From positions 59,080-123,079 of the forward strand of contig JAFZOG010000031.1 of NCBI GenBank assembly GCA_017550745.1: a DNA stretch of 64,000 bases, read 5' to 3'. Each line of letters begins with the position of its first letter. Position 1 is the stretch's first letter. A model generated the notes under the pieces. That model was not told the DNA's origin, did not search any database, and saw only the letters and a list, made by a program, of their open reading frames with translations. This stretch comes from Clostridia bacterium. GTDB taxonomy: Bacteria > Bacillota > Clostridia > Christensenellales > Aristaeellaceae. Of this stretch, positions 1 to 64,000 are shown in pieces. Position numbers and translations under genes: made by a program.

Positions 1-1146
1 GGGGAAGACCACCTGCCCAGGCTGGCCCACATCACTACCCTGGCGGGCTATATCCATGAAAAGCTCACCGGCAGGAAGGTGCTGGGCATCGGCGAAGCCA
101 GCGGCGTGTTTCCCATTGATCCCGAAAAACCGGTGTACGACGCGTCCATGATGGAGAAGTTTGACAGGCTGATTGCCGCCAAGGGCATGTCCTTCAAATT
201 AGAAAATATCATTCCTGATCTGCTTGTCGCGGGCGAAAACGCCGGGTATCTGACCGAGGAAGGAGCGCTGTTCCTGGACCCCACCGGCGAATTCAAGCCC
301 GGCGTGCCCTTCTGCCCGCCCGAGGGCGACGCGGGCACCGGCATGACCGCCACCAATTCCGTGGCCGCCCGCACCGGCAACGTGTCCGCCGGCACCAGCG
401 ACTTTGCCATGATCGTGGTGGATCACGGCCTGGGCGTGCATCGGGAGATCGATATGGTCACCACCCCCGCCGGCCTGCCCGTGGCCATGGTGCACTGCAA
501 TAACTGCACCAGCGACATCAACGCCTGGGTGAACCTGCTGGCTGAGTTCGCGGGCTTCATCGGAGCGGAGGCCAGCAAAAACGACCTGTATCCCATGCTG
601 TTCGGCAAGGCCATGGAGGGCGATAAGGACTGCGGCGGCCTGATGAGCTTCAACTACTTCTCCGGCGAGGGCGTCACCGACCTGGACGAGGGGCGGCCCG
701 TATTCGCCCGGATGGAGAACGCCAAGCTGACCCTGGCCAACTTCATGCGCACCCACCTGCTCTCCGCCCTGGCGACGCTGAAAATCGGCATGGATATCCT
801 GACGAAGGAAGAAAACGTGCCCATCGACAAGCTGTACGGCCACGGCGGCTACTTCAAGACTCCCGGCGTGGGCCAGACCCTGCTGTCAGCGGCGGTGGGC
901 TCGCCCGTGTCCGTCATGGAAACCGCGGGAGAAGGCGGCCCCTACGGCATGGCGCTGCTGGCGGGCTATATGCTCTGGAAGAAGGATTGCCAGCCCTTGG
1001 AGGATTACCTGAATACAGCGGTTTTTGCCGACGCCAAGTCCTCCACCGTCATGGCGGAGGAAGCGGATATCCAGGGCTTCCAGACCTTCCTGGAGCGTTA
1101 CAGGAACGCTCTGCCCATGGAAGTGGCGGCGATCAAATGCCTGTAA
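1..1146 (+). CDS. FGGY-family carbohydrate kinase (5' end missing)
   Basis: The frame is open from the first base, so the N-terminal ATPase lobe lies outside the window. The visible 381 residues carry the C-terminal FGGY lobe, including a glycine-rich segment near the end (YGHGGYFKTPGVGQ, then AGEGGPYGMALLAGY) typical of the second ATP-binding half of sugar kinases. FGGY kinases phosphorylate a pentose or related sugar. The downstream araD epimerase suggests L-ribulose or L-xylulose as substrate; that is inference from context. The gene sits 46 bp upstream of a methyltransferase and probably shares its transcript. No promoter can be judged. Confidence 0.85.
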   Translation, partial: GEDHLPRLAHITTLAGYIHEKLTGRKVLGIGEASGVFPIDPEKPVYDASMMEKFDRLIAAKGMSFKLENIIPDLLVAGENAGYLTEEGALFLDPTGEFKPGVPFCPPEGDAGTGMTATNSVAARTGNVSAGTSDFAMIVVDHGLGVHREIDMVTTPAGLPVAMVHCNNCTSDINAWVNLLAEFAGFIGAEASKNDLYPMLFGKAMEGDKDCGGLMSFNYFSGEGVTDLDEGRPVFARMENAKLTLANFMRTHLLSALATLKIGMDILTKEENVPIDKLYGHGGYFKTPGVGQTLLSAAVGSPVSVMETAGEGGPYGMALLAGYMLWKKDCQPLEDYLNTAVFADAKSSTVMAEEADIQGFQTFLERYRNALPMEVAAIKCL

Positions 1147-1192
1147 ATCTCGTGTTTCCGGCTGAGCGGGGCAACAAGGGAGGAAAGGTGCT

Positions 1193-1936
1193 TTGAGCGA
1201 TCTTGCAAAGTATCAAAAGTATTTCACGAAAGATTACCTGATGGGGCCAAATTCGTTTCGCCTCCTGGATGAGCTGATTCAAAGAAAGCCGGCGGAAGCG
1301 TGTTTCCACAGGGCGCTGGACCTGGGCTGCGGCTTCGCGCTGACGTCGTTCTTCATCGCAAATGAGACGGACGCCAGGCATGTGTACGCCTTTGACTTGT
1401 GGATCCCCGCCACGGAAAACTATATCAGGATACGGGAAAACCAGCTTGAGGACAAAATTATTCCCATCCATGGCGACGCCATGGATATGCCCTTCGCGCA
1501 TGAGTATTTTGACGCCATCGTCAGCGTGGACGCTTACCATTATTTTGGCTGCAAAGAGGGCGTCTTCTCGGAAAGAATCCTCCCGTTCGTCAAAAAAGGC
1601 GGCTATGTGATGATTGCCATCCCGGGCCTGAAAGAACAGCCCCAGGGCGAATTGAAGCAGCTGTTTGAAGCGTGGGCCGAAGGCGACGATGCCCAGTTGT
1701 TTAAAACCGCCGCATGGTGGGAAACGCTGCTGAAAGATGAATGCGGAGACAGGTGCGAGGTCGCTGTGAAGGAAGCGGAATGCTTTGACGCGGCCTGGCA
1801 GGAATGGTTCGATTCAGGGCATGAATACGGGATACGCGATCAGGAATTCCTGCAAAAAGGGCTGGACCGGATTTTGAATTTTCTCCTGATTTACGTCAAA
1901 AAAACTGAATCGGAGCAAGACGAGACAGCGAGGTGA
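1193..1936 (+). CDS. class I SAM-dependent methyltransferase
   Basis: A 247-residue Rossmann-fold methyltransferase. Motif I is [10 protein letters not shown] at about residues 42-51, an acidic residue ends strand 2 (AFDLW, about 67-71), HGDAMDMPF (about 96-104) is the adenine-contacting region, and VDAYHYF follows strand 4. The start is a TTG with GGGAGGAAAG just upstream. Its stop lies six bases before the araD start, so the two are co-translated. The acceptor substrate cannot be told from sequence. Its place between a sugar kinase and araD is unusual because it has no obvious role in pentose catabolism. Confidence 0.85.
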
Positions 1937-1941
1937 AAAAC

Positions 1942-2637
1942 ATGTTGGAACAACTGAAAGAACAAGTATGGAAAGCAAATCTGCTTCTGCCGAAATATAA
2001 CCTGGTCACCTTCACCTGGGGCAATGTGTCCGGCATCGACCGGGAAGCGGGCCTGTTCGTCATCAAGCCCTCCGGCGTGGAATACGGCGAAATGACCGCC
2101 GAGGACATGGTGGTGGTGGATATGAACGGCAAGGTGGCTGAGGGCAAATGGAAGCCCAGCAGCGACACGCCCACCCACCTGGAGCTGTACAAGGCTTTTC
2201 CGGAATGCGGCGGCATCGTGCACACCCATTCGCGCTGGGCCACGTCCTTCGCCCAGGCAGGCAGGGACATTCCCGCCATGGGCACCACCCAGGGGGACTA
2301 CTTCTACGGCGCCATCCCCTGCACCCGGCCCATGACCGACGCGGAAATCAACGGGGCGTATGAAAAGGAGACCGGCACGGTGATCATCGAAACCTTCCGC
2401 AGCCGCGGCATCGACCCCGCCCAGGTGCCCGGCGTGGCGGTATTCTCCCACGGCCCCTTCGCCTGGGGCAAGGACGCCATGGAAGCGGTGCATAACGCCG
2501 TGGTCATGGAGGAAGTGGCCTTTATGGACTTCCACGCCATGATGCTCACCCCCGGCCTGCCCGCCATGCAGCAGACCCTGCTGGACAAGCATTACCTGCG
2601 CAAGCACGGCAAGAACGCCTATTACGGACAGATATAA
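1942..2637 (+). CDS. araD: L-ribulose-5-phosphate 4-epimerase
   Basis: A 231-residue class II aldolase-fold epimerase converting L-ribulose 5-phosphate to D-xylulose 5-phosphate, linking L-arabinose-type catabolism to the pentose phosphate pathway. It closely follows the E. coli AraD pattern: [14 protein letters not shown] at the start, SSDTPTH with D75, HTHSR giving metal ligands H94 and H96, SHGPFAWG giving H170, and the C-terminal KHYLRKHG. The ATG was chosen because it aligns with the E. coli N-terminus and has GAGGTG upstream; a GTG nine bases earlier is possible. It ends a kinase-methyltransferase-epimerase operon, followed by a strong hairpin. Confidence 0.95.
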
Positions 2638-2651
2638 CGCAAGATGTTTCT

Positions 2652-2692
2652 GGGGGGAACCGCTCTTTGGAAGCCAAAGAGCAGTTCCCCCC
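2652..2692 (+). repeat. palindromic hairpin repeat, copy 1
   Basis: Near-perfect inverted repeat of about 19 bp per arm: GGGGGGAAC-CGCTCTTTGG, a three-base loop, then the complement. No T-run follows, so it may act as an mRNA 3' stabiliser rather than a classic terminator. Nearly the same hairpin occurs at 47084-47124, which makes it a dispersed family. Confidence 0.75.
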
Positions 2693-2731
2693 CAGACCCC
2701 TTCCGAGAAAGTATAAGAGGAGGCAGGCAAG

Positions 2732-2905
2732 TTGCTCCCCAAAGACCCGATCATGCTTCTGAGCGTGGTCAATATGAAACTGCGGGATCAATATCCCAGC
2801 CTGGACGCCCTGTGCGACGATCTGGATGTGAGCAAAGCGGAAATCCAGGAAACCCTCGGCCATGCCGGGTATACTTACAGCGCGGAACGGAATATGTTTG
2901 TCTGA
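2732..2905 (+). CDS. DUF4250 small protein
   Basis: A 57-residue protein starting at TTG (MLPKDPIMLLSVVN), with AGAGGAGGC eight bases upstream. The sequence (KLRDQYPSLDALCDDLDV in the middle, ending ERNMFV) matches the clostridial DUF4250 family in length and pattern. The core resembles a small helical domain, with a stretch that reads like an HTH (DLDVSKAEIQETL). Function is unknown. It lies between the araD hairpin and tmcAL, 49 bp upstream of the latter, and probably shares its transcript. Confidence 0.8.
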   Translation: MLPKDPIMLLSVVNMKLRDQYPSLDALCDDLDVSKAEIQETLGHAGYTYSAERNMFV

Positions 2906-2954
2906 TGTGCCCCCCTTTCCTGGGGTCGGGCGGGGAATATCATCGAGGTTTCCT

Positions 2955-4130
2955 ATGAATGTTTGCGGCGTCATCGCGGAATACGACCCGTTTCATAACG
3001 GCCATGCGCGGCACCTGCGCCTGGCGCGGGAAAACACAGGCGCAGATTATATCGTGTGCGTCATGAGCGGCAGCTTCACCCAGCGGGGCCTGCCCGCGCT
3101 GCTGCCCGCCCACGCGCGGGCGGAGATGGCGCTGCGGTGCGGGGCGGATGTGGTGCTACAGCTTCCGTATACCTTTTCCGTGCGGGAAGCGGAGTATTTC
3201 GCCCTGGGGGGAGTAAGCGTCCTGAAGGCCCTGGGCCGGGTGACACATCTGTCCTTTGGCTGTGAACCGGATGCGATTCCTGTGCTGCGGGCCGCCGCGG
3301 AGCTGCTGGAAAAACCCGACGCAGCGCTGGAGCGCGCCATCCGGGACGGGCTGGGAAGGGGACTTTCCTTTGCCGCCGCCCAGGGAAAAGCCCTTGCGGA
3401 TCGCCTGGGCATTTCCGCGTCCCTGCTGAACGCGCCGAACACAGCGCTGGCCCTTTCCTACCTGCGGGCTATGATCCGGCTGGACAGCCGGATGCTGCCC
3501 GTTCCCGTGCCGCGGGATACGCCCTATCACGCGGAAGAACTGGACGCCCTGCCCTCCGCCTCCGCCGTGCGGAACGCCATCCTGCGGGGAGACTGGGCGG
3601 GAATAAAAAACGCCGTCCCGGAAGCGGCGTATCCCGTATTGGAAGGGGCTGTGCGGGAGGGCATCTGCCCTCCGGACGGGCTGGACGCGGTTTTGCGCCA
3701 TCAGCTGCTTCTGTCCGCCCCCGAAGAAATCGCCCAATGGCCCGGCATCAGCGAGGGCCTGGAAGCGCGCATTCTGAAAGCGGCCGAAACCGCGGCCAGC
3801 CGTGAAGCGCTGATCGGCGCGGTGAAAACCCGGCGCTACACCCGGGGCCGCATCAGCCGCGCCCTGTGCCACGGCGTGATGGGCGTTGTCAAAGCCGGCC
3901 TGCCGGAGCGCCCCGTTTCCGCCCGTATCCTGGGCTTCCGGACATGCGCCCGGCCTTTGCTGCGGCAGATGCAAAAGCAGGCGGCAATCAACGGCCTGGC
4001 CCTGTACGCCCGCCCGGCAAAAGAGGCGTCCTCCCGCCTTGACTGCAAAGCCGACGACCTCTGGCGCATCGGCGCGGGCCTGCCGAGAGGCGAAACCTAT
4101 CGGAAACAGCCGGTGATCATCAGCGAATGA
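2955..4130 (+). CDS. tmcAL: tRNA(Met) cytidine acetate ligase (TmcAL)
   Basis: A 391-residue member of the YlbM/TmcAL family, which uses acetate and ATP to form N4-acetylcytidine at the wobble position of elongator tRNA-Met. The N-terminal nucleotidyltransferase signature is GVIAEYDPFHNGHARHL, with the HxGH motif at H14-H17; most relatives read EYNPFHNGH. FGCEPD and the PSASAVRNAI stretch are also family-typical. The ATG at 2955 begins the conserved MNVCGVIAE; upstream in-frame codons are not conserved. A bidirectional terminator follows. Confidence 0.92.
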   Translation: MNVCGVIAEYDPFHNGHARHLRLARENTGADYIVCVMSGSFTQRGLPALLPAHARAEMALRCGADVVLQLPYTFSVREAEYFALGGVSVLKALGRVTHLSFGCEPDAIPVLRAAAELLEKPDAALERAIRDGLGRGLSFAAAQGKALADRLGISASLLNAPNTALALSYLRAMIRLDSRMLPVPVPRDTPYHAEELDALPSASAVRNAILRGDWAGIKNAVPEAAYPVLEGAVREGICPPDGLDAVLRHQLLLSAPEEIAQWPGISEGLEARILKAAETAASREALIGAVKTRRYTRGRISRALCHGVMGVVKAGLPERPVSARILGFRTCARPLLRQMQKQAAINGLALYARPAKEASSRLDCKADDLWRIGAGLPRGETYRKQPVIISE

Positions 4131-4140
4131 CCGTACAAAA

Positions 4141-4165
4141 CGCCGCGAATCTGAGGTTCGCGGCG
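4141..4165. terminator. bidirectional hairpin terminator
   Basis: CGCCGCGAA and TTCGCGGCG form a 9-bp perfect stem with a 7-base loop. T-rich sequence follows in both directions (TTTGTTAT on the plus strand, TTTTGT on the minus strand). It separates the convergent tmcAL and AAA ATPase genes. Confidence 0.8.
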
Positions 4166-4171
4166 CATTTG

Positions 4172-5029
4172 TTATCCTTCAAACGCTTTGGCGTGCTTTT
4201 TGAAAAATTCGTAGTACACCCTGGGATTTTTCAGATCCGTCCAGCGGTCAACGATGCGGGCGTGATCGTCAAGGTCGATGATCTTCGCGCTGGGAAGGGC
4301 CAGCAGGAAAGGGGAATGGGTGCTGATGACCAGCTGGTTGCCGCAGTATCGGACGGATTCCGACAGGAAATCGGCCAGGATCATCTGGTTTTCCGGGCTC
4401 AGGCTGTTTTCCGGTTCATCCAGCAGGCAGAGGGTGTCCATTTCCATTTTCCCCCGGAAGTACATCAGGGCGCTTTCGCCGTTGGAGCGTTCCCGGAGGC
4501 TTTCCCCGGATTCATTCGCCACAAACCGGCTCATGGTCTTGCTCCGCGCCTGGTTGATGCGGTGCAGGTGCTCGAAATCCTCCAGGGATTTGACCTGGAA
4601 CTGTTCATGCTTTAATTTGAAATAATCCTCCGCCAGCTCCTCCCGCTTTCTGTCGATGCCCGCGTTCATGGCCCGGATGTCCAGCATCATGTCAAACACG
4701 TCGTCGCTGGTGATGATCCGGCTGTTCAGGGGAACGGCTTCCTCCACCGCCGCCTTGCATTCATCCACAAACCGTTCAAAAAAGCGGGAACGGTTGTAGG
4801 CGCTGGTGCGCTTCAGCCGCAGCTTTTCCGCGATGACGTTCAGCACGGTGCTTTTTCCGCTGCCGTTGCCGCCGTAGAGGATGGTCACCGGGCGGAAAAA
4901 GATCTCGTCCAGGCCGACCTTCGGCAGCACACCGTAGGGGTAAACCGTCTGATCATAGGTGGTTCTCAGGCCCCGCATGAAATCAAATTCGGTTTCCGCC
5001 CCCGGAAAGTAAAACGCGGACAGGAACAA
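4172..5029 (-). CDS. AAA family ATPase (SMC/RecF-like)
   Basis: A 285-residue ATPase of the OLD/RecF-like AAA_15/21 group. It shows Walker A GGNGSGKST at 53-61, an ABC-type signature SNGE at 182-185, Walker B DTLCLLDEPE at about 198-207, and the H-loop ISTHSP at 235-240. It starts with TTG, preceded by AGAGGGAT. It is the last gene of a minus-strand operon, 21 bp after the esterase gene. Such stand-alone ATPases occur in bacterial genomes with and without nuclease partners; none is visible here, so the role is unknown. Confidence 0.88.
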   Translation of the reverse strand: MFLSAFYFPGAETEFDFMRGLRTTYDQTVYPYGVLPKVGLDEIFFRPVTILYGGNGSGKSTVLNVIAEKLRLKRTSAYNRSRFFERFVDECKAAVEEAVPLNSRIITSDDVFDMMLDIRAMNAGIDRKREELAEDYFKLKHEQFQVKSLEDFEHLHRINQARSKTMSRFVANESGESLRERSNGESALMYFRGKMEMDTLCLLDEPENSLSPENQMILADFLSESVRYCGNQLVISTHSPFLLALPSAKIIDLDDHARIVDRWTDLKNPRVYYEFFKKHAKAFEG

Positions 5030-5050
5030 AGCAATCCCTCTTTCGGTCGG

Positions 5051-6565
5051 TTATTCGAGCAGGAACGGCGCCAGCGGCAGGCCGTTTTCCCCAAACAGGC
5101 ACACGGCGGCATAGTCCGTCCAGGCGTAACGGGCGGCAAGGGGACGCGGCGCTTTGGGCGAGGAAAGGATGATCTGCCGGCCCTCGATGCGCACGTCCGC
5201 GGGATGGAACACGCCGTCCTCCCCCGCGATTTCCATGAGATACTCCCCGCCGACCGAAACCGCCACCGGCGCGGAAAGGTCTATGTACAGCTTTCCCTCC
5301 ATCCGGCGCTTGCCCAGGGCATAGACAGGCTGCCGGGCAGGTTCGCGGTAAATCGTTTCCAGCGCGGTTTCATACAGCCTTTCCCCCACCACCCGCTTGT
5401 TGGTGGGGTGGATGTTGTCGAATTCGCCCTGGTCGATGAGGACAGCCAGGCCGGTGTTCCGCACGTTGCGCCATACCTTCTCCTGCGCCAGGCGCAGGGC
5501 AGGCCAGAGCTTGCTGTCCTCCTCCGCCGCGCCGTCGATCCACATGGGCAGCTGTACGTTCAGGAAGGGCAGCTCCCCGTCCCTGAACAGCGTCCGCAGC
5601 TGGAAGATAAAGGAGGTCAGCAGCACGTCGTACTGTTTGGTGCGCCAGGTATCCTCTTCCCCCTGGTAAAACAGCACGCCCGTCAGCGCGGCAGGCACGA
5701 CCCGCTCCAGCATGGTATGGTACAGCCCTGCCGGGCGGAAAGGCGACCCCTCCCCTACCGGCGGGTTCCAGGGCGGGCAGGGGCCGAGGACGGCGTTCAG
5801 CTCTTTCGTGGTATATTCGGGATGCTCTGCTTTCAGGGCTTCGGCCTTCTTGGCCCATTCATCCAGGCCGCTGAAAAACGCGCCTTCCTCCGCCAGATAC
5901 TGGTCCATGGTTTTGCCCGCCCAGCTGTCCCGGTACTCTTTCAGGTAACGCTGTCCCTCGGCGGTGCGGGACAGCGTTTCTTCGCTCATCCAGCAGGTAA
6001 CGGACGTGCCGCCCCAATAGCAGTCGATCACGCCCACGGGCAAATACAGATGGTCCTGCAGCTTCATGGCGAAAAAGTAGGCCGCGGCGCTCATATCCTG
6101 CGCCGCGCCGGGCGCCACCGCCATCCAGCGGGCGTTTTTATTGGCTTCCTCGGCGTCCGGCGTAAAGCGGGCGAACTTGGGCACGTTGAAATAGCGCACC
6201 TGGGGATTGCGGTGGGACAGGATGAGCCGCTTGCCCTCGTCCGCGTTCTGCAGCTCCAGCTCCATGTTGCTCTGGCCCCCGGCCAGGAATACTTCGCCGA
6301 TGGCGATGTCGCAGCAGATGGTTTTTTCCTGCCCGTCCGTCACGGTCAGCACGCAGCCCATCCGGGCCTCCTGGGGCGGCAGGCAAAAGCAAAAGCGGCC
6401 TTTTTCAATCACCGTTTCATCCTGGCCCAGGGTCCTTCCCCCTTCGTCCAACAGGCAGCAGGACAGGCGCGCGCCGTCCTCGCCGGTTCCGAACACCCGG
6501 ATTTCTTTTCTTCTGCACAGCACCGCGCCGTCACTGAACAAAGCCGCAAGCTGAAAACGGGCCAT
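5051..6565 (-). CDS. sialate O-acetylesterase family SGNH esterase
   Basis: A 504-residue intracellular carbohydrate esterase. The nucleophile block is GGQSNM with S99, the second block is FYQGEED (299-305), and the Asp-His pair lies in DNIHPTNK (D383, H386). The family removes acetyl groups from sialic acid or acetylated plant polysaccharides. Its operon with a GH130 phosphorylase suggests acetylated mannan or glycan fragments, which is inference. The ATG at 6565 follows GAGGGAGGAA. No signal peptide is seen. Confidence 0.88.
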   Translation of the reverse strand: MARFQLAALFSDGAVLCRRKEIRVFGTGEDGARLSCCLLDEGGRTLGQDETVIEKGRFCFCLPPQEARMGCVLTVTDGQEKTICCDIAIGEVFLAGGQSNMELELQNADEGKRLILSHRNPQVRYFNVPKFARFTPDAEEANKNARWMAVAPGAAQDMSAAAYFFAMKLQDHLYLPVGVIDCYWGGTSVTCWMSEETLSRTAEGQRYLKEYRDSWAGKTMDQYLAEEGAFFSGLDEWAKKAEALKAEHPEYTTKELNAVLGPCPPWNPPVGEGSPFRPAGLYHTMLERVVPAALTGVLFYQGEEDTWRTKQYDVLLTSFIFQLRTLFRDGELPFLNVQLPMWIDGAAEEDSKLWPALRLAQEKVWRNVRNTGLAVLIDQGEFDNIHPTNKRVVGERLYETALETIYREPARQPVYALGKRRMEGKLYIDLSAPVAVSVGGEYLMEIAGEDGVFHPADVRIEGRQIILSSPKAPRPLAARYAWTDYAAVCLFGENGLPLAPFLLE

Positions 6566-6674
6566 CACGATTCCTCCCTCGTCCGGATCAACCAAAGATG
6601 CATTCCGATTGGAACCCACCGGGAAAGCCTGAAAGGGGCGTCAACATTTTTTCAAACATTTACGCCATGAACCA

Positions 6675-6959
6675 TCAATCGTCGCAGTCGAAAATCGCTT
6701 TCTTGGCGATCACGTTCCCGTACTCCGTTTTCCAGCGGATGTGGGGCTGGAACGCGTCGTAAGCGGGCAGGGCTTCCCTGTCCATGTCCATGATGATCAT
6801 GATATCGAAGCGGTTCGCCCGGTCAGAATTGGACAGTTTCACATCCACGCCGTGAACGCCGGGGATCGCAAGCGTTTCATCGAAGATTTTCTTCACCGGC
6901 CCGGCCAGGGCCTTCACATCCGTGCCCTCAATGAACTTTGCAATAATATAGTGCTTCAT
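6675..6959 (-). CDS. Dabb (stress-responsive A/B barrel) protein
   Basis: A 94-residue single-domain ferredoxin-like alpha/beta protein. MKHYIIAKFIEGTD opens the first strand, the central part has VHGVDVKLSNSDRANRF, and the second half has DIMIIMDMDREALPAYDAF, all typical of Dabb domains, which dimerise into a barrel. Catalytic roles are known only for a few relatives. It lies 10 bp after the GH130 gene in the same operon, as small Dabb proteins often do in carbohydrate loci. Function here is unknown. Confidence 0.8.
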   Translation of the reverse strand: MKHYIIAKFIEGTDVKALAGPVKKIFDETLAIPGVHGVDVKLSNSDRANRFDIMIIMDMDREALPAYDAFQPHIRWKTEYGNVIAKKAIFDCDD

Positions 6960-6969
6960 AGGCTCCCCC

Positions 6970-7992
6970 TCAGCGCCGGCCGATTTCGGTGTCGTCTAAA
7001 GTGGTTTTGCTGTTGTCCTTGATATAGTCGATGATCTCGTCCAGATAACCGAAGGCCAGGCCCACATAGCTGTCCGCCGCGCCGTAGTAGACGGCGATCC
7101 TGCCGGTTTCCGGGTCATGGAGGGTGGCGCAGGGGAAGGTGACGTTGGGCACGAAGCCGCGCTCCTCAAACCATTCCTCGGGGGTCAGCAGGTAATTCTG
7201 GCAGCGGTACTTCACCTTGGAGGGCTCATCAATGTCCAGGATGGCCCCGCCGATGGAGTACACATAGCCGTTGCAGGTCTGTGTCACGCCGTGATAGAAC
7301 AGGAGCCACCCTTCGCTGGTCTCGATCGGCGCCGCGCCGCCGCCGATTTTCAGGCCCTCCCACCAATTATTCCCCCGGGCCATCACATGGCGGTGCTTGC
7401 CCCAGAACACCATATCCGGGCTTTCGCTGATGAAAATGTCGCCGAAGGGGGTATGGCCGCTGTCGGAGGGACGGCTCATCATCATGAAGTTGCCATGCAC
7501 CTTGCGGGGAAACAGCACCGCGTTTCGGTTGAAGGGCAGGAAGGGATTCTCGATGCGGACAAAGCGCTGAAAGTCCTTTGTCTTTGCCACGCCAATGGCC
7601 GCGCCGTAAAAATCCTGGCACCAGATGATGTAGTAGGTATCCTCCACCTTCACCAGGCGCGGGTCGTAAGCGTAAATGGGCATGAAGGGCTTGCCCGCTT
7701 CATCCACAAAGGGGATCTTGTCGGGCTCAAAATCCCAATGAACGGCGTCTTTGCTCCAGCCCAGATAGATATAGGGCACGCCGTTGGTCTGCTCGCCCCG
7801 GAACACGCCCACGAATTTTCCTTCGTAGGGCATCACCGCGGAATTGAAAATGCGCGCAACGCCGGGCAGGGGATTGCGCCCGATGATGGGATTATCCTGA
7901 TAGCGCCAGAGGGGGCTGTTGATGTGTCCTGCGGGCTTTTCCTGCCAGGGAACGTTCGGCAGGGCGGGGGCGATCATCCGATACTTGCTCAT
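6970..7992 (-). CDS. GH130 glycoside phosphorylase
   Basis: A 340-residue five-bladed beta-propeller enzyme of family GH130, which phosphorolyses beta-mannosidic bonds to give mannose 1-phosphate. Visible hallmarks are FNSAV at 49-53, an arginine in VFRGEQ (R65), YDPRLV with the proton-donor D110, and YYGAADSYVGLA near the C-terminus. The length suits the mannooligosaccharide phosphorylase subgroup better than the longer mannosylglucose type. No signal peptide, so it acts on imported oligosaccharides. It is second in the operon after the HAD protein. Confidence 0.88.
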   Translation of the reverse strand: MSKYRMIAPALPNVPWQEKPAGHINSPLWRYQDNPIIGRNPLPGVARIFNSAVMPYEGKFVGVFRGEQTNGVPYIYLGWSKDAVHWDFEPDKIPFVDEAGKPFMPIYAYDPRLVKVEDTYYIIWCQDFYGAAIGVAKTKDFQRFVRIENPFLPFNRNAVLFPRKVHGNFMMMSRPSDSGHTPFGDIFISESPDMVFWGKHRHVMARGNNWWEGLKIGGGAAPIETSEGWLLFYHGVTQTCNGYVYSIGGAILDIDEPSKVKYRCQNYLLTPEEWFEERGFVPNVTFPCATLHDPETGRIAVYYGAADSYVGLAFGYLDEIIDYIKDNSKTTLDDTEIGRR

Positions 7993-8022
7993 GTCGGTCT
8001 TTCCTTTCTGTATGCGATTGTT

Positions 8023-8661
8023 TTATTCAGCCAGGCCAGGCAGATCCAATTCCGCAAGCGTTGCCGGCAGGCGTAGGTCGTTTTGCTCATACGGGTTCGC
8101 CAGCATCATACAGCGCATGCCCGCCAGATGCGCGCCTTCCTGCCCCGCCGGGGTGTTTTCCACCACCAGGCATTCCTTCGTGGGCATTTTCAGCTTCCGG
8201 GCGGCGGCGATGAACACTTCCGGGTCGGGCTTCCCCTTTTCGATCTGCGTACCGTCCACCACCGCGTCGAACCAATGGTCGATCCGAAGCTGCCTGAGGA
8301 TGCAGCCCGCGTTTTCGCTGGAGGAAGCCACAGCCGTTTTCACGTTTTTATTTTTCAGCGAAATCACCGTTTCCAGCGCCCCGGGCAGGATGCTTTCCTG
8401 ATCGAGCTTATCGATCAGCTCGTTGAACAGGTCGTTTTTCCTTACGCTCAGCGCCCACATTTCCTGTGCGGTATAAGCCCGATCCCGGTTTTGCAGCAGG
8501 ACCCTGATGCTGTCCATGCGCTTCATGCCCACCATTTTCAGGTAAAAATCCGGCTGCAAAGCGATGCCCTGCTCCACGGCCAGCTGGGTCCAAGCCCGGT
8601 AATGGCATTCGTCCGTGCAAACCAGAACGCCGTCCAGGTTGAAGATCACGGCTTGAATCAA
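8023..8661 (-). CDS. HAD-family beta-phosphoglucomutase-like protein with altered nucleophile
   Basis: A 212-residue HAD protein that aligns along its length with beta-phosphoglucomutase, which interconverts beta-glucose 1- and 6-phosphate. The expected first motif FDLDG is FNLDG here: the aspartate that is phosphorylated (D8) is asparagine, while D10 remains. S114, K144 (GKPDP) and E168 are present, and the neighbouring D170 equivalent is N169. Loss of the nucleophile suggests an altered or inactive enzyme. It starts with TTG after GAGAGGAGAAG and is the first gene of the GH130/esterase operon, behind a minus-strand promoter at 8810-8838. Confidence 0.8.
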   Translation of the reverse strand: MIQAVIFNLDGVLVCTDECHYRAWTQLAVEQGIALQPDFYLKMVGMKRMDSIRVLLQNRDRAYTAQEMWALSVRKNDLFNELIDKLDQESILPGALETVISLKNKNVKTAVASSSENAGCILRQLRIDHWFDAVVDGTQIEKGKPDPEVFIAAARKLKMPTKECLVVENTPAGQEGAHLAGMRCMMLANPYEQNDLRLPATLAELDLPGLAE

Positions 8662-8809
8662 GGCGCTTCTCCTCTCTGCTGTCTTTTATCAAACTGAAAT
8701 CCCGTAACGTTTATCCCGGTTTTCATATCATTCATACCATGATGGTCGGCGTCTTTCCCTTACGGGAGCCGCCGGCACGCGCCACGGCTTCGCCCGTGCG
8801 CTCATCCTT

Positions 8810-8838
8810 ATTATACCATTTTTTCCCGTCCTTGTACA
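8810..8838 (-). promoter_or_regulatory. promoter of the HAD/GH130 operon
   Basis: On the minus strand TGTACA (8838-8833), a 17-bp spacer and a perfect TATAAT (8815-8810) lie about 150 bp before the HAD start. It begins just past the terminator of the upstream cysK operon. The 8662-8809 stretch is an untranslated leader in which I see no gene. Confidence 0.6.
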
Positions 8839-8842
8839 GCAG

Positions 8843-8873
8843 AAAAAAAGCGCCTGTCCCCGCGCGGCAGGCG
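8843..8873 (-). terminator. intrinsic terminator of the cysK operon
   Basis: On the minus strand CGCCTG, a short GC loop and CAGGCG are followed by seven Ts. It ends the transcript carrying the HTH gene, cysK and the small ORF. Confidence 0.85.
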
Positions 8874-8894
8874 TTCAAATCACGCTGCGACGGC

Positions 8895-9086
8895 TTACCA
8901 GCACTCGTTTTTCATGCTGCCGTCCCGGTAGGTTTCCTCATAGGGGGCCGCGGATGCTTCCTCTGTCCTGTCCGCCCAGTCCCGTTCTTTCTCCGCGGCG
9001 CTTTTCATATCGGATACAGGCTTTCCGGCGGGCCTTTTCCCCGCGGTTGTTTTCTGCGGCGCGGCTTCTTCCTTCTCCTTTGGCAT
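8895..9086 (-). CDS. small charged hypothetical protein
   Basis: A 63-residue hydrophilic protein rich in Lys, Glu and Ala (MPKEKEEAAPQK...), ending in NECW. It begins six bases after the cysK stop, and the GGGGAGTGA that includes that stop could serve as its ribosome binding site, so it is probably translationally coupled. A strong terminator follows directly. I do not recognise a family; low complexity means it could be a chance ORF, but spacing and terminator support a real gene. Confidence 0.5.
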   Translation of the reverse strand: MPKEKEEAAPQKTTAGKRPAGKPVSDMKSAAEKERDWADRTEEASAAPYEETYRDGSMKNECW

Positions 9087-9092
9087 CGTCGC

Positions 9093-10022
9093 TCACTCCC
9101 CGAAGAGCTGGGTGGAAAAATAGCGCTCAGCGGTGTCCGGCAGCACGGTGACAACGGTTTTCCCCGGCCCCAGCTTTTTGGCCAGCTTCAGGGCCGCGGC
9201 CACGTTGGTGCCGCTGGAAATGCCGCACATCAGCCCTTCTTCCCGCGCCAGGCGGCGGGCGGTTTCCAGGGCTTCGGCGTCGGTGGTCACGCAGATCGCG
9301 TCGTAAATATCCCGGTTCAGGATGGGCGGGATAATGCCGTCGCCGATGCCCATCTGGATGTGGGTGCCGATGGTGCCGCCGGCTAATATGGCGGCGTTTT
9401 CCGGTTCCACAGCCCAAATTTCGATGCCGGGATTCTTTTCTTTCAGCACTTCACCGATGCCCGTCAGGGTGCCGCCGGTGCCGATGCCGCTGCAATAGCC
9501 GTGAATCGGGCCGTTGACCTGGCTCAAAATCTCCTGCGCCGTGTAATTGCGCTGCGCCAAAGTATTGTTGGGGTTCTCAAACTGCTGGGGAACAAACACC
9601 TTGGGGTTCTTTTTCTTCATGCTCAGCGCGGCCTGCAGGCATTCCTCGATGCACTTGCCGATGTCCCCCGCGTCGTGAATCAGCTTCACGTCCGCCCCGT
9701 AATGGCGCACCAGCTTGCGCCTCTCTTCGCTCACGGAGTCCGGCATGATGATAATCGTGCGATAGCCCCGCACCGCGCCGACCAGCGCCAGGCCGATGCC
9801 CTGATTGCCGCTGGTGGGCTCTACGATGATGGAATCTTTGTCGATCAGCCCTTCCTTTTCCGCCTGGTTGATCATATTCAGGGCTGTGCGGGTCTTGATG
9901 GAGCCGCCAACATTCAGCGCTTCCACCTTCACGAGCACCTCCGCGCTGCCTGCTTCCGGCAGGCGGTTCAGCCGAACCATGGGCGTGCCTCCCACAGCGT
10001 CCAAAATGCTGTCGTAAACCAA
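9093..10022 (-). CDS. cysK: cysteine synthase (O-acetylserine sulfhydrylase)
   Basis: A 309-residue PLP enzyme that makes cysteine from O-acetylserine and sulfide. The PLP lysine is K43 in GGSIKTR, the substrate loop is TSGNQG (70-75; many CysK have TSGNTG), the phosphate loop is GTGGT (181-185), and CGISSGTN is conserved. The TTG at 10022 has GAGGAGG eight bases upstream and gives the normal N-terminus (YDSILDAVGGTP); an upstream extension to 10139 would overlap the regulator gene and is not conserved. It lies 64 bp after an HTH gene. Confidence 0.92.
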   Translation of the reverse strand: MVYDSILDAVGGTPMVRLNRLPEAGSAEVLVKVEALNVGGSIKTRTALNMINQAEKEGLIDKDSIIVEPTSGNQGIGLALVGAVRGYRTIIIMPDSVSEERRKLVRHYGADVKLIHDAGDIGKCIEECLQAALSMKKKNPKVFVPQQFENPNNTLAQRNYTAQEILSQVNGPIHGYCSGIGTGGTLTGIGEVLKEKNPGIEIWAVEPENAAILAGGTIGTHIQMGIGDGIIPPILNRDIYDAICVTTDAEALETARRLAREEGLMCGISSGTNVAAALKLAKKLGPGKTVVTVLPDTAERYFSTQLFGE

Positions 10023-10086
10023 ATGACAATCCTCCTCACGCAAAGTAGCGGCCCTTATTATAACAGCCCTGCCTTCCGGTGTCAAT

Positions 10087-10449
10087 TCAGTTTTTCTGCC
10101 CCCATTGTACAGGAAAAACCGCCTCCGGACAAGGGGCATATCCAGCCCGGTTTCTGCCGCGGCAATTCAGCGAAGGCGCGTAAAACAGAACCAAAACATG
10201 AAAGACCTCCTGGTCCTCATACACCAGGAGGTCTTCCATGGACACCCGCAAAAGCCGGGCCAGGGCCAGCAGGTTGTCCACCGTGGGCAGGCACTCGCCG
10301 TGCTGCCACTTGTAAATGGCCTGCGGGTACTCAAACCCGAAATAGGTTTGCAGGTCCCGCACGGTCAGCCCGGCCTGGCGCCGGTGCCGCTCAATGCTGC
10401 GGCCCGTGCCAGCCAGGTCGATGACCGGAAACGCGGTCTGTGTATTCAT
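10087..10449 (-). CDS. XRE-family HTH transcriptional regulator
   Basis: A 120-residue protein with an N-terminal Cro/C1-type HTH at about residues 15-75: GRSIERHRRQAGLTVRDLQ, then FEYPQAIYKWQHGECLP as the recognition region, then DNLLALARLLRVSMEDLLV. The C-terminal 45 residues are low in structure. The pattern IDLAGTGRSI...YKWQ...LPTVDNL is common in clostridial stand-alone regulators. It is the first gene of the cysK transcript and may regulate itself or cysK. Confidence 0.8.
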   Translation of the reverse strand: MNTQTAFPVIDLAGTGRSIERHRRQAGLTVRDLQTYFGFEYPQAIYKWQHGECLPTVDNLLALARLLRVSMEDLLVYEDQEVFHVLVLFYAPSLNCRGRNRAGYAPCPEAVFPVQWGQKN

Positions 10450-10663
10450 CGAACCATCCTTTCTCGCACACGCATCCTTTTCTCAAGTCGGGACACAAAA
10501 TGCGTCCTCTGGGGATAGTATACAGCAGGAACAGAATGAAAATTGAAAAGTCATTCCGAATATCAAGACGGTTCATGCAAGCGGTGAAACAGGTGTAATT
10601 ATATTAAAAGGCAGCCGCTTTGTCAATCCGTTTTGTCCAAATATGGATTAAACTGCTGGTTGA

Positions 10664-10693
10664 ATGACAAAGGGCCTTTCTTTATGCTATCCT
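10664..10693 (+). promoter_or_regulatory. promoter box copy 1 (GGTTGAATGACAAA / TATCCT)
   Basis: ATGACA, an 18-bp spacer and TATCCT. The -35 side lies in a 14-base block, GGTTGAATGACAAA, that recurs identically before the two noncoding segments downstream. It lies 37 bp before the small basic-protein gene. The stretch 10450-10657 before it holds only the HTH leader and A/T-rich sequence. Confidence 0.55.
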
Positions 10694-10729
10694 ATTTCAC
10701 GGAGAAACATGAAAAGGAGTGAAGGAGAA

Positions 10730-10966
10730 ATGACCCGCATGATTCCCTACGGCAAGATGTCGAAAAGAGAAAAGAAGGCTTACAATGAAAAGCGCCGCGT
10801 CGTCTGGGGGTTCAGCCCGGTGACGCGAAAAAAGGGAAACGCGAAAGCGTACAGCCGGAAAAAGGCGCGGAAATGGGAGGATGGCATCCCGTTGACCGCG
10901 CTTTTTCTTATTGTTTATCCTGCCGAAAATGTTTTCCGGCCTGCTGTAAAGGATCATCCGGCCTGA
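10730..10966 (+). CDS. small basic hypothetical protein
   Basis: A 78-residue, strongly basic protein (MTRMIPYGKMSKREKKAY..., FSPVTRKKGNAKAYSRKKAR). The start has GAAGGAGAAA directly upstream. Small proteins with a similar core (GK-SK...NPVTRK...KAYxRKKARxW) occur in clostridia, without known function; that is from memory. The Lys/Arg content suits nucleic acid binding. A terminator hairpin lies inside its 3' part, so the transcript may end before the stop codon. Confidence 0.6.
   Translation: MTRMIPYGKMSKREKKAYNEKRRVVWGFSPVTRKKGNAKAYSRKKARKWEDGIPLTALFLIVYPAENVFRPAVKDHPA
10865..10906 (+). terminator. terminator-like hairpin inside a coding 3' end
   Basis: GCGCGG (10865-10870) pairs with CCGCGC (10896-10901), with an inner GGGA/TCCC pairing, followed by TTTTTC. 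It falls about 60 bases before the stop codon of the small basic-protein gene. Confidence 0.65.
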
Positions 10967-10984
10967 TTTCAAACCACCGGTTGA

Positions 10985-11013
10985 ATGACAAAGGCGTATC
11001 CCTGTGCTATCCT
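10985..11013 (+). promoter_or_regulatory. promoter box copy 2, before noncoding segment A
   Basis: GGTTGAATGACAAA then TGCTATCCT; ATGACA to TATCCT spacing is 17 bp. An imperfect inverted repeat (TTCAAACC-acc-GGTTGAA) covers the upstream edge. Predicted transcription start is near 11020. Confidence 0.55.
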
Positions 11014-11545
11014 ATGGCCATCGGCAGGGGAAACCCCCTGATCGAAGAAGTCCGGCAGAAAAACCGACTTCGGGCATGCACCTCCGTCGGCAGGAGATCA
11101 GGCGCACACAGCAGCGCTGTCAGGCGGCAATCAGGAACCGGCAAGCCCATGTCTTCCGATTCCGGGCCGTGAGGCACCCATCACCCATAGTCAACCGTTC
11201 CGTCCGGGAGGTGGAACACGATGGCGGGTGTCGGCAGCAAACGACGATCTTAGCTGAATTGCACTTTTGATGATTTTATCATCGCGTCTGTCTGCTTCAA
11301 TTGCATGTCATGGACGCCCGCCACGGCCGGCGTGCCGACCGGGGAAACCGGGAAAGCAAAACGCAAATCGACTGGCTGAACCGAGCGCGGTAACGGAATG
11401 GGAACGCCCGGCAGCAGCGGCACAGGACGCAAACAGGCGAAGCGCGGCTTGGTTTACAAGGCCCCCGGAACGCCATTTCTGCCAGCTTTCCTGTGGAAAC
11501 AGGGAAAGGGAGCATCGCCTCCCCCCCCTTCCACAGGAGAGAAAA
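11014..11545 (+). ncRNA. putative long structured RNA, copy A
   Basis: About 530 bases with no credible gene and with several stems. It shares, in the same order, a set of motifs with copy B: CAGGGGAAACCCCCTGATC; a GAAGTCCGG/CCGACTTC hairpin (11047-11071); GGCGCACACAGCAGCGCT (11101-11118); GGCCGTGAGGC; CCATAGTCAACCGTTCCG (11185-11202); GCGTCTGT (11284-11291); GGACGCCCGCCACGGCCGG (11312-11330); and GGTAACGGAATGGGAACG. A 10-bp perfect stem, TCCTGTGGAA (11489-11498) with TTCCACAGGA (11529-11538), closes it. No T-run follows, so the 3' end may be processed. The shared order with changed spacers is what a structured RNA would show. No known class was recognised. Confidence 0.5.
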
Positions 11546-11563
11546 AATTCAACCACGGGTTGA

Positions 11564-11592
11564 ATGACAAACCGGAAAAACCGTGGTATCCT
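11564..11592 (+). promoter_or_regulatory. promoter box copy 3, before noncoding segment B
   Basis: GGTTGAATGACAAA then GGTATCCT, spacing 17 bp. ATTCAACC-acg-GGTTGAAT (11548-11566) is a perfect inverted repeat overlapping the box and a possible operator. Confidence 0.55.
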
Positions 11593-12145
11593 GAGCGCAT
11601 GATCAGGGAAACCCCCGATCCAGAGCACCTTGACAACTGAACAGCTATCAGGAAAAGCGATCAGCAGGAAAGCAAACACTTTCCTGTTTATGAAGCCAAG
11701 CCAGAGAACCGGCTTCAGATGAACAAAGGTATTCCCTGTGGGTATAGGCGCACACAGCAGCGCTTGTCAGTATCGCTTAAAACGAAGGAATTTGCAACCA
11801 GGGGCAAGAAAACCCCAGGCCGTGAAGCGCTCGTTTCCCCACGACCATAACCGTTCCGAAAGGAGGCGCGGTCACCGGTGGGTTAGACTGACAGGTCAAT
11901 CTATTTTTCAATAACGATAAAGATAAACAACAGCGTCTGTAAGCAGTGCCCATATTTTTGACCGGCGTTCATCAGGGCGTCCGTCACGACCGGCGTGAAA
12001 AGCGCGGCGGCGGAACAGCGGAAGAACAAGCTCCATGGCCTGACCGGAAGGTACGGAACGGGAACGGAAGGCAGGCGCGTGAAAGACGCAGCATGGGGCG
12101 AGGGACGCCAAAGAACCAATGCGGCGCGGATCATTCTCTGGTATG
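11593..12145 (+). ncRNA. putative long structured RNA, copy B
   Basis: A second copy of the copy A layout: CAGGGAAACCCCCGATC; a perfect 7-bp hairpin TGAAGCC/GGCTTCA (11691-11717); GGCGCACACAGCAGCGCT (11747-11764); GGCCGTGAAGC; GACCATAACCGTTCCG (11843-11858); GCGTCTGT (11933-11940); GGGCGTCCGTCACGACCGG (11975-11993); and GGTACGGAACGGGAACG (12050-12066). Relative to A it has an insertion of about 70 bases containing a perfect 8-bp stem CAGGAAAG/CTTTCCTG (11665-11686). No terminator separates it from the DUF2828 gene 390 bases downstream, so it could be a separate RNA or a very long leader. Confidence 0.5.
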
Positions 12146-12147
12146 AG

Positions 12148-12196
12148 AGGGATTAGGGATTACGGAAACTGACCCTACCCCTAATCCCTAATCCCT
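12148..12196. repeat. GGGATTA heptad inverted repeat
   Basis: AGGGATTAGGGATTA and its exact complement TAATCCCTAATCCCT form a 15-bp perfect stem with a 19-base loop. The same heptads in inverted orientation occur at 61822-61922, and a degenerate half near 34787. Confidence 0.8.
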
Positions 12197-12533
12197 GAAA
12201 TCCCCGAAACGGGGAGGACACAGGAACAGTCATCAAGGAAGGAACGCGGGGGCGATGACGGCCCCCGGCAGGAAAACGGCGAACGGTACGGGCGGCTGAA
12301 ATGCCCCCGGCGTCCGGCGCGGCCTCATAGCACAGGCGGCGCGGCCCTTCCTGCCCCGGCTTTCGGATACGGCGAAAAGGCCGAAAGCGCGGTGGTTCCG
12401 GCGCTGCAGGAACGCCCCCGCAGGGCAGTCCGGGGAGGATGGAGAGAGGATCGATTGTATCCCCAGATGGCGGACCTTATGTCCTCGCGGCGGCTGAAAT
12501 GTCGTCAGCAAGGAGGAAAGGAGGAAAAACGAT
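12197..12533 (+). other. structured leader before DUF2828 gene
   Basis: No gene is visible. Several short GC-rich pairings occur: TCCCCG-aaa-CGGGGA, GGGGGC-gatgac-GGCCCCC, GGCGCGGCC with GGCGGCGCGGCC, and GGCTTTCG with CCGAAAGC. GGCGGCTGAAATG occurs twice (near 12291 and 12490). It ends with two overlapping Shine-Dalgarno sites (AAGGAGGAAAGGAGG) before the ATG. Confidence 0.5.
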
Positions 12534-14033
12534 ATGAGCTATCTTGAAAGCTTGAAAACTGAGGCGAACTACACCCGCACCCTGAACGGCGCGAAAACCC
12601 ACGGCAGCACCGGCGACGCCTGCCTGGACTTCTTCGCCGTGGCGGGCGGCATGCGCTACCGCCGGCGGAACGACCAGATCAATCTGTTCGACCGGGCGTA
12701 CATCGAGACCCCGGAGCTGGCGGCGAAGCTGCTGTTTCACCTGCGGGACATCCGCGGCGGCATGGGCGAAAGGACGCTGTTCCGCACCCTGTTTCGCCAC
12801 GTGGCCTTTGCCTGGCCCGAAACCGCGAAAAAGAATGTCAAGTACATCGCGGAGTTTGGCCGCTGGGACGACCTGCTGTGCCTGCTGGGCACCCCCGCCG
12901 AGGAAGAGGCGGTCCGGGTGATCAAGCTGCAGCTGGCCGACGACATGGCCGCGCTGAAGAAGCGTGTGCTGGGCGACGAGGAAGCGCACATTTCCCTGCT
13001 GACGAAATGGCTGCCTTCGGACAACACGTCCAGCCCCAAGACCTGTTCCATCGCCAGGAAGCTGATGAAAGCCCTGGGCATGGACAGCCAGGAATACCGC
13101 GCCATGCTGACCGGCCTCCGCGCGCGTATTGGTCTGGTGGAACGGAGTCTTACCAGGAAGCAGCCCGAAAAGGTAAACTATGAAGCCGTGCCCGCCCAGG
13201 CCATGCTGAAATACCGCTGCGCCTTCGCCGGCAAAGACGGCGGACGGTTCAGCAGCTTCCTGGGGGAAGTAAAAAACGGGAAGAAGCGCATCCACACGGA
13301 CACGCTGTTCCCCTATGAAGTGCTGCGGCCCTTCTTCAACGGCGGCTTCTGGAGCGTCACCGACCCCAAGGGCATGGCCGCACTAGAACAGCTGTGGAAC
13401 CATCTGCCCGGCGAGATCGGAAGCGCAAACGCCATCAGCGTGGTGGATACGTCCGGGTCCATGTACTGCTCCTGCGGCCCGCTGAAGCCCGCGCTCATTT
13501 CCCAGGCCATGGGCCTGTACTGCGCCGAGCGGTGTGAAGGTGTATTCCACAACCACCTGATCACCTTCGAGAGCACGCCCCATCTGGTGGAAATCAAGGG
13601 CAGCACCCTGCGGGACAAGCTGCGCTACATCGGCTCCCTGCCCTGGGGCGGCAGCACCAACCTGGAAGGCGTGTTCGACCTGATCCTGCGCACGGCGTTA
13701 AACGCCCGCGCGAAGCAGGAGGAAATGCCCGCTGTGGTCTATATCTTCTCCGATATGGAGTTCAACCAGGCTGTGCGCGATCCCAACAAGACCGTGTATG
13801 AAGCCTGCAAGGAGAAGTTTGAGGCACACGGCTACCGGATGCCGGCCGTGGTGTTCCACAACGTGAACAGCTGGCAGATGCAGGCCCCCGTCACCGCCCA
13901 CACGAAGGGCACGGCCCTGCAGAGCGGCGCGAGCACCCACGCCCTCAAAGAAAAGTTTGACGGCAACATCACCCCCATGGACCACATGCTGCGGGTGCTG
14001 AACGGAGAAAGATACAGCATGATCCATGCCTGA
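12534..14033 (+). CDS. DUF2828 / TROVE-like vWA protein (Ro60-like)
   Basis: A 499-residue protein with a helical-repeat N-terminal half (about 1-290) and a von Willebrand A domain (about 300-490). The N-terminus has the DUF2828 pattern: NGAKTHGSTGDACLDFF, LLFHLRDIRGGMGER (67-80), AEFGRWDDLL (106-115). The vWA MIDAS is intact: DTSGS at 305-309, T375 in GGSTN, D407 in FSDMEF. DUF2828 proteins share the HEAT-plus-vWA plan of TROVE/Ro60 proteins, which bind misfolded RNAs and Y RNAs; that kinship is from family knowledge, and RNA binding here is inferred. It is downstream of two duplicated noncoding segments and followed by a strong terminator. Confidence 0.85.
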   Translation: MSYLESLKTEANYTRTLNGAKTHGSTGDACLDFFAVAGGMRYRRRNDQINLFDRAYIETPELAAKLLFHLRDIRGGMGERTLFRTLFRHVAFAWPETAKKNVKYIAEFGRWDDLLCLLGTPAEEEAVRVIKLQLADDMAALKKRVLGDEEAHISLLTKWLPSDNTSSPKTCSIARKLMKALGMDSQEYRAMLTGLRARIGLVERSLTRKQPEKVNYEAVPAQAMLKYRCAFAGKDGGRFSSFLGEVKNGKKRIHTDTLFPYEVLRPFFNGGFWSVTDPKGMAALEQLWNHLPGEIGSANAISVVDTSGSMYCSCGPLKPALISQAMGLYCAERCEGVFHNHLITFESTPHLVEIKGSTLRDKLRYIGSLPWGGSTNLEGVFDLILRTALNARAKQEEMPAVVYIFSDMEFNQAVRDPNKTVYEACKEKFEAHGYRMPAVVFHNVNSWQMQAPVTAHTKGTALQSGASTHALKEKFDGNITPMDHMLRVLNGERYSMIHA

Positions 14034-14049
14034 CCCTTCCCTGCCGACC

Positions 14050-14080
14050 AGACTTCCCACTGATGGGGAGGTCTTTTTTT
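14050..14080 (+). terminator. intrinsic terminator of the DUF2828 gene
   Basis: AGACTTCCC pairs with GGGGAGGTCT (one G-U) over a short loop, followed by seven Ts. Confidence 0.9.
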
Positions 14081-14128
14081 GTTAGGACGGATATGCGCAT
14101 CCCAAACTGTCTGCCTGAACGGCTGCCT

Positions 14129-14878
14129 CTATACAAACAGATCGATGGCTGTGTTTTCTTTCCCTTTTTTGGACAGGCTTTCCACGCCGACATATCTGAA
14201 CCGGCCGAATCCGCGCACGGAGATCACGTCGTTTGGCTTCGGGGTGTATCCGGGGCTTTCGCAGAGCCTGCCGGACACGAAGATTTTTCCGGCGGGAAAC
14301 AGGGCCTGGGCGTCCCCCCGGCTCATTTTATATACGTGCGCCACCAGCGCGTCCACCCGCTGGGAGGCGACCTGCACCAGCATCCGCTTTGTTTCATACA
14401 GCGCGCCTTCCGGCAGCTCCGCCATCAGCGCGCAGGACAGGGAGGTGTGCCGCGCCTGGACAAAATGCTCCATAATATAGGGGGCAGCGCGCTCCTCGCA
14501 GAACAAATACGCGCTTTCCTTCCGCACCGCGATGTCGCCCAGCAGTTCCCGCTCCATGCCCAGCGCCATGAGGGCGCCCAGGTAATCCCGGTGGGTCAGG
14601 GGCTCTGCGAACTTCGCGCTCAAAGGGGCGATGCGCAGGATGGCGATGGGAAAAGGCTGCTCGTAGCCGCACAAAGCCTCGCTGCCGAAACGCAGCATCT
14701 GCCGTTCGCATCCTTCCGCCCCGCCGAACAGCGTCCAGGGCACAGGCGGCAGGGAGGGCAGCAGCGCCATGAAATCAGACCGTCCCGCCAGATCCAGAAA
14801 ATGGGTAAAGCAATAGGTGCCCTGGCTGTAGCTGCGGTTGGCCAGCTCCGTCAGCCGTTTTTTGAATGCGTCTTCCAC
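14129..14878 (-). CDS. ylmH: YlmH-type S4 RNA-binding protein
   Basis: A 249-residue protein with the YlmH layout: an N-terminal alpha/beta region with HFLDLAGRSDF and LGFLGA-like motifs (YLGALMALGMERELLGDI), and a C-terminal S4 RNA-binding domain at about 178-242 (SQRVDALVAHVYKMSR, then VSGRLCESPGYTPKPNDVIS). Firmicute YlmH/RqcP2-like proteins bind the 50S subunit and act in ribosome quality control. The start is GTG, preceded by AAGGAGGGAGAG. It is a stand-alone gene, not in the usual ylm division cluster. Confidence 0.85.
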   Translation of the reverse strand: MEDAFKKRLTELANRSYSQGTYCFTHFLDLAGRSDFMALLPSLPPVPWTLFGGAEGCERQMLRFGSEALCGYEQPFPIAILRIAPLSAKFAEPLTHRDYLGALMALGMERELLGDIAVRKESAYLFCEERAAPYIMEHFVQARHTSLSCALMAELPEGALYETKRMLVQVASQRVDALVAHVYKMSRGDAQALFPAGKIFVSGRLCESPGYTPKPNDVISVRGFGRFRYVGVESLSKKGKENTAIDLFV

Positions 14879-14941
14879 GCCCTCTCCCTCCTTTTATTTC
14901 ATTATAACATTGCAGCGCAGCCGAAGCAACACGAACGCCTC

Positions 14942-14969
14942 TTGCGTTCCCAGGTTTTTATGCTACAAT
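14942..14969 (+). promoter_or_regulatory. promoter of the Nudix gene
   Basis: TTGCGT, 16-bp spacer, TACAAT preceded by TGC (extended -10), 29 bp before the Nudix ATG. Confidence 0.6.
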
Positions 14970-14997
14970 GGTCATTGCAGATAAGGAGGGCGGGAAG

Positions 14998-15726
14998 ATG
15001 GAAATTTGGGATTTATACGATGAAAACAGGAACCTGACCGGAGAAACCGCGGTGCGCGGAAACCGGGTGCCAAAGGGCCGGTATCACCTGGTGGTGGAAG
15101 CGCTGTTTATCAACAGCAAGGGAGAAACCCTTCTGCAGCGCCGCGCGAAGGACAAGGACCCCATGCCGGACATCTGGTCGGTGGTGGGCGGTTCCGCCGT
15201 GGCGGGAGAGGACAGCGCGGCGGCCTGCATCCGGGAAACAGAAGAGGAGATGGGCTTCACGCCCGATATGGCGCGGGGGCGGATCCTGTTTTCAGAGAGA
15301 AGGGAGCGCCCGGACCGGGGCTTTTTCCGGGATGTATGGCTCTTCCGCCAGGATGTGCCCATCGAAAGCATGCGCTGGCAGCCGGAGGAGGTGCAGGACG
15401 GCATGTGGATCCTGCCGGAAAAGATCGGCGCCGACCCGGCGCTTTGGCGGCAGCTGTGCGAACTGTATTTCTGGGAGAAGGTCTACCCTTACCTGTGCCT
15501 GGAAAGCATGCGCGTCCGCATCCCCAAAGGCGTATACCGGCATTACAAGGGCAACCGTTATGAGGTGCTGGATCTGGCGCTTCACTCCGAAACCCTGGAG
15601 CCCATGGTGATCTACCGCGCCCTGTACGGTCCGGGGGAAATCTGGACGCGGCCCGCCTCCATGTGGAGCGAGGCCGTCACCCTCCCCGACGGCAGCCAAA
15701 CGAAGCGCTTCGCTGCGGAAACGTAA
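14998..15726 (+). CDS. Nudix hydrolase fused to DUF1653
   Basis: A 242-residue two-domain protein. Residues about 1-165 are a Nudix hydrolase with a complete Nudix box (G65...E71...RETEEEMG, 79-86). Residues about 185-235 match DUF1653 (VPKG-like IPKGVYRHYKGNRYEVLDLA, ending ASMW). The N-terminus (WDLYDENRNLTG) resembles IPP isomerase-like Nudix proteins that cleave pyrophosphate-linked substrates. The substrate cannot be assigned. AAGGAGGG lies before the ATG at 14998; an earlier GTG at 14968 would overlap the promoter. Confidence 0.85.
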   Translation: MEIWDLYDENRNLTGETAVRGNRVPKGRYHLVVEALFINSKGETLLQRRAKDKDPMPDIWSVVGGSAVAGEDSAAACIRETEEEMGFTPDMARGRILFSERRERPDRGFFRDVWLFRQDVPIESMRWQPEEVQDGMWILPEKIGADPALWRQLCELYFWEKVYPYLCLESMRVRIPKGVYRHYKGNRYEVLDLALHSETLEPMVIYRALYGPGEIWTRPASMWSEAVTLPDGSQTKRFAAET

Positions 15727-15733
15727 AGCGCGC

Positions 15734-15762
15734 TTGATATTTCCCGGCAGGGGATGTATAAT
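15734..15762 (+). promoter_or_regulatory. promoter of the M42 peptidase gene
   Basis: TTGATA, 17-bp spacer, perfect TATAAT, 46 bp before the start codon. Confidence 0.75.
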
Positions 15763-15808
15763 AGGGCGAAACAAAGGGTACATGATCTGAAGGAGGAATG
15801 ATCCCGCT

Positions 15809-16840
15809 ATGCAGCATTTTGATGAACAATACGTGGTGAGCGCGTTTCAGGCGCTGCTTGCCATTGACAGCACCACCGGCCAGTTCCGCCAGGTGCAGGA
15901 CTGGACGGTTGAGGAAATCAAGCGCCTGGGCTATGTGCCCCAGGTGACGCACAAGGGCGGCGTGATCGTAGACCTGGGCGGCGAGGGAGACCCCCTGGTC
16001 ATTTCCGCGCACCTGGACGACATCGGCCTGATGGTGCGCAGGATCAACCCGGACGGCACGCTGAACGTATGCAGCGTAGGCGGCCTGTATCCCTTCTACT
16101 GCGTCACCGAAAACGTGCGCGTGTACGCGGGCAGCGGAGAGGTGTACACCGGCACCGTCTGCCGCACGCCGAACTCCGTGCATGTCACCGAGGAAGAGCT
16201 GCGCGCCTCTCTGGGCGATTTCCGAAAGAACGTGTGCATCGTGCTGGATATGCCCGTGAAAACGGCGGAGGATACCCGGAAGCTGGGCATCGAAACCGGC
16301 GACATGATCGCCCTGGAGCCCCGCTTCACCATGAGCAACGGCTATATCAAGAGCCGCTTCGTGGACGACAAAGCCTGTGTGGCCGTGCTGCTGAACGTGA
16401 TGAAGGCCCTGAAGGAAAACGGCGTCACCCTCAGGCGCAAGGTATACGCCTATTTCGCCTGCTATGAGGAGATCGGCCACGGAACCACCTTTCTGCCCGC
16501 CGACTCGAAGGACTATCTGGCCCTGGACATCGCGCCCACCGGCCCGGACCAGAACTCTGAAGAGCATCTGGTTTCTATTTTCTGCAAGGACAGCCGCTTC
16601 CCCTATCATTATGAAATGACCGCCGAGCTGCGGGAATGCGCGAAGAAAGCGGGCGTCGGCTATGTGATGGATGTGTTCACCCCCCACTACGGCACCGACG
16701 GCGACGCTTCCGTGCTGGCGGGCTACGATATCCGCCACGCCGCCATCGGCCCCGGCACTTCCAACAGCCACGGCTACGAGCGCACCCATATCGACGGCCT
16801 GCGCAATACCTACGCCCTGACGATGGCGTATATTGTCTGA
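15809..16840 (+). CDS. M42-family metallo-aminopeptidase
   Basis: A 343-residue cytoplasmic zinc/cobalt aminopeptidase of the M42 (glutamyl aminopeptidase/FrvX) family. The metal-binding pattern is present: ISAHLDDIG, FVDDKAC, ACYEEIGHG with the catalytic Glu, and the terminal ERTHIDGL histidine. AAGGAGG precedes the ATG at a somewhat long 12 bases. It has its own promoter and terminator, so it is monocistronic. Probable role is trimming of imported peptides, which suits the adjacent peptide-type ABC importer. Confidence 0.88.
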   Translation: MQHFDEQYVVSAFQALLAIDSTTGQFRQVQDWTVEEIKRLGYVPQVTHKGGVIVDLGGEGDPLVISAHLDDIGLMVRRINPDGTLNVCSVGGLYPFYCVTENVRVYAGSGEVYTGTVCRTPNSVHVTEEELRASLGDFRKNVCIVLDMPVKTAEDTRKLGIETGDMIALEPRFTMSNGYIKSRFVDDKACVAVLLNVMKALKENGVTLRRKVYAYFACYEEIGHGTTFLPADSKDYLALDIAPTGPDQNSEEHLVSIFCKDSRFPYHYEMTAELRECAKKAGVGYVMDVFTPHYGTDGDASVLAGYDIRHAAIGPGTSNSHGYERTHIDGLRNTYALTMAYIV

Positions 16841-16864
16841 ACCGCCAAATAAGCGAATGCTTTT

Positions 16865-16900
16865 CCCGAGCGAACATGTGATCGTTCGGGATTTTGTTTC
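16865..16900 (+). terminator. intrinsic terminator after the M42 gene
   Basis: CCCGAGCGA pairs with TCGTTCGGG (one G-U), followed by ATTTTGTTTC and a further T-run. Confidence 0.85.
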
Positions 16901-16947
16901 TTTTTTGTATATTTTTATGGAAATTGGCCAAAAACCGTCAAATGGAA

Positions 16948-16976
16948 TTGACAAAAACCGAAACTTATGCTTCAAT
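16948..16976 (+). promoter_or_regulatory. promoter of the peptide ABC operon
   Basis: Perfect TTGACA, 17-bp spacer, TTCAAT with an extended TGC element, 57 bp before the binding-protein ATG. Confidence 0.65.
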
Positions 16977-17033
16977 ACAAATATACACGCATATACGTTT
17001 ATGCATTTTCATTATTTAAGGAGGAACCGAATC

Positions 17034-18620
17034 ATGAAGAAACTGCTGGCTTTAGCGCTGGCGCTGGCCCTGGCGATGTCCTTCGCCGTCAGCGTGAACG
17101 CGGAAGGGGCTAAAGTGCTGCACTTTGGCCAAATCAACCCCAAGGTGGGCTATGATCCCCAGACCAACACCAATTCCCGCGCCACCACCATCGAAGAGTG
17201 CGTGGTGGAGGGCCTGTATTTCTGGAACGACCAGAACGTGGAAATCCCCGTGCTGGCCGAAGACTTCCCCTCCATCTCCGACGACGGCCTGGTGTACACC
17301 TTCACCCTGCGCAAGGGCGTATACTTCTCCAACGGCACGGAGCTGACCTCCAAGGACGTGAAATACACCTTCGAGCGCATGTTCACCCCCGCCACCGGGG
17401 CCCTGAGCACCTACATGTACAACATGATCGCCGGCGCCAAGGAAATGCTGGCGGGCGAAGCCACCGAGCTGGCCGGCTTTGAAATCGTGGATGACTACAC
17501 CTTCAAGATCACCCTGACCGCGCCCTTCTCCTGCTTCACCAAGAACCTGGGCATCGTCTACGCCGCCATCTTCCCCGCTGACGCCTGTGAAGCCGCGGGC
17601 AGCGACTGGGGCATCGGCACCCTGATCGGCACCGGCCCCTATGTGCTGGGCGAGCACGACAACAGCTCCGTCACCCTGACCAAAAACGCCAACTACTGGG
17701 GCAGCGAACCCCACTTCGATGAAATCATCGTGACCCTGTACGACGATGAGAACACCAAGCTGCTGGCCTTTGAAAACGGCGACCTCGACCTGTGCCAGGT
17801 GCCTACCAACCTGTATCTCCAGTATCAGGGCACGCCCACCGCTGACAAGTTCCACATCTATTACCCCCTGGGCACCGTGTTCCTGAGCATCAACCTGTCC
17901 GAAGAATACAACGGCCAGCCCAACCCCCTGGCGGATGTGAAGGTCCGCGAAGCCATCTCCATGGCCATCGACCGTGAAACCCTGGTGGAATTCATCGACA
18001 ACGGCCTGGGCACCGTGGCCACCGGCACCGTGAACCCCGCCCAGCTGGGCTTTGTGGCCCGCGAGCCCTACACCTTTGATCCCGAAGCCGCCAAGGCCCT
18101 GCTGGCCGAAGCCGGTTATCCCGACGGCGTGAGCTTCACCGCCCAGATCCGTTCCACGGACCAGCCCGACATGGTGCAGATCCAGAGCGACCTGGCCCTG
18201 GCCGGTATCGACATGAAGCTGGAGCTGGTGGACGCCGCTACCTGGACCTCCCTGCGCAACGCCGGCAACGCCTCCTGCGAATGGATGGGCTGGTTCCCGC
18301 TGTACGCGGACCCTGACAACAACATCTATTCCTACTTCCATTCCACCAACGCCGTCGGCAAGTCCGTGTTCTACAACAACCCGGAATTCGACGCCCTGAT
18401 GGACGCCGCCCGCCTGTCCACCGACGACGCGGAACGCGCCAAGCTGTATGAGCAGGCCGACGAAATCATGTCCCGCCAGGACTACGCCTGCATCCCCCTG
18501 TACTATCCCAACTATGTGTTCGCCGCCCAGGATTACATCACCAACTTCACCGTGGGCAACCTGATCTATCAGATCTGCTACGACGTGGACTTCGACATGG
18601 ACCTGTATAACGCGAAGTAA
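17034..18620 (+). CDS. ABC transporter substrate-binding protein, family 5
   Basis: A 528-residue DppA/OppA-type solute-binding protein with a signal peptide (MKKLLALALALALAMSFAVSVNA, cleavage after NA). There is no lipobox cysteine, unlike most Firmicute binding proteins. The mature part has the family 5 pattern (VVEGLYFWNDQNVEIPVLAE, YTFTLRKGVYFSNGTELTSKDVKYTFERM, and later VREAISMAIDRETLVE). It binds peptides or similar solutes for the two permeases and two ATPases downstream. GAGGAACC precedes the ATG. A hairpin after the gene probably lowers expression of the later genes. Confidence 0.92.
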   Translation: MKKLLALALALALAMSFAVSVNAEGAKVLHFGQINPKVGYDPQTNTNSRATTIEECVVEGLYFWNDQNVEIPVLAEDFPSISDDGLVYTFTLRKGVYFSNGTELTSKDVKYTFERMFTPATGALSTYMYNMIAGAKEMLAGEATELAGFEIVDDYTFKITLTAPFSCFTKNLGIVYAAIFPADACEAAGSDWGIGTLIGTGPYVLGEHDNSSVTLTKNANYWGSEPHFDEIIVTLYDDENTKLLAFENGDLDLCQVPTNLYLQYQGTPTADKFHIYYPLGTVFLSINLSEEYNGQPNPLADVKVREAISMAIDRETLVEFIDNGLGTVATGTVNPAQLGFVAREPYTFDPEAAKALLAEAGYPDGVSFTAQIRSTDQPDMVQIQSDLALAGIDMKLELVDAATWTSLRNAGNASCEWMGWFPLYADPDNNIYSYFHSTNAVGKSVFYNNPEFDALMDAARLSTDDAERAKLYEQADEIMSRQDYACIPLYYPNYVFAAQDYITNFTVGNLIYQICYDVDFDMDLYNAK

Positions 18621-18638
18621 TTCCATCATGCGAAACGG

Positions 18639-18676
18639 CGGCTCCGGATTTCCTTTGGAAGCCGGAGCCGCTTCGT
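18639..18676 (+). terminator. attenuating hairpin after the binding-protein gene
   Basis: CGGCTCCGG and CCGGAGCCG form a 9-bp perfect stem followed by CTTCGTTAT. It lies between the binding protein and permease genes, where partial terminators are common. A weaker stem, AGAACGG/CCGTTCT, follows near 18726. Confidence 0.7.
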
Positions 18677-18772
18677 TATGAGGTATAGAGCCACCTCTTC
18701 GTACCAAGCCGCGAAAACAAAGGCAGAACGGAAACAATGCATCCTGCCGTTCTTCAAAAAGGGGGCCCCCTG

Positions 18773-19705
18773 ATGTCCCGATACGTGGTCGGCCGCGTGT
18801 TGCAGGCGGTCGGCGTGATGCTGGCGATCTCGCTCATCACGTTTTTCATTCTGAACGTTATCCCCGGCGACCCTGTGCAGCTGATGATGGGCGAGTTCGC
18901 CACGCCGGAGTCCATCGCGCAGGTTCGCGCCCAGATGGGGCTGGACCAGCCCATCGTGAACCAATACTTCAACTGGCTGCGCAATATGCTGCGCGGCGAT
19001 TTCGGCACGTCCTATTTTCAGCACCGCCCGGTGCTGGACATGCTGCTCAATTCCTTCGGATATACGGCGCGGCTGGCGGTGTTCGCCTACATCCTGGCCC
19101 TGGTGGTCGGGCTGACCTTCGGCATCCTCGCCGCCGTGTTTCATAATAAAGTGATCGACCGGGTGCTGATGACGCTTTCCATCGCGGGGGTGTCCGCGCC
19201 GAACTTCTGGGTGGCCATCATCTTACAGATTTATTTCGGCCTGACGCTCAAATGGTTCCCCATTTCCGGGGCCAAGGACTGGCATTATTACGTCCTTCCC
19301 GCCATCGCGCTGGGCACGCGCTACGCCGCGTCCATTTCCCGCATCACCCGCACCAGCATGCTGGAGGTGACGAAGCAGGACTACATGCGCACCGCCTCGG
19401 CCAAGGGCGTGCACGGATGGATGCTGGTGATGAAGCACGCTTTCCGAAACGCCCTGATCCCCGTGGTCACCGTGGCGGGTACAGACCTTGGCAACATCCT
19501 TACCGGCTCCATGCTGATCGAAACCGTGTTCACCATTGACGGCATCGGCAAGCTGATGGTGGACGCCATCAACCAGCGGGACCTGCCGCTGGTGCAGGGG
19601 GGCGTGATGTATATCGCGATGGTGTGCGTGATGATCTACCTCCTGGTGGATATGCTCTACGCGGTCATTGACCCCAGGATCCGTTTGGGAGGAGGCGCCG
19701 AGTGA
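18773..19705 (+). CDS. ABC transporter permease, DppB/OppB type
   Basis: A 310-residue inner-membrane permease with about six membrane segments. It opens with MSRYVVGRVLQAVGVMLAISLITF and the conserved NVIPGDPVQLMMG, and carries the EAA-loop region RTASAKGVHGWMLVMKHAFRNALIPVVT, which contacts the ATPases. The ATG at 18773 matches the family N-terminus; an ATG 36 bases upstream is less likely. Its stop overlaps the start of the next permease (TGATG), so the two are translationally coupled. Confidence 0.9.
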   Translation: MSRYVVGRVLQAVGVMLAISLITFFILNVIPGDPVQLMMGEFATPESIAQVRAQMGLDQPIVNQYFNWLRNMLRGDFGTSYFQHRPVLDMLLNSFGYTARLAVFAYILALVVGLTFGILAAVFHNKVIDRVLMTLSIAGVSAPNFWVAIILQIYFGLTLKWFPISGAKDWHYYVLPAIALGTRYAASISRITRTSMLEVTKQDYMRTASAKGVHGWMLVMKHAFRNALIPVVTVAGTDLGNILTGSMLIETVFTIDGIGKLMVDAINQRDLPLVQGGVMYIAMVCVMIYLLVDMLYAVIDPRIRLGGGAE

Positions 19706-20571
19706 TGAAAAAGAAGCAGAAAAACCAATACCGCTCCTATTACCAGGTCAGCTGGGACATTCTGCGGAAGAATTACGTGGCCATGTTCTGCCTGGCCATC
19801 ATCCTGGCGCTGGCCGTCATCGCCGTCTTCGCGCCTTACCTGACGCCCTATGAGCCGAATATCACCAAGCCGCGGGACCGCTTCCAGAGCCCCAACGGCG
19901 CCCACCTGCTGGGCACCGACCAGTACGGCCGCGATATCCTGACGCGCATCTTCTACGGCTGCCGCATTTCCCTTTCCGTGGGCCTGATCTCCCAGCTCAT
20001 CGCCTCGCTGCTGGGGTACTTCATCGGGGTGTGCGCCGGGTATTTCGGCGGGAAAGCGGACCATGTACTCTCCTTTATCATCCAGGTGTTTTCCTCCTTT
20101 CCCTTCCTGCTCTTCGCCATCGCGGTGATGTTCATTTTAGGGCCGGGGCTGATGAACCTGTATATCGCCCTGGGCCTGCTGGGCTGGACCTCTACCGCCC
20201 GCCTCGTGCGCGGCGAGGTGCTGCGCATCAAGAACAGCGAATACATCCAAGCCTGCGTGGTGGGCGGCGGCTCGCCCCTCAGGGTCATCATGCGCCACCT
20301 GCTGCCCAACTGCGTGCCGATCCTGATCATCACCATCACCCTGGGCATTCCCAACGCCATCCTGTCCGAAGCGTCGCTGAGCTATCTGGGTCTGGGCGTG
20401 TCCCCGCCCACGGCGTCCTGGGGCTCCATGATTTCGGAGGCGCAGCCCTTCATCCGGGGCTACACCTATTACAGCCTGTTCCCCGGCCTGGCCATCATCA
20501 TCACGGTGCTGTCCTTCAACCTGCTGGGGGACGGCCTGCGGGACGCGCTGGATCCAAAGCTGCGCAGCTGA
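19705..20571 (+). CDS. ABC transporter permease, DppC/OppC type
   Basis: A 288-residue partner permease. It shows the typical N-terminal cytoplasmic tail, a long periplasmic-side segment with HLLGTDQYGRDILTRI, and the EAA region EYIQACVVGGGSPLRVIMRHLLPN. Five to six membrane segments are expected. The ATG overlaps the preceding stop, with GGGAGGAGG upstream; a GTG one codon earlier is possible. Pairs with the DppB-type permease in the membrane. Confidence 0.9.
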   Translation: MKKKQKNQYRSYYQVSWDILRKNYVAMFCLAIILALAVIAVFAPYLTPYEPNITKPRDRFQSPNGAHLLGTDQYGRDILTRIFYGCRISLSVGLISQLIASLLGYFIGVCAGYFGGKADHVLSFIIQVFSSFPFLLFAIAVMFILGPGLMNLYIALGLLGWTSTARLVRGEVLRIKNSEYIQACVVGGGSPLRVIMRHLLPNCVPILIITITLGIPNAILSEASLSYLGLGVSPPTASWGSMISEAQPFIRGYTYYSLFPGLAIIITVLSFNLLGDGLRDALDPKLRS

Positions 20572-20584
20572 AAGGAGAAAAAGC

Positions 20585-21571
20585 ATGCAAGAGAACATTC
20601 TGGAAGTGCGCGACCTGAGCATGAGCTTTTTCAACCAGCACGGCGAGCTGCCCGCGGTGAACCATGTCAGCTTCAGCGTGGAAAAGGGAAAGACCCTGGG
20701 CATCGTGGGCGAATCCGGCTGCGGCAAATCCATGACCAGCCTGTGCGTGATGGGCCTGTATCCCCGGCCCCAGGGCAGGATCGTGGGGGGCTCCATCCTG
20801 TTTCAGGGCAGGGATCTGACCAGGCTGAAGCCCCGGGAGCTGCATAAGATCCGCGGCAAAGGCATCGCCATGATTTTCCAGGAGCCCATGACCAGCCTGA
20901 ACCCGGTGCTCACCATCGGCGACCAGATCACGGAAACCATCCTGCTCCATGAAAAGGTGGGCAAAAAAGAAGCAAAGAAGCGGGCGCTGGATATGATCTC
21001 CATGGTGGGCATCCCCATGCCCGAAAAGGTTTTCGCCTCCTGCCCGCACCAGCTGTCCGGCGGCATGCGCCAGCGCGCCATGATCGCCATGGCGCTGTCC
21101 TGCAGCCCGGAGCTGCTCATCTGCGATGAACCCACCACCGCCCTGGACGTGACGGTGCAGAGCCAGATTCTGTCCCTCATCAACAGGATGAAGGACAGGA
21201 CGGGGGCCTCCGTCATGCTGATCACCCACGATATGGGCGTCATCAATGAAATGGCGGACACCGTGATCGTGATGTACGCGGGCCAGATCGTGGAACAGGC
21301 GGAGACCGGCGAGCTCTTCGCCCATCCCACCCACCCCTATACCCTGGGCCTCATTCAGTCCATTCCCCCCCTGGACCGGGAGGTGGAGGAGCTGAACGTG
21401 ATCCCCGGCTCGGTGCCCATGCTGTACGAACTGCCGGAGGGCTGCCTGTTTTCCCCGCGCTGCCCTTACGCCACCGAGCGCTGCCGCCGTGAACGGCCGG
21501 ATGTGACGCGCGCGTCGGAAAACCACTTCGTGCGCTGCTTCCGCCATATGCCGGGATGGGAGGGGGATTGA
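20585..21571 (+). CDS. ABC transporter ATP-binding protein, OppD/DppD type
   Basis: A 328-residue ATPase. Walker [10 protein letters not shown] (42-50), signature LSGGMRQRAMIA, Walker B LLICDEPTTALDV, then a C-terminal extension with the cysteine-containing CLFSPRCPYATERC, which in this subfamily binds an iron-sulfur cluster. Two genes of this type make the heterodimeric motor of peptide importers. AAAGGAG precedes the start by a few bases. Confidence 0.92.
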   Translation: MQENILEVRDLSMSFFNQHGELPAVNHVSFSVEKGKTLGIVGESGCGKSMTSLCVMGLYPRPQGRIVGGSILFQGRDLTRLKPRELHKIRGKGIAMIFQEPMTSLNPVLTIGDQITETILLHEKVGKKEAKKRALDMISMVGIPMPEKVFASCPHQLSGGMRQRAMIAMALSCSPELLICDEPTTALDVTVQSQILSLINRMKDRTGASVMLITHDMGVINEMADTVIVMYAGQIVEQAETGELFAHPTHPYTLGLIQSIPPLDREVEELNVIPGSVPMLYELPEGCLFSPRCPYATERCRRERPDVTRASENHFVRCFRHMPGWEGD

Positions 21572-21572
21572 C

Positions 21573-22547
<975 letters not shown>

Positions 22548-22707
22548 CGCCTTTCCGCCGGATTGCAAGCCTGTATGCCGCCATCCCCAAAGGCGATGAT
22601 TTCGGGCATACGGGCGTCAGCCTGAAACAAGGAAAAAGGAACAGCTGCCGCCGGGCGTTGGAAACGCCCCGCTGGCGGAATCATCATACGCAAGGAGCGC
22701 TGAATGC

Positions 22708-23424
22708 ATGAACATCTATATTGCCCTGTTTCTCTTTTCCTTTATCATCCTTTTATATTGGGTCATCTCGGAGCTGTTCACTTTTTTCTTTCGTTTGACG
22801 GGGCTGCCGGCTGAGCGGGCCCGTTTTCAGGTGCTCTCGCTGCTGACCGGCACGGGCTTTACCACCAGGGAGAGCGAGATGATCCTGGGTTCCCGCCGCC
22901 GCCGCCGTCTTGCGCGCGTTACCATGCTGTTCGGTTACGTGTTTAATATCACCATTGTTTCCGCGTTCATCAATGTGTTTATAACCATGAAGCTCATCAC
23001 TTTTGAGCGGCGCTATAGCGGCCTTCTGATCCCCATGGGCACAATCGCCCTGATTTTCATTTTAATACGCATGCCAAAGATCCACGTCTGGGCCGAGAGG
23101 TGCCTACGGCGTCTGGTGGACCGCGTTTTGGATCGGCAGGAAACCTTCAACGCCGTGCTGCTGCTGGACTATATCGGCGCCGAATCCATTGCCCAGGTAA
23201 CGCTCCGCCATATTCCGGAGGAATACCAGGGCTTGACCCTTGCCCAGACCCGGCTGCGGGCGGAGACCGGCATTCTGGTCATGCTGGTGGAACACCGGGG
23301 AGCGAAACCGATCCCCGCACAGGCGGATACAGTGTTTGAAATCGGTGACAAGCTGACCGTTTTCGGGAAATACAATATGATCTGCAAAACATTCCATGCC
23401 CGGGAGCATTTTGCGGATGACTGA
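22708..23424 (+). CDS. membrane protein with TrkA-C (RCK-C) domain
   Basis: A 238-residue protein with three predicted membrane segments (about 4-25, 73-95, 106-123) and a C-terminal RCK-C domain at about 150-230 (RHIPEEYQGLTLAQTRLRAETGILVMLVEH, then DTVFEIGDKLTVFG). RCK-C domains bind small ligands to gate ion channels and transporters. The N-terminal half has TGTGFTTRESE, also seen in this clostridial protein type. The 160-bp gap before it holds a GC-rich stem near 22648-22678 (CCGCC...GGCGG) and AAGGAGCG as ribosome binding site. Confidence 0.75.
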   Translation: MNIYIALFLFSFIILLYWVISELFTFFFRLTGLPAERARFQVLSLLTGTGFTTRESEMILGSRRRRRLARVTMLFGYVFNITIVSAFINVFITMKLITFERRYSGLLIPMGTIALIFILIRMPKIHVWAERCLRRLVDRVLDRQETFNAVLLLDYIGAESIAQVTLRHIPEEYQGLTLAQTRLRAETGILVMLVEHRGAKPIPAQADTVFEIGDKLTVFGKYNMICKTFHAREHFADD

Positions 23425-23512
23425 AACACCGGCCTGTATCCAAGCAGCATTGCCACGGCAGTATTCAGGGCGGTTATGAAATTGATCCCGACTGTAAAGG
23501 AGAAGCTTCTTT

Positions 23513-24691
23513 ATGCAGCGTAATTACCGCAGTACCATCACGGCCTGCTATCTCGGAATCATCACCCAGGCAATCTCAGCCAATTACGCCCCGCTGCTGT
23601 TTCTGACTTTTCGTGGGGAGTTCGGCCTCAGCCTGGAGCAGGTCGCCCTGATCCCCACGCTGTTTTACTTTACGCAGCTGCTGGTAGATCTGGCTTCCGC
23701 CAAATTCGTGGACAAAATCGGATACCGGCCCTGTATACTGGCGTCGGAAGTGTTCTCCGCCGTCGGAATCGTGGGCCTGGCCTTCGTGCCCGGCCTGTTC
23801 AAAAACCCCTTTGCCGGTATCCTGATCTGCGTGGTGGTTTATGCAATAGGCAGCGGCCTGATCGAAGTGCTGGTGAGCCCCATTGTTGAGGCTTGTCCCA
23901 GCGAGAATAAGGCCGCCGCCATGAGCCTGATGCATTCCTTCTACTGCTGGGGCGTTGTGGCCGTCATTCTGGGTTCCACCCTGTTTTTTACCCTGTTTGG
24001 CATTGGAAACTGGAGGATCCTGGCCTGTCTGTGGGCGCTGGTGCCCATCGCCGCCATCTGTTTTTTCTCTGTCTGCCCCATCGGGCATACGGTGGAGGAA
24101 GGTGAGGGCATGGGCATCAGCCAGTTGCTGCGCCTTCCTCTGTTCTGGGTGCTGTGCCTGCTGATGGTATGCGCCGGGTCTGCGGAGCTCTCCATGGCGC
24201 AGTGGGCATCCGCTTTCACGGAATCCGCCCTGGGCGTATCGAAGACTGTCGGCGATCTTGCGGGCCCCTGTCTGTTCGCAGTGCTCATGGGCGCGGCCCG
24301 CGTGATGTACAGCCGCATGAACGCCAAGACGGACCTGACGCGTTTCATGCTGTACAGCAGCGCGCTGTGCGTGGCCTGTTATCTGCTGGCGTCCCTGGCA
24401 GTATCGCCCATCCTGGGTCTGGTTGGCTGCGCCCTGTGCGGGTTCTCCGTGGGCATCATGTGGCCTGGCGCCATCAGCATTTCCGCCAAGGCATGTCCCA
24501 AGGGCGGCACGGCGATGTTTGCCCTGCTGGCCTTGGCCGGAGATGCCGGCGGCTCCTTGGGGCCTTCCCTGGTGGGCAAAGTATCCGGCCTGATGGGGGA
24601 TAACCTGAAGCTGGGCTTGCTGGCGGCGATCGTTTTTCCCGTACTGATGATCACCGGCCTGCTGAAGCTGCGAAGAAAAACAGCAGCGTGA
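23513..24691 (+). CDS. major facilitator superfamily transporter
   Basis: A 392-residue MFS protein with about twelve membrane segments and basic cytoplasmic loops (KFVDKIGYRP after TM2 fits the A-motif position). The best resemblance is to the fucose permease/Fsr-like group. It ends 30 bp before an adenylation-domain gene, so it may export that gene's product or import a sugar; the sequence alone does not decide. AAAGGAGAAG precedes the ATG. Confidence 0.85.
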   Translation: MQRNYRSTITACYLGIITQAISANYAPLLFLTFRGEFGLSLEQVALIPTLFYFTQLLVDLASAKFVDKIGYRPCILASEVFSAVGIVGLAFVPGLFKNPFAGILICVVVYAIGSGLIEVLVSPIVEACPSENKAAAMSLMHSFYCWGVVAVILGSTLFFTLFGIGNWRILACLWALVPIAAICFFSVCPIGHTVEEGEGMGISQLLRLPLFWVLCLLMVCAGSAELSMAQWASAFTESALGVSKTVGDLAGPCLFAVLMGAARVMYSRMNAKTDLTRFMLYSSALCVACYLLASLAVSPILGLVGCALCGFSVGIMWPGAISISAKACPKGGTAMFALLALAGDAGGSLGPSLVGKVSGLMGDNLKLGLLAAIVFPVLMITGLLKLRRKTAA

Positions 24692-24721
24692 AAACATATA
24701 GCATGGTGAGGTGCTTGAAAC

Positions 24722-26362
24722 ATGCTGAATGAAGTGCTGAAAAAGACCATTGTCGACTTCTTTTTGGAGCGGGCAAAAGAGTACCCCGATCAAACGGCCG
24801 TGATGGATGTGCGCGGCGCTTATACTTACGGCCAGCTGAATTGGCGCAGCGCGCTGCTGGCGGGGAAGCTGCTCGATACCTGCAAAAGCCTGGGCACGGA
24901 TGTCAAAGCGGCTTCCTCCGAAGGAAAAAGCGGCCCGAGAATTGCCGTGCTCCTGCCGCGAACCCGGGAATACCTGGTGGCTTTTCTTGCCGTGATCCGC
25001 GCCGGATGCGCCGTGATCCCTTTGGATTCAGATTATCCGAAGGAAAGGATACAAACCATTCAGCAGGACGCGGACTGCCTGCTCTTTATCACAACAAAGG
25101 CGCTTTCGGAAAAAACCGGCGATACCCCCAGGCTCCTGACGGATGAACTGGAGGACGAAAAGGACGCGGACATCAGCCTGAACCTGTCCAACCCGGACAT
25201 TGAGGGCCTGCTGATTTTCACTTCCGGCTCCACCGGCAAGCCCAAGGGCGTGATCCACCGGCAGCGGATTTTTTCCTGCGGCTATGCGCTTTTGAAGGGC
25301 TACCATCCCTTCACGGAAAACGACGTGATCGGCTGTATGGCGGGCTTTCCCTTCATCGCGTCCCTGCAGGATCTGTGTCCGCCGCTGATGGTGGGGGGCA
25401 GCGTGTATATTTTTAGCGAAAAAGAACGCAAAAACACGGATCTGCTGTTTGAAGTGATGCGGAAGCGGCATATCACCGGCATGTTCCTGCCGCCCCAGCT
25501 GTTCGCGGTCATGCGGGAGCTGTACGGCCGCCTGCCGCTGAAATATGTGATGTTATCCGGGGAAAAATCCAAGGTCAGCTATCCTGACGACGGCAACCTG
25601 ATCGAATCCTACGGCTCCAGCGAGACCGCGGGCGTGCTGTACCATTGGGTGGGGCAGGACGACCCGCGGCTGCTGGGCAAGCCTGCCGGCGGGGCCAGGG
25701 TGTATCTGCTGGACGAAGACGGAAAAGTCATCGATCAGCCCGGCGAAATCGGTGAGCTTTGCGTGGTCAGCCCCTGGCTGGCCTTGGGATACAACGGGCT
25801 GGCAAAAGAAACGGAAGATCGGTTCATCCCCTGCCCCTTTGAGCCGGGTGAGCGGATGTGCCGCTCCGGCGACTACATGGCGTGGGACGAAAACGGCAAT
25901 CTGCTGTTCCACGGCCGGAAAGACCGGATGGTCAAGCTCCGGGGCTACCGGGTGGAACTGGGCGAAATTGAAAACGCCCTGATCCAGGCCGCGGAAGTGG
26001 CGGAAGCCGCCTGTATCCCCGTAAAGGTCAGCGGCGGCGACAAGCTGTGCTGCTATTATACCGGCGATGAAAACGCCGATCCTGCCGCGTTGAAAGCGCT
26101 GGTGAAAAAAACGCTCCCGGAATACATGGTGCCGGATTATTTCGTTCACCTGGACGCCCTGCCCCGAAACGAGCGGAATAAGGTGAATTACCTGGCGCTC
26201 CAGGCCATGGAGCCGCCGGCAGCCGGCAACAGGATCACGCCTGGTTCCGTGAACGCTACGGGGAAGAAGTATGGTGCAATATGCCCCCGGTGGCGCAATC
26301 CAAAGAAGCCATCAATCAGGCCAGCCGGGAGATTCGTCTCAGCTTCGGCGCGGAGCAGGTGA
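24722..26362 (+). CDS. NRPS-like amino acid adenylation domain protein
   Basis: A 546-residue frame. Residues about 1-495 are a complete ANL adenylation domain: A3 TSGSTGKPKG (167-176), A5 YGSSET (297-302), A7 RSGDYMAW (381-388), A8 GRKDRMVKLRGYRVELGEIE (398-417), and A10 with catalytic K487 (RNERNKVNY). It would activate an amino or aryl acid as the adenylate. The last 50 residues are unlike any domain because the coding sense moves to another frame near 26220. No carrier-protein domain (LGGxS) follows. The gene therefore looks damaged or truncated after a working adenylation domain. Confidence 0.85.
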   Translation: MLNEVLKKTIVDFFLERAKEYPDQTAVMDVRGAYTYGQLNWRSALLAGKLLDTCKSLGTDVKAASSEGKSGPRIAVLLPRTREYLVAFLAVIRAGCAVIPLDSDYPKERIQTIQQDADCLLFITTKALSEKTGDTPRLLTDELEDEKDADISLNLSNPDIEGLLIFTSGSTGKPKGVIHRQRIFSCGYALLKGYHPFTENDVIGCMAGFPFIASLQDLCPPLMVGGSVYIFSEKERKNTDLLFEVMRKRHITGMFLPPQLFAVMRELYGRLPLKYVMLSGEKSKVSYPDDGNLIESYGSSETAGVLYHWVGQDDPRLLGKPAGGARVYLLDEDGKVIDQPGEIGELCVVSPWLALGYNGLAKETEDRFIPCPFEPGERMCRSGDYMAWDENGNLLFHGRKDRMVKLRGYRVELGEIENALIQAAEVAEAACIPVKVSGGDKLCCYYTGDENADPAALKALVKKTLPEYMVPDYFVHLDALPRNERNKVNYLALQAMEPPAAGNRITPGSVNATGKKYGAICPRWRNPKKPSIRPAGRFVSASARSR

Positions 26363-26928
26363 GCGAGGCGGAAAAATTCTGGGGCGTTTCCCATTCCGTG
26401 ATGGCAATTGCCGCGGCGCTGATATCGCTCAGCAGAACAACGGGAAAACAGCATGTGATGGTGAACTGGATCTTCAACAACCGCCTGGCCCCGGAAACGG
26501 AATCCGCCGTTGGTATGCTCATCAAGAACCTGCCCGCCGCCGCCCGGATGGAGGAGTTCACGGGCGTCCGGGAGCTGCTGCGCGACGTAAAGGAGCAGGT
26601 AGCGGAAGGAATCGCCCACTGCACTTACGACTTTATGACGGAGCATTATCAGGCGTATCTCGACGACTGCATGGAAGTCAATCTGCAATTGGGCATCAAC
26701 GGCAGCCCGCTCAAAGCCCTGCGCCCGACCCTTATCCCGCTGGCAGACGCCTTTACCGCCGCCGGGGCGCGCCTTGAACTGGAACTGCTGGAAAACGAAT
26801 ACGGCGACGGCGGCTTTGATTCCGAAATGGAATACGCGGAAGGCATGTTCGACAGGGAACAGATCGAAGCCTTCCACGACCTGTATATTCAGACGCTGCA
26901 AAAACTGGTTTCCTGCGATGATCCGTGA
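26281..26928 (+). pseudogene. NRPS condensation-domain C-lobe fragment
   Basis: In the frame one base behind the adenylation gene, natural-looking protein sequence starts near 26230 (DHAWFRERYGEEVW) and runs to 26928. It matches the C-terminal lobe of condensation domains: HSVMAIAAALISLSRTTGK, NNRLAPETESAVGMLIKNLP, and a final helical region. The N-terminal lobe with the HHxxxDG active site and any carrier domain are absent. No homopolymer slip site is visible. I read it as the tail of a former A-T-C module that lost its middle and its frame. A separately translated protein from the ATG at 26281 is the alternative. Confidence 0.6.
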
Positions 26929-27007
26929 GGGCGCCGCGGGCATATCCCCGTCCGGCCTTCGGCCCTTCGAAAAAGTGTGAAAACCATCGACTGTGAGGAT
27001 GAGCGGG

Positions 27008-28144
27008 ATGGAAAAAAAGCTGTTCGATGCCTTTCAATGGCTGCACCGCCACCCGGAGCTGGCCATGAAAGAGTATCAAACGACGGAGTATTTGAGAAGA
27101 ATCCTTCTGGATAACGGCGTGCGGCTGCTAAACACAGGGCTGGAAACGGGATTGATCGCCGTCATCGGAACCGGCGCAGCCCCGGCCATCGCCCTCCGGG
27201 CGGACATAGACGCTCTGCCGATTCAGGAGCAGACCTGCCTGCCCTACGCCTCGGAAACACCGGGGGTCATGCATGCCTGCGGCCATGACTTCCACGCGGC
27301 CTGTATGCTGGGCGCCGCGCTGCTGCTGAAGGAGCGGGAAACGTCGCTGCCCGGTACGGTGAAAGTGATCTTCCAGCCCGCCGAGGAAATCAATGCCGGC
27401 GCGGCTAAAATGGCAGCCACAGGTTTGCTGGACGATGTCAGGCTGTTCTTCGCCGGGCACACCGATCCCCGGTTTCCCGCCGGTACGCTGGGCGTCCGGC
27501 CGGGCCCTGTCACAGCCTCCGCGGACCGCTTCTCCGTCTGTATCAAAGGGAAAGGCTGTCATGCGGCGCACCCGGAGCTGGGCATTGATCCCATCCCGGC
27601 AATGGGCGCGGTCATTTCCTCTTTTCAAACCGTTGTCAGCCGGCGGGTCAATCCCTTTGACAGCGCCGTCGTATCCATTACCAGGGCAGAGGCAGGCAAT
27701 ACCTGGAACGTGATTCCGGAAACCGCCCGTCTTGAAGGCACTGTCCGCGCCATGACGGAGGAGGTGCGCGCCGGCATCCGCCATAGTCTGGAACAGCTGG
27801 CAGCCATTACCGCCAAAGCCTACGGCTGCGAGGCGGCATTTGCGTATGAGCAGGGGCCCGATCCGGTATGCAACGATACCGGAATCTGCGATAGGGCGGC
27901 GGCCGTAGCCCGGGAATTGGGCCTGAACGCAGAAATCAATCCCCCCTCAATGATTGCCGAGGATTTCAGCAGGTATCTGAAGCTGGCGCCCGGCGCTTTA
28001 TTCCGCATCGGTACAGGCGGCGGTTTCGATAACCACCATCCATCGTTTACCGCCGATCCCGCGGCGCTTCTGCCCGCGGCACGGTTCTTTGCCGCGCTGG
28101 CGGAGAGGGAATTGGAACGTTTAAACAACCGGGATGAAGCCTGA
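27008..28144 (+). CDS. M20D-family amidohydrolase/peptidase
   Basis: A 378-residue metal-dependent amidohydrolase of the HipO/AbgB group, which cleaves N-acyl amino acids or aminoacylated compounds. Signature VMHACGHDFHAACMLGAA holds metal ligands, PAEE holds the catalytic and ligand glutamates, and GTGGGFDNHHPSF holds the final histidine. GAGGATG lies before ATG 27008; an in-frame ATG at 26999 and a GTG at 26993 are possible. It follows the NRPS-like genes by 79 bp and might process their product or simply recycle peptides. Confidence 0.88.
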   Translation: MEKKLFDAFQWLHRHPELAMKEYQTTEYLRRILLDNGVRLLNTGLETGLIAVIGTGAAPAIALRADIDALPIQEQTCLPYASETPGVMHACGHDFHAACMLGAALLLKERETSLPGTVKVIFQPAEEINAGAAKMAATGLLDDVRLFFAGHTDPRFPAGTLGVRPGPVTASADRFSVCIKGKGCHAAHPELGIDPIPAMGAVISSFQTVVSRRVNPFDSAVVSITRAEAGNTWNVIPETARLEGTVRAMTEEVRAGIRHSLEQLAAITAKAYGCEAAFAYEQGPDPVCNDTGICDRAAAVARELGLNAEINPPSMIAEDFSRYLKLAPGALFRIGTGGGFDNHHPSFTADPAALLPAARFFAALAERELERLNNRDEA

Positions 28145-28253
28145 AAGAACGGACGATGCATGTCCATCCTTTATGCCGCGGCGTCAGCCGTACACCTGCG
28201 TAAAAAATTCGGCAGCGCTTCAGGCAGCGCGAAAAAGAAAGGAGAAAGAACCC

Positions 28254-30266
28254 ATGAAGAAAATGCTATCCGTCATCCTGGCCCTGTGCCTGCTGGCCGG
28301 CGTACTGCCGGCGCTTGCTGAGGCAGGCACCCAAGATGATGAATTCCCCGTTCGGTTCGACCTGAGAGACCGCGGCGTGGTGACCCCGGTGAAAATACAG
28401 AGCCCCTGGGGCACCTGCTGGGCCTTCGGCGGCATCGCGGCGGCGGAAATCAGCATTATGTCCTCGCTGGACATGACCTGCGAGGAATACAAAGCGCTCC
28501 AGGGTGAATGCTTCGACCTGTCTGAGAAGCACCTGGTCTGGTTTGCCATGCGCCCCATCACGGCTCTGACCAACAGCAGCCAGGCGGGAGAGGGCATATA
28601 CCTCAACGGGAAGGAAGACGATCCGTCAGCAGTCTACAGCGGCGGCGCAACGATCATTTATATCACAACGCTGTTTTCTTCCGGGGTGGGGCCCGTGGAA
28701 GAAAAATGCTTTCCGTACCGCGGCGCGGAAGGGCTTACAGAGCTTCAGTACATCCAGAAGTATCCCGAAGCGGCAACAGCGCAGGCGGTGGAAACGATTG
28801 AAGGCATGCTTGGATTGACCGGCATGGGACTGTCGCTGAAACAGGTCTTAGAGGAGAAGGAAACGAATCCCGATCTGTTCACGAAGCTGATGGACAGCCT
28901 TCACGCGCAAAAGCTCCTGGATGAAAGCATCACCGTCGACAATGTGACTTACGGGGATATGGAAAATATGTGCTACGGGCTGGTGATAGCGCCTCAGTTG
29001 GCGAACGCGGCAAGCTCCACGAATACCTATTCCCGGAATGACGACTGGACGATCCCCGCAACCGACGAGAACGGGCATCCGAACCGCGATCTTTACTCGG
29101 GATTCACACTGATAGACGGCAATATCCTTCCGTCCCTGACCGTCAAGGAGGACGGAAAGTGGGTCGCCGTCAATGAGGCAGGGATGCGGGCGGTTAAATC
29201 AGAGCTGCTGAAAGGGCGCGGCGTATCCATCGCGTTCAAGTCGGACCAGTCAATGCCGGGGGATCCAGTCAAGGAAGACGGTTACATGAATACCGATACC
29301 TGGGCCCACTATACGTTCAATGACGAAGCGGCTTCCCACGGGGTTTGTATCGTCGGGTGGGATGACACTTACTCCAGGGAGAACTTCCGGGAGGGACATC
29401 AGCCGCCGGCCGACGGCGCCTGGATCGTGAAAAACTCATGGGGTTCCGAAACCGATTGCGAGATCCTCCCGGACGGAACCAAGATCGGCGAAAGACCGTG
29501 GGGCATCCGGAACGAAGAAGGAAAGGCTACCGGGTATTTCTATCTGTCCTATTATGACAAGTCAATTATCTGCGCCGAATCCATGGTGTTCGGCTACGAC
29601 CTGTACAAGGCGGGCGGCGATATGAGCGTCTGGGCATACGATTATATGCCGTCCACGCTGGATGATGATGCCCTATCCATGATGGTTCAGGAGGAGAACG
29701 TCATCCGAACGGCGAACGTTTTTACCAACGACAGCGACAGGGAATACGCCGTCTTCGGCATTTCCACCAAGACTGCCAGCCCCCGCGCCAGGGTGAAATA
29801 CACCCTGTACCGCCTCAACGACAACGCGCAGAACCCGGAAGACGGAACGCTCATCGGGAAACGGCTGGCTTATTATGAATACGCCGGCTTCCACCGCGAG
29901 GCGCTGAACGGCACTGTAACCATCAAGCCCGGCGAGCGTATCGCTGTCATCGTCACGGAAACCGTGACGGATAAAAACGGAAAGGAACAATATGAGTTTG
30001 CCGCGAATCAGGCTTACTCCCAAAAGTACGCGCTGGCGACCCAGGGCAGGAAGTACGGCGTCAGTGTCGTGAACAAGGGCGAAAGCTATATCTATGAAAA
30101 CGGGAAGTGGACAGACTGGGCTGAATATGAAGGGAAGCTTTCCGACGCGCTCCTTGCCCAAATTGCCCAGGAGGGAATCGAGCCAGCTCCTGACCTTGTG
30201 GTAACGGACAACTTCAGCATCAAGCTCTACGTGGTTGCCGATGCCGGAACGAAACCGCTGCAATAA
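28254..30266 (+). CDS. secreted C1 (papain-like) cysteine protease
   Basis: A 670-residue protein with a signal peptide (MKKMLSVILALCLLAGVLPALA). The papain fold has nucleophile C55 in WGTCWAFG, H362 in SHGVCIVGWDD, and N394 in IVKNSWGSE. Residues after about 440 form a beta-rich C-terminal region resembling the lectin-like domain found in clostridial C1 proteins. Acts outside the cell on protein substrates. GAAAGGAGAAAG precedes the ATG. Confidence 0.88.
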   Translation: MKKMLSVILALCLLAGVLPALAEAGTQDDEFPVRFDLRDRGVVTPVKIQSPWGTCWAFGGIAAAEISIMSSLDMTCEEYKALQGECFDLSEKHLVWFAMRPITALTNSSQAGEGIYLNGKEDDPSAVYSGGATIIYITTLFSSGVGPVEEKCFPYRGAEGLTELQYIQKYPEAATAQAVETIEGMLGLTGMGLSLKQVLEEKETNPDLFTKLMDSLHAQKLLDESITVDNVTYGDMENMCYGLVIAPQLANAASSTNTYSRNDDWTIPATDENGHPNRDLYSGFTLIDGNILPSLTVKEDGKWVAVNEAGMRAVKSELLKGRGVSIAFKSDQSMPGDPVKEDGYMNTDTWAHYTFNDEAASHGVCIVGWDDTYSRENFREGHQPPADGAWIVKNSWGSETDCEILPDGTKIGERPWGIRNEEGKATGYFYLSYYDKSIICAESMVFGYDLYKAGGDMSVWAYDYMPSTLDDDALSMMVQEENVIRTANVFTNDSDREYAVFGISTKTASPRARVKYTLYRLNDNAQNPEDGTLIGKRLAYYEYAGFHREALNGTVTIKPGERIAVIVTETVTDKNGKEQYEFAANQAYSQKYALATQGRKYGVSVVNKGESYIYENGKWTDWAEYEGKLSDALLAQIAQEGIEPAPDLVVTDNFSIKLYVVADAGTKPLQ

Positions 30267-30331
30267 TCCCGGCGTCCGTGCGCTTCAATGGCGGCGTAAA
30301 CGCGGCAGATTGCAGAATAGAGGGATCAATT

Positions 30332-31279
30332 GTGAGTGACATACAAGGAAAAATCGCGCAGCTTGGGCTGGATGATCCGGAAACCCTTTCCACCATCTGC
30401 CACGCGCTGTCGTCACCGGTCCGGCTGGACGTGATGCGCCTGCTGGGCCGCAAAAGCATGAGCATCGGGGAAATCGCGGAAGCGCTGGATCTGCCCATGT
30501 CCACCGCCGCGCTGGCGGTGCAGGTGCTGAAAAAGGCGGGCATCATCACCACGGAAAACCAGCCCGGCATGCGCGGCACCATGAAGCTGTGCTCCCGGCG
30601 GCTGGACCGGGTCAATATCAATTTGGAGATGCCGGATGAATCGCCGGAGCAAAGCATCGCCTACAATATGCCCATCGGCGGCTACAGCATGGCCGAGGGG
30701 ATCAAGCCCACCTGCGGCCTGGCGGGGACCAACACCCTGATCGGCATGATGGACGTGCCCGCCTCCTTTTATCTGCCGGAGCGCTTTGCGGCCCAGCTGA
30801 TCTGGATGCAGCAGGGCTTTCTGGAATACCGGTTTTCCGCCGTCGATCCCCTGTATACCAGCGTGGACTGGCTGGAAATCTCCTTTGAAGCCTGCTCCGA
30901 AGCCCCCATGTACCGCGACCCCTGGAAAAGCGACATCGCCGTGGAGGTAAACCATCAGCGCCTGGGCATATGGACTTCTCCCTGCGACTGCGGCGGCCGC
31001 CGGGGCATCCTGACGCCGGAATGGTGGACCGAGTCCAGCACCCAATTCGGCTTCCTGAAAATCTGGCGGGTGGACGGCACCGGCAGCTATCTGGACAATC
31101 AGAAAATCAGCGACGTGCGCATCCAGGACTTAGCGCTGGACCCATACCACTATATCAGCGTGCGCATCGGCGTGCCCGCGGATGCGGAAAACGTGGGCGG
31201 CCTGAATCTGTTCGGTGAAAAATTCGGCGATTATCCCCAGGCGCTGCGGCTGCGCGTGGGATATCATTTCCACGGCTGA
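30332..31279 (+). CDS. ArsR-type HTH regulator with large C-terminal domain
   Basis: A 315-residue protein. Residues about 15-95 form a winged helix of ArsR type (ICHALSSPVRLDVMRLLGR, SIGEIAEALDLPMSTAALAVQVLKKAGII). The remaining 215 residues are a beta-rich domain of unknown family with a cysteine pair in SPCDCGGRRG; it may be the sensor. Typical ArsR proteins are only about 100 residues. Start is GTG after AGAGGGAT. It lies just upstream of the GH2/ABC/GH43 genes, whose promoter has an inverted repeat, and so is the likely regulator of that locus (inference). Confidence 0.75.
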   Translation: MSDIQGKIAQLGLDDPETLSTICHALSSPVRLDVMRLLGRKSMSIGEIAEALDLPMSTAALAVQVLKKAGIITTENQPGMRGTMKLCSRRLDRVNINLEMPDESPEQSIAYNMPIGGYSMAEGIKPTCGLAGTNTLIGMMDVPASFYLPERFAAQLIWMQQGFLEYRFSAVDPLYTSVDWLEISFEACSEAPMYRDPWKSDIAVEVNHQRLGIWTSPCDCGGRRGILTPEWWTESSTQFGFLKIWRVDGTGSYLDNQKISDVRIQDLALDPYHYISVRIGVPADAENVGGLNLFGEKFGDYPQALRLRVGYHFHG

Positions 31280-31299
31280 CCTGCCTGCATCGCAATGAA

Positions 31300-31347
31300 C
31301 CCCTGCATCTGTTCTTCCCGGCACGGAACAGACGCAGGGGCTTTTTT
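31300..31347 (+). terminator. intrinsic terminator of the ArsR-type gene
   Basis: CCCCTGC-a-TCTGTTC pairs with GAACAGA-c-GCAGGGG, followed by CTTTTTTC. Confidence 0.92.
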
Positions 31348-31356
31348 CTCGGAATT

Positions 31357-31409
31357 TATTCCATAAATCATGAAACTATTGTGTTTGTTTATACGAGTTT
31401 TATGGAATA
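31357..31409. promoter_or_regulatory. inverted repeat upstream of the GH2 promoter
   Basis: TATTCCATAA (31357-31366) and its exact complement TTATGGAATA (31400-31409) are 33 bp apart, ending 11 bp before the -35 box. A likely operator or looping site for the adjacent ArsR-type protein. Confidence 0.5.
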
Positions 31410-31420
31410 CCAAAAATCTA

Positions 31421-31449
31421 TTGACAGCCTGAATGATTCATGCTATTCT
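31421..31449 (+). promoter_or_regulatory. promoter of the GH2/ABC/GH43 locus
   Basis: Perfect TTGACA, 17-bp spacer, TATTCT with TGC extension. The 5' leader to 31584 contains a distant inverted repeat TTGTTGC (31466-31472) / GCAACAA (31510-31516). Confidence 0.75.
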
Positions 31450-31584
31450 CTTATCGACAGAAAAATTGTTGCTAATGAGCGTAAAAAGGCGTTTATTTGA
31501 ACATTTTCTGCAACAAATAGCCTTATCGCTACATTAAATTTGGAATAATCGTGAGCGAACGAATGAACGGAGGTGGATGCGTAC

Positions 31585-33393
31585 ATGAATATTCATTCCA
31601 TATTTCGTCCGGAACATCCCCGTCCCGATTTTCAACGGGACACCTTTGCAAACCTGAACGGGGAATGGCAGTTTGCCTTTGACGACGAAGACCGGGGGCT
31701 TTCTTCCCGTTGGTACGCGCCGGGACATGCCTTTGACCGGCGGATTACTGTGCCCTTCGCGTACCAGACGAAGCTGAGCGGCATCGGGCCCACGGACGAA
31801 ATCCATCCCATCCTGTGGTACCGGCGCTCCTTTGAAGTGCCGGAAGCCATGGCGGGCAGGCGCGTGCTGCTGCGGTTCGGCGCGGTGGACTTTGAGGCCC
31901 GGGTGTACGTGAACGGCCAACTGGCCGGAACTCACCGGGGCGGCTACACCCCCTTCTGCTTCGACATCACCGCCTTGCTGAAAGACGGCGAAAACGACCT
32001 GTGCCTGCGGGTGGAAGACCGCCCGGACTGCGCCCAGCCCCGGGGAAAGCAATACTGGGAGCGCGGCCTTATGGGCTGCTGGTACACGCCGGTCAGCGGC
32101 ATCTGGCAGACGGTGTACCTGGAAGCGGTGGGCGAAACCGCGCTGACCCGGGCCCATATTATCCCGGACTTTGACAGGCATATGTGTACCGTGGAAATGG
32201 AGCTGGACGCCATGCCCAGGGAGCCGCTGGAGCTGGAAACGGCGCTGAGCTTTGAGGGAAAACCTGTCCGGACGCTTCGGACGGTGGAACAGTCCAAACG
32301 GATCACCCTGCCCGTCGACCTGATCGTTCAGGGTTCCCTGGAGCCCATGCACGTGTGGTCCCCCGAGCGCCCCGCGCTGTACGACGTGGACATTACGCTG
32401 CGCCGGAATCACGAAGTGATCGACCATGTGCGCACCTATTTCGGCTTGCGGAAAGTCGAAGTCCGGGACGGCAAGGTGTACCTGAACAACTGCCCCCTGT
32501 ACCAGCGGCTGATCCTGGATCAGGGCTACTGGCCCGATTCCCTCATCACGCCCCCCAGCGACGAGGCCATTCAGGAGGACATCCGCTTGACCCTGGCTTT
32601 CGGCTATAACGGCGCCCGGAAGCATCAGAAGCTGGAGGATCCCCGCTACTACTACTGGGCGGACAAAATGGGCCTGCTGGTGTGGGGCGAGCTCCCCAGC
32701 CCCTACGAGTTCTGCGCCGATTCCGTCCGCAACCTGTATGAAACCCTCAGCGGCTTCATCGACCGGGACTTCAACCATCCCTCCGTCATCACCTGGGTGC
32801 CCCTCAACGAAAGCTGGGGTGTAAGGCAGATTTACACCGACAAACGCCAGCAGGCCCTGGCGCGGCTTCTGTACCACACCGCCAAGGCCCTGGACGGCAC
32901 CCGCATGGTGTCCGTCAACGACGGCTGGGAGCAGGTGGAAACCGACATCTGCGCCCTGCACGATTACGCGGCGGAAGGCGCGGTGATTTCCGGGCACTTC
33001 GCTTCCCGGGAGGAAGTGGAAAAGCACGCCTGCGACTGGCGGCCCTGCTACGCCCAGGGTGTCCAGCCCACAGGGAAGGAAGCCTTCCTGGTGACGGAAT
33101 ACGGCGGCATCGCCTTTTCCACCATCGGCCTGCAGGGCGACGCGGGCGGCATGGAAAGCTGGGGCTACCACGACAAGGTGACGGACGCGGAAGCGTTCTT
33201 CGCCCGGTTCCAAAGCGTCACCGACGCCATCCGCGCTATCCCCTACTGCCAGGGCTACTGCTACACCCAGTTGACCGACGTGATGCAGGAGGTCAACGGT
33301 CTGCTCACCCCGGACCGCAAGCCCAAGATCGACCCGCAGCGCTTCGCCGCCCTGAACCGCAATCCCGACGCCAATACCAATCAAATTTCCTAA
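31585..33393 (+). CDS. glycoside hydrolase family 2 enzyme
   Basis: A 602-residue GH2 protein with the usual order: N-terminal sugar-binding jelly roll (about 20-165; LNGEWQFAFDDEDRG), an Ig-like domain (about 170-280) and a TIM barrel. The acid/base is E409 in WVPLNESWG, the nucleophile is E505 in TEYGG. The family covers beta-galactosidase, beta-mannosidase, beta-glucuronidase and others; substrate is not decided. No signal peptide. ATG 31585 has CGGAGGTGG eight bases upstream. Confidence 0.9.
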   Translation: MNIHSIFRPEHPRPDFQRDTFANLNGEWQFAFDDEDRGLSSRWYAPGHAFDRRITVPFAYQTKLSGIGPTDEIHPILWYRRSFEVPEAMAGRRVLLRFGAVDFEARVYVNGQLAGTHRGGYTPFCFDITALLKDGENDLCLRVEDRPDCAQPRGKQYWERGLMGCWYTPVSGIWQTVYLEAVGETALTRAHIIPDFDRHMCTVEMELDAMPREPLELETALSFEGKPVRTLRTVEQSKRITLPVDLIVQGSLEPMHVWSPERPALYDVDITLRRNHEVIDHVRTYFGLRKVEVRDGKVYLNNCPLYQRLILDQGYWPDSLITPPSDEAIQEDIRLTLAFGYNGARKHQKLEDPRYYYWADKMGLLVWGELPSPYEFCADSVRNLYETLSGFIDRDFNHPSVITWVPLNESWGVRQIYTDKRQQALARLLYHTAKALDGTRMVSVNDGWEQVETDICALHDYAAEGAVISGHFASREEVEKHACDWRPCYAQGVQPTGKEAFLVTEYGGIAFSTIGLQGDAGGMESWGYHDKVTDAEAFFARFQSVTDAIRAIPYCQGYCYTQLTDVMQEVNGLLTPDRKPKIDPQRFAALNRNPDANTNQIS

Positions 33394-33444
33394 AACCGTA
33401 TTTTGCCGCCAAGCAGGCGGTGAAAAATAAAAGGAGGTATTCCC

Positions 33445-34683
33445 ATGAAAAAGTTCCTGGCTCTGGTCCTGGCAATGATGATGGTGCTGTCCCTGGCCGC
33501 TGTGGCCCACGCGGAGCCCATCCAGATCAACTACTGGTCCGTGTTCACCGGCGCGGACGGCGCGACCATGCAGGCGATGGTGGACGCTTTCAACGCGTCC
33601 CAGGATGAAGTGTTCGTCAACCACACCCCCATGACCGCCGACGACCTGTACCAGAAAATCCCCCTCACCGTGCAGACCGGCACCGGCATTCCCCAGGTGT
33701 GCATCGTGCATATCGAGCGCATCCCCAACTTTGTGAACCAGGAAATGCTCTATTCCTATGACCTGGACCTGATCGCGCAGGCCGGCGTGAAGGAAGAAAA
33801 CTACAACGCCGCCGCTTGGGCCCGCACCGACATCGACGGCGAGCACTACGGCATCCCGCTGGACGTTCACTCCTACGTGACCTACTACAACAAGGACCTG
33901 TTCACCCAGTATGACCTGAACAGCTACGTGGAAGACGGCTACCTGACCTTCGACGAAGTGAAGGAACTGGGCGACAAAGCCAAGGCCGCCGGCTTCACCG
34001 GCTATGTGACCGACCTGGGCTGGATGCGCGCGCAGCTGCTGTGCTACTACGGCCAGCTGGATCCCAACCTGACCCTGAGCGAAGACGGCATCAACCCCTG
34101 CATCAACAACGAGAACATGAAGAAAGTCTTCGAAACCATGAAGGACCTGTGGGAGGGCGGCTACACCTCCGTCAAGAACACGGACTATTCCTCTGAATTC
34201 TATTCCGGCAACATGCTGGTCTGGTCCGAAGGCATTTGGATGAAGGCCGCCGTTGTGGACGCCGGCATCGAATTCGGCATGCTGCCCGCCATCTGCTACA
34301 CCCCCGAATCCTGCATGAGCTGGACCTCTTCCCATAACTTTGTGCAGTTCGCCGATGAAAACCGCACCGAAGAAGAAGACCTGGCCGTGGCCAAGTTCAT
34401 CAACTTCATGGGCGAAAACAGCCTGACCTGGGCCAAGGACGCCGGCCAGTGCCCCGCCCACCTGTCCATCAACGACGTTGCGGAATTCACCGAATATCCC
34501 CAGGCTTTCCTGGCTGATCCCGCCCGTTCCGACGAGCTGGCCATCTACAAGTACCTGTACTGGGGCCTGTTTGACACCGCGTTCTCCCGCGTAGGCTGGG
34601 ACTTCGTGGACGGCACCATCTCCATTGACGACGCCCTGGCCCAGATCGACCAGGAAATCGCCGACGCCATCGCCGCCCAGTAA
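33445..34683 (+). CDS. sugar ABC transporter substrate-binding protein, family 1
   Basis: A 412-residue solute-binding protein with a signal peptide (MKKFLALVLAMMMVLSLAAVAHA) cleaved by signal peptidase I; no lipobox cysteine follows. The mature protein has the family 1 pattern (INYWSVFTGADGATMQAMVDAFN, HYGIPLDVHSYVTYYNKDLF, SGNMLVWSEGIWMKA). It would deliver an oligosaccharide to the two permeases downstream. No ATPase gene is in the operon, so a shared MsmX-type ATPase is expected elsewhere. AAAGGAGG precedes the start. Confidence 0.92.
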   Translation: MKKFLALVLAMMMVLSLAAVAHAEPIQINYWSVFTGADGATMQAMVDAFNASQDEVFVNHTPMTADDLYQKIPLTVQTGTGIPQVCIVHIERIPNFVNQEMLYSYDLDLIAQAGVKEENYNAAAWARTDIDGEHYGIPLDVHSYVTYYNKDLFTQYDLNSYVEDGYLTFDEVKELGDKAKAAGFTGYVTDLGWMRAQLLCYYGQLDPNLTLSEDGINPCINNENMKKVFETMKDLWEGGYTSVKNTDYSSEFYSGNMLVWSEGIWMKAAVVDAGIEFGMLPAICYTPESCMSWTSSHNFVQFADENRTEEEDLAVAKFINFMGENSLTWAKDAGQCPAHLSINDVAEFTEYPQAFLADPARSDELAIYKYLYWGLFDTAFSRVGWDFVDGTISIDDALAQIDQEIADAIAAQ

Positions 34684-34700
34684 TTTCATTGACTGTTTTC

Positions 34701-34735
34701 GGGGCGAAGGGCCTTCCCTTCGCCCCATCGGTTTT
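34701..34735 (+). terminator. attenuating hairpin after the sugar-binding protein gene
   Basis: GGGGCGAAGGG and CCCTTCGCCCC form an 11-bp perfect stem, followed by ATCGGTTTT. Likely lowers expression of the permease genes relative to the binding protein. Confidence 0.85.
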
Positions 34736-34740
34736 AACAA

Positions 34741-34771
34741 GGGAGATCCTTCGCTTCGCTCAGGATGACAA
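34741..34771. repeat. small dispersed palindromic repeat
   Basis: GGGAGATCCTTCGCTTCGCT followed by CAGGATGACAAAG, with ATCCT/AGGAT pairing. I know this AGATCCTTCGC...CTCAGGATGAC type as a common intergenic repeat in many bacterial genomes. Directly after it, at 34787-34818, lie degenerate CCCTAAT-like heptads. Confidence 0.6.
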
Positions 34772-34856
34772 AGCGGGGCTTCTACTGCCTATTGCCTGAT
34801 CCCTATTCCCTGCTCCCTCCCCTTACCCCCTACCATCAGAAAGAGGTGTTTCCCGG

Positions 34857-36242
34857 ATGAGTCAGACGGTATCAGCCGCCAGGAAACAGGCGATGACGCC
34901 GAACGCGCTGGGCGCGATCCTGCTGGCGCTGGCCTTCTTTGTTCTTTTTGCCCTGTCGGGCGTAAACGCCAGCACCACCCTGAAGGAAACAACGGTCAGC
35001 GCCTATATGCCGCTGCCTCAGCTTTTCTTCTCCCTGTCCAGCGCCAGCATCCTGCTGATTCCCGTGGCGCTGGTGTGCATGCTGTGCGCTCTGATCGCCA
35101 TGATCAGCCGCCAGCGGAACGTAGCCATGATGTTTTCGCTGATCGCCTTCCTGTCCTTCGGGCTGTTCCTGATCTTCTTTTCCCGGGAACGCATGAATTC
35201 CGCCCTGTATACGCCGCTGAGCGAGGCGCTGAAGGATGCGGGGGTCAAGTTCAAGAAGCGGGATGTAGCGGGCATTGACGCTTTCTTTTCTCCCGGCGCG
35301 TACATGGCCCTGGCCGCGTGCGGGCTTTGCGCGTTCCTGTGCATGCCCAAATGGAGCAAAGAGCAGGAGCGGCGGCGCGTGGGCCACGACCTGCTGCCCT
35401 ATGCCTACATCGGCCCCCATCTGTTTTTCTTCATCATCTTCTTCATCACCCCTGCGGTCTACGGCGTGTACGCCGCCTTTACGAAGTGGGATCTGTTCAA
35501 CGAGCCGGTGTTCATCGGGCTGGACAACTTCAAAACCATGCTGTTTGACAGCCAGAACACCTACTATAAGCAGCTTCGCAACGGCCTGTGGAACACGGTG
35601 AAGTTCGTGCTCTATTCGGTGCCCTTCTGCATCGCGGTGCCCCTCAGCCTGGCGCTGGCGCTCCACACGAAAGCGAAGGGAAGCAAATTCTTCCAGGCCA
35701 TCTATTATTTCCCCAGCCTGCTGTCCATCACCACCGTGACCCTGAGCTGGCGCTATATGTTCAGCCCGGACTACGGCGTGATGAACCGCTTCTTCGGCTC
35801 CACGGCCAATTGGTTCACGCCGCCCTATTCCTGGGCCGTGATCGTGATCGTCACCATCTGGTGGTGCACCGGCTCCACCATGGTCATTTACCAGAGCGCC
35901 CTGGCCTCCATCCCCCAGGATCATTATGAGGCCGCCTCCGTGGACGGCGCGGGCGCGTGGCAGAAATTCATCCATATCACCCTGCCCGGCATGCGGTATC
36001 CGCTGATGTACACCTTTATAACCGCTGTGGTGGCCCAGTTCAACATCTACGGCCAGCCCCTCATTTTGACCGGCTTTGCCAACAAGGAAGCCAACGCCGT
36101 GCTGCTGATGTACATTCAGGAGAACGCCATCAAAAAGCAGGTGGCCGGCATGTCCGCCGCCATGGCGCTGGTGCTGGGCCTGTGCATCATGATCGTGTCC
36201 TTCATACAGTTCAGGGTCATGCGCTCCAACGTGCCCGATTGA
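34857..36242 (+). CDS. sugar ABC permease (MalF-like) with N-terminal membrane extension
   Basis: A 461-residue permease. Residues about 185-461 are a standard MalF-type domain (PYAYIGPHLFFFIIFFITPAVYGVYAAFTKWDLF, EAA region YEAASVDGAGAWQKFIHITLPGM). Before it lie about 180 residues with four hydrophobic segments (about 18-36, 55-77, 86-101, 143-160), absent from ordinary sugar permeases, which are about 290-300 residues. AGAAAGAGGTG precedes the ATG. Its partner permease follows 16 bp later. Confidence 0.88.
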   Translation: MSQTVSAARKQAMTPNALGAILLALAFFVLFALSGVNASTTLKETTVSAYMPLPQLFFSLSSASILLIPVALVCMLCALIAMISRQRNVAMMFSLIAFLSFGLFLIFFSRERMNSALYTPLSEALKDAGVKFKKRDVAGIDAFFSPGAYMALAACGLCAFLCMPKWSKEQERRRVGHDLLPYAYIGPHLFFFIIFFITPAVYGVYAAFTKWDLFNEPVFIGLDNFKTMLFDSQNTYYKQLRNGLWNTVKFVLYSVPFCIAVPLSLALALHTKAKGSKFFQAIYYFPSLLSITTVTLSWRYMFSPDYGVMNRFFGSTANWFTPPYSWAVIVIVTIWWCTGSTMVIYQSALASIPQDHYEAASVDGAGAWQKFIHITLPGMRYPLMYTFITAVVAQFNIYGQPLILTGFANKEANAVLLMYIQENAIKKQVAGMSAAMALVLGLCIMIVSFIQFRVMRSNVPD

Positions 36243-36258
36243 GAAAGGAGGAAGTCAA

Positions 36259-37137
36259 ATGGTATCCGGAAAAACCGGCAAACGCGCCGCGCTGGTGTTT
36301 ATGCTCGTGCTGGGCGTGGTGTGGATCGTGCCGATTCTGTGGCTGATCCTCAACTCGTTCAAAACCGATTCCGACTTCATCACCTCCTTTGCCACCGTAT
36401 CGGGCCCCTGGGACTATGTCTCCCGCCTGTTTCCCCGGCAGTGGACGGTGGTGAACTATATCGAAATGTTCGTGGGCGGCAGCGGCACGAACACCACCTC
36501 CAACATTCTGGCCATGTTCAAGAACTCATTCATCGTGTCCATCACCGTGATGGTGGGTTCGGTGATCATCACCTCCCTGTCCGCCTTCGCGTATGAGCGG
36601 CTGGACTTCAAGGGCGGGGAGAAGATTTTCTGGGCGCTGCTGTACATGAGCATGTTTCCCAACGTGGTGAACCTGCTGCCCATGTTCCGCATCGCCAACG
36701 CTTTGGGATGGGTCAATACCCTGAACGCCCTGATCTGGCCCGGCCTGGCGGGGGTGTTCAATATCTTCCTGATCCGCAACTTCATGCGCGGCATCCCCAA
36801 GGCGCTGGACGAAGCGGCCATCATCGACGGCGCGTCTTCCTTCCAGGTGTATATCCACGTGATCCTGCCTTCCATCCTGCCGGTGATGATCGTGGTGGCG
36901 CTGTTCTCCTTCAACGGCGCGTGGAACGATTTCCTCTGGCCCTCTATCGTCATGACCGACGTGAAGAACCAAACGCTCACCGCCGGCCTGCGGCTGCTCA
37001 GCGGCCAGTACGAACAGAAATGGGCGCACATGATCGCTTCGTGCTTAGTGTCCATGCTGCCGCCGTTCATCCTGTATCTGGTGGCCCAGAAGTATTTCCT
37101 GCAAGGCATTTCCGTCCAGGCGGGCGTGAAAGGATAA
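36259..37137 (+). CDS. sugar ABC permease (MalG-like)
   Basis: A 292-residue permease with about six membrane segments. It has the MalG-type start (FMLVLGVVWIVPILWLILNSFK), a long extracytoplasmic loop, and the EAA region LDEAAIIDGASSFQVYIHVILPSILP. AAAGGAGG precedes the ATG. Forms the membrane pair with the MalF-like protein upstream. A weak terminator follows. Confidence 0.92.
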   Translation: MVSGKTGKRAALVFMLVLGVVWIVPILWLILNSFKTDSDFITSFATVSGPWDYVSRLFPRQWTVVNYIEMFVGGSGTNTTSNILAMFKNSFIVSITVMVGSVIITSLSAFAYERLDFKGGEKIFWALLYMSMFPNVVNLLPMFRIANALGWVNTLNALIWPGLAGVFNIFLIRNFMRGIPKALDEAAIIDGASSFQVYIHVILPSILPVMIVVALFSFNGAWNDFLWPSIVMTDVKNQTLTAGLRLLSGQYEQKWAHMIASCLVSMLPPFILYLVAQKYFLQGISVQAGVKG

Positions 37138-37147
37138 TATACAAATC

Positions 37148-37176
37148 AAGGGGCGCTGCGCTGGCAGGCCCCTTTT
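37148..37176 (+). terminator. hairpin between permease and GH43 genes
   Basis: AAGGGGC pairs with GCCCCTT over a 13-base loop and overlaps TTTT. Probably partial, as GH43 follows 15 bp later on the same strand. Confidence 0.65.
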
Positions 37177-37190
37177 CAGGAGGAATCACC

Positions 37191-38582
37191 ATGCGGAATA
37201 TGTTGATTTTGCTGTTGGCTTTGATGCTGCTTCCTCTGTGCGCCCAGGGGGAAGAGCTGCCCATTTTGGATTACAGCGCGGTGAAGGACCGTTTTTCATC
37301 CAATCCCCGTTCCGTCAAGGATATCGGCGATCCCTTTGTCTTAAAGGAAGAGAGCGGCTATTATATGTTCGCCACCGGCGGCTCCATTGGCTTTAACGTG
37401 TGGCGCAGCGGGGATTTGTCTGCCTTTGAGAAATCCAAAGCGCTGAAGAAGGTCAGTTGGGCGTCGGGGGATTACTGGGCACCGGAGGTCTACCGGGTGG
37501 GCGAAAAATATGTGATGCTGTACACCGCCCGCCTGCGGGAAAACGGCAGCCTGCGCACCGGCATTGCCTTTGCGGACGCGCCGGAAGGGCCTTATGAAGA
37601 TCCCCTGGGCAGGCCCCTGATGGATTTCGGCTACGCCACCATCGACGCCACCCTGACCTGGGACGATGCGGGGAATCCCTATCTGATCTATGTGCGGGAC
37701 TGCTCGGAGAACACTGTGGACAGCTGGCAGGAAAGCCATATCTACGGCGTGCGCCTTTCGGAAGATCTGCTGTCCGTGCAGGGGGACCCGGTGCTGCTGC
37801 TAAGGCCCGAGGGCGAATGGGAAACAAAGTCCGGCGATACCCGCTGGAACGAAGGCCCCATTGTGGTGAAGCACGGCGGCAAATACTATCTGTTTTACAG
37901 CGTCAACGGCTATTGGATGAAGGAATACTCCGTCAGCGCTGCCGCGGCCGACGCGCCGCTGGGGCCTTATACCAAGCAGGCAATCAATCCGCTGCTGATG
38001 TATACGGAGGACGAAACGGGCGTAACGGTGTCCGGCCCCGGCCACAACGCCTTCTTCACCGCGGGGGATGAGCTGTTCACCGCCTACCATACCCACACCT
38101 ATCCCCAAGCCCCTTCCGGCAACCGGCAGCTGTGCATCGACCGGGCCGGGTTCCACACAGACGGCACGGCTTACATCAACGGCCCCACCCTGGCCCCCCA
38201 GCTTCGGCCTTTGCAAGAGATCGGATGCCAAAGCGTGCTGCCCCTTGCTGTCTGCGAAGGCGACGGTCAGGGCCTGCTCACCGACGGAGATTTCTGCGTC
38301 AGCGCCGCTTCAAGCGCGTATGTGTGGCAGGGGAGCCGCGTGTCCTGGCGCTGGGATGAACCGGCAGCCGCTGATTTATTGATCCTGTACCCCGCCCCCG
38401 GCCAGGCGCTTTCCGGTTCCGTCACCTTCAACGGTACGTTCACGGCCTCCTTTCACCTGGATGCGGACGGGAAGCCCGGCCAGGCCGTGATCCTCCCCTT
38501 TGAACCCCTGGCCGTTTCTGAAATGCGGGTGGACCTTCAGGATGGCGCGGCGGGCGAGATCCTGCTGATCGGAAAAGAATGA
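37191..38582 (+). CDS. secreted glycoside hydrolase family 43 enzyme
   Basis: A 463-residue exported GH43 protein (signal MRNMLILLLALMLLPLCAQG). The three acidic residues of the five-bladed propeller are D47 (IGDPFV), D152 (IDATLTW) and E221 (WNEGPIV). The last 130 residues form a separate beta domain, probably accessory. GH43 enzymes release arabinose or xylose from hemicellulose side chains. Its place behind a sugar importer and GH2 suggests it feeds that importer. AGGAGG lies upstream of the ATG. Confidence 0.88.
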   Translation: MRNMLILLLALMLLPLCAQGEELPILDYSAVKDRFSSNPRSVKDIGDPFVLKEESGYYMFATGGSIGFNVWRSGDLSAFEKSKALKKVSWASGDYWAPEVYRVGEKYVMLYTARLRENGSLRTGIAFADAPEGPYEDPLGRPLMDFGYATIDATLTWDDAGNPYLIYVRDCSENTVDSWQESHIYGVRLSEDLLSVQGDPVLLLRPEGEWETKSGDTRWNEGPIVVKHGGKYYLFYSVNGYWMKEYSVSAAAADAPLGPYTKQAINPLLMYTEDETGVTVSGPGHNAFFTAGDELFTAYHTHTYPQAPSGNRQLCIDRAGFHTDGTAYINGPTLAPQLRPLQEIGCQSVLPLAVCEGDGQGLLTDGDFCVSAASSAYVWQGSRVSWRWDEPAAADLLILYPAPGQALSGSVTFNGTFTASFHLDADGKPGQAVILPFEPLAVSEMRVDLQDGAAGEILLIGKE

Positions 38583-38653
38583 TTCGTTTTTATTCTTTTG
38601 AAAACAGATACGGGATGAGGCGGCGGATGGGGATGCTATTTGTTTTTTTCATG

Positions 38654-38682
38654 TTGTGATTTGCCGTGTTATTTGTTATAAT
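38654..38682 (+). promoter_or_regulatory. promoter of the small protein/hydrolase genes
   Basis: TTGTGA, 17-bp spacer, perfect TATAAT, 33 bp before the start. Confidence 0.65.
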
Positions 38683-38715
38683 CATGTCAATGAGAAAGCA
38701 AAGGAGCGTCATCGG

Positions 38716-38886
38716 ATGGAAACGCGGTATTATGTGGTCGTCCGCTTAGACGGCGACTACGCCTGGCTGCGCCGCACGGACAAGCAGGAGCAGGACCTGG
38801 TCAACGTGGCGCGCGCCCTCCTGCCGGAAGAAACGGACGAGGGGACGCATCTGAAATACGAAATGCTGCAATATGAAGTGATATGA
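38716..38886 (+). CDS. small protein resembling DUF3006
   Basis: A 56-residue protein (METRYYVVVRLDGDYAWLRR, later ARALLPEETDEGTHLKYE). The pattern of two short strands, a DGDYA turn and LPEETDEGT resembles DUF3006-type one-domain proteins, though the match is by eye. GCAAAGGAGCG precedes the ATG. Its stop overlaps the next start (ATGA), so the two genes are co-translated. Function is unknown. Confidence 0.65.
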   Translation: METRYYVVVRLDGDYAWLRRTDKQEQDLVNVARALLPEETDEGTHLKYEMLQYEVI

Positions 38887-39803
38887 AGAAAGGACGGCTG
38901 TTCATGATCATCGTCCCGGTGATCCTGGCGCTTGCGCTCATTGCGGTTTTCGCCTTCGGCTTTATCATGGCTTCCTATTCCATGGGCATCAAGCCCCAGA
39001 CCCTGGAGGAAGCCCGGAAATGGCAGGAGGACCATTACGACCTTTCCTGGTACGACAGCCTGCAAAAGGAAGACTACACGGTTTCCAGCTTTGACGGGTA
39101 TATCCTCCACGTCCAGTATCTTGCCAATCCAGCACCTTCGGGCAAGTATATCATCATTTCCCACGGCTACACGGACAACCGCTTCGGCGCGATGAAGTAC
39201 GCCAGGATGTACCTGGACCTGGGATACCATGTCATTGCCTATGACCTGCGGGGCCACGGGAAAAACGAGCCTTCCTTCTGCACTTATTCCGCCCGGGAAA
39301 GCCGCGATCTGTACGCCCTGATCGAGGACAGCCGCAGCCGCTATCCCGACGCGAGGGTGCTGGGCCTCCACGGCGAATCGCTGGGCGCCGCGTCTTCCAT
39401 TGCCGTGCTGAAGTACAGGCCAGAGATCAGCTTTGTGGTGGCGGACTGCGGGTTCAGCAGCATCGACAGCGTGCTGGCCAGCGGGCTGAAAAGCATGCAC
39501 GTGCCGGAGGCGTTCCTCCGCATCGCGTCCCTGTGCGCTAAGATCAGGTTCGGCTACAGCTATGCCGATATGCGGCCCATCGACAGCCTGAAAGAAAATA
39601 CCGTTCCGATCCTGTTCATTCACGGCGCGGCAGACGATTTCATCCCGCCTGTCCACAGCGAAAACATGCAAAAGGCGACAAAGGGATACAGCGAGCTGCG
39701 CCTGATCCCGGGCGCAGCCCACGCCATGTCCTCTCTTTCGTCACCGGAAGAATACAAGGGCTATGTGGAATCGTTTTTGGCCCGCGTATTGCAGGCGCGA
39801 TAA
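38883..39803 (+). CDS. membrane-anchored alpha/beta hydrolase
   Basis: A 306-residue serine hydrolase with one N-terminal membrane segment (MIIVPVILALALIAVFAFGFIM) and an external catalytic domain. Oxyanion region IISHGYTDNRFG, nucleophile in GLHGESLGAAS, aspartate in HGAADDFIP, histidine in PGAAHAMS. Typical of the YqiK/BEM46-like group with unknown substrates. Overlaps the small protein gene upstream by four bases. Confidence 0.88.
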   Translation: MKKGRLFMIIVPVILALALIAVFAFGFIMASYSMGIKPQTLEEARKWQEDHYDLSWYDSLQKEDYTVSSFDGYILHVQYLANPAPSGKYIIISHGYTDNRFGAMKYARMYLDLGYHVIAYDLRGHGKNEPSFCTYSARESRDLYALIEDSRSRYPDARVLGLHGESLGAASSIAVLKYRPEISFVVADCGFSSIDSVLASGLKSMHVPEAFLRIASLCAKIRFGYSYADMRPIDSLKENTVPILFIHGAADDFIPPVHSENMQKATKGYSELRLIPGAAHAMSSLSSPEEYKGYVESFLARVLQAR

Positions 39804-39841
39804 TACAGCGCGGGGCATCAATCTGAAAGGATGGAAGCAGC

Positions 39842-40786
39842 ATGAGAGCATTGAGCAGTTTTCCCCGGGTTCCGCTGGGCATATTCCCCACGCCGATCCA
39901 AAAGCTGAAAAACATCAGCAGCAAGCTGAATACCAACGTATATATCAAGCGGGACGATCTGACCGGCATCGGCCTTGGGGGAAACAAAGTCAGAAAGCTG
40001 GAATTCCTTCTGGCGGACGCCAGGCGGAAAGGGGCGCAGGTGGTTTTTACCACAGGCGGCGCCCAATCCAATCATGCCATGCTGACAGCGGCGGCAGCCG
40101 GAAAGCTGGGCATGAGACCGATCCTGATCCTCAAAAAGCGGGGCGTCACGGAACGGAAGGGCAATCAGCTGCTGGAATCCCTGATGGGGACGGAAGTCAT
40201 CCTGATGGATACGGACGATTACACGGATATTTATGCTGAGATGGACAGAATCGGCAGCAGCCTGGGCGTTCCGTATTACAAGATTCCCTGCGGCGGCTCC
40301 AACGCGCTGGGTTCTCTGGGGTATGTGGACTGCGCCCGGGAAATCAGCGGGCAGGGGGTTCATTTTGATCACCTGGTCTGCGCGGAAGGAAGCGGAGGCA
40401 CGATGGCGGGCCTCGCCCTGGGGGCCAGGCTGTTTTTACCGGGAACCAAGGTACACGGGATGATGGTGGATACCGATCCCTTCGATCAGATCACGCCCGC
40501 TTTGATGCGGGAGGCAGCCAGCCTGCTGGAAGCCGATATCGGGATCAGCGGGGAGGACTACCATCTGGTGGATATGTGCGGGCCGGGCTATGCCATTCCT
40601 TCCCAAGAAGGCAACGCCGCCATTTCCCTCCTGGCCAAAGAAGAAGGCTTGTTCCTTGATCCGGTCTATACCGGCAAAGCCTTCGCCGGCCTTTTGAAAA
40701 TGGCGGAGGAGGGCGCGTTCCAAAAAACGGACAACGTGCTGTTCCTGCATTCCGGGGGCGCCGGAGGGATTTTTGCCATGCTGTAG
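39842..40786 (+). CDS. D-cysteine desulfhydrase family PLP enzyme
   Basis: A 314-residue fold-type II PLP enzyme of the ACC deaminase/D-cysteine desulfhydrase group. The PLP lysine is K49 in GLGGNKVRKLEF, and GGAQSNHA (72-79) is the substrate-contacting motif. The family breaks D-cysteine to pyruvate, sulfide and ammonia, or acts on other D-amino acids. GGATGGAAG lies before the ATG. A bidirectional terminator follows. Confidence 0.85.
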   Translation: MRALSSFPRVPLGIFPTPIQKLKNISSKLNTNVYIKRDDLTGIGLGGNKVRKLEFLLADARRKGAQVVFTTGGAQSNHAMLTAAAAGKLGMRPILILKKRGVTERKGNQLLESLMGTEVILMDTDDYTDIYAEMDRIGSSLGVPYYKIPCGGSNALGSLGYVDCAREISGQGVHFDHLVCAEGSGGTMAGLALGARLFLPGTKVHGMMVDTDPFDQITPALMREAASLLEADIGISGEDYHLVDMCGPGYAIPSQEGNAAISLLAKEEGLFLDPVYTGKAFAGLLKMAEEGAFQKTDNVLFLHSGGAGGIFAML

Positions 40787-40800
40787 CCAGAAAACAACAT

Positions 40801-40837
40801 CGCCGCCTGCATGCTTGCAGGCGGCGGCGTTTATTTT
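40801..40837. terminator. bidirectional terminator
   Basis: CGCCGCCTGC and GCAGGCGGCG form a 10-bp perfect stem. GTTTATTTTGG follows on the plus strand and GATGTTGTTTTC on the minus strand, serving the desulfhydrase gene and uxaA. Confidence 0.85.
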
Positions 40838-40853
40838 GGTTATCCAATAATGG

Positions 40854-42278
40854 TTACAGCGTCACGCCGCTCTTGAAGATGGCGATTTCCCGGTAGCCGT
40901 GCTGTTCGGCTTTGGTTTCCTGGCCGCTGGCGGTGGCGAGCACCAGCTGGAACAGCTGGTCCGCGGCTTCCTCCATGGTGACGCCCTGGAGCAATTGCCC
41001 GGCGTTATAGTCGATCCAGCCCTGCTTTTTGTTTGCCAGGTTCGCGTTGGTCGCCACCTTCAGGGTAGGGGCCGGACCGCCCAAGGGCGTGCCGCGGCCG
41101 GTGGTGAACAGGATGAGCTGCGCGCCGGAAGCGGTCAGGGAGGTGACGGCGCAAATGTCGTTGCCGGGACCCCAGACCAGGTTCAGGCCCTTGCGGGTGA
41201 CGGGCTGGGTGTATTGCAGCACATCCTGCACTTCGCCCAGGCCGCCTTTCTGGGTGCAGCCCAGGGATTTTTCCTCCAGCGTGGTGATGCCCCCCGCCTT
41301 ATTGCCGGGGGAGGGATTTTCATAGACCGGCATGTGGTTGTCCTGGTAGTACTTTTTGAACCCGTTCACCAGGTCACAGGTCTTTTGAAACACAGCCGCA
41401 TCTTTGCACCGGGCCATGAGCAGCTCTTCCGCGCCGAACATCTCCGGCACTTCGGTGAGCAGCGCCGTGCCCCCCGCCGCGCAGATGCCGTCGCTGACCG
41501 CGCCCAGGAGGGGATTGGCGGTGATGCCGGAGAAGCCGTCGGAGCCGCCGCACTTAAGGCCCACCACCAGCTTGGAAAGGGGCTGACGGGTGCGCGCGTC
41601 CTTTTTCAGTTCTTCCTGCAATTCCGCGATCCGTTTCAGGGCTTCCGCTTCCTCATCCTCATATTCCTGGCACACCAGGAATTTGACCCGCTTTTCGTCC
41701 ACCGGGCCCAGATGTTCCCTGAAAGCGTCCAGCGTGTTGTTTTCACAGCCCAGGCTCAGCACCAGCACGCCTCCGGCGTTGGGATGGCGGGCCAGGGCGA
41801 TGAGCAGGTCCCGGGTGCGGGCGTGGTCCTCCCCCAATTGGCTGCATCCGTAGGGATGGGTGAAGGTGTATACCGGCGCGGGGCCCAGCTTAGCGCCCGC
41901 CTCCGCGATGCGCTGGGCCGTATGGTTCACGCAGCCCACCAAGGGCAAGATCCATATCTCATTCCGGACGCCCACCTTGCCGTCCGCCCGTTCATAGCCC
42001 ATGAAGGAGCCGGTAAAAGGCGCGGCTCGGTGGATGGGCTGGGGATCGTAGGTATAGTTTTTTTCGCCGCTGAGGGCGGTTTTCAGGTTGTGGGAATGAA
42101 TCCATTCCCCCGCCTTGATGTCCATCTGCGCGGTGCCGATGGGGCAGCCGTACTTGATGACTTTTTCGCCCTTGGCGATGTCTTGCAAAGCAACCTTATG
42201 CCCGGCGGGAATCCCCTCCCGGGGCGTGACGAGCACGCCCACGTTGTCCAGCGCGTGGAGTTTGATATAATCGCTCAT
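40854..42278 (-). CDS. uxaA: altronate dehydratase
   Basis: A 474-residue UxaA-family dehydratase converting D-altronate to 2-keto-3-deoxygluconate. The N-terminal SAF domain is about 1-95 (GIPAGHKVALQDIAKGEKVIKYGCPIG), followed by the catalytic domain (YERADGKVGVRNEIWILPLVGCVNHTA; later KCGGSDGFSGITANPLLG). ATG 42278 has TTGGAGAAAG upstream. Last gene of the uxaCBA operon. Confidence 0.92.
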   Translation of the reverse strand: MSDYIKLHALDNVGVLVTPREGIPAGHKVALQDIAKGEKVIKYGCPIGTAQMDIKAGEWIHSHNLKTALSGEKNYTYDPQPIHRAAPFTGSFMGYERADGKVGVRNEIWILPLVGCVNHTAQRIAEAGAKLGPAPVYTFTHPYGCSQLGEDHARTRDLLIALARHPNAGGVLVLSLGCENNTLDAFREHLGPVDEKRVKFLVCQEYEDEEAEALKRIAELQEELKKDARTRQPLSKLVVGLKCGGSDGFSGITANPLLGAVSDGICAAGGTALLTEVPEMFGAEELLMARCKDAAVFQKTCDLVNGFKKYYQDNHMPVYENPSPGNKAGGITTLEEKSLGCTQKGGLGEVQDVLQYTQPVTRKGLNLVWGPGNDICAVTSLTASGAQLILFTTGRGTPLGGPAPTLKVATNANLANKKQGWIDYNAGQLLQGVTMEEAADQLFQLVLATASGQETKAEQHGYREIAIFKSGVTL

Positions 42279-42360
42279 GTCTTTCTCCAATATTTTATTA
42301 TCTCAAATCAGTACCGTCATTCCCCGACCGTTTTCCGGGAAGGGCGTCCGGGAAAAACAA

Positions 42361-43806
42361 TTATTCAAACGTCCTGCGCATGGCGGCGCGAATGCCCGCG
42401 GCCTGGATATCCTTCAGCTGCGCATCCACCTTCTCCTCCAGACCGGGAATGGCGGTCAGGTCTTCGCCCCAGAGCGCGGCATTGGAAAGTACGGCGTGGG
42501 CATCGGGGGCTTTCTGGGCGGAGAAGAAAGCGAGCACATGGGCGTCGTCCTTGACGGGATAAGGAACACCGCCGCGGAGCCCTTCATAATCGCCCGCTTC
42601 GTTTTGCCGGATGCCAGTATAGAAGCAGATCAGGGCGGACAGGCCAAAGGCCAGGCAGGCGGGAATTTCGCCGGTCTTTTTCCGGTAGTCCTTGAGCGTC
42701 GGCAGCACGCGGGCCGTCCACTTGCTGACACTGTTCAGGGCGATGGACAGCAATTCATGGCGGTTGAAGGGATTCTCAAAGCGCAGGCACACCGCGTCGG
42801 CAAATTCCTTCACCACGTTTTCAGGCAGCGGCACGTTGGGCATGATTTCATCGTTGAGGGCATGCTCCAGGAACGCGCGCACATCCTTGTCCGCCATGCA
42901 CTCGCCCACGGTGTCCAGCCCGGCCAGGAACGCGGCCAGCACCATGGTGGTGTGGGCCCCGTTCAGCATCCGCACTTTGCGCAGCTTATAGGGCTTGACG
43001 TTGTCGGTGAAGATGACGGGATTCACCTTGTCCAGCGGGATTTCCTTTTTCACCTGCTCCGGACCCTCGATGACCCACAGGCCGAAGGGCTCGGCGGTGT
43101 CCAATTGCTGATCCTCATAGCCCAGCTCTTCGAACACGGCGGGCACTTCCTTGCGGGGGAAGCCGGTGACGATGCGGTCAACCAGGGTGGAGCAGAAGAT
43201 GTTGTCCTTTTCCAGCCAGGCGATGAATTGTTCGCCCAGGTTCCACTGGGCGGCGGTTTTCAGCACGGCGTCTTTCAGATGATACCCGTTATCGTCGATC
43301 AACTCGCAGGGCATGATGATGAAGCCGGGCTTGCCCAGCAGGAAGCGTTCATGCAGGAACCGGGTCAGCTTGCCGGGATAGGAGGGCTGGGGCCTGTCGG
43401 TGTACTGATCGGTGCCGGTATACACGATGCCCGCCTCGGTAGTGTTGCTGACGATGAAGCGCAGGGTGTCGATTTTTGCCAGGTCAAGATAGCTCTGGAA
43501 ATCGGCGTAGGGCTCCACGGTTTTCAGCACCGTGCCCACTACCTTGACCTTCTTCACGTCGCCGCTTTCCTCGCGGCCGCGGAGCATCACGGTGTACAGG
43601 CAGTCCTGCTCCTCCAGCATTTTGCACATGCCGCGCTCCAGGGGCTGCACGATGGCCACGCCGTAATCGCCGCCGCACTGGGTGTTCAGGTTGTCGATCA
43701 TCTCGTCTACGAAAGCGCGGAGGAACCCCCCCTCGCCGAACTGCATCACGCGGATGTTCTCAGGCCGCTTCACCTGGGGAACCAGAGCCTTATTCAACCT
43801 TTCCAT
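42361..43806 (-). CDS. uxaB: tagaturonate reductase (altronate oxidoreductase)
   Basis: A 481-residue member of the mannitol dehydrogenase superfamily, reducing D-tagaturonate to D-altronate with NADH. The Rossmann start is RVMQFGEGGFLRAFVDEMID; KVRMLNGAHTTM and the C-terminal helical domain match UxaB. ATG 43806 follows AAGGAGAGGG; an ATG seven codons upstream lacks a site. Lies between uxaC and uxaA. Confidence 0.92.
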   Translation of the reverse strand: MERLNKALVPQVKRPENIRVMQFGEGGFLRAFVDEMIDNLNTQCGGDYGVAIVQPLERGMCKMLEEQDCLYTVMLRGREESGDVKKVKVVGTVLKTVEPYADFQSYLDLAKIDTLRFIVSNTTEAGIVYTGTDQYTDRPQPSYPGKLTRFLHERFLLGKPGFIIMPCELIDDNGYHLKDAVLKTAAQWNLGEQFIAWLEKDNIFCSTLVDRIVTGFPRKEVPAVFEELGYEDQQLDTAEPFGLWVIEGPEQVKKEIPLDKVNPVIFTDNVKPYKLRKVRMLNGAHTTMVLAAFLAGLDTVGECMADKDVRAFLEHALNDEIMPNVPLPENVVKEFADAVCLRFENPFNRHELLSIALNSVSKWTARVLPTLKDYRKKTGEIPACLAFGLSALICFYTGIRQNEAGDYEGLRGGVPYPVKDDAHVLAFFSAQKAPDAHAVLSNAALWGEDLTAIPGLEEKVDAQLKDIQAAGIRAAMRRTFE

Positions 43807-43847
43807 TGTAACCCTCTCCTTATTCATTTCATCATCAGCGAATAGAT

Positions 43848-45248
43848 TCAGATACCGAAATAGTTCTTTGCGTTATGGTAGCAAATGTCCTTGACCATTT
43901 CTTTGAGGAACTCAATATCGTTGGGATACTCCCCGTTTTCCACCCAGTTTCCGATCACATTGCACAGGATGCGGCGGAAATACTCATGGCGGGGGTAACT
44001 GATGAAGGAACGGCTGTCGGTGAGCATCCCCACGAAGGTGCCCAGCACGCCAAGATTCGCCAGGGTGTGCAGCTGCTCCTCCATGCCGTCCCGCTGGTCC
44101 AGGAACCACCAGGCGGAGCCCATCTGGATCTTCCCCTTCACGCCGGACTGCTGGAAGTTGCCCAGCATGGTGCCGATGGCGTGATTGGCGGCGGGGTCCA
44201 GGGTATAAAGGATCGTTTTGGGCAGCTGGCCCTGGGCGTCCTGCAGATCCATCAGGCGGCTCAGGTGCTGGGCAACAGGCGCGTCGATGATGGAATCGAA
44301 GCCCACATCCGGCCCGTAACGCTTGAACATGGCGGTATTGTTGTTCCGCATGGCCCCGATGTGGTATTGCTGCACCCAGCCCCGCTGGGCGTACATGGCG
44401 CCCAGGCCCGCCAGCACCACCGTGCGGTAGCTTTCGATATGCTTCTGCTTGATGGCCTGCCCCTCCATCGCCTCATGGAAAGCCTTGTCCGCCTGCTTGA
44501 AGGAGGGCTCGCCAAAGGGCACGGTATCCAGCGCGTGGTCGGAAATGCGCGCCCCGCAGGCATGGAAGTATTCCACCCGGCGTTCCAGCGCCGTCAGCAC
44601 GTCGGCGGTGGAATGGATCTCCATGCCCGCCACCCGGGAAAGCTGCCTGATGTATTCCACAAAGCCCAGCCGGTCGATATTCAGCGCTTTGTCCGGGCGG
44701 AAGGCGGGATACACCTTGGCCTGCATGCCGTTCTGGGCGGCGATGGTCTGGTGGAAGGACAGGTCGTCCACCGGGTCGTCGGTAGTGCACAGGTAGTCCA
44801 CGTTGAATTTGTCGATCAGCGCCTGGGCGCGGAAATCGTCGCCCTGAAGCATTTCGCTTGCCCGGTCATAAATCTCCCCGGCGGTATCCCGGTTCAGCGG
44901 CGTATCAATGCCGAATACCCGCTGCAGCTCCAGGTGCGTCCAGTGGTACAGCGGATTGCCGATGGCGTGGGCGACAGTGTCGCCGAAGGCGATGAACTTA
45001 TCCCGGGGATCGCCGTCCCCGCGGATCAGGCGCTCATCCACGCCCCAGCTCAGCATGGCGCGCCATTTGTAATGGTCGCCGCCCAGCATCAGGTGGGACA
45101 GATCGGTAAATTTGATGTTCTGCGCGATTTCCCTGGGCGACAGATGGCAATGATAATCGATGATCGGCATATTCTTCGCCGCTTCATGAAAAAGGAAACG
45201 CGCCGTGTCCGAGCTCAGCAGAAAATTTTCATCCATGAAAGGCTGCAT
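43848..45248 (-). CDS. uxaC: glucuronate isomerase
   Basis: A 466-residue uronate isomerase of the amidohydrolase superfamily, converting D-galacturonate to D-tagaturonate and D-glucuronate to D-fructuronate. IIDYHCHLSPREIA gives the metal-binding HxH, and GGDHYKWRAMLSWGVDE and DPRDKFIAF follow the family pattern. AAGGAGG precedes the ATG. First gene of the operon behind a strong promoter. No uxuA/uxuB for the fructuronate branch is in the window. Confidence 0.93.
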   Translation of the reverse strand: MQPFMDENFLLSSDTARFLFHEAAKNMPIIDYHCHLSPREIAQNIKFTDLSHLMLGGDHYKWRAMLSWGVDERLIRGDGDPRDKFIAFGDTVAHAIGNPLYHWTHLELQRVFGIDTPLNRDTAGEIYDRASEMLQGDDFRAQALIDKFNVDYLCTTDDPVDDLSFHQTIAAQNGMQAKVYPAFRPDKALNIDRLGFVEYIRQLSRVAGMEIHSTADVLTALERRVEYFHACGARISDHALDTVPFGEPSFKQADKAFHEAMEGQAIKQKHIESYRTVVLAGLGAMYAQRGWVQQYHIGAMRNNNTAMFKRYGPDVGFDSIIDAPVAQHLSRLMDLQDAQGQLPKTILYTLDPAANHAIGTMLGNFQQSGVKGKIQMGSAWWFLDQRDGMEEQLHTLANLGVLGTFVGMLTDSRSFISYPRHEYFRRILCNVIGNWVENGEYPNDIEFLKEMVKDICYHNAKNYFGI

Positions 45249-45274
45249 AACGAACCAACCTCCTTGTTTCTTCC

Positions 45275-45303
45275 ATTATAAGGCGCGAAACCGGGAAAGT
45301 CAA
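45275..45303 (-). promoter_or_regulatory. promoter of uxaCBA
   Basis: Minus strand TTGACT (45303-45298), 17-bp spacer, perfect TATAAT (45280-45275), 27 bp before the uxaC start. Confidence 0.8.
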
Positions 45304-45402
45304 TAAGCGCTGCTTTCGCGGAAAGAAGGATCATTTTGTCCCGAAATAAGCATGATACATGTTCCGTGCAATTTCAATACAATGTGTTGTCCGCTCCATG
45401 AA

Positions 45403-45431
45403 TTGACAGGCTTTCCCGAAAAGCATATAAT
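45403..45431 (+). promoter_or_regulatory. promoter of azlCD
   Basis: Perfect TTGACA, 17-bp spacer, perfect TATAAT. It is divergent from the uxaC promoter; 100 bp separate the two. Confidence 0.85.
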
Positions 45432-45472
45432 GAAGCCCGACGGTTTTCCAAAGGAGGAAAGAAGCGAAGCAC

Positions 45473-46189
45473 ATGCGCAAAACCAACACACAGCAGTTTT
45501 TCAAGGGCTGCCGGGACGGCGTGCCCATCATGCTGGGCTATCTGGCCGTATCCTTTTCTTTCGGCATCAAGGCGTTATTGGAGCATCTGACCGTGGGCCA
45601 GGCGGTGCTGATGTCCGGGCTGAACCTGACCTCGGCGGGCCAGTTCGCGTCCCTGTCGGTGATCGCGGCGGCGGGAAGCTATCTGGAAATAGCCCTGAGC
45701 CAATTGATCATCAACCTGCGCTACTGCCTGATGAGCGCCAGCCTGAGCCAGAAGGTAGACCCCAAGGCCCCGTTTTTCCATCGGTTCATCATGGCCTTCG
45801 GCGTGACGGATGAAATATTTGCCCTGTCCGCCGCGGCGGAAGGCCCCCTCTCCCCCTTTTATACCTATGGCCAGATGGCGGTGGCCATTCCCGGCTGGAC
45901 ATTGGGCACGCTTTTGGGGGCCATTGCTGGCAACATCCTGCCCGGCCGGGTGCTGGTGGCGCTGAGCGTAGCGCTGTACTGCATGTTCATCGCCATCATC
46001 CTGCCGCCCGCCAAGAAAAACCGGACGCTGGCCTGGGTCATCGTGATTTCCATGGCAGTGAGCGCGGTCTTCTGCTACGCGCCGTACCTAAAGGAGATTT
46101 CAGCGGGCATGCGGGTGATTATCCTCACGGTGGCGCTGAGCGTCACGGCGGCGCTGATCCGCCCGGTGAAGGAGGAGGAAGCGGCATGA
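45473..46189 (+). CDS. azlC: AzlC-family branched-chain amino acid exporter subunit
   Basis: A 238-residue membrane protein with about seven hydrophobic segments. QFFKGCRDGVPIMLGYLAVSFSFGI, the NLTSAGQFASL turn and SQLIINLRYCLMSASLSQK are AzlC hallmarks. With AzlD it exports branched-chain amino acids (known for the azaleucine-resistance system). Overlaps azlD by four bases. Confidence 0.92.
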   Translation: MRKTNTQQFFKGCRDGVPIMLGYLAVSFSFGIKALLEHLTVGQAVLMSGLNLTSAGQFASLSVIAAAGSYLEIALSQLIINLRYCLMSASLSQKVDPKAPFFHRFIMAFGVTDEIFALSAAAEGPLSPFYTYGQMAVAIPGWTLGTLLGAIAGNILPGRVLVALSVALYCMFIAIILPPAKKNRTLAWVIVISMAVSAVFCYAPYLKEISAGMRVIILTVALSVTAALIRPVKEEEAA

Positions 46190-46497
46190 GCGGGAACGTA
46201 TACATCTATATCCTGGTCATGGCCGGGGTGACGTACCTCATCCGGATGCTGCCGCTGACCCTGATCACCAGGAAGATTCAAAGCGCGTTCATCAAATCGT
46301 TTCTTTATTACGTGCCCTATGTGACCCTCTCCGTGATGACATTTCCCGCCATCCTGCGGGAAACCTCCACCCCCTGGTCGGGCCTGGCCGGGTTCGTCAC
46401 CGCCCTGTTCCTGTCCTATAAGGGCAAGGGCCTGATCTTTGTCTCCCTGTGCTCCTGCGCGGTGGTGTTTCTGCTGGAATTGGTCCTGGTGGCGTAA
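46186..46497 (+). CDS. azlD: AzlD-family membrane subunit
   Basis: A 103-residue protein with three to four membrane segments (YIYILVMAGVTYLIRMLPL, YVPYVTLSVMTFPAIL). It matches AzlD in size and in following azlC. The start overlaps the azlC stop (ATGA), giving translational coupling. Confidence 0.9.
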   Translation: MSGNVYIYILVMAGVTYLIRMLPLTLITRKIQSAFIKSFLYYVPYVTLSVMTFPAILRETSTPWSGLAGFVTALFLSYKGKGLIFVSLCSCAVVFLLELVLVA

Positions 46498-46540
46498 GCC
46501 CGGCCGGACAGCCGCTGGGAAAACAAAGCCCAATTTCAAA

Positions 46541-46569
46541 TTGATATCCGTCTTCCCTCCGCGTATAAT
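46541..46569 (+). promoter_or_regulatory. promoter of the HTH gene
   Basis: TTGATA, 17-bp spacer, perfect TATAAT, 50 bp before the start. Confidence 0.75.
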
Positions 46570-46619
46570 GCAACCAGGTAAAGGCCTTACCGAATGATAC
46601 GTGAAAGAAGGTTCAGAAA

Positions 46620-47048
46620 ATGGATTATTCTTTGAATCAATTGGCGCTGATCACGGGCTATACCACGCGGACGCTGCGGAATCACCTGAAGCAGGGCAAC
46701 CTGAACGGCGAAAAAATCGACGGGAATTGGCGCTTTACGGAGGAAGACATCGACGCTTTCCTCAGGCAGCCTGCGATAAAGCAGGAGCTTTCCTCCAAGC
46801 AGAACGCCGTCGTCTACGACTTTCTTTCAGACACCTACAAAAAAACAAACCGTATCTGCACCATCCTGGATTTTCCTGTTTCAAGCGAGGAAGCAAAGTC
46901 GATCAACGAATTCTTCGCCGGGGAGATCAATCGCATGGGACAGGATATCCGGTTTTACTCAACCTATGACCGGAACATGCTCCGCGTGATCCTGTCGGGG
47001 TCTGAGGATCAGGTGATGGACATTCAGAACGCGTACTACAGAAAGTAA
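46620..47048 (+). CDS. helix-turn-helix (excisionase/MerR-like) protein
   Basis: A 142-residue protein. Residues about 1-48 form a winged-helix domain of the excisionase type (SLNQLALITGYTTRTLRNHLKQGNLNGEKIDGNWRFTEEDIDAFL). The C-terminal 90 residues form a small alpha/beta domain of unknown kind (NRICTILDFPVSSEEAKSI). Such proteins occur as stand-alone regulators in clostridia. It has its own promoter and a strong terminator. The target is unknown. Confidence 0.8.
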   Translation: MDYSLNQLALITGYTTRTLRNHLKQGNLNGEKIDGNWRFTEEDIDAFLRQPAIKQELSSKQNAVVYDFLSDTYKKTNRICTILDFPVSSEEAKSINEFFAGEINRMGQDIRFYSTYDRNMLRVILSGSEDQVMDIQNAYYRK

Positions 47049-47083
47049 AAAAACAGCCTTCTGTACTTCTTGGTAAGGGATCT

Positions 47084-47132
47084 GGGGGAACCTGCTCTTT
47101 GGCGGCCAAAGAACAGGTTCCCCCGGTTTTTT
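47084..47132 (+). terminator. palindromic hairpin repeat copy 2, with T-tract
   Basis: GGGGGAACCTG-TCTTTGG type arms, a three-base loop (CGG), the complement, then GG and six Ts. Nearly the same hairpin as at 2652-2692, here a good terminator that reaches into the stop codon region of the convergent SDR gene. Confidence 0.88.
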
Positions 47133-47928
47133 ACGGCTGCTTGCCGATGTAGGCCAGGATGCCGCCGTCCACATACAGGATGTGGCCGTTGACGAAGTTG
47201 GAAGCGTCGGAGGCCAGGAACACGGCGGGGCCCTGCAGGTCTTCCGGGTTGCCCCAGCGGGCGGCGGGGGTCTTGGCGATGATGAACTGGTCGAAGGGAT
47301 GGCGGCTGCCGTCCGGCTGGCGCTCGCGCAGGGGCGCGGTCTGGGGGGTGGCGATGTAGCCGGGGCCGATGCCGTTGCACTGGATGTTGTGCTCGCCGTA
47401 CTCAGAGCAGATGTTCCGGGTGAGCATCTTGAGGCCGCCCTTGGCGGCGGCATAGGCGGACACGGTCTCGCGGCCCAGCTCGCTCATCATGGAGCAGATG
47501 TTGATGATCTTGCCGTGGCCCTTCCGGATCATGGAAGGAATGACAGCCTTGGCGCAGATGAAAGGCGCGTTCAGGTCCACATCAATGACCTTGCGGAAGT
47601 CCGCGGCGCTCATTTCGATCATGGGAATGCGGCGGATGATGCCGGCGTTGTTCACCAGAATGTCGATGACGCCCACTTCGGCTTCGATCTTTTTCACCAG
47701 CTCCTGCACCGCTTCTTCATCGGTCACGTCGCAGACATAGCCGTGGGCCTTGATGCCCTTTTCCGCATAGGCAGCCAGGCCCTTATTCACCAGGTCCTGG
47801 TTGATATCGTTGAAAACGATCTCCGCGCCCGCGGCAGCGTACGCTTCCGCGATGGCAAAGCCGATGCCGTAGGAAGCGCCGGTGATCCAGGCGATTTTGC
47901 CTTTCAGGCTGAAAGTGTTCATGTCCAT
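47131..47928 (-). CDS. SDR oxidoreductase, gluconate 5-dehydrogenase type
   Basis: A 265-residue short-chain dehydrogenase. NAD(P)-binding TGASYGIG (16-23), NNAG, and catalytic YAAAK are present. KIINICSMMSELGRETVSAYAAAKGGLKMLTRNIC closely parallels E. coli IdnO. In pectin loci this type acts beside KduI to reduce 2,5-diketo-3-deoxygluconate to 2-keto-3-deoxygluconate (the KduD step), which is my reading here. GAAGGAGGAAG precedes the ATG. Confidence 0.88.
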   Translation of the reverse strand: MDMNTFSLKGKIAWITGASYGIGFAIAEAYAAAGAEIVFNDINQDLVNKGLAAYAEKGIKAHGYVCDVTDEEAVQELVKKIEAEVGVIDILVNNAGIIRRIPMIEMSAADFRKVIDVDLNAPFICAKAVIPSMIRKGHGKIINICSMMSELGRETVSAYAAAKGGLKMLTRNICSEYGEHNIQCNGIGPGYIATPQTAPLRERQPDGSRHPFDQFIIAKTPAARWGNPEDLQGPAVFLASDASNFVNGHILYVDGGILAYIGKQP

Positions 47929-47958
47929 TGCATTCTTCCTCCTTCGATTCTCCCGGTG

Positions 47959-48144
47959 TTACAGTTTGGATTCTTTATAGAATACGCCGACCATTGCGCC
48001 CGCGCCGTCGTCCGGCGTAGCGACTTGCTGAAGCGTCCATCCCTCGGAAACATACTGATTGATGATTTCCTCAGCCTGCGCGATGTCCTTTTCCCGGCTG
48101 AGCTTAAGCCCTTTGTTGAGGTAAACCAGCTTGTATTCTTTCAT
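47959..48144 (-). CDS. DUF4177 small protein
   Basis: A 61-residue single-domain protein (MKEYKLVYLNKG, then INQYVSEGWTLQQV, then GVFYKE) matching DUF4177: strand, helix, GW turn, two strands. Function is unknown. It lies between kduI and the SDR gene in the same operon, 30 bp before the SDR start. GAGGAAGAAAA precedes the ATG. Confidence 0.8.
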   Translation of the reverse strand: MKEYKLVYLNKGLKLSREKDIAQAEEIINQYVSEGWTLQQVATPDDGAGAMVGVFYKESKL

Positions 48145-48169
48145 TTTTCTTCCTCGCAGTCAATGTGTG

Positions 48170-49012
48170 TTACCGTAGCTCGGTGGTAGGAATGTTGTCC
48201 ATATCATCAAAGGCCTGGTTTTCGCCGCCCATGGCCCAGATGAAGGTGTAGTTGCTGGTGCCCGCGCCGGCATGGATGCTCCAGGAAGGAGAAATGACCG
48301 CCTGCTCGTTCTGCATCACGATGTGGCGGGTCTCCTGGCCCTCGCCCATCATGTGGAAGACCACATTGTTTTCAGGCACCTCAAAGTAGAAATACACTTC
48401 CATGCGGCGCTCGTGGGTGTGGGCGGGCATCGTGTTCCACACGGAGCCGGGCTCCAGCACGGTCATGCCCATGGAGAGCTGGCAGGTCTTGAGCACAGAG
48501 GGATGGATGAACTGGTTGATGACGCGCTTGTTGCTGGTTTCCAGGGCGCCCAGGGGCTTTTTCGCGGCGTCGGCGATCTTGATCAGCCTGTTTTCATAGC
48601 TGCAATGCGCGGGCGCAGACACGATATAGAACTTGGCGGGGGCATTTTTATCGCCGCTCTCGAAGTACACTTCCTTGGCGCCTTTGGTGATGTAGAGGCA
48701 GTCCTTGTAGCCCAAGGCGTACACCGTGCCGTCCACGGTCACTTTTCCCGCGCCGCCCACGTTGAACATGCCGCACTCGCGGCGTTCCAGGAAGTATTCC
48801 GTGCCGAAGTTTTTCCAGATGTCGATTCCCTTGTCGATGCTCACCTTTTCGGCGACGGGCATCACGCCCAGGGTGACCATGCGGTCCACGTGGCTGTACA
48901 CGGCCTGTACCGTGTCGGGGGTGAACAGGGTTTCGATGAGGAATTCCCTGCGGGTCTCCTCGGTGGTGTAGCGCTTGAAATCGCGCTGATTGCAGGAATA
49001 GCGAATGTCCAT
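48170..49012 (-). CDS. kduI: 5-dehydro-4-deoxy-D-glucuronate isomerase
   Basis: A 280-residue cupin isomerase that converts the unsaturated uronate product 5-keto-4-deoxyuronate to 2,5-diketo-3-deoxygluconate. The zinc ligands correspond to H198 and H200 (AHTHERR), E205 and H247 (SIHAGAG), matching the spacing in E. coli KduI. GGAGGAAAG lies upstream. It sits after GH28 and before DUF4177/SDR in the pectin operon. Confidence 0.94.
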   Translation of the reverse strand: MDIRYSCNQRDFKRYTTEETRREFLIETLFTPDTVQAVYSHVDRMVTLGVMPVAEKVSIDKGIDIWKNFGTEYFLERRECGMFNVGGAGKVTVDGTVYALGYKDCLYITKGAKEVYFESGDKNAPAKFYIVSAPAHCSYENRLIKIADAAKKPLGALETSNKRVINQFIHPSVLKTCQLSMGMTVLEPGSVWNTMPAHTHERRMEVYFYFEVPENNVVFHMMGEGQETRHIVMQNEQAVISPSWSIHAGAGTSNYTFIWAMGGENQAFDDMDNIPTTELR

Positions 49013-49039
49013 GATCTTTCCTCCCTTTATAAAATGATT

Positions 49040-50614
49040 TTATCGGTCCAAAACGGTTTGCGTTTCCGTGGCCGTGATCCGCTCCCCGCAAATGCCTTCC
49101 ATGGCCACGTTATCCAGGATGAGCTTGTCTGCGTAAGAAACGATGACGCCCCGGTTGAAACATTGCTCCACGTTGGCGGCCATTGCGGGAGCCATGGGCC
49201 TGCCGTCGGGGTTGAAGGTGAAGCGGCAGTCCTTCATCGTGATTTCCTGAACGGGGCGCTCCGGCAGGCCCAGGATGTACCCCGCGCAGGCTTCGCAGTT
49301 TTCTGCCTCCACCCGTTCAAAGCGGATGCTGCCGATAGCGGGCGTTGTGTCATCCACAGGCTGCTTTTCCCGGCTTTGGACGTAATCCGAGCGCCCATCC
49401 GGGTCGCAGAAATACATGGCGTTCACCACCAGGGGGCAGCGCACGCCTTCCATGCGCACCCGGTCAAACACGATATCGTCAATGACGGCGTATTTGCCCC
49501 GGCCGCGGCGGGTCTTGATCCTCAGGCCCCGGTCGTTGCCGCGCATGTAACAGTGGTGCACCCGGACGTTTTTAACGCCCCCCGCCATTTCGCTGCCCAC
49601 CGTCACGCCGCCGTGGCCGTCCAGCATGCAGCACCAGGCGATTTCAATGTCCTCGCAGGGCACGTGGTACTTCATGCCCATGTAGATCTTTCCGGCTTTG
49701 ATGGCAATGCAGTCGTCCCCCACGGAAAACGCCGTGCCGTACATGCGCACGTGTCTGCAGCTTTCCGGATCGAAGCCGTCGGTGTTTGGGCTGTTGGCAG
49801 GGGCTTCGATGCGCATGTTCAGGAAGGAAAGGTTTTCCGAAAAGGTGGGATGCAGGTTCCAGGCGGGGCTGTTGCGCACGGTGATGCCCTGGACGGTGAT
49901 GTCCTTGCAGTCCCGCAGATAGAACATCCGGGGGCGGTAGGCAATTCGTTTGATTTTGGGGTTCACCCACCAGTCCCCCTTCGGCCCGTTGCCGTCCAGT
50001 ACGCCGGGGCCGATGATCTTCACGTCCTCCACACCGATGCCGGTGATGAGGGAAGCGAAGGAATCCAGCGGGTTCCCCTCCCAGGAGCCCAGCAGCACCT
50101 CCCCTTCCTCGTCCGTGGTGCGGGTCATGCCGGGCAGAACGGGAAGCTGCTCCCGGTCGGTTTTCAGGAAAAGCGCCGCCTCCCGCTTCAATTCGACGGT
50201 GATATGGCTTTTGAGGAACAGCGGGCCGGTGCGGTATTCGCCATTTGGAATCAGCACCCGCCCGCCCGCGGGGCAGGACAGGATGGCGGCCTGCAGGGCG
50301 GCGGTGTCGTCATGCACGCCGTCCCCCTTCGCCCCGAAGCGGCGCACATTCAGGGAGCAGGCTTCTTTCTCCGTGCGGAAGGTGATCTCCGTTTCTTTGG
50401 CGAGGCTGATAAACGATTCCAGCTTATATTCCGTGTCCGGCCAGAGGCCGAACAGGGAAAAAACGGAGCGCTCTTCTTCCAGCGTAACGCAGGATCTTTC
50501 GTCGTTTACGCATTCCCCGTTCAGCATGAACGAACGGCGCGCGCCGGAGAAATAATCGCCGTTCTCATCCAGCAGAATGGTACAGCTCCGGGCGGACACA
50601 AACAGGCATTTCAT
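49040..50614 (-). CDS. GH28 polygalacturonase-type glycoside hydrolase
   Basis: A 524-residue right-handed beta-helix enzyme. All four GH28 motifs are present: NTD (277-279), GDDC with D300/D301, GHG with H334, and RIK (365-367). The first 85 residues form an extra N-terminal beta domain. There is no signal peptide, so it should act on imported galacturonic or rhamnogalacturonic oligosaccharides. The start overlaps the GH105 stop (ATGA). Exo-acting specificity is likely but unproven. Confidence 0.92.
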   Translation of the reverse strand: MKCLFVSARSCTILLDENGDYFSGARRSFMLNGECVNDERSCVTLEEERSVFSLFGLWPDTEYKLESFISLAKETEITFRTEKEACSLNVRRFGAKGDGVHDDTAALQAAILSCPAGGRVLIPNGEYRTGPLFLKSHITVELKREAALFLKTDREQLPVLPGMTRTTDEEGEVLLGSWEGNPLDSFASLITGIGVEDVKIIGPGVLDGNGPKGDWWVNPKIKRIAYRPRMFYLRDCKDITVQGITVRNSPAWNLHPTFSENLSFLNMRIEAPANSPNTDGFDPESCRHVRMYGTAFSVGDDCIAIKAGKIYMGMKYHVPCEDIEIAWCCMLDGHGGVTVGSEMAGGVKNVRVHHCYMRGNDRGLRIKTRRGRGKYAVIDDIVFDRVRMEGVRCPLVVNAMYFCDPDGRSDYVQSREKQPVDDTTPAIGSIRFERVEAENCEACAGYILGLPERPVQEITMKDCRFTFNPDGRPMAPAMAANVEQCFNRGVIVSYADKLILDNVAMEGICGERITATETQTVLDR

Positions 50615-51483
50615 CTGATCCCCGCCTCCCTTATCTCCGCCTCGGCCATGAGCCGCAGGCCGGCACCGGCCGGAAACTCAGCAAAACACACAAGGGTATT
50701 GCAGACGGATTCCAAGCAATACCGCATCTCGTCCGCAATCGGCAGGTACTTTTCCTCGTCCAGCAGCCCCAGCCTTACGCCTTTGAACAGCGCGTACACC
50801 GCCATCAGGCTGCCTTCTATATCCGGCTCGTCCTGGTCGGTGATTTCCCTGGAAAACAGACCGGTTCCCGCCAGCCGGTAGGGCATCAGGCCGCGCACGG
50901 TTTCCAGAAACAGATCGGCCAGGACGCGGTAATGCTCATATAGCTGAATGTCCATCTGCTCCACGGTGTCCACCGCCGCCATCAGCATATAGCCCGCCTG
51001 CTTCAGCGGATACAGCTCCCGTTCCTCCGGCAAGGCGCAAACCCGCTGATAAAACGGGCGGCCCTCCCCGCCGGGATGAACTGTCCCCCCAAACGTCCGG
51101 GCGATGGTTTTATAGCTTTGCCTGTCCCCGAAGCGGGTATCATATTCGGCGATAAACGGCTGGGTCATGTACAGCTCCCGGGGGGTGGACAGCCCGGATG
51201 TCCGCAGGGCTTCCCGCAGGGTTTTCGCAACGGCCAGGAAGCGCTCATTTTTCGTTTCCTCATAAGCGAACAGGAATGCCTTGCCAAAGGAAAACGCCGC
51301 CTGAACCGGATCACGCAGATGGACGGTGGCCTCGGATAAAACGCCGCTGTCAGCGTATGACAGCGCTTCATCCCGGTATTCCTTCTCCCCCGTGGCGCGG
51401 TACAGGGCAATGCAGCCTTTCGCTGAATCGCCGTCGAACCGGTCTCCTGCCTGCCTTTCCCGCAGGATGGTTTTCGCTTTCAT
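50611..51483 (-). CDS. GH105-like unsaturated glucuronyl/rhamnogalacturonyl hydrolase
   Basis: A 290-residue (alpha/alpha)6-barrel-like protein. ELYMTQPFIAEYDTRFGDRQSYKTIARTF resembles the LYM-PFxxxY stretch of YteR/GH105 enzymes, which remove the unsaturated uronate left by pectin lyases. It is 50 or more residues shorter than usual family members, and the usual catalytic-Asp region is not clear to me. ATG 51483 has GGAGGGATG upstream. First gene of the GH28-kduI operon, translationally coupled to GH28. Confidence 0.65.
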   Translation of the reverse strand: MKAKTILRERQAGDRFDGDSAKGCIALYRATGEKEYRDEALSYADSGVLSEATVHLRDPVQAAFSFGKAFLFAYEETKNERFLAVAKTLREALRTSGLSTPRELYMTQPFIAEYDTRFGDRQSYKTIARTFGGTVHPGGEGRPFYQRVCALPEERELYPLKQAGYMLMAAVDTVEQMDIQLYEHYRVLADLFLETVRGLMPYRLAGTGLFSREITDQDEPDIEGSLMAVYALFKGVRLGLLDEEKYLPIADEMRYCLESVCNTLVCFAEFPAGAGLRLMAEAEIREAGIR

Positions 51484-51520
51484 CCCCGCATCCCTCCACG
51501 GCTTTCGTCTGCCTGCTATC

Positions 51521-51549
51521 ATCATATCCCCCGGGAACCTGTACGTCAA
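51521..51549 (-). promoter_or_regulatory. promoter of the GH105-GH28-kduI operon
   Basis: Minus strand TTGACG (51549-51544), 17-bp spacer, TATGAT (51526-51521), 37 bp before the GH105 start. Confidence 0.75.
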
Positions 51550-51585
51550 GGCATTTTCCGGTTCAGGGCATGGACTTTTCATACC

Positions 51586-51617
51586 AAAAAAAGAGCGCCG
51601 ATACAAAACCGGCGCTC
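51586..51617 (-). terminator. intrinsic terminator after GH3
   Basis: On the minus strand GAGCGCCG and CGGCGCTC form an 8-bp stem over a 9-base loop, followed by seven Ts. It separates the GH3 and GH105 transcripts. Confidence 0.92.
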
Positions 51618-51630
51618 CGGGATATAAAGA

Positions 51631-53730
51631 TCAATCGTTCAGTTCCAGCTTCACGGCGGGATGGCCGGTCAGCTGTTCGGTGCGGGCGTCGGGCTGGCCC
51701 ATACCGACGTACAGGACCACCTTTCCTTCGCGGATGAACTCACCGTTCTCATTGACCACCTTGAAGGCTTCCGGATCCACGGAAATGGTGAAGCCCTGGC
51801 AGGAGCCCGCGGGCACGCTGACCCGCCGGAACGCGCACAGCCTGGGGTTCAGCGGCGCGTTTTCGCTGCCCTCGTTCTGGCAGTAGATCTGCACCACGTC
51901 GTCGGTGCTGGCTTTTCCCGCGTTGCACACGATCACTTCCACCAGGCACCGGCTATTCTCAGCCCGCACCGACGCGCCTTTCACGTACACATCGCCGTAG
52001 GTGAGGCCGTATCCGAAGGGATACAGGGGCGTGCCGGGGAAATAGCGGTAGGTGCGGCCTTTCAGGGCGTAGTCCGTAAAGTCCGGCATTTGGGCCAGCT
52101 GCTCATTATAGTAGAAGGTAACGGGCAGCTTGCCGGAGGGGGAAGCGTGCCCCAGCAGCAAATCTGCCACGGCCCTGCCGCCCTGGGCGCCGGGATACCA
52201 GGCCGCCAGCACGGCGTCGGCCTGCTCTCCCGCTTCCTGCAGGTCAATGGCGCTGCCGGCGGTGAGCACGATAACGGTGGGCTTGCCCACCTTCAGCACC
52301 GCATTCATCAGGCGGCGCTGGGACGCGGGCAGCAGCAGGTCGATCTTGTCGGCGGAGCCGAAGGGATTGCCGGTATCGCCCTGCTCCCCTTCCAGCGTCT
52401 CGTCCAGCCCCACCACCAGCACCACGGCGTCGCTGTTCTCCGCCACGGCCAGCGCTTCGCTGAGGCGGTCATCCGGCTCCTGGGCCAGGCCGCTCATCTT
52501 GTCGCGGAACAAATGGCAGCCCTCGGAGCAAAGCACCCGGGCCTTGCCCTTGAGCGCCTCCTGCAGGCCCCGCTGGATGGTGATGTACTGGGAGGAAGCG
52601 CCGTGATAGTTGCCGACCAGGGAAGAAACCGCGTCGGCGTTGGGGCCGATGACGCCCAGGGTCTTGATTTTGTTTTCGTCCAGCGGCAGCACGCCGTTGT
52701 TTTTCAGCAGCACGCAGCCTTCCCGTGCGGCAGCGTCAGCCTTCTGCTGATGCGCTTCGCACTCCACCACCGTATAGGGGATGTCGTCATATTCGCTGCC
52801 CTCGCCCATGATGCCCAGCATGTAGCGGGTGGTGAACAGGCGCACGGCGCTCTCCCGGACGGTTTCTTCCTTTACCTTGCCCGCGATCACCGCCGCGACC
52901 AGCTTTTCATAGGTGCAGCCGCAGTTCAGGTCACAGCCCGCGTTCACCGCCATCGCGGCGGAATCCACGGGATTGTCGGTGACATGGTGCCCGTCGTGGA
53001 AATCCTTGATGGCCCAGCAGTCGGACACGAAATGGCCTTCAAAGCCCCAGTCCTTCAAATGCTTCATCAGGTCGCTGTTGGCGCAGCAGGGCTCGCCGTT
53101 GGTACGGTTGTACGCGCCCATCACGGATTCGACCTTCGCTTCCTTCACCAGTTTCTTGAAAGCGGGCAGGTAGGTTTCCTCCATATCCTTTCTGCTGGCG
53201 ACGGCGTTAAACTCATGGCGCAGATCCTCCGGGCCGGAATGGACGGCAAAGTGCTTGGCGCAGGCGGAAGCCTTCATCACCTCGCCCTTGCCCTGCAAGC
53301 CGCGCACGTACGCCGCGCCGATCTCGCCGGTGAGCGTCGGATCCTCGCCGAAGGTCTCCTGGCCGCGGCCCCAGCGGGGATCGCGGAAAATATTGATGTT
53401 GGGGCTCCAGAAGGTGAGGCCCTTGTAAATATCCCGGTCGCCGTGGCGGGAGGCGGCGTTGTACTTGGCGCGGCCCTCCGTGGCGCTTACGTCGCCCAGT
53501 TCCTCCACCAGCTTGGGATCAAAGGTGGCGGCCATGCCGATGGCCTGGGGATACATGGTGGCCATGCCCGCCCTGGCCACTCCGTGCAGCGCTTCATTCC
53601 ACCAGTTATAGGCCGGCACGCCCAGCCGCTCGATGGCGGGGGCCTGATAGCTCATTTGGGACGCCGCTTCCTCCAGGGTCATTTTTTCCACCAGCGCCTG
53701 CGCCTTTTTCCGTGCTTCTTCACGCTTCAT
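51631..53730 (-). CDS. GH3 beta-glycosidase (beta-glucosidase/xylosidase type)
   Basis: A 699-residue GH3 enzyme: TIM barrel (about 1-330), alpha/beta sandwich (about 340-560) and fibronectin III-like domain (about 590-690). The nucleophile is D237 in GHFVSDCWAI; KH (159-160) is the substrate-binding pair. NIFRDPRWGRGQETFGEDP is typical of the xylosidase/glucosidase branch. No signal peptide, so it acts on imported oligosaccharides. It follows a sugar isomerase gene by 15 bp. Confidence 0.92.
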   Translation of the reverse strand: MKREEARKKAQALVEKMTLEEAASQMSYQAPAIERLGVPAYNWWNEALHGVARAGMATMYPQAIGMAATFDPKLVEELGDVSATEGRAKYNAASRHGDRDIYKGLTFWSPNINIFRDPRWGRGQETFGEDPTLTGEIGAAYVRGLQGKGEVMKASACAKHFAVHSGPEDLRHEFNAVASRKDMEETYLPAFKKLVKEAKVESVMGAYNRTNGEPCCANSDLMKHLKDWGFEGHFVSDCWAIKDFHDGHHVTDNPVDSAAMAVNAGCDLNCGCTYEKLVAAVIAGKVKEETVRESAVRLFTTRYMLGIMGEGSEYDDIPYTVVECEAHQQKADAAAREGCVLLKNNGVLPLDENKIKTLGVIGPNADAVSSLVGNYHGASSQYITIQRGLQEALKGKARVLCSEGCHLFRDKMSGLAQEPDDRLSEALAVAENSDAVVLVVGLDETLEGEQGDTGNPFGSADKIDLLLPASQRRLMNAVLKVGKPTVIVLTAGSAIDLQEAGEQADAVLAAWYPGAQGGRAVADLLLGHASPSGKLPVTFYYNEQLAQMPDFTDYALKGRTYRYFPGTPLYPFGYGLTYGDVYVKGASVRAENSRCLVEVIVCNAGKASTDDVVQIYCQNEGSENAPLNPRLCAFRRVSVPAGSCQGFTISVDPEAFKVVNENGEFIREGKVVLYVGMGQPDARTEQLTGHPAVKLELND

Positions 53731-53745
53731 TTTTCTTACCCCTTT

Positions 53746-54600
53746 TTATATTCTCATTGCCAACCGTTCCAAATATTCTCTCGCCGCCTGGGCGTTATCC
53801 GGTTTGGTGTCCTCCAGCGTCATGGGCAGATCGTTTTCTTTGGCGAAGGGCAGCAGATCGCCGTAATACATGGTGCCCATTCCGCAGGGGCGGAAGTCCA
53901 CCTGCTCCTCGCCGGGCTTATCCGGGTTCACGGCAAAGTCCTTCATATGCAGCACGCGCACCTGGCTGCCCAGCCGCCTGACCGCCTCCCGGATGATGCT
54001 TTCCGCCCGGTCCGCCGTGCTGTTGCTCACCAGGTTCACGGCGTCCAAGATGATCTTTACGCTGTCGGATTTTACGGTATCCAGCATCCGCTCCGCCCGC
54101 TGGGGATTGGAAATGATGTGGGTGCATACCGGCTCGATGGCCATGACCGCCCCCACTTCTTCCGCATACCGCGCCACCGGCAGGAAGCCCTTGATAAACA
54201 GCTGGAACGCTTCCTCGGACTTGGGCGCGGGACCGTCAGAGAATTTTGTTTCCTTAAGGGCGTAGGTTTCGGAGCCCACCACCCGGGCCCCGATCCATGT
54301 GGCAAAGCGCAGATGGGCCTTATAAATTTCCTGGGTCTTTTCCAGGGTTTCCTCGTCCGGATTCGCCAGGTTCAGGTAACAGCCCAGCACCGCGCATTCC
54401 ATCCGGTTTTCTGAAAAAGCCGCCCGCACCTGCGCCGCCAGTTCCTCCGTCAGCAGCTTCGGCGCGTCCTGCATGGAAAAGCTGTCAACGGCTTTGCTCA
54501 TCGCCAGGTGCGCGCATGAAAAGCCCTGCGCCCTGGCAAAGCCCAGCCGTTCCGTCAGCCTTCCCGGCGCCGTGTCGTGAAGCCGGATCCCGATATTCAT
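53746..54600 (-). CDS. TIM-barrel sugar phosphate isomerase/epimerase
   Basis: A 284-residue protein of the xylose isomerase-like AP endonuclease 2 superfamily. Probable metal ligands are the glutamate in VMAIEPV, the aspartate in KIILDAVN, the histidine in RVLHMKDF, and the glutamate in MTLEDTK. The substrate is not known. First gene of a two-gene transcript with GH3, behind a minus-strand promoter. Confidence 0.85.
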   Translation of the reverse strand: MNIGIRLHDTAPGRLTERLGFARAQGFSCAHLAMSKAVDSFSMQDAPKLLTEELAAQVRAAFSENRMECAVLGCYLNLANPDEETLEKTQEIYKAHLRFATWIGARVVGSETYALKETKFSDGPAPKSEEAFQLFIKGFLPVARYAEEVGAVMAIEPVCTHIISNPQRAERMLDTVKSDSVKIILDAVNLVSNSTADRAESIIREAVRRLGSQVRVLHMKDFAVNPDKPGEEQVDFRPCGMGTMYYGDLLPFAKENDLPMTLEDTKPDNAQAAREYLERLAMRI

Positions 54601-54650
54601 ACGTTTCTTTTCCTTCCTCCCGGCAGACTGCCGCAGCTTTTATCCTGTCC

Positions 54651-54680
54651 ATGATAGCAAAAAAAGGAAAGGATGTAAAG
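54651..54680 (-). promoter_or_regulatory. promoter of the sugar isomerase/GH3 genes
   Basis: Minus strand TTTACA (54680-54675), 18-bp spacer, TATCAT (54656-54651) preceded by TGC. Confidence 0.6.
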
Positions 54681-54720
54681 AACAAAAACAGCCTGGATAT
54701 AATCGGTTGTTGCGGTATCG

Positions 54721-54821
54721 TTCCCATTCAGCTAACGCTGAATGGGAAGCAACCTACGGTTGCTCCTCGGCGACGTACACGCCGCCGCCTGCGGATTACA
54801 GTCGGGGGAGCTCCCCCCGAC
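54721..54821. repeat. cluster of four tandem hairpins
   Basis: In 101 bases: TTCCCATTCAGC/GCTGAATGGGAA (12-bp stem, 4-base loop), GCAACC-tac-GGTTGC type stem (54749-54763), CGGCG/CGCCG (54768-54784), and GTCGGGGG/CCCCCGAC (54801-54821). It lies between divergent promoters and is probably not part of either leader. It may be a REP- or MITE-like insertion; no coding potential. Confidence 0.65.
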
Positions 54822-54894
54822 ACCCCCCGCCGGAAATGCTGCTTGGTCTCTTCCAAATAGGTAAATGGTAACGCGGTATCGGACGAAAACGTCA

Positions 54895-54923
54895 TTGACG
54901 GGAAAAACAAAAGGATTTATAAT
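54895..54923 (+). promoter_or_regulatory. promoter of the E2-like gene
   Basis: TTGACG, 17-bp spacer, perfect TATAAT, 35 bp before the start. Confidence 0.8.
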
Positions 54924-54958
54924 GAATCCGAGATTTGATTGAACCGGAGGGATCACGC

Positions 54959-55885
54959 ATGTTTGGACGCAGAGCGGACGGACGGGTGCTGAAAAATATC
55001 GACCCCATCATCGCCCTCACCCCTTATCTGATGCCCATGCGCTGCGACGCGCAGGTGATGTCCAATTATAAGCTGGACTATGAAAAAATGGCCCGGTATA
55101 TTGTGGAGCAGGGAAACAAGGGGCATAAGCTCACCTTTATGGAAATCATTATCGCCGCGTATGTGCGCACGGTCTCCCAGCTGCCGGAAATCAACCGCTT
55201 CGTGGTGAACAAGCGGCTGTACGCCCGCACCCAGCTGACCGTGTCCTTCGCCCTGCTCAAGGACACCGGCGATCCCAACAAGATCGAGGAAAACACGGTG
55301 AAATGCTATTTCGACCCCCACGACACCATCTATGACGTGGCCGAGCGCATCAACGCCGCCATTGCGCAGAACCGCAAGGAGGAAGCGGACAACTCCACCA
55401 TGAAGGTGGCCAAGCTGCTGCTGAATCCCATCCTGGCCAACATCGTGGTCGCTTTCGCCAGGCTGACCGACCGCTACGGCATCCTGCCCAAGTACATCCT
55501 GGACGCCTCCCCCTTCCACACCTCCATGTTTTTCACCCAGATGGCGTCCATCGGCATGCCTGCCGTAAACCACCATATCTACAATTTCGGCACCACCTCC
55601 CTGTTCGTTTCCATGGGATCCATTCAGCGGGAAACCGTCATCGGCCCCGACGGCAAGGCGGTCAGGAAGCGCTGGCTGCCTGTGGGCTTCACCGCCGACG
55701 AGCGCATCTGCGCCGGCGCGGAATGGGCCAAGCTGGTGGATCGGGTGATGTATTATATCGGGCATTTGGAGGAGCTGGAGACCCCGCCTGAAGCCGTGCT
55801 TTTCGAGGAAGGAAACGAATACTCCGTCCCCAAATACATTCTCAGGCAGCAGGAGAAACAGCAGAAAAAGAGCATCGCGGGATAA
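54959..55885 (+). CDS. 2-oxoacid dehydrogenase E2-like acyltransferase homologue lacking catalytic residues
   Basis: A 308-residue stand-alone homologue of the E2 catalytic (CAT-like) domain; no lipoyl or binding domain is present. The region matching the catalytic HHRxxDG motif reads DERICAG (247-253), so His is replaced by E248 and Asp by A252. SFALLKDTGD, KLLLNPIL and the final GFT-DER region follow a clostridial subgroup I recall with the DER form. A non-acyltransferase or scaffold role is likely. GGAGGGATC precedes the ATG. Confidence 0.82.
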   Translation: MFGRRADGRVLKNIDPIIALTPYLMPMRCDAQVMSNYKLDYEKMARYIVEQGNKGHKLTFMEIIIAAYVRTVSQLPEINRFVVNKRLYARTQLTVSFALLKDTGDPNKIEENTVKCYFDPHDTIYDVAERINAAIAQNRKEEADNSTMKVAKLLLNPILANIVVAFARLTDRYGILPKYILDASPFHTSMFFTQMASIGMPAVNHHIYNFGTTSLFVSMGSIQRETVIGPDGKAVRKRWLPVGFTADERICAGAEWAKLVDRVMYYIGHLEELETPPEAVLFEEGNEYSVPKYILRQQEKQQKKSIAG

Positions 55886-55945
55886 CGCTTTGCTTTGGAC
55901 GGAATGGCAAACATGCCTTTTCCGTACTGTCTGAACATAATAAGA

Positions 55946-56012
55946 GCGGAGCCGAGGGATCTGGCTGCCCATGCAGCGGTATTTTCAGATTCCTCGGCTC
56001 CGCGGCCTTTTG
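55946..56012. terminator. strong intrinsic terminator
   Basis: GCGGAGCCGAGG-ATCTG pairs with CAGAT-CCTCGGCTCCGC, then GGCCTTTTGTTC. It lies between convergent genes and may also stop the histidine kinase transcript. Confidence 0.88.
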
Positions 56013-56065
56013 TTCGGAACGGTATGTATTTTATGGTCATCCTTCAATCTGCGTATCGCCAACCG

Positions 56066-57592
56066 TCACTTTTTCAGCAGATACTTTCTGATGGTGGCGT
56101 ACAGCATATCCGGGTCGGCGGGCTTGGGCAGGTGGTGGTTCATGCCCGCTTCCAGGGATTGCTGCACGTCCTCTTCAAAGGCGTTGGCGGTCAGGGCGAT
56201 GATGGGCACGGTTTTCGCGTCGGGCCGATCCAGCGCGCGGATGGAGCGGGCGGCGGTGAGGCCGTTCATCACGGGCATCCGCAAATCCATCAGGATCACA
56301 TCGTAATAGCCCGCCTCATGGGCTGAGAACATGTCTACCGCGATCTGGCCGTTTTCCGCGTGCTCGGCGGACATGCCCTCCATGTCCAGCAGATCCATCA
56401 CGATTTCAGCGTTGATTTCCATATCCTCCACCACCAGCGCCCGGCGGCCTTCCATGGAAGGAAGCGCTTCCTCCTGTTTCGGCCCGTCGCCCGGCTGCTG
56501 CTGGGAGGCAGGTTGGGCCGGCTCGTCCTCTACGGCTTCCAAAGGCAGCGTGACAGTGAACATGCTGCCTTTGCCTTTTTCGCTCTCCACCGTGATTTCA
56601 CCGCCCATGATTTCCACCAGCCGCTTGGTGAGCGGCATCCCCAGGCCGGTGCCGCCGTAGGCATTGGTGCTGGATGCGTCCTCCTGGGAAAACACGTTGA
56701 AAATTTGGGGCAGAAACTCGGCGCTCATGCCCACGCCGTTGTCCTTCATGGTGAATACCAGCGCGCCCTGCTCATTTTTTCCGACGGAAAAAGCGACGAA
56801 CCCGCCTGCATCGGTGAATTTTACGGCATTGCCCAGGATGTTGATGAGCACCTGCCTCAGCTTCATGGCGTCGCCAAGATAGGTATCCCCGATGTTCATG
56901 GCGGCGTTGCTGATGTAGTCCAGCCCCTTTTCCCGGCATTGGCTCTCGATGATGCTGTTCACCAGCATCAGCGTGTCCCGGAGGGAGAACCGCTCGTTTT
57001 TCAGGGTCAGATGGCCGGTTTCGATGCGGTTCATGTCCAGCACATCGTTGATCAGGTCCAGCAGATGCCTGGCGCTGGCGTCGATTTTTTCCAGATAGCC
57101 GCGCATCTGGGGCGTAATGCCCGGCTCATGCAGGGCCAGGTTGTCCAGGCCGATGATGGCGTTCATGGGCGAACGCATTTCGTGGCTCATGGTGGACAGA
57201 AAAGCGCTCTTGGCATTGCTGCTCGCCTCCGCCGCCATCAGCTCGGCTTCCAGCCGTTCGCTCTGCTGGATGCGGGTGGTGATGTGCCGCAGGAGCAGAA
57301 ACACAATGAAAACAAAGATACTGCCGCCGAACAGGATGCCGGAGATGATCACGTCCGGCTTGCCGAACAGGCCCACAGCCAGATAACCGAACAGGAACAT
57401 CACCAGCAAAATAATCGGAATATAAATCTCCAGCTTCGCGTGCTGGTCCCATTTCTCCATCCTCACGATCCGGCGCGCAAAGCGGGAATAACTGATGATG
57501 TTGTACACCATCAGCGCGCTGCCAAGATAAACCATCCCGTAAACCAGATACGTCAGCATATCCTCTTTGGCCCCCTCCGTGATCGAAAACAA
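56066..57592 (-). CDS. hybrid histidine kinase with C-terminal receiver
   Basis: A 508-residue protein. Three membrane segments (about 12-33, 55-77, 82-102) without a sizeable external sensor, then HisKA with H137 in STMSHEMRSP, HATPase_c (NILGNAVKF, DNGVGM, GGTGLGMPL), a linker rich in P and Q, and a receiver domain with phospho-acceptor in VILMDLRMPVMNG. No output regulator is adjacent, so it likely passes phosphate to a distant HPt or regulator. Start is TTG; an ATG 11 codons later is equally plausible. Confidence 0.88.
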   Translation of the reverse strand: MFSITEGAKEDMLTYLVYGMVYLGSALMVYNIISYSRFARRIVRMEKWDQHAKLEIYIPIILLVMFLFGYLAVGLFGKPDVIISGILFGGSIFVFIVFLLLRHITTRIQQSERLEAELMAAEASSNAKSAFLSTMSHEMRSPMNAIIGLDNLALHEPGITPQMRGYLEKIDASARHLLDLINDVLDMNRIETGHLTLKNERFSLRDTLMLVNSIIESQCREKGLDYISNAAMNIGDTYLGDAMKLRQVLINILGNAVKFTDAGGFVAFSVGKNEQGALVFTMKDNGVGMSAEFLPQIFNVFSQEDASSTNAYGGTGLGMPLTKRLVEIMGGEITVESEKGKGSMFTVTLPLEAVEDEPAQPASQQQPGDGPKQEEALPSMEGRRALVVEDMEINAEIVMDLLDMEGMSAEHAENGQIAVDMFSAHEAGYYDVILMDLRMPVMNGLTAARSIRALDRPDAKTVPIIALTANAFEEDVQQSLEAGMNHHLPKPADPDMLYATIRKYLLKK

Positions 57593-57679
57593 GTTTTCTC
57601 ACCGCTGAAAGCAGTCAGCCGCTTTCCCTTCCGGGAAAGCCACGCGACCATCCTTTTGCCATTTTGTGAAGCCGCCGCG

Positions 57680-58240
57680 TCAGAACTGGAAAACGATCCC
57701 CGCCGCTGCCGCGATGGCGATAAAGACCACCGGGCTCCATTTCAGCTTCCTTTGGGCAATGAAAATGGCCGCTCCCAGGATCAGTGCCTTCCACAGAAAG
57801 AATCCGCCGTAATCTTTCGCGGCCAGCGCGTCCATATTCACCAGCGCCACCTTCGCCACGTTCAGCCCCGCGGCGGTGATCATGGCGATGGAGGCTGGGC
57901 GCAGCCCGTAAAACGCGCCTTCCACATAGCGGTTGTTCCGGAATTTTTCCAGGAACTTGGCGATGATCAGAATGATGATGACCGACGGCGCGGCCAGGCC
58001 CAGGGACGCGGTGACGCCGCCCAGCACCCCGGCGGTGGTAAAGCCCGCGTACGTGGACATATTGATGCCGATGGGCCCGGGCGTGGATTCGGACACGGCG
58101 ATCATATCGGCAATGTCCGCGGTGGTAAACCATTTGGTGGTATTGCTCATCTCATACAGGAAAGGCAGGGTGGCCAGGCCGCCGCCTACGGAAAACAGGC
58201 CGGTCTTAAAAAACTCGGCAAACAGGCGCAGGAAAATCAT
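57680..58240 (-). CDS. chromate transporter half protein, second subunit
   Basis: A 186-residue membrane protein with the ChrA half-domain pattern: FKTGLFSVGGGLATLPFLYE at the start, SESTPGPIGINMSTYAG, and GFYGLRPA-like (GAFYGLRPASIAMI). Its start overlaps the first subunit's stop (ATGA). Pairs with the first half to form the CHR transporter; natural substrate in anaerobes is uncertain. Confidence 0.88.
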   Translation of the reverse strand: MIFLRLFAEFFKTGLFSVGGGLATLPFLYEMSNTTKWFTTADIADMIAVSESTPGPIGINMSTYAGFTTAGVLGGVTASLGLAAPSVIIILIIAKFLEKFRNNRYVEGAFYGLRPASIAMITAAGLNVAKVALVNMDALAAKDYGGFFLWKALILGAAIFIAQRKLKWSPVVFIAIAAAAGIVFQF

Positions 58241-58821
58241 GCTTGCCCGCCCCCCTCCGGATTTTTCGCAGCGTCCTTCCTGCGCAGGGAAATGACTATG
58301 CCCAGGCAGCCCGCCAATATCACCAGCACAGCGGCGGGAATCTTCACCGGCAGCAGGGAGGAAAAAGCGTTGAGGGCAAACACCGCCAGATAAATCGCCA
58401 GCGCGATGCCGTCCACCACCGATTTTTTCCACAGCCGAAGCACCGCCTGCAGAATCAGCACACACACGCACACGCGGATGCCCGCGAAAGCGTGCTGCAC
58501 AATGGGGTATTCGGCAAAGTTCTGCAAAAACGCGGCAATCAGCGTGATGATCACCAGCGGCCCTGTCAGAAAGCCCAGCATGGCGGCCAGCGCGCCTTTC
58601 ACCCCCGCTTTCTTTTCCCCGATAAACGTGCTCACGTTCAGCGCGATGACTCCCGGCGTGCATTGGCCGATGGAAAAATAATCACGCAGGTCGTCCATGT
58701 TCGTCCAGCGGCGCTTGTCCACCAGCTCCCGCTCCAGGATCGGCAGCATGGCGTAGCCGCCCCCGAAGGTCACGCAGCCGATCTGGGCGAAGGTAATATA
58801 CAGCTCCAGGAGTACATTCAT
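58237..58821 (-). CDS. chromate transporter half protein, first subunit
   Basis: A 194-residue ChrA half: LLELYITFAQIGCVTFGGGYAMLPILERELVDKRRW, then IGQCTPGVIALNVSTFIG. Short-chain CHR proteins are normally encoded as such tandem pairs. ATG 58821 matches the family start and has GGGGAGC upstream. Confidence 0.88.
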   Translation of the reverse strand: MNVLLELYITFAQIGCVTFGGGYAMLPILERELVDKRRWTNMDDLRDYFSIGQCTPGVIALNVSTFIGEKKAGVKGALAAMLGFLTGPLVIITLIAAFLQNFAEYPIVQHAFAGIRVCVCVLILQAVLRLWKKSVVDGIALAIYLAVFALNAFSSLLPVKIPAAVLVILAGCLGIVISLRRKDAAKNPEGGGQA

Positions 58822-58985
58822 TCCGGCTCCCCATTTCCTTAAAATTCCATATGCAGCTTTATTTATTTTATTCGACGCAATGATACTTTTTCCCTTCATT
58901 TCCCGATATTTTTCACCGGGGGAGGTTTGCCTTTCCTTTTTCAGGCGGATGTGGTAAAATAGGCGGTGGAAAGCGGGGGAACGCG

Positions 58986-61133
58986 ATGATCGTGGTGGTA
59001 GCGGAAAAGCCCAGCGTGGGGCGGGATATCGCCCGGGTGCTGGGCTGCCGGGAAAAAGGCGAAGGGTTTTTAAAGGGAGAAGACTATCTGGTCACCTGGG
59101 CGGTGGGCCATCTGGTCACGCTCTGCGAGCCGGATGAGATCGACGAAAAATACAAAAAATGGCGGATGGAGGACCTGCCCATCCTGCCGGAATCGATACC
59201 CACCAAGGTCATCTCCAAAACCAAATCCCAGTTCAGCGTGATTAAAAAGCTCATCAACGGCAAGGACACCGAAAAGCTCATCTGCGCCACCGACGCCGGG
59301 CGGGAGGGAGAGCTGATCTTCCGCCTGATTTACAGCCAGGCCAAATGCAAAAAGCCGGTGGACAGGCTGTGGATTTCCTCCATGACCGACGAAGCCATCA
59401 GGGAGGGCTTCGCCGCTCTGAAACCCGCCCGGGAATACGACGGCCTGTACCGCAGCGCCACCTGCCGCTCAGAGGCGGACTGGCTGGTGGGCATGAACGC
59501 CAGCCGGGCTTTTACCCTGCGGTTTGACGCGCTTTTGTCCATCGGCCGGGTTCAGACGCCTACGCTGGCTATCTTGGTCAAGCGCTACCATGAAATCGCC
59601 GGGTTCAAGCCGGAGGATTATTTCACCGTCACCGCCGATTTCGGCGATTATTCCGGCCAATGGTTTGATCCCAAAGCCCAGGACGAAAAGAAGGCCAGCC
59701 GCATCCCCACGAAGGAGCAGGCGGATGAAATCGCCAAAGCGGTTAAAGGAAAGCCCGCGCGGGTGCAGAGCGTCACCGCCGAGGCGAAAAAGGAACTGCC
59801 CCCGCAATTGTACGACCTGACCTCCCTCCAGCGGGAGGCCAACCGCAAGCTGGGCTTCACCGCTGACAAGACGCTGAAAACCGCCCAGGAATTATATGAA
59901 AAATGGAAAGCCATCACCTATCCGCGCACGGACAGCCGTTACCTCCCTATGGACATGATCGGCAGAACCGTCCAAACCCTTCATAAGCTGCCGCAGCAGT
60001 ACCGCGGCTATGCGGAGAACATCCCCTGGAAGGACGGCGGCAAGCTGCCCATATCTCCGCGGATATTCAACAACGAAAAGATTTCCGACCACCACGCCAT
60101 CATCCCCACGCCCCAGACCGCGCCTGTGGACAAGCTGCCCGCTGACGCGCAGAAGCTGTTCGACATGATCGCCCGGCGGCTGATCGCGGTGTTTTATCCC
60201 GCCCATGAGTACGACGCCATTCAGGTGATCACGGAAAGCCAGGGACACCTGTTCAAAACCGCGGGCCGCACGGTGCGGGTAAACGGCTGGAAGGACGTAT
60301 ACCCCTCCGACAGGGAGGAACAGCCCGCCCTGCCCGCCTTGCAGGAGGGGGACGGGCGCACCGTGGGCAAGGCGGCCGTAAAGAAGGAGACCACCAAACC
60401 CCCGGCCCCGCACACCGACGCCTCCCTCCTGGCCGCCATGGAAAACGCAGGCAGGGAGCTGGAGGACGAAAAGCTGCGGGAGCAGATGAAGGGCAGCGGC
60501 CTGGGCACCCCCGCCACCCGCGCCGCCATCATCGAGCGGCTCATTCAGGTGGGCTACGCTTCCCGCCGAGGCCGCGCCATCAGCGCCACGGAAAAGGGCG
60601 TGAGCCTCATCGCCATCGCGCCGGAGGAAATCGCTTCCCCGGAAACCACCGGCAAATGGGAGCTGGCCCTGGACGAAATCGCCAGGAACCAGCGGGACAC
60701 CCGGCGGTTCATGGAGGGGATCCGGCGCCTTTCCACCTTCCTGGTGGACTACGCCCGGGACACGAAAAACGAAGCCTCCTTCCCCGAGGAAATGCGGCGG
60801 GGGAAGAAAGGCGCTGCCAAACGGAAAAGCGCCGCCGTCCAGGCCGTCGCGGGCGTTAAGTGCCCCCTCTGCGGCAGGGATGTTCAGGAAAACACGAAAG
60901 CCTTCGGCTGCTCCGGCTGGCGGGAGGGCTGCCATTTTACCCTTTGGAAGGACGGCCTCAGGCGCGGCGGCGGGCCGATGCTGAATGAAAAGCTGGTCAG
61001 GCTGCTGCTGGAAAAAGGCGAGGTCAAAGGCTCCACCGGCGTCATCGCCTTCAGGGACGGGCAATTGGCCTTCACGCCCAACGGGCAAACCGAGCCCCAG
61101 GCCAGTATGCGCATCACATATGAGAAAAAATGA
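58986..61133 (+). CDS. topB: DNA topoisomerase III
   Basis: A 715-residue type IA topoisomerase. TOPRIM domain at the N-terminus (VVAEKPSVGRDIARVLG; TDAGREGELIFR), catalytic Y312 in TYPRTDSRYLP, IGRVQTPTLAIL, and a C-terminal zinc-finger-like part (CPLCGRDVQENTKAFGC...C). It decatenates and relaxes DNA by single-strand passage. Possible weak promoter TAAAAT at 58955. Firmicutes often carry TopB on mobile elements, but the flanks here look chromosomal. Confidence 0.94.
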   Translation: MIVVVAEKPSVGRDIARVLGCREKGEGFLKGEDYLVTWAVGHLVTLCEPDEIDEKYKKWRMEDLPILPESIPTKVISKTKSQFSVIKKLINGKDTEKLICATDAGREGELIFRLIYSQAKCKKPVDRLWISSMTDEAIREGFAALKPAREYDGLYRSATCRSEADWLVGMNASRAFTLRFDALLSIGRVQTPTLAILVKRYHEIAGFKPEDYFTVTADFGDYSGQWFDPKAQDEKKASRIPTKEQADEIAKAVKGKPARVQSVTAEAKKELPPQLYDLTSLQREANRKLGFTADKTLKTAQELYEKWKAITYPRTDSRYLPMDMIGRTVQTLHKLPQQYRGYAENIPWKDGGKLPISPRIFNNEKISDHHAIIPTPQTAPVDKLPADAQKLFDMIARRLIAVFYPAHEYDAIQVITESQGHLFKTAGRTVRVNGWKDVYPSDREEQPALPALQEGDGRTVGKAAVKKETTKPPAPHTDASLLAAMENAGRELEDEKLREQMKGSGLGTPATRAAIIERLIQVGYASRRGRAISATEKGVSLIAIAPEEIASPETTGKWELALDEIARNQRDTRRFMEGIRRLSTFLVDYARDTKNEASFPEEMRRGKKGAAKRKSAAVQAVAGVKCPLCGRDVQENTKAFGCSGWREGCHFTLWKDGLRRGGGPMLNEKLVRLLLEKGEVKGSTGVIAFRDGQLAFTPNGQTEPQASMRITYEKK

Positions 61134-61280
61134 TATAAAACAGAGGAAACTGTTCCCGTATTCTCATGATTTTCTAATGATTTTCCCCCTGTTCTTATCA
61201 TTTTTCCGGTTTATTCTATAACCGTTCCAAGGGGAACAGAAAAAAAAGAAAGCGGCGGCAACGCCAAGGAGGAAATAAAG

Positions 61281-61817
61281 ATGGATCATTTTGAAATGGT
61301 AGAAAAGCTGCGCACGAAGGCGAACGTATCCTACGAAGAAGCGAAGGCCGCCCTGGAAGCCAGCGACTGGGACATCCTGGACGCGCTGGTGCTGCTGGAA
61401 AACGAAGGCAAGGTCAACGGTGAAATGAAGGCCGAATACACCACCCAGGAAAAGGCCGAAACCAGGAGCGCCGGCGCAGCCGGCGAAGCGAAGGCCAGCT
61501 TCTCCGACGGGCTGGGCAAGCTGTGGGCCTGGATCAAGAAGCTGTTCAACCTGGGCAACACCAACCAGTTCATTATCCGCCGCCATGAAGAAGAGCTGAT
61601 CGCCATGCCCATCACCGTGATGGCCATCCTGATGATCGTGTTCTGGCCCTTCTCCCTGATCGTGCTGTTCGTGGGCCTGTTCCTGGGCGCCAGGTATTCC
61701 TTCCGCGGCCCGAACATCAACAGCAGCGTCAACGATGTGATGGACAAGGCGCAGAACAAGGCCGCCTCCGTGGTGGAAATCCACGTGGAGAAGAACGGCG
61801 AAAACAAGGTGGAGTGA
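61281..61817 (+). CDS. DUF4342 membrane protein with UBA-like N-terminus
   Basis: A 178-residue protein. Residues about 1-45 form a UBA/TS-N-like helical domain (VEKLRTKANVSYEEAKAALEASDWDILDALVLLE), and a DUF4342 domain follows with one or two membrane segments (AMPITVMAILMIVFWPFSLIVLFVGLFLGA) and a polar tail. Function is unknown; the family is common in clostridia. AAGGAGGAAAT precedes the ATG. Confidence 0.82.
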   Translation: MDHFEMVEKLRTKANVSYEEAKAALEASDWDILDALVLLENEGKVNGEMKAEYTTQEKAETRSAGAAGEAKASFSDGLGKLWAWIKKLFNLGNTNQFIIRRHEEELIAMPITVMAILMIVFWPFSLIVLFVGLFLGARYSFRGPNINSSVNDVMDKAQNKAASVVEIHVEKNGENKVE

Positions 61818-61821
61818 TTAA

Positions 61822-61922
61822 AGGGATTAGGGATTAGGAGCGTTCCGAATGCCGTCACCTCGCAGAGAAATGCGTCACCGGAACAAATGCCCTTATTCCC
61901 TAATCCCTATTCCCTAATCCCT
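61822..61922. repeat. GGGATTA heptad inverted-repeat element
   Basis: AGGGATTAGGGATTAGG at the left and CCCTAATCCCT...CCCTAATCCCT at the right flank about 50 bases that contain a GTTCCG/CGGAAC stem. It matches the heptads at 12148-12196. It lies in the gap between DUF4342 and the response regulator. Confidence 0.75.
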
Positions 61923-61949
61923 ATAACAAAACAACAAGGGGGCAAACCC

Positions 61950-62633
61950 ATGACCCGCATCCTGCTGGTGGAGGACGAAGAAAAGCTGGCCCGGTTCGTA
62001 GAGCTGGAACTGACCCACGAGGGCTATCAGGTGGAGAAAGCATTTGACGGGCGTACCGGCCTGGACATGGCGGAAAAGGGCGGGTACGACCTGCTGCTGC
62101 TGGACATCATGCTGCCGGGGCTCAACGGCCTGGAGGTACTGCGCCGCCTGCGGAAAAGCGAAAACAACCTGCCGGTTATCATGCTCACCGCCCGGGACGC
62201 GGTGATGGACAAGGTGACGGGCCTGGACATGGGCGCGGACGATTACGTCACCAAGCCCTTTTCCATCGAGGAGCTTCTTGCCCGCATCCGCGCTGCCCTG
62301 CGCAAGCAGACCGCCCAGAAAAAAGAGGAGGATCTGCTTTCCTGCGCCGATCTGAGCGTGGATGTTTCCCGCCACCGGGTCACCCGCGGTGGAAAAGAAA
62401 TCGAGCTGACGGGCCGGGAATTTTCGCTGCTCCAGTTTTTTATGGAAAACAAAACCATCGTCCTCTCCCGGGACCAGCTTTTGGAAAAGGTGTGGGGCTA
62501 CGATTATCTGGGTGAAACCAACGTGGTGGACGTATACGTGCGCTATCTGCGCGGCAAGATCGACGAGGGCTTTGAGCCCAAATTGCTGCAGACCGTGCGC
62601 GGGGTCGGCTACGTGCTGAGGGACGACGCATGA
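61950..62633 (+). CDS. OmpR/PhoB-family response regulator
   Basis: A 227-residue two-domain regulator. Receiver domain about 1-118 with acidic pocket E8/D9/E10, phospho-acceptor D52 (LLLLDIMLPGLNG) and K102 (YVTKPF). Winged helix about 128-225 (ELTGREFSLLQFFMENKTIVLSRDQLLEKVWGYDY, TVRGVGYVLR). ATG 61950 has AAGGGGG upstream. Overlaps the kinase start by four bases. Confidence 0.95.
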   Translation: MTRILLVEDEEKLARFVELELTHEGYQVEKAFDGRTGLDMAEKGGYDLLLLDIMLPGLNGLEVLRRLRKSENNLPVIMLTARDAVMDKVTGLDMGADDYVTKPFSIEELLARIRAALRKQTAQKKEEDLLSCADLSVDVSRHRVTRGGKEIELTGREFSLLQFFMENKTIVLSRDQLLEKVWGYDYLGETNVVDVYVRYLRGKIDEGFEPKLLQTVRGVGYVLRDDA

Positions 62634-63769
62634 AAGACGAAAAAAGAGTTTCCTCCATCGCCAAGCGCATCAACGCTTATTGGACGCGGCGCACGCTGCT
62701 GCTGATGGGCCTGCTTGACGCGGTTCTGGGCACGATGATCGCGGCAAGCTGGATCACCGTGCGGGCGGAAATCTTCTGGCCCTGCCTGACAGGGGCGGAG
62801 GTGGTGCTGGCGCTGCTGCAATTCCGGGTGGGAAAGGACAAGGCCAAGCGCCTGATGGAGCCGCTGGAGCGCATCGCCCTGACCGCCCAGGAGCTGAGCC
62901 AGACCCGGTTTGACCCGGAAAAGCTGCACCATTTGGAGGATGCCATCGGCACGGTGATCCCCCTCTCCCCCGACGCCCATGTCATCACCGGCGAAAAGGA
63001 GCTGCAGGGGCTGGAGCAGGCCATCAACGACCTGCTGAACCGCACCCAGGAATCCTACCGGGAGCAGACCCGCTTCGTATCCGACGCCTCCCATGAGCTG
63101 CGCACCCCCATCGCCGTCATCCAGGGCTACGCCGACATGCTCCAGCGCTGGGGCAAGTCGGATGAAAAGGTGCTGGAGGAAGGCATCACCGCCATCCAGA
63201 CCGAGTCCGGCCACATGAAAAAGCTGGTGGAGCAATTGCTGTTCCTGGCCCGGGGAGACAACGGACGCAATCAGTTGGTGTTTGAGGAATTTGATTTGTC
63301 CCAGATGATCTCCGAGGTATTTGAGGAATCCCGGATGATCCATCCCGACCGCTCCTGGCGCCTGGACGCGCCGGAGCCCGTCACGGTCTATGGCGACGCC
63401 GCCATGCTCAAGCAGACCGCCCGCATCCTCACTGACAACGCGGTGAAATACACAGGTCCCGGCACGCTCATCTCCCTCCGCACCCGTTACAAGGACGGTT
63501 CCCCCTGCTTTGAAGTGCAGGACAACGGCATCGGCATCAAGCAGGAGGATCTGGAGCATATCTTCGACCGCTTTTTCCGCTCCGATCCCGCCCGCACCCG
63601 CGCCACCGGCGGCACCGGCCTGGGCCTGAGCATCGCCAAATGGATCGTGGAACGCCACAAGGGTTACTTCGACGTGTATTCCCGCGAGGAAATCGGCACC
63701 CGGATCGGCGTGATCCTGCCCAATCGAGGGGATACGCCCTTAAAGAATGTTACACAAACGCAAGGCTGA
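62630..63769 (+). CDS. sensor histidine kinase, partner of the OmpR-type regulator
   Basis: A 379-residue kinase with two membrane segments (about 22-43, 50-66) separated by only a few residues, HAMP-like linker, HisKA with H155 (SDASHELRTP), and HATPase_c (TDNAVKYTGPG, DNGIGIKQEDL, GGTGLGLSIA). The tiny external loop suggests it senses within the membrane. Translationally coupled to the regulator (ATGA overlap). The signal is unknown. Confidence 0.94.
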   Translation: MKDEKRVSSIAKRINAYWTRRTLLLMGLLDAVLGTMIAASWITVRAEIFWPCLTGAEVVLALLQFRVGKDKAKRLMEPLERIALTAQELSQTRFDPEKLHHLEDAIGTVIPLSPDAHVITGEKELQGLEQAINDLLNRTQESYREQTRFVSDASHELRTPIAVIQGYADMLQRWGKSDEKVLEEGITAIQTESGHMKKLVEQLLFLARGDNGRNQLVFEEFDLSQMISEVFEESRMIHPDRSWRLDAPEPVTVYGDAAMLKQTARILTDNAVKYTGPGTLISLRTRYKDGSPCFEVQDNGIGIKQEDLEHIFDRFFRSDPARTRATGGTGLGLSIAKWIVERHKGYFDVYSREEIGTRIGVILPNRGDTPLKNVTQTQG

Positions 63770-63790
63770 AAACAAAGCGAAAAAAAATAG

Positions 63791-63819
63791 TTGACAAGCT
63801 CCCGTTTGTTTGCTATAAT
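63791..63819 (+). promoter_or_regulatory. tRNA cluster promoter
   Basis: Perfect TTGACA, 17-bp spacer, perfect TATAAT with TGC extension, 42 bp before tRNA-Gln. Confidence 0.9.
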
Positions 63820-63860
63820 ACCTTCTGCGGTTGAGAGTTCATCGCTTGACCGCATGGCAA

Positions 63861-63934
63861 TGGGGAATGGTGTAACGGCAGCACCTACGACTCTGACTCG
63901 TATTGTCAAGGTTCAAATCCTTGTTCCCCAGCCA
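63861..63934 (+). tRNA. tRNA-Gln (anticodon CTG)
   Basis: Full cloverleaf: acceptor TGGGGAA/TTCCCCA, anticodon loop CTCTGAC within a TACGA/TCGTA stem giving anticodon CTG, T-loop GTTCAAATC, discriminator G and encoded CCA. Confidence 0.95.
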
Positions 63935-63937
63935 TTT

Positions 63938-64000
63938 GCCTCCATTGTCTAGAGGCCTAGGACGCCGCCCTCTCAAGGCGGAAACATGGGTTCGAATCCC
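63938..64000 (+). tRNA. tRNA-Glu (anticodon CTC), 3' end cut by window
   Basis: Starts GCCTCCATTGTCTAGAGGCC, with anticodon stem CCGCC/GGCGG around loop CTCTCAA (anticodon CTC), and GGTTCGAATCCC T-arm at the window edge. The acceptor 3' strand lies outside. Confidence 0.92.

Follow-up and report, generated by a model that had tools for sequence, protein, structure and literature searches.

Candidate giant Y-type RNAs in tandem upstream of a DUF2828 Ro-like protein gene in Clostridia

Results

Genes and features of the locus

The window, that is the whole stretch of 64,000 nucleotides analysed here, comes from a gut or rumen bacterium and carries two long noncoding units in tandem upstream of a gene for a DUF2828/DUF7788 Ro-like protein (12534..14033, plus strand), whose vWA domain has a DTSGS motif. 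Unit A (11020..11483, plus strand) takes its start from the promoter and its end from the last conserved motif, TTTCTGCC; unit B (11600..12142, plus strand) likewise runs from its promoter to the last motif. Both are candidate giant Y-type RNAs, and from promoter to last motif they span approximately 464 nt (A) and 543 nt (B), with predicted ends. The original prediction had located them correctly, at about 11014-11545 and 11593-12145; the starts are here corrected to approximately 11020 and 11600. Upstream lie a gene for a small basic protein of 78 aa (10730..10966, plus strand) and, on the minus strand, a gene for an Xre regulator (10087..10449) recognized by the Pfam model HTH_3. A second conserved element, a leader between B and the DUF2828 gene (12203..12533, plus strand), contains CCCGAAACGGGG followed by a GGGGGCGATGACGGCCCCC hairpin.

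A and B represent two copies of a single structured RNA, each preceded by the same type of promoter. The motifs said to be common to both were found again where they had been reported: GGCGCACACAGCAGCGCT at 11101 and 11747, ACCGTTCCG at 11194 and 11850, GCGTCTG at 11284 and 11933, and CACG(G/A)CCGGCGTG at 11322 and 11985. Their relatedness, also claimed from the start, is borne out by local alignment, which scores 42 for the native pair, while none of 200 dinucleotide-shuffled versions of B exceeded 28. Window B reaches 161.5 bits with a covariance model whose training units were A and relatives of both A and B, window B itself being left out, and under strict filters the covariance model matches the source genome at A and B only. 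The five overlapping ORFs of at least 80 aa have no Pfam match at E 0.1, in agreement with the view that the stretch holds no credible gene. Rfam 15 returned nothing at its thresholds for the A/B stretch, the ROOL, GOLLD and OLE models included, and solely far-sub-threshold matches at E up to 10; this RNA was likewise unmatched in 19 related loci. A tRNA search of 10450-12540, up to E 10, found no tRNA-like part in the window RNAs.

The 5' part of B contains CCTTGACAACTGAACAG (11629-11645), with similar stretches in the related loci L025, L026 and L031; we take this stretch to be reminiscent of rRNA operon spacers. An inverted repeat of GGGATTA units (12149-12195), between B and the leader element, has short DNA matches in other genomes of the same family.

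Promoters, regulator, small protein and leader

Three promoters of one type were identified on the plus strand. In the promoter of A (10970..11013) the -35 region is covered by an imperfect inverted repeat, CAAACC-ACC-GGTTGA, and the -10 sequence is TATCCT, that of B (11549..11592) has the perfect inverted repeat TCAACC-ACG-GGTTGA, and the third precedes the small-protein gene (10649..10693). TTGAATGACA and TATCCT occur at 10660 and 10688 (small protein), 10981 and 11008 (A), and 11560 and 11587 (B). Among relatives, the form TAAACC-ACA-GGTTTAATGACA, followed after 16-19 bases by TATCAT, precedes 25 of the 26 units examined, a list that lacks L009, the second units of L027, L028 and L031, L032, L038, L049, L051 and L052. 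The inverted repeat over the -35 region has 5 or 6 of its 6 pairs in 17 units and 3 or 4 in 8. This repeat probably serves as operator for the Xre regulator encoded at 10087-10449. Clustering of neighbours shows relatives of this regulator close to the gene in 15 of the 34 loci, the window included. The source genome encodes a second Xre protein, 54% identical over 71 aa, upstream of a TROVE gene and a tRNA-like array.

The small basic protein was recognized as conserved by tblastn and profile hits near the same gene in other genomes. Clustering places it in 11 of 34 loci, the window included, and a profile weakly adds L036; its relatives are encoded upstream, between the RNA and the gene, or just downstream of the gene. 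The sole hit in searches against pfam, padloc, ncbifam and phrogs was a padloc match at E 0.023. Of 32 loci examined, 26, the window among them, have the first leader motif, of the CCCGAAACGGG type, before the gene; it is absent from L042-L045, L050 and L052. The leader hairpin of relatives has the form GGGGAAC-GATAAAG-GTTCTCC, with a stem that varies and a loop that is near-constant.

The Ro-like protein

The protein encoded downstream of B had been predicted to be a DUF2828/vWA Ro-like protein. Pfam matched DUF2828, and DUF7788 as well, and gave no match to TROVE. The phrog_850 family, annotated as "RNA-binding protein", was matched over the whole length of the protein (E 5e-120). By tblastn, relatives are present in 678 of 50,697 phage records, and 18 of the best 25 carry the name "Ro-like RNA binding protein"; identity to the mycobacteriophage relatives (LeBron gp53) is 40%. 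In an hhalign comparison (24 versus 6 sequences) the family aligned with TROVE at a probability of 97.9% (E 3.4e-13) over 393 columns that cover the N-terminal part and the vWA domain. The DxSxS metal site of the vWA domain (D305, S307, S309) is invariant in the 24 sequences. The DUF2828 protein is read as a Ro homologue of another branch because this profile alignment is collinear and includes the vWA motif. PDB sequence searches with the protein gave no significant match.

In a midpoint-rooted tree of 43 proteins, which includes 22 of the 34 proteins of the giant-RNA group (L036, L037 and L050 labelled by kinship) and leaves out L101, L155 and L179, that group lies on one side of a branch with support of 100/100. 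Nearest to it are seven proteins from loci with short RNA modules (joint branch 92/94), five of which are encoded near RtcB. RtcB lies near the DUF2828 gene in 5 of 14 loci searched. In the source genome, which is 88.8% complete, no RtcB was found above the cut-off, only a fragment below it. On a phage-labelled faecal scaffold (L153, 610-3382), an RtcB-like RNA ligase gene stands directly before the DUF2828 gene, with short modules upstream.

Linkage of the RNA to DUF2828 genes

The DUF2828 protein, used as the sole query, retrieved 33 loci, most of them in clostridia of the gut and rumen. The RNA lies just upstream of the gene, on the same strand, in 28 of them, which are all 28 loci with at least 790 bases of upstream sequence. 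These are not 28 independent cases, because some of the loci are close kin (L042/L043; L035/L039/L041/L055; L024/L025). The remaining five have 0-604 bases upstream: the contigs of L029 and L054 start within the gene; L036 (422 bases) retains the 3' part of the RNA; L050 (604 bases) seemingly does so as well, by eye; and in L037 (482 bases) the leader element is present and the giant RNA was not found. Two or three units each occur in the window, L024 to L028 and L031.

The covariance model of the RNA core was built from 26 units, after 6 of 32 rows were dropped (five misregistered, one near copy). It gave 14 matches outside the training set, at E 1e-48 to 1e-5, including window B, L038, L046, L047, L052 and L056. 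An order-wide scan, with stricter filters and 6 candidates scored per genome, gave weak hits in ten other genomes; these were judged to be chance, since the DNA of G320 and G373 was inspected and several hits cover the conserved core only. Among 51 viral contigs with a 16-base core the best model score was 23.7 bits (L138), which is not convincing because the contigs had been picked for that core. In L024, a cobalamin riboswitch match lies downstream of the gene (5709-5866).

Covariation supports a large pseudoknotted fold

The central feature of the fold is a long-range helix. A seven-base arm, mostly CAGGCGC, stands before NN-ACAGCAG and pairs with GCGTCTG or a variant of it 148-210 bases further on (35 units). 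In A the 5' arm CAGGCGC with ACACAGCAG lies at 11099..11114 and the 3' arm GCGTCTG at 11284..11290; in B the 5' arm TAGGCGC with ACACAGCAG lies at 11745..11760 and the 3' arm GCGTCTG at 11933..11939 (all plus strand). Of the 35 units, 29 have a perfect partner at a distance of 120-240 bases, where shuffled sequences would give 3.0. When the units are aligned freely with MAFFT, six of the seven pairs are standard in all 35 units and the outer pair in 29; at one pair, 30 of the 35 units have a G-U wobble. Compensatory variants include CAGGCAC/GTGTCTG and TCGGCGC/GCGTCGA. A first count had chosen the 3' arm by a pattern that fixes much of the arm sequence, and the recount on the free alignment and shuffles gave the same result. 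The first model had placed a local GCGC hairpin at the ACACAGCAGCG core; this hairpin was dropped because L046, L047, L048 and L051 cannot fully form it, whereas they do retain the long-range helix.

Further pairings were tested in 35 units, a set that leaves out L043, L044 (deleted copy), L056 and two extra copies in L027; the permutations take no account of kinship. The inner helix P3 is mostly CTGTCAG/CTGACAG, with other complementary pairs in divergent units, such as GGAATTTATT/GATAAATTCC in L048 and GAAAGAC/GTCTTTC in L051. Its native partners pair better than in all 2000 permutations, and in the 11 divergent units 2 of 5000 permutations reached the native value; P3 is weak in L052 and in the second units of L027 and L028. 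The P9 hairpin around ACGGAACGG exceeds all 3000 permutations. A pseudoknot, GGYCGTG/CACGRCC, exceeds all 3000 permutations in the 30 units with both arms, by a small margin (6.60 native versus 6.57 of 7 pairs in the best permutation). Five of the 35 units gave no pseudoknot partner, and in L047 only 4 of 7 bases pair. In A, the arm GGCCGTG (11165..11171, plus strand) pairs with 11322-11328, part of the stretch CACGGCC plus GGCGTG (11322..11334, plus strand); in B, the arm GGCCGTG (11818..11824, plus strand) forms 6 of 7 pairs with its partner in CACGACCGGCGTG (11985..11997, plus strand).

The hairpin P2 illustrates the early observation that stems are kept while their sequence changes: it reads GAAGTC...GACTTC in A (11047..11071, plus strand) and GAAGCC...GGCTTC in B (11692..11716, plus strand), and T-A, C-G and G-C occur at one pair position among relatives. 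In an anchored test 81 of 3000 permutations reached the native value of P2. The folding energy of B is lower than that of its shuffles (z -3.73), and that of A is no better than shuffles (z -0.22). Alignment with homologous loci thus upholds the original description of a large structured RNA of no recognized class, with covariation over 30-35 units, native pairing of P3, P9 and the pseudoknot superior to every permutation, and no Rfam 15 match.

Short modules with the same element

The helix and ACAGCAR element of the window, CAGGCGC-ACACAGCAG...GCGTCTG, recurs in short modules beside more distant DUF2828 genes. A module was defined by NN-ACAGCAR and a seven-base arm before it that pairs without mismatch (six or more pairs being Watson-Crick) to close a helix 20-150 bases on; the DUF2828 loci searched comprised 14 phage records, nine distant clostridial loci and one viral contig. 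Of 66 sense motifs 49 belong to such modules, compared with none of the 6 antisense motifs and 0-2 in 20 shuffles. At least one module is present in 18 of the 24 loci (12 of the 14 phage records and 6 of the 9 clostridial loci, the viral contig not among them); no strict module was found in L101, L155, L162, L163, L172 and L174. The modules measure approximately 45-160 nt from arm to arm, and the letters of the helix vary widely while pairing is kept. G directly follows the 3' arm in 49 of 49 short modules, and T follows GCGTCTG in window A and B. Some modules contain a T-arm-like GGTTCRA, and one reaches 26.5 bits on the tRNA model, below the cut-off. Rfam 15 named no such RNA in the 13 DUF2828 loci searched. 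Since seven TROVE loci yield just three scattered hits to the strict module, we associate the ACAGCAR element with the DUF2828 branch.

In Listeria phage CKA15, three strongly transcribed noncoding regions are reported to lie at most 2 kb upstream of a Ro-like gene, Y RNAs were suggested by the authors, and the Ro-like protein was also detected in phage particles (PMC12282133). An array of three modules can be recognized in the CKA15 record (98.6% identity). This transcription was not counted as proof that the modules are transcribed, because the region given with coordinates (26,236-26,727, PMC12282133) is upstream of the three-module array and does not coincide with it. Its counterpart in another Listeria phage record, of approximately 490 bases (L168, 982-1473), has no ACAGCAR motif.

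Discussion

It is likely, with a probability of roughly 0.8 in our estimate, that A and B are giant Y-type RNAs and partners of the DUF2828-type Ro protein encoded downstream. An RNA partner of a Ro-type ribonucleoprotein is what the original prediction had proposed, and comparative sequence evidence favours it: the Ro-like protein is related to TROVE, the ACAGCAR element is common to the giant RNAs and the short modules, and the RNA is linked to the gene in 28 of 28 testable loci. Each unit would be transcribed from its own sigma-A-like promoter, and the Xre regulator may act on the promoter inverted repeat and convey the conditions it senses. We propose that the Ro-like protein docks on the long-range seven-base helix and the NN-ACAGCAR after it. 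The rest of the RNA may gate the protein or tie it to a nuclease or ligase, by analogy with known Y RNAs, and the small basic protein is a possible third component. A large and unassigned bacterial RNA would thereby be given both a probable ancestor and a probable partner among proteins.

In each of the 28 loci with the RNA, it lies upstream of the gene and on the gene's strand, a position that would also suit a cis-acting leader that controls the DUF2828 gene, perhaps through the protein binding its own leader, with no role in trans. In L042, L043, L044 and L045 the last RNA motif lies 40-57 bases before the start codon, as such a leader might. This reading is nevertheless unlikely in view of the tandem copies, each with its own promoter, in the window, L024, L025 and L026, and of two additional, weaker model matches downstream of the gene in L027 (4933-5096, 6462-6675). 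In addition, two mycobacteriophages, two Staphylococcus phages and an E. coli phage carry short modules on the downstream side of the gene.

A second alternative is an RNA-only particle of the ROOL, GOLLD or OLE kind, with the Ro-like gene adjoining by chance or through shared regulation. These classes resemble the window RNAs in size, ornate fold, pseudoknot and an origin in Bacillota, the rumen or the gut. They are reported to form homo-oligomeric complexes (PMC12286853). The window RNAs differ from them in being without an Rfam match, as are those of the 19 related loci, and in being tied to a Ro-like gene in every testable locus; they also have an element in common with short RNAs on the Ro side, which leaves this alternative very improbable. 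A decayed gene, mobile repeat or chance similarity would agree with the sporadic occurrence of the RNA (a DNA match at E 0.001 in 12 of 200 family genomes, the source included, some of the matches short) and is scarcely credible against the compensatory changes, the fixed gene neighbourhood, the mere two model matches in the source genome and five ORFs lacking Pfam matches.

As Y-type RNAs, A and B would be unusual members of the group. Bacterial Y RNAs are approximately 80-130 nt long, whereas the window RNAs are approximately 464-543 nt. They share with the Y RNA/Rsr systems the placement of a structured RNA beside a Ro-type gene, and sister DUF2828 loci have tandem arrays, some of them T-arm-like, with five of seven near RtcB. 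They differ in that the docking helix lies inside the RNA, which also has large domains at the 5' and 3' sides and a pseudoknot, and in that neither a tRNA-like module nor a match to any Rfam family was found; the protein is DUF2828/DUF7788 and, by Pfam, not TROVE like Rsr (Ro60). The phage phrog_850 systems are similar in protein family (40% to LeBron gp53), in the helix with NN-ACAGCAR and in the position next to the gene. Their modules are distinct in being short, often near tRNA genes, and followed by G after the 3' arm.

These comparisons suggest a course of events in which the stretch inside the helix and its flanks grew, in these gut clostridia, into a pseudoknotted RNA of approximately 464-543 nt. 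The expansion probably happened once; its direction is something we infer, since the root of the tree is its midpoint. The fuller proposal, that a small Ro-partner RNA expanded once to an ornate, pseudoknotted scaffold of approximately 500 nt that makes up most of the machine, with the Ro-like protein as its docking subunit, is made tentatively and at somewhat less than even odds. If true, it would connect Y RNAs to ornate RNAs that are still orphans. The seven-base helix with NN-ACAGCAR offers a simple signature for RNAs beside DUF2828 Ro-like genes of phages and bacteria, and the gate and scaffold roles of Y RNAs become testable with the same element in RNAs of approximately 45 to 543 nt. 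No title or abstract on a giant Y RNA was found in the literature on DUF2828, on large RNAs, or on Y RNA, Ro60, phage and clostridia; the phage modules were possibly described earlier in Y RNA papers (Chen 2013, 2014; Sim 2020).

Known systems provide models for such a role. In Deinococcus, Rsr is tethered to PNPase by Y RNA, and in Salmonella rsr, the Y RNAs and rtcBA form one operon (rsr-yrlBA-rtcBA; PMC7790460 for both). A scaffolding or gating function of the giant RNAs may be analogous to the Deinococcus tether. TROVE proteins with a tRNA-like partner are reported from jumbo phages (PMC7824862). The source genome itself has a contig (C182; L190, 3651-6055) with a TROVE/vWA_Ro60 gene, an upstream array and an Xre gene similar to the one in the window. 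This contig may be foreign, because the genome has an estimated contamination of 7.45%. By eye, the units of its array resemble circularly permuted tRNAs.
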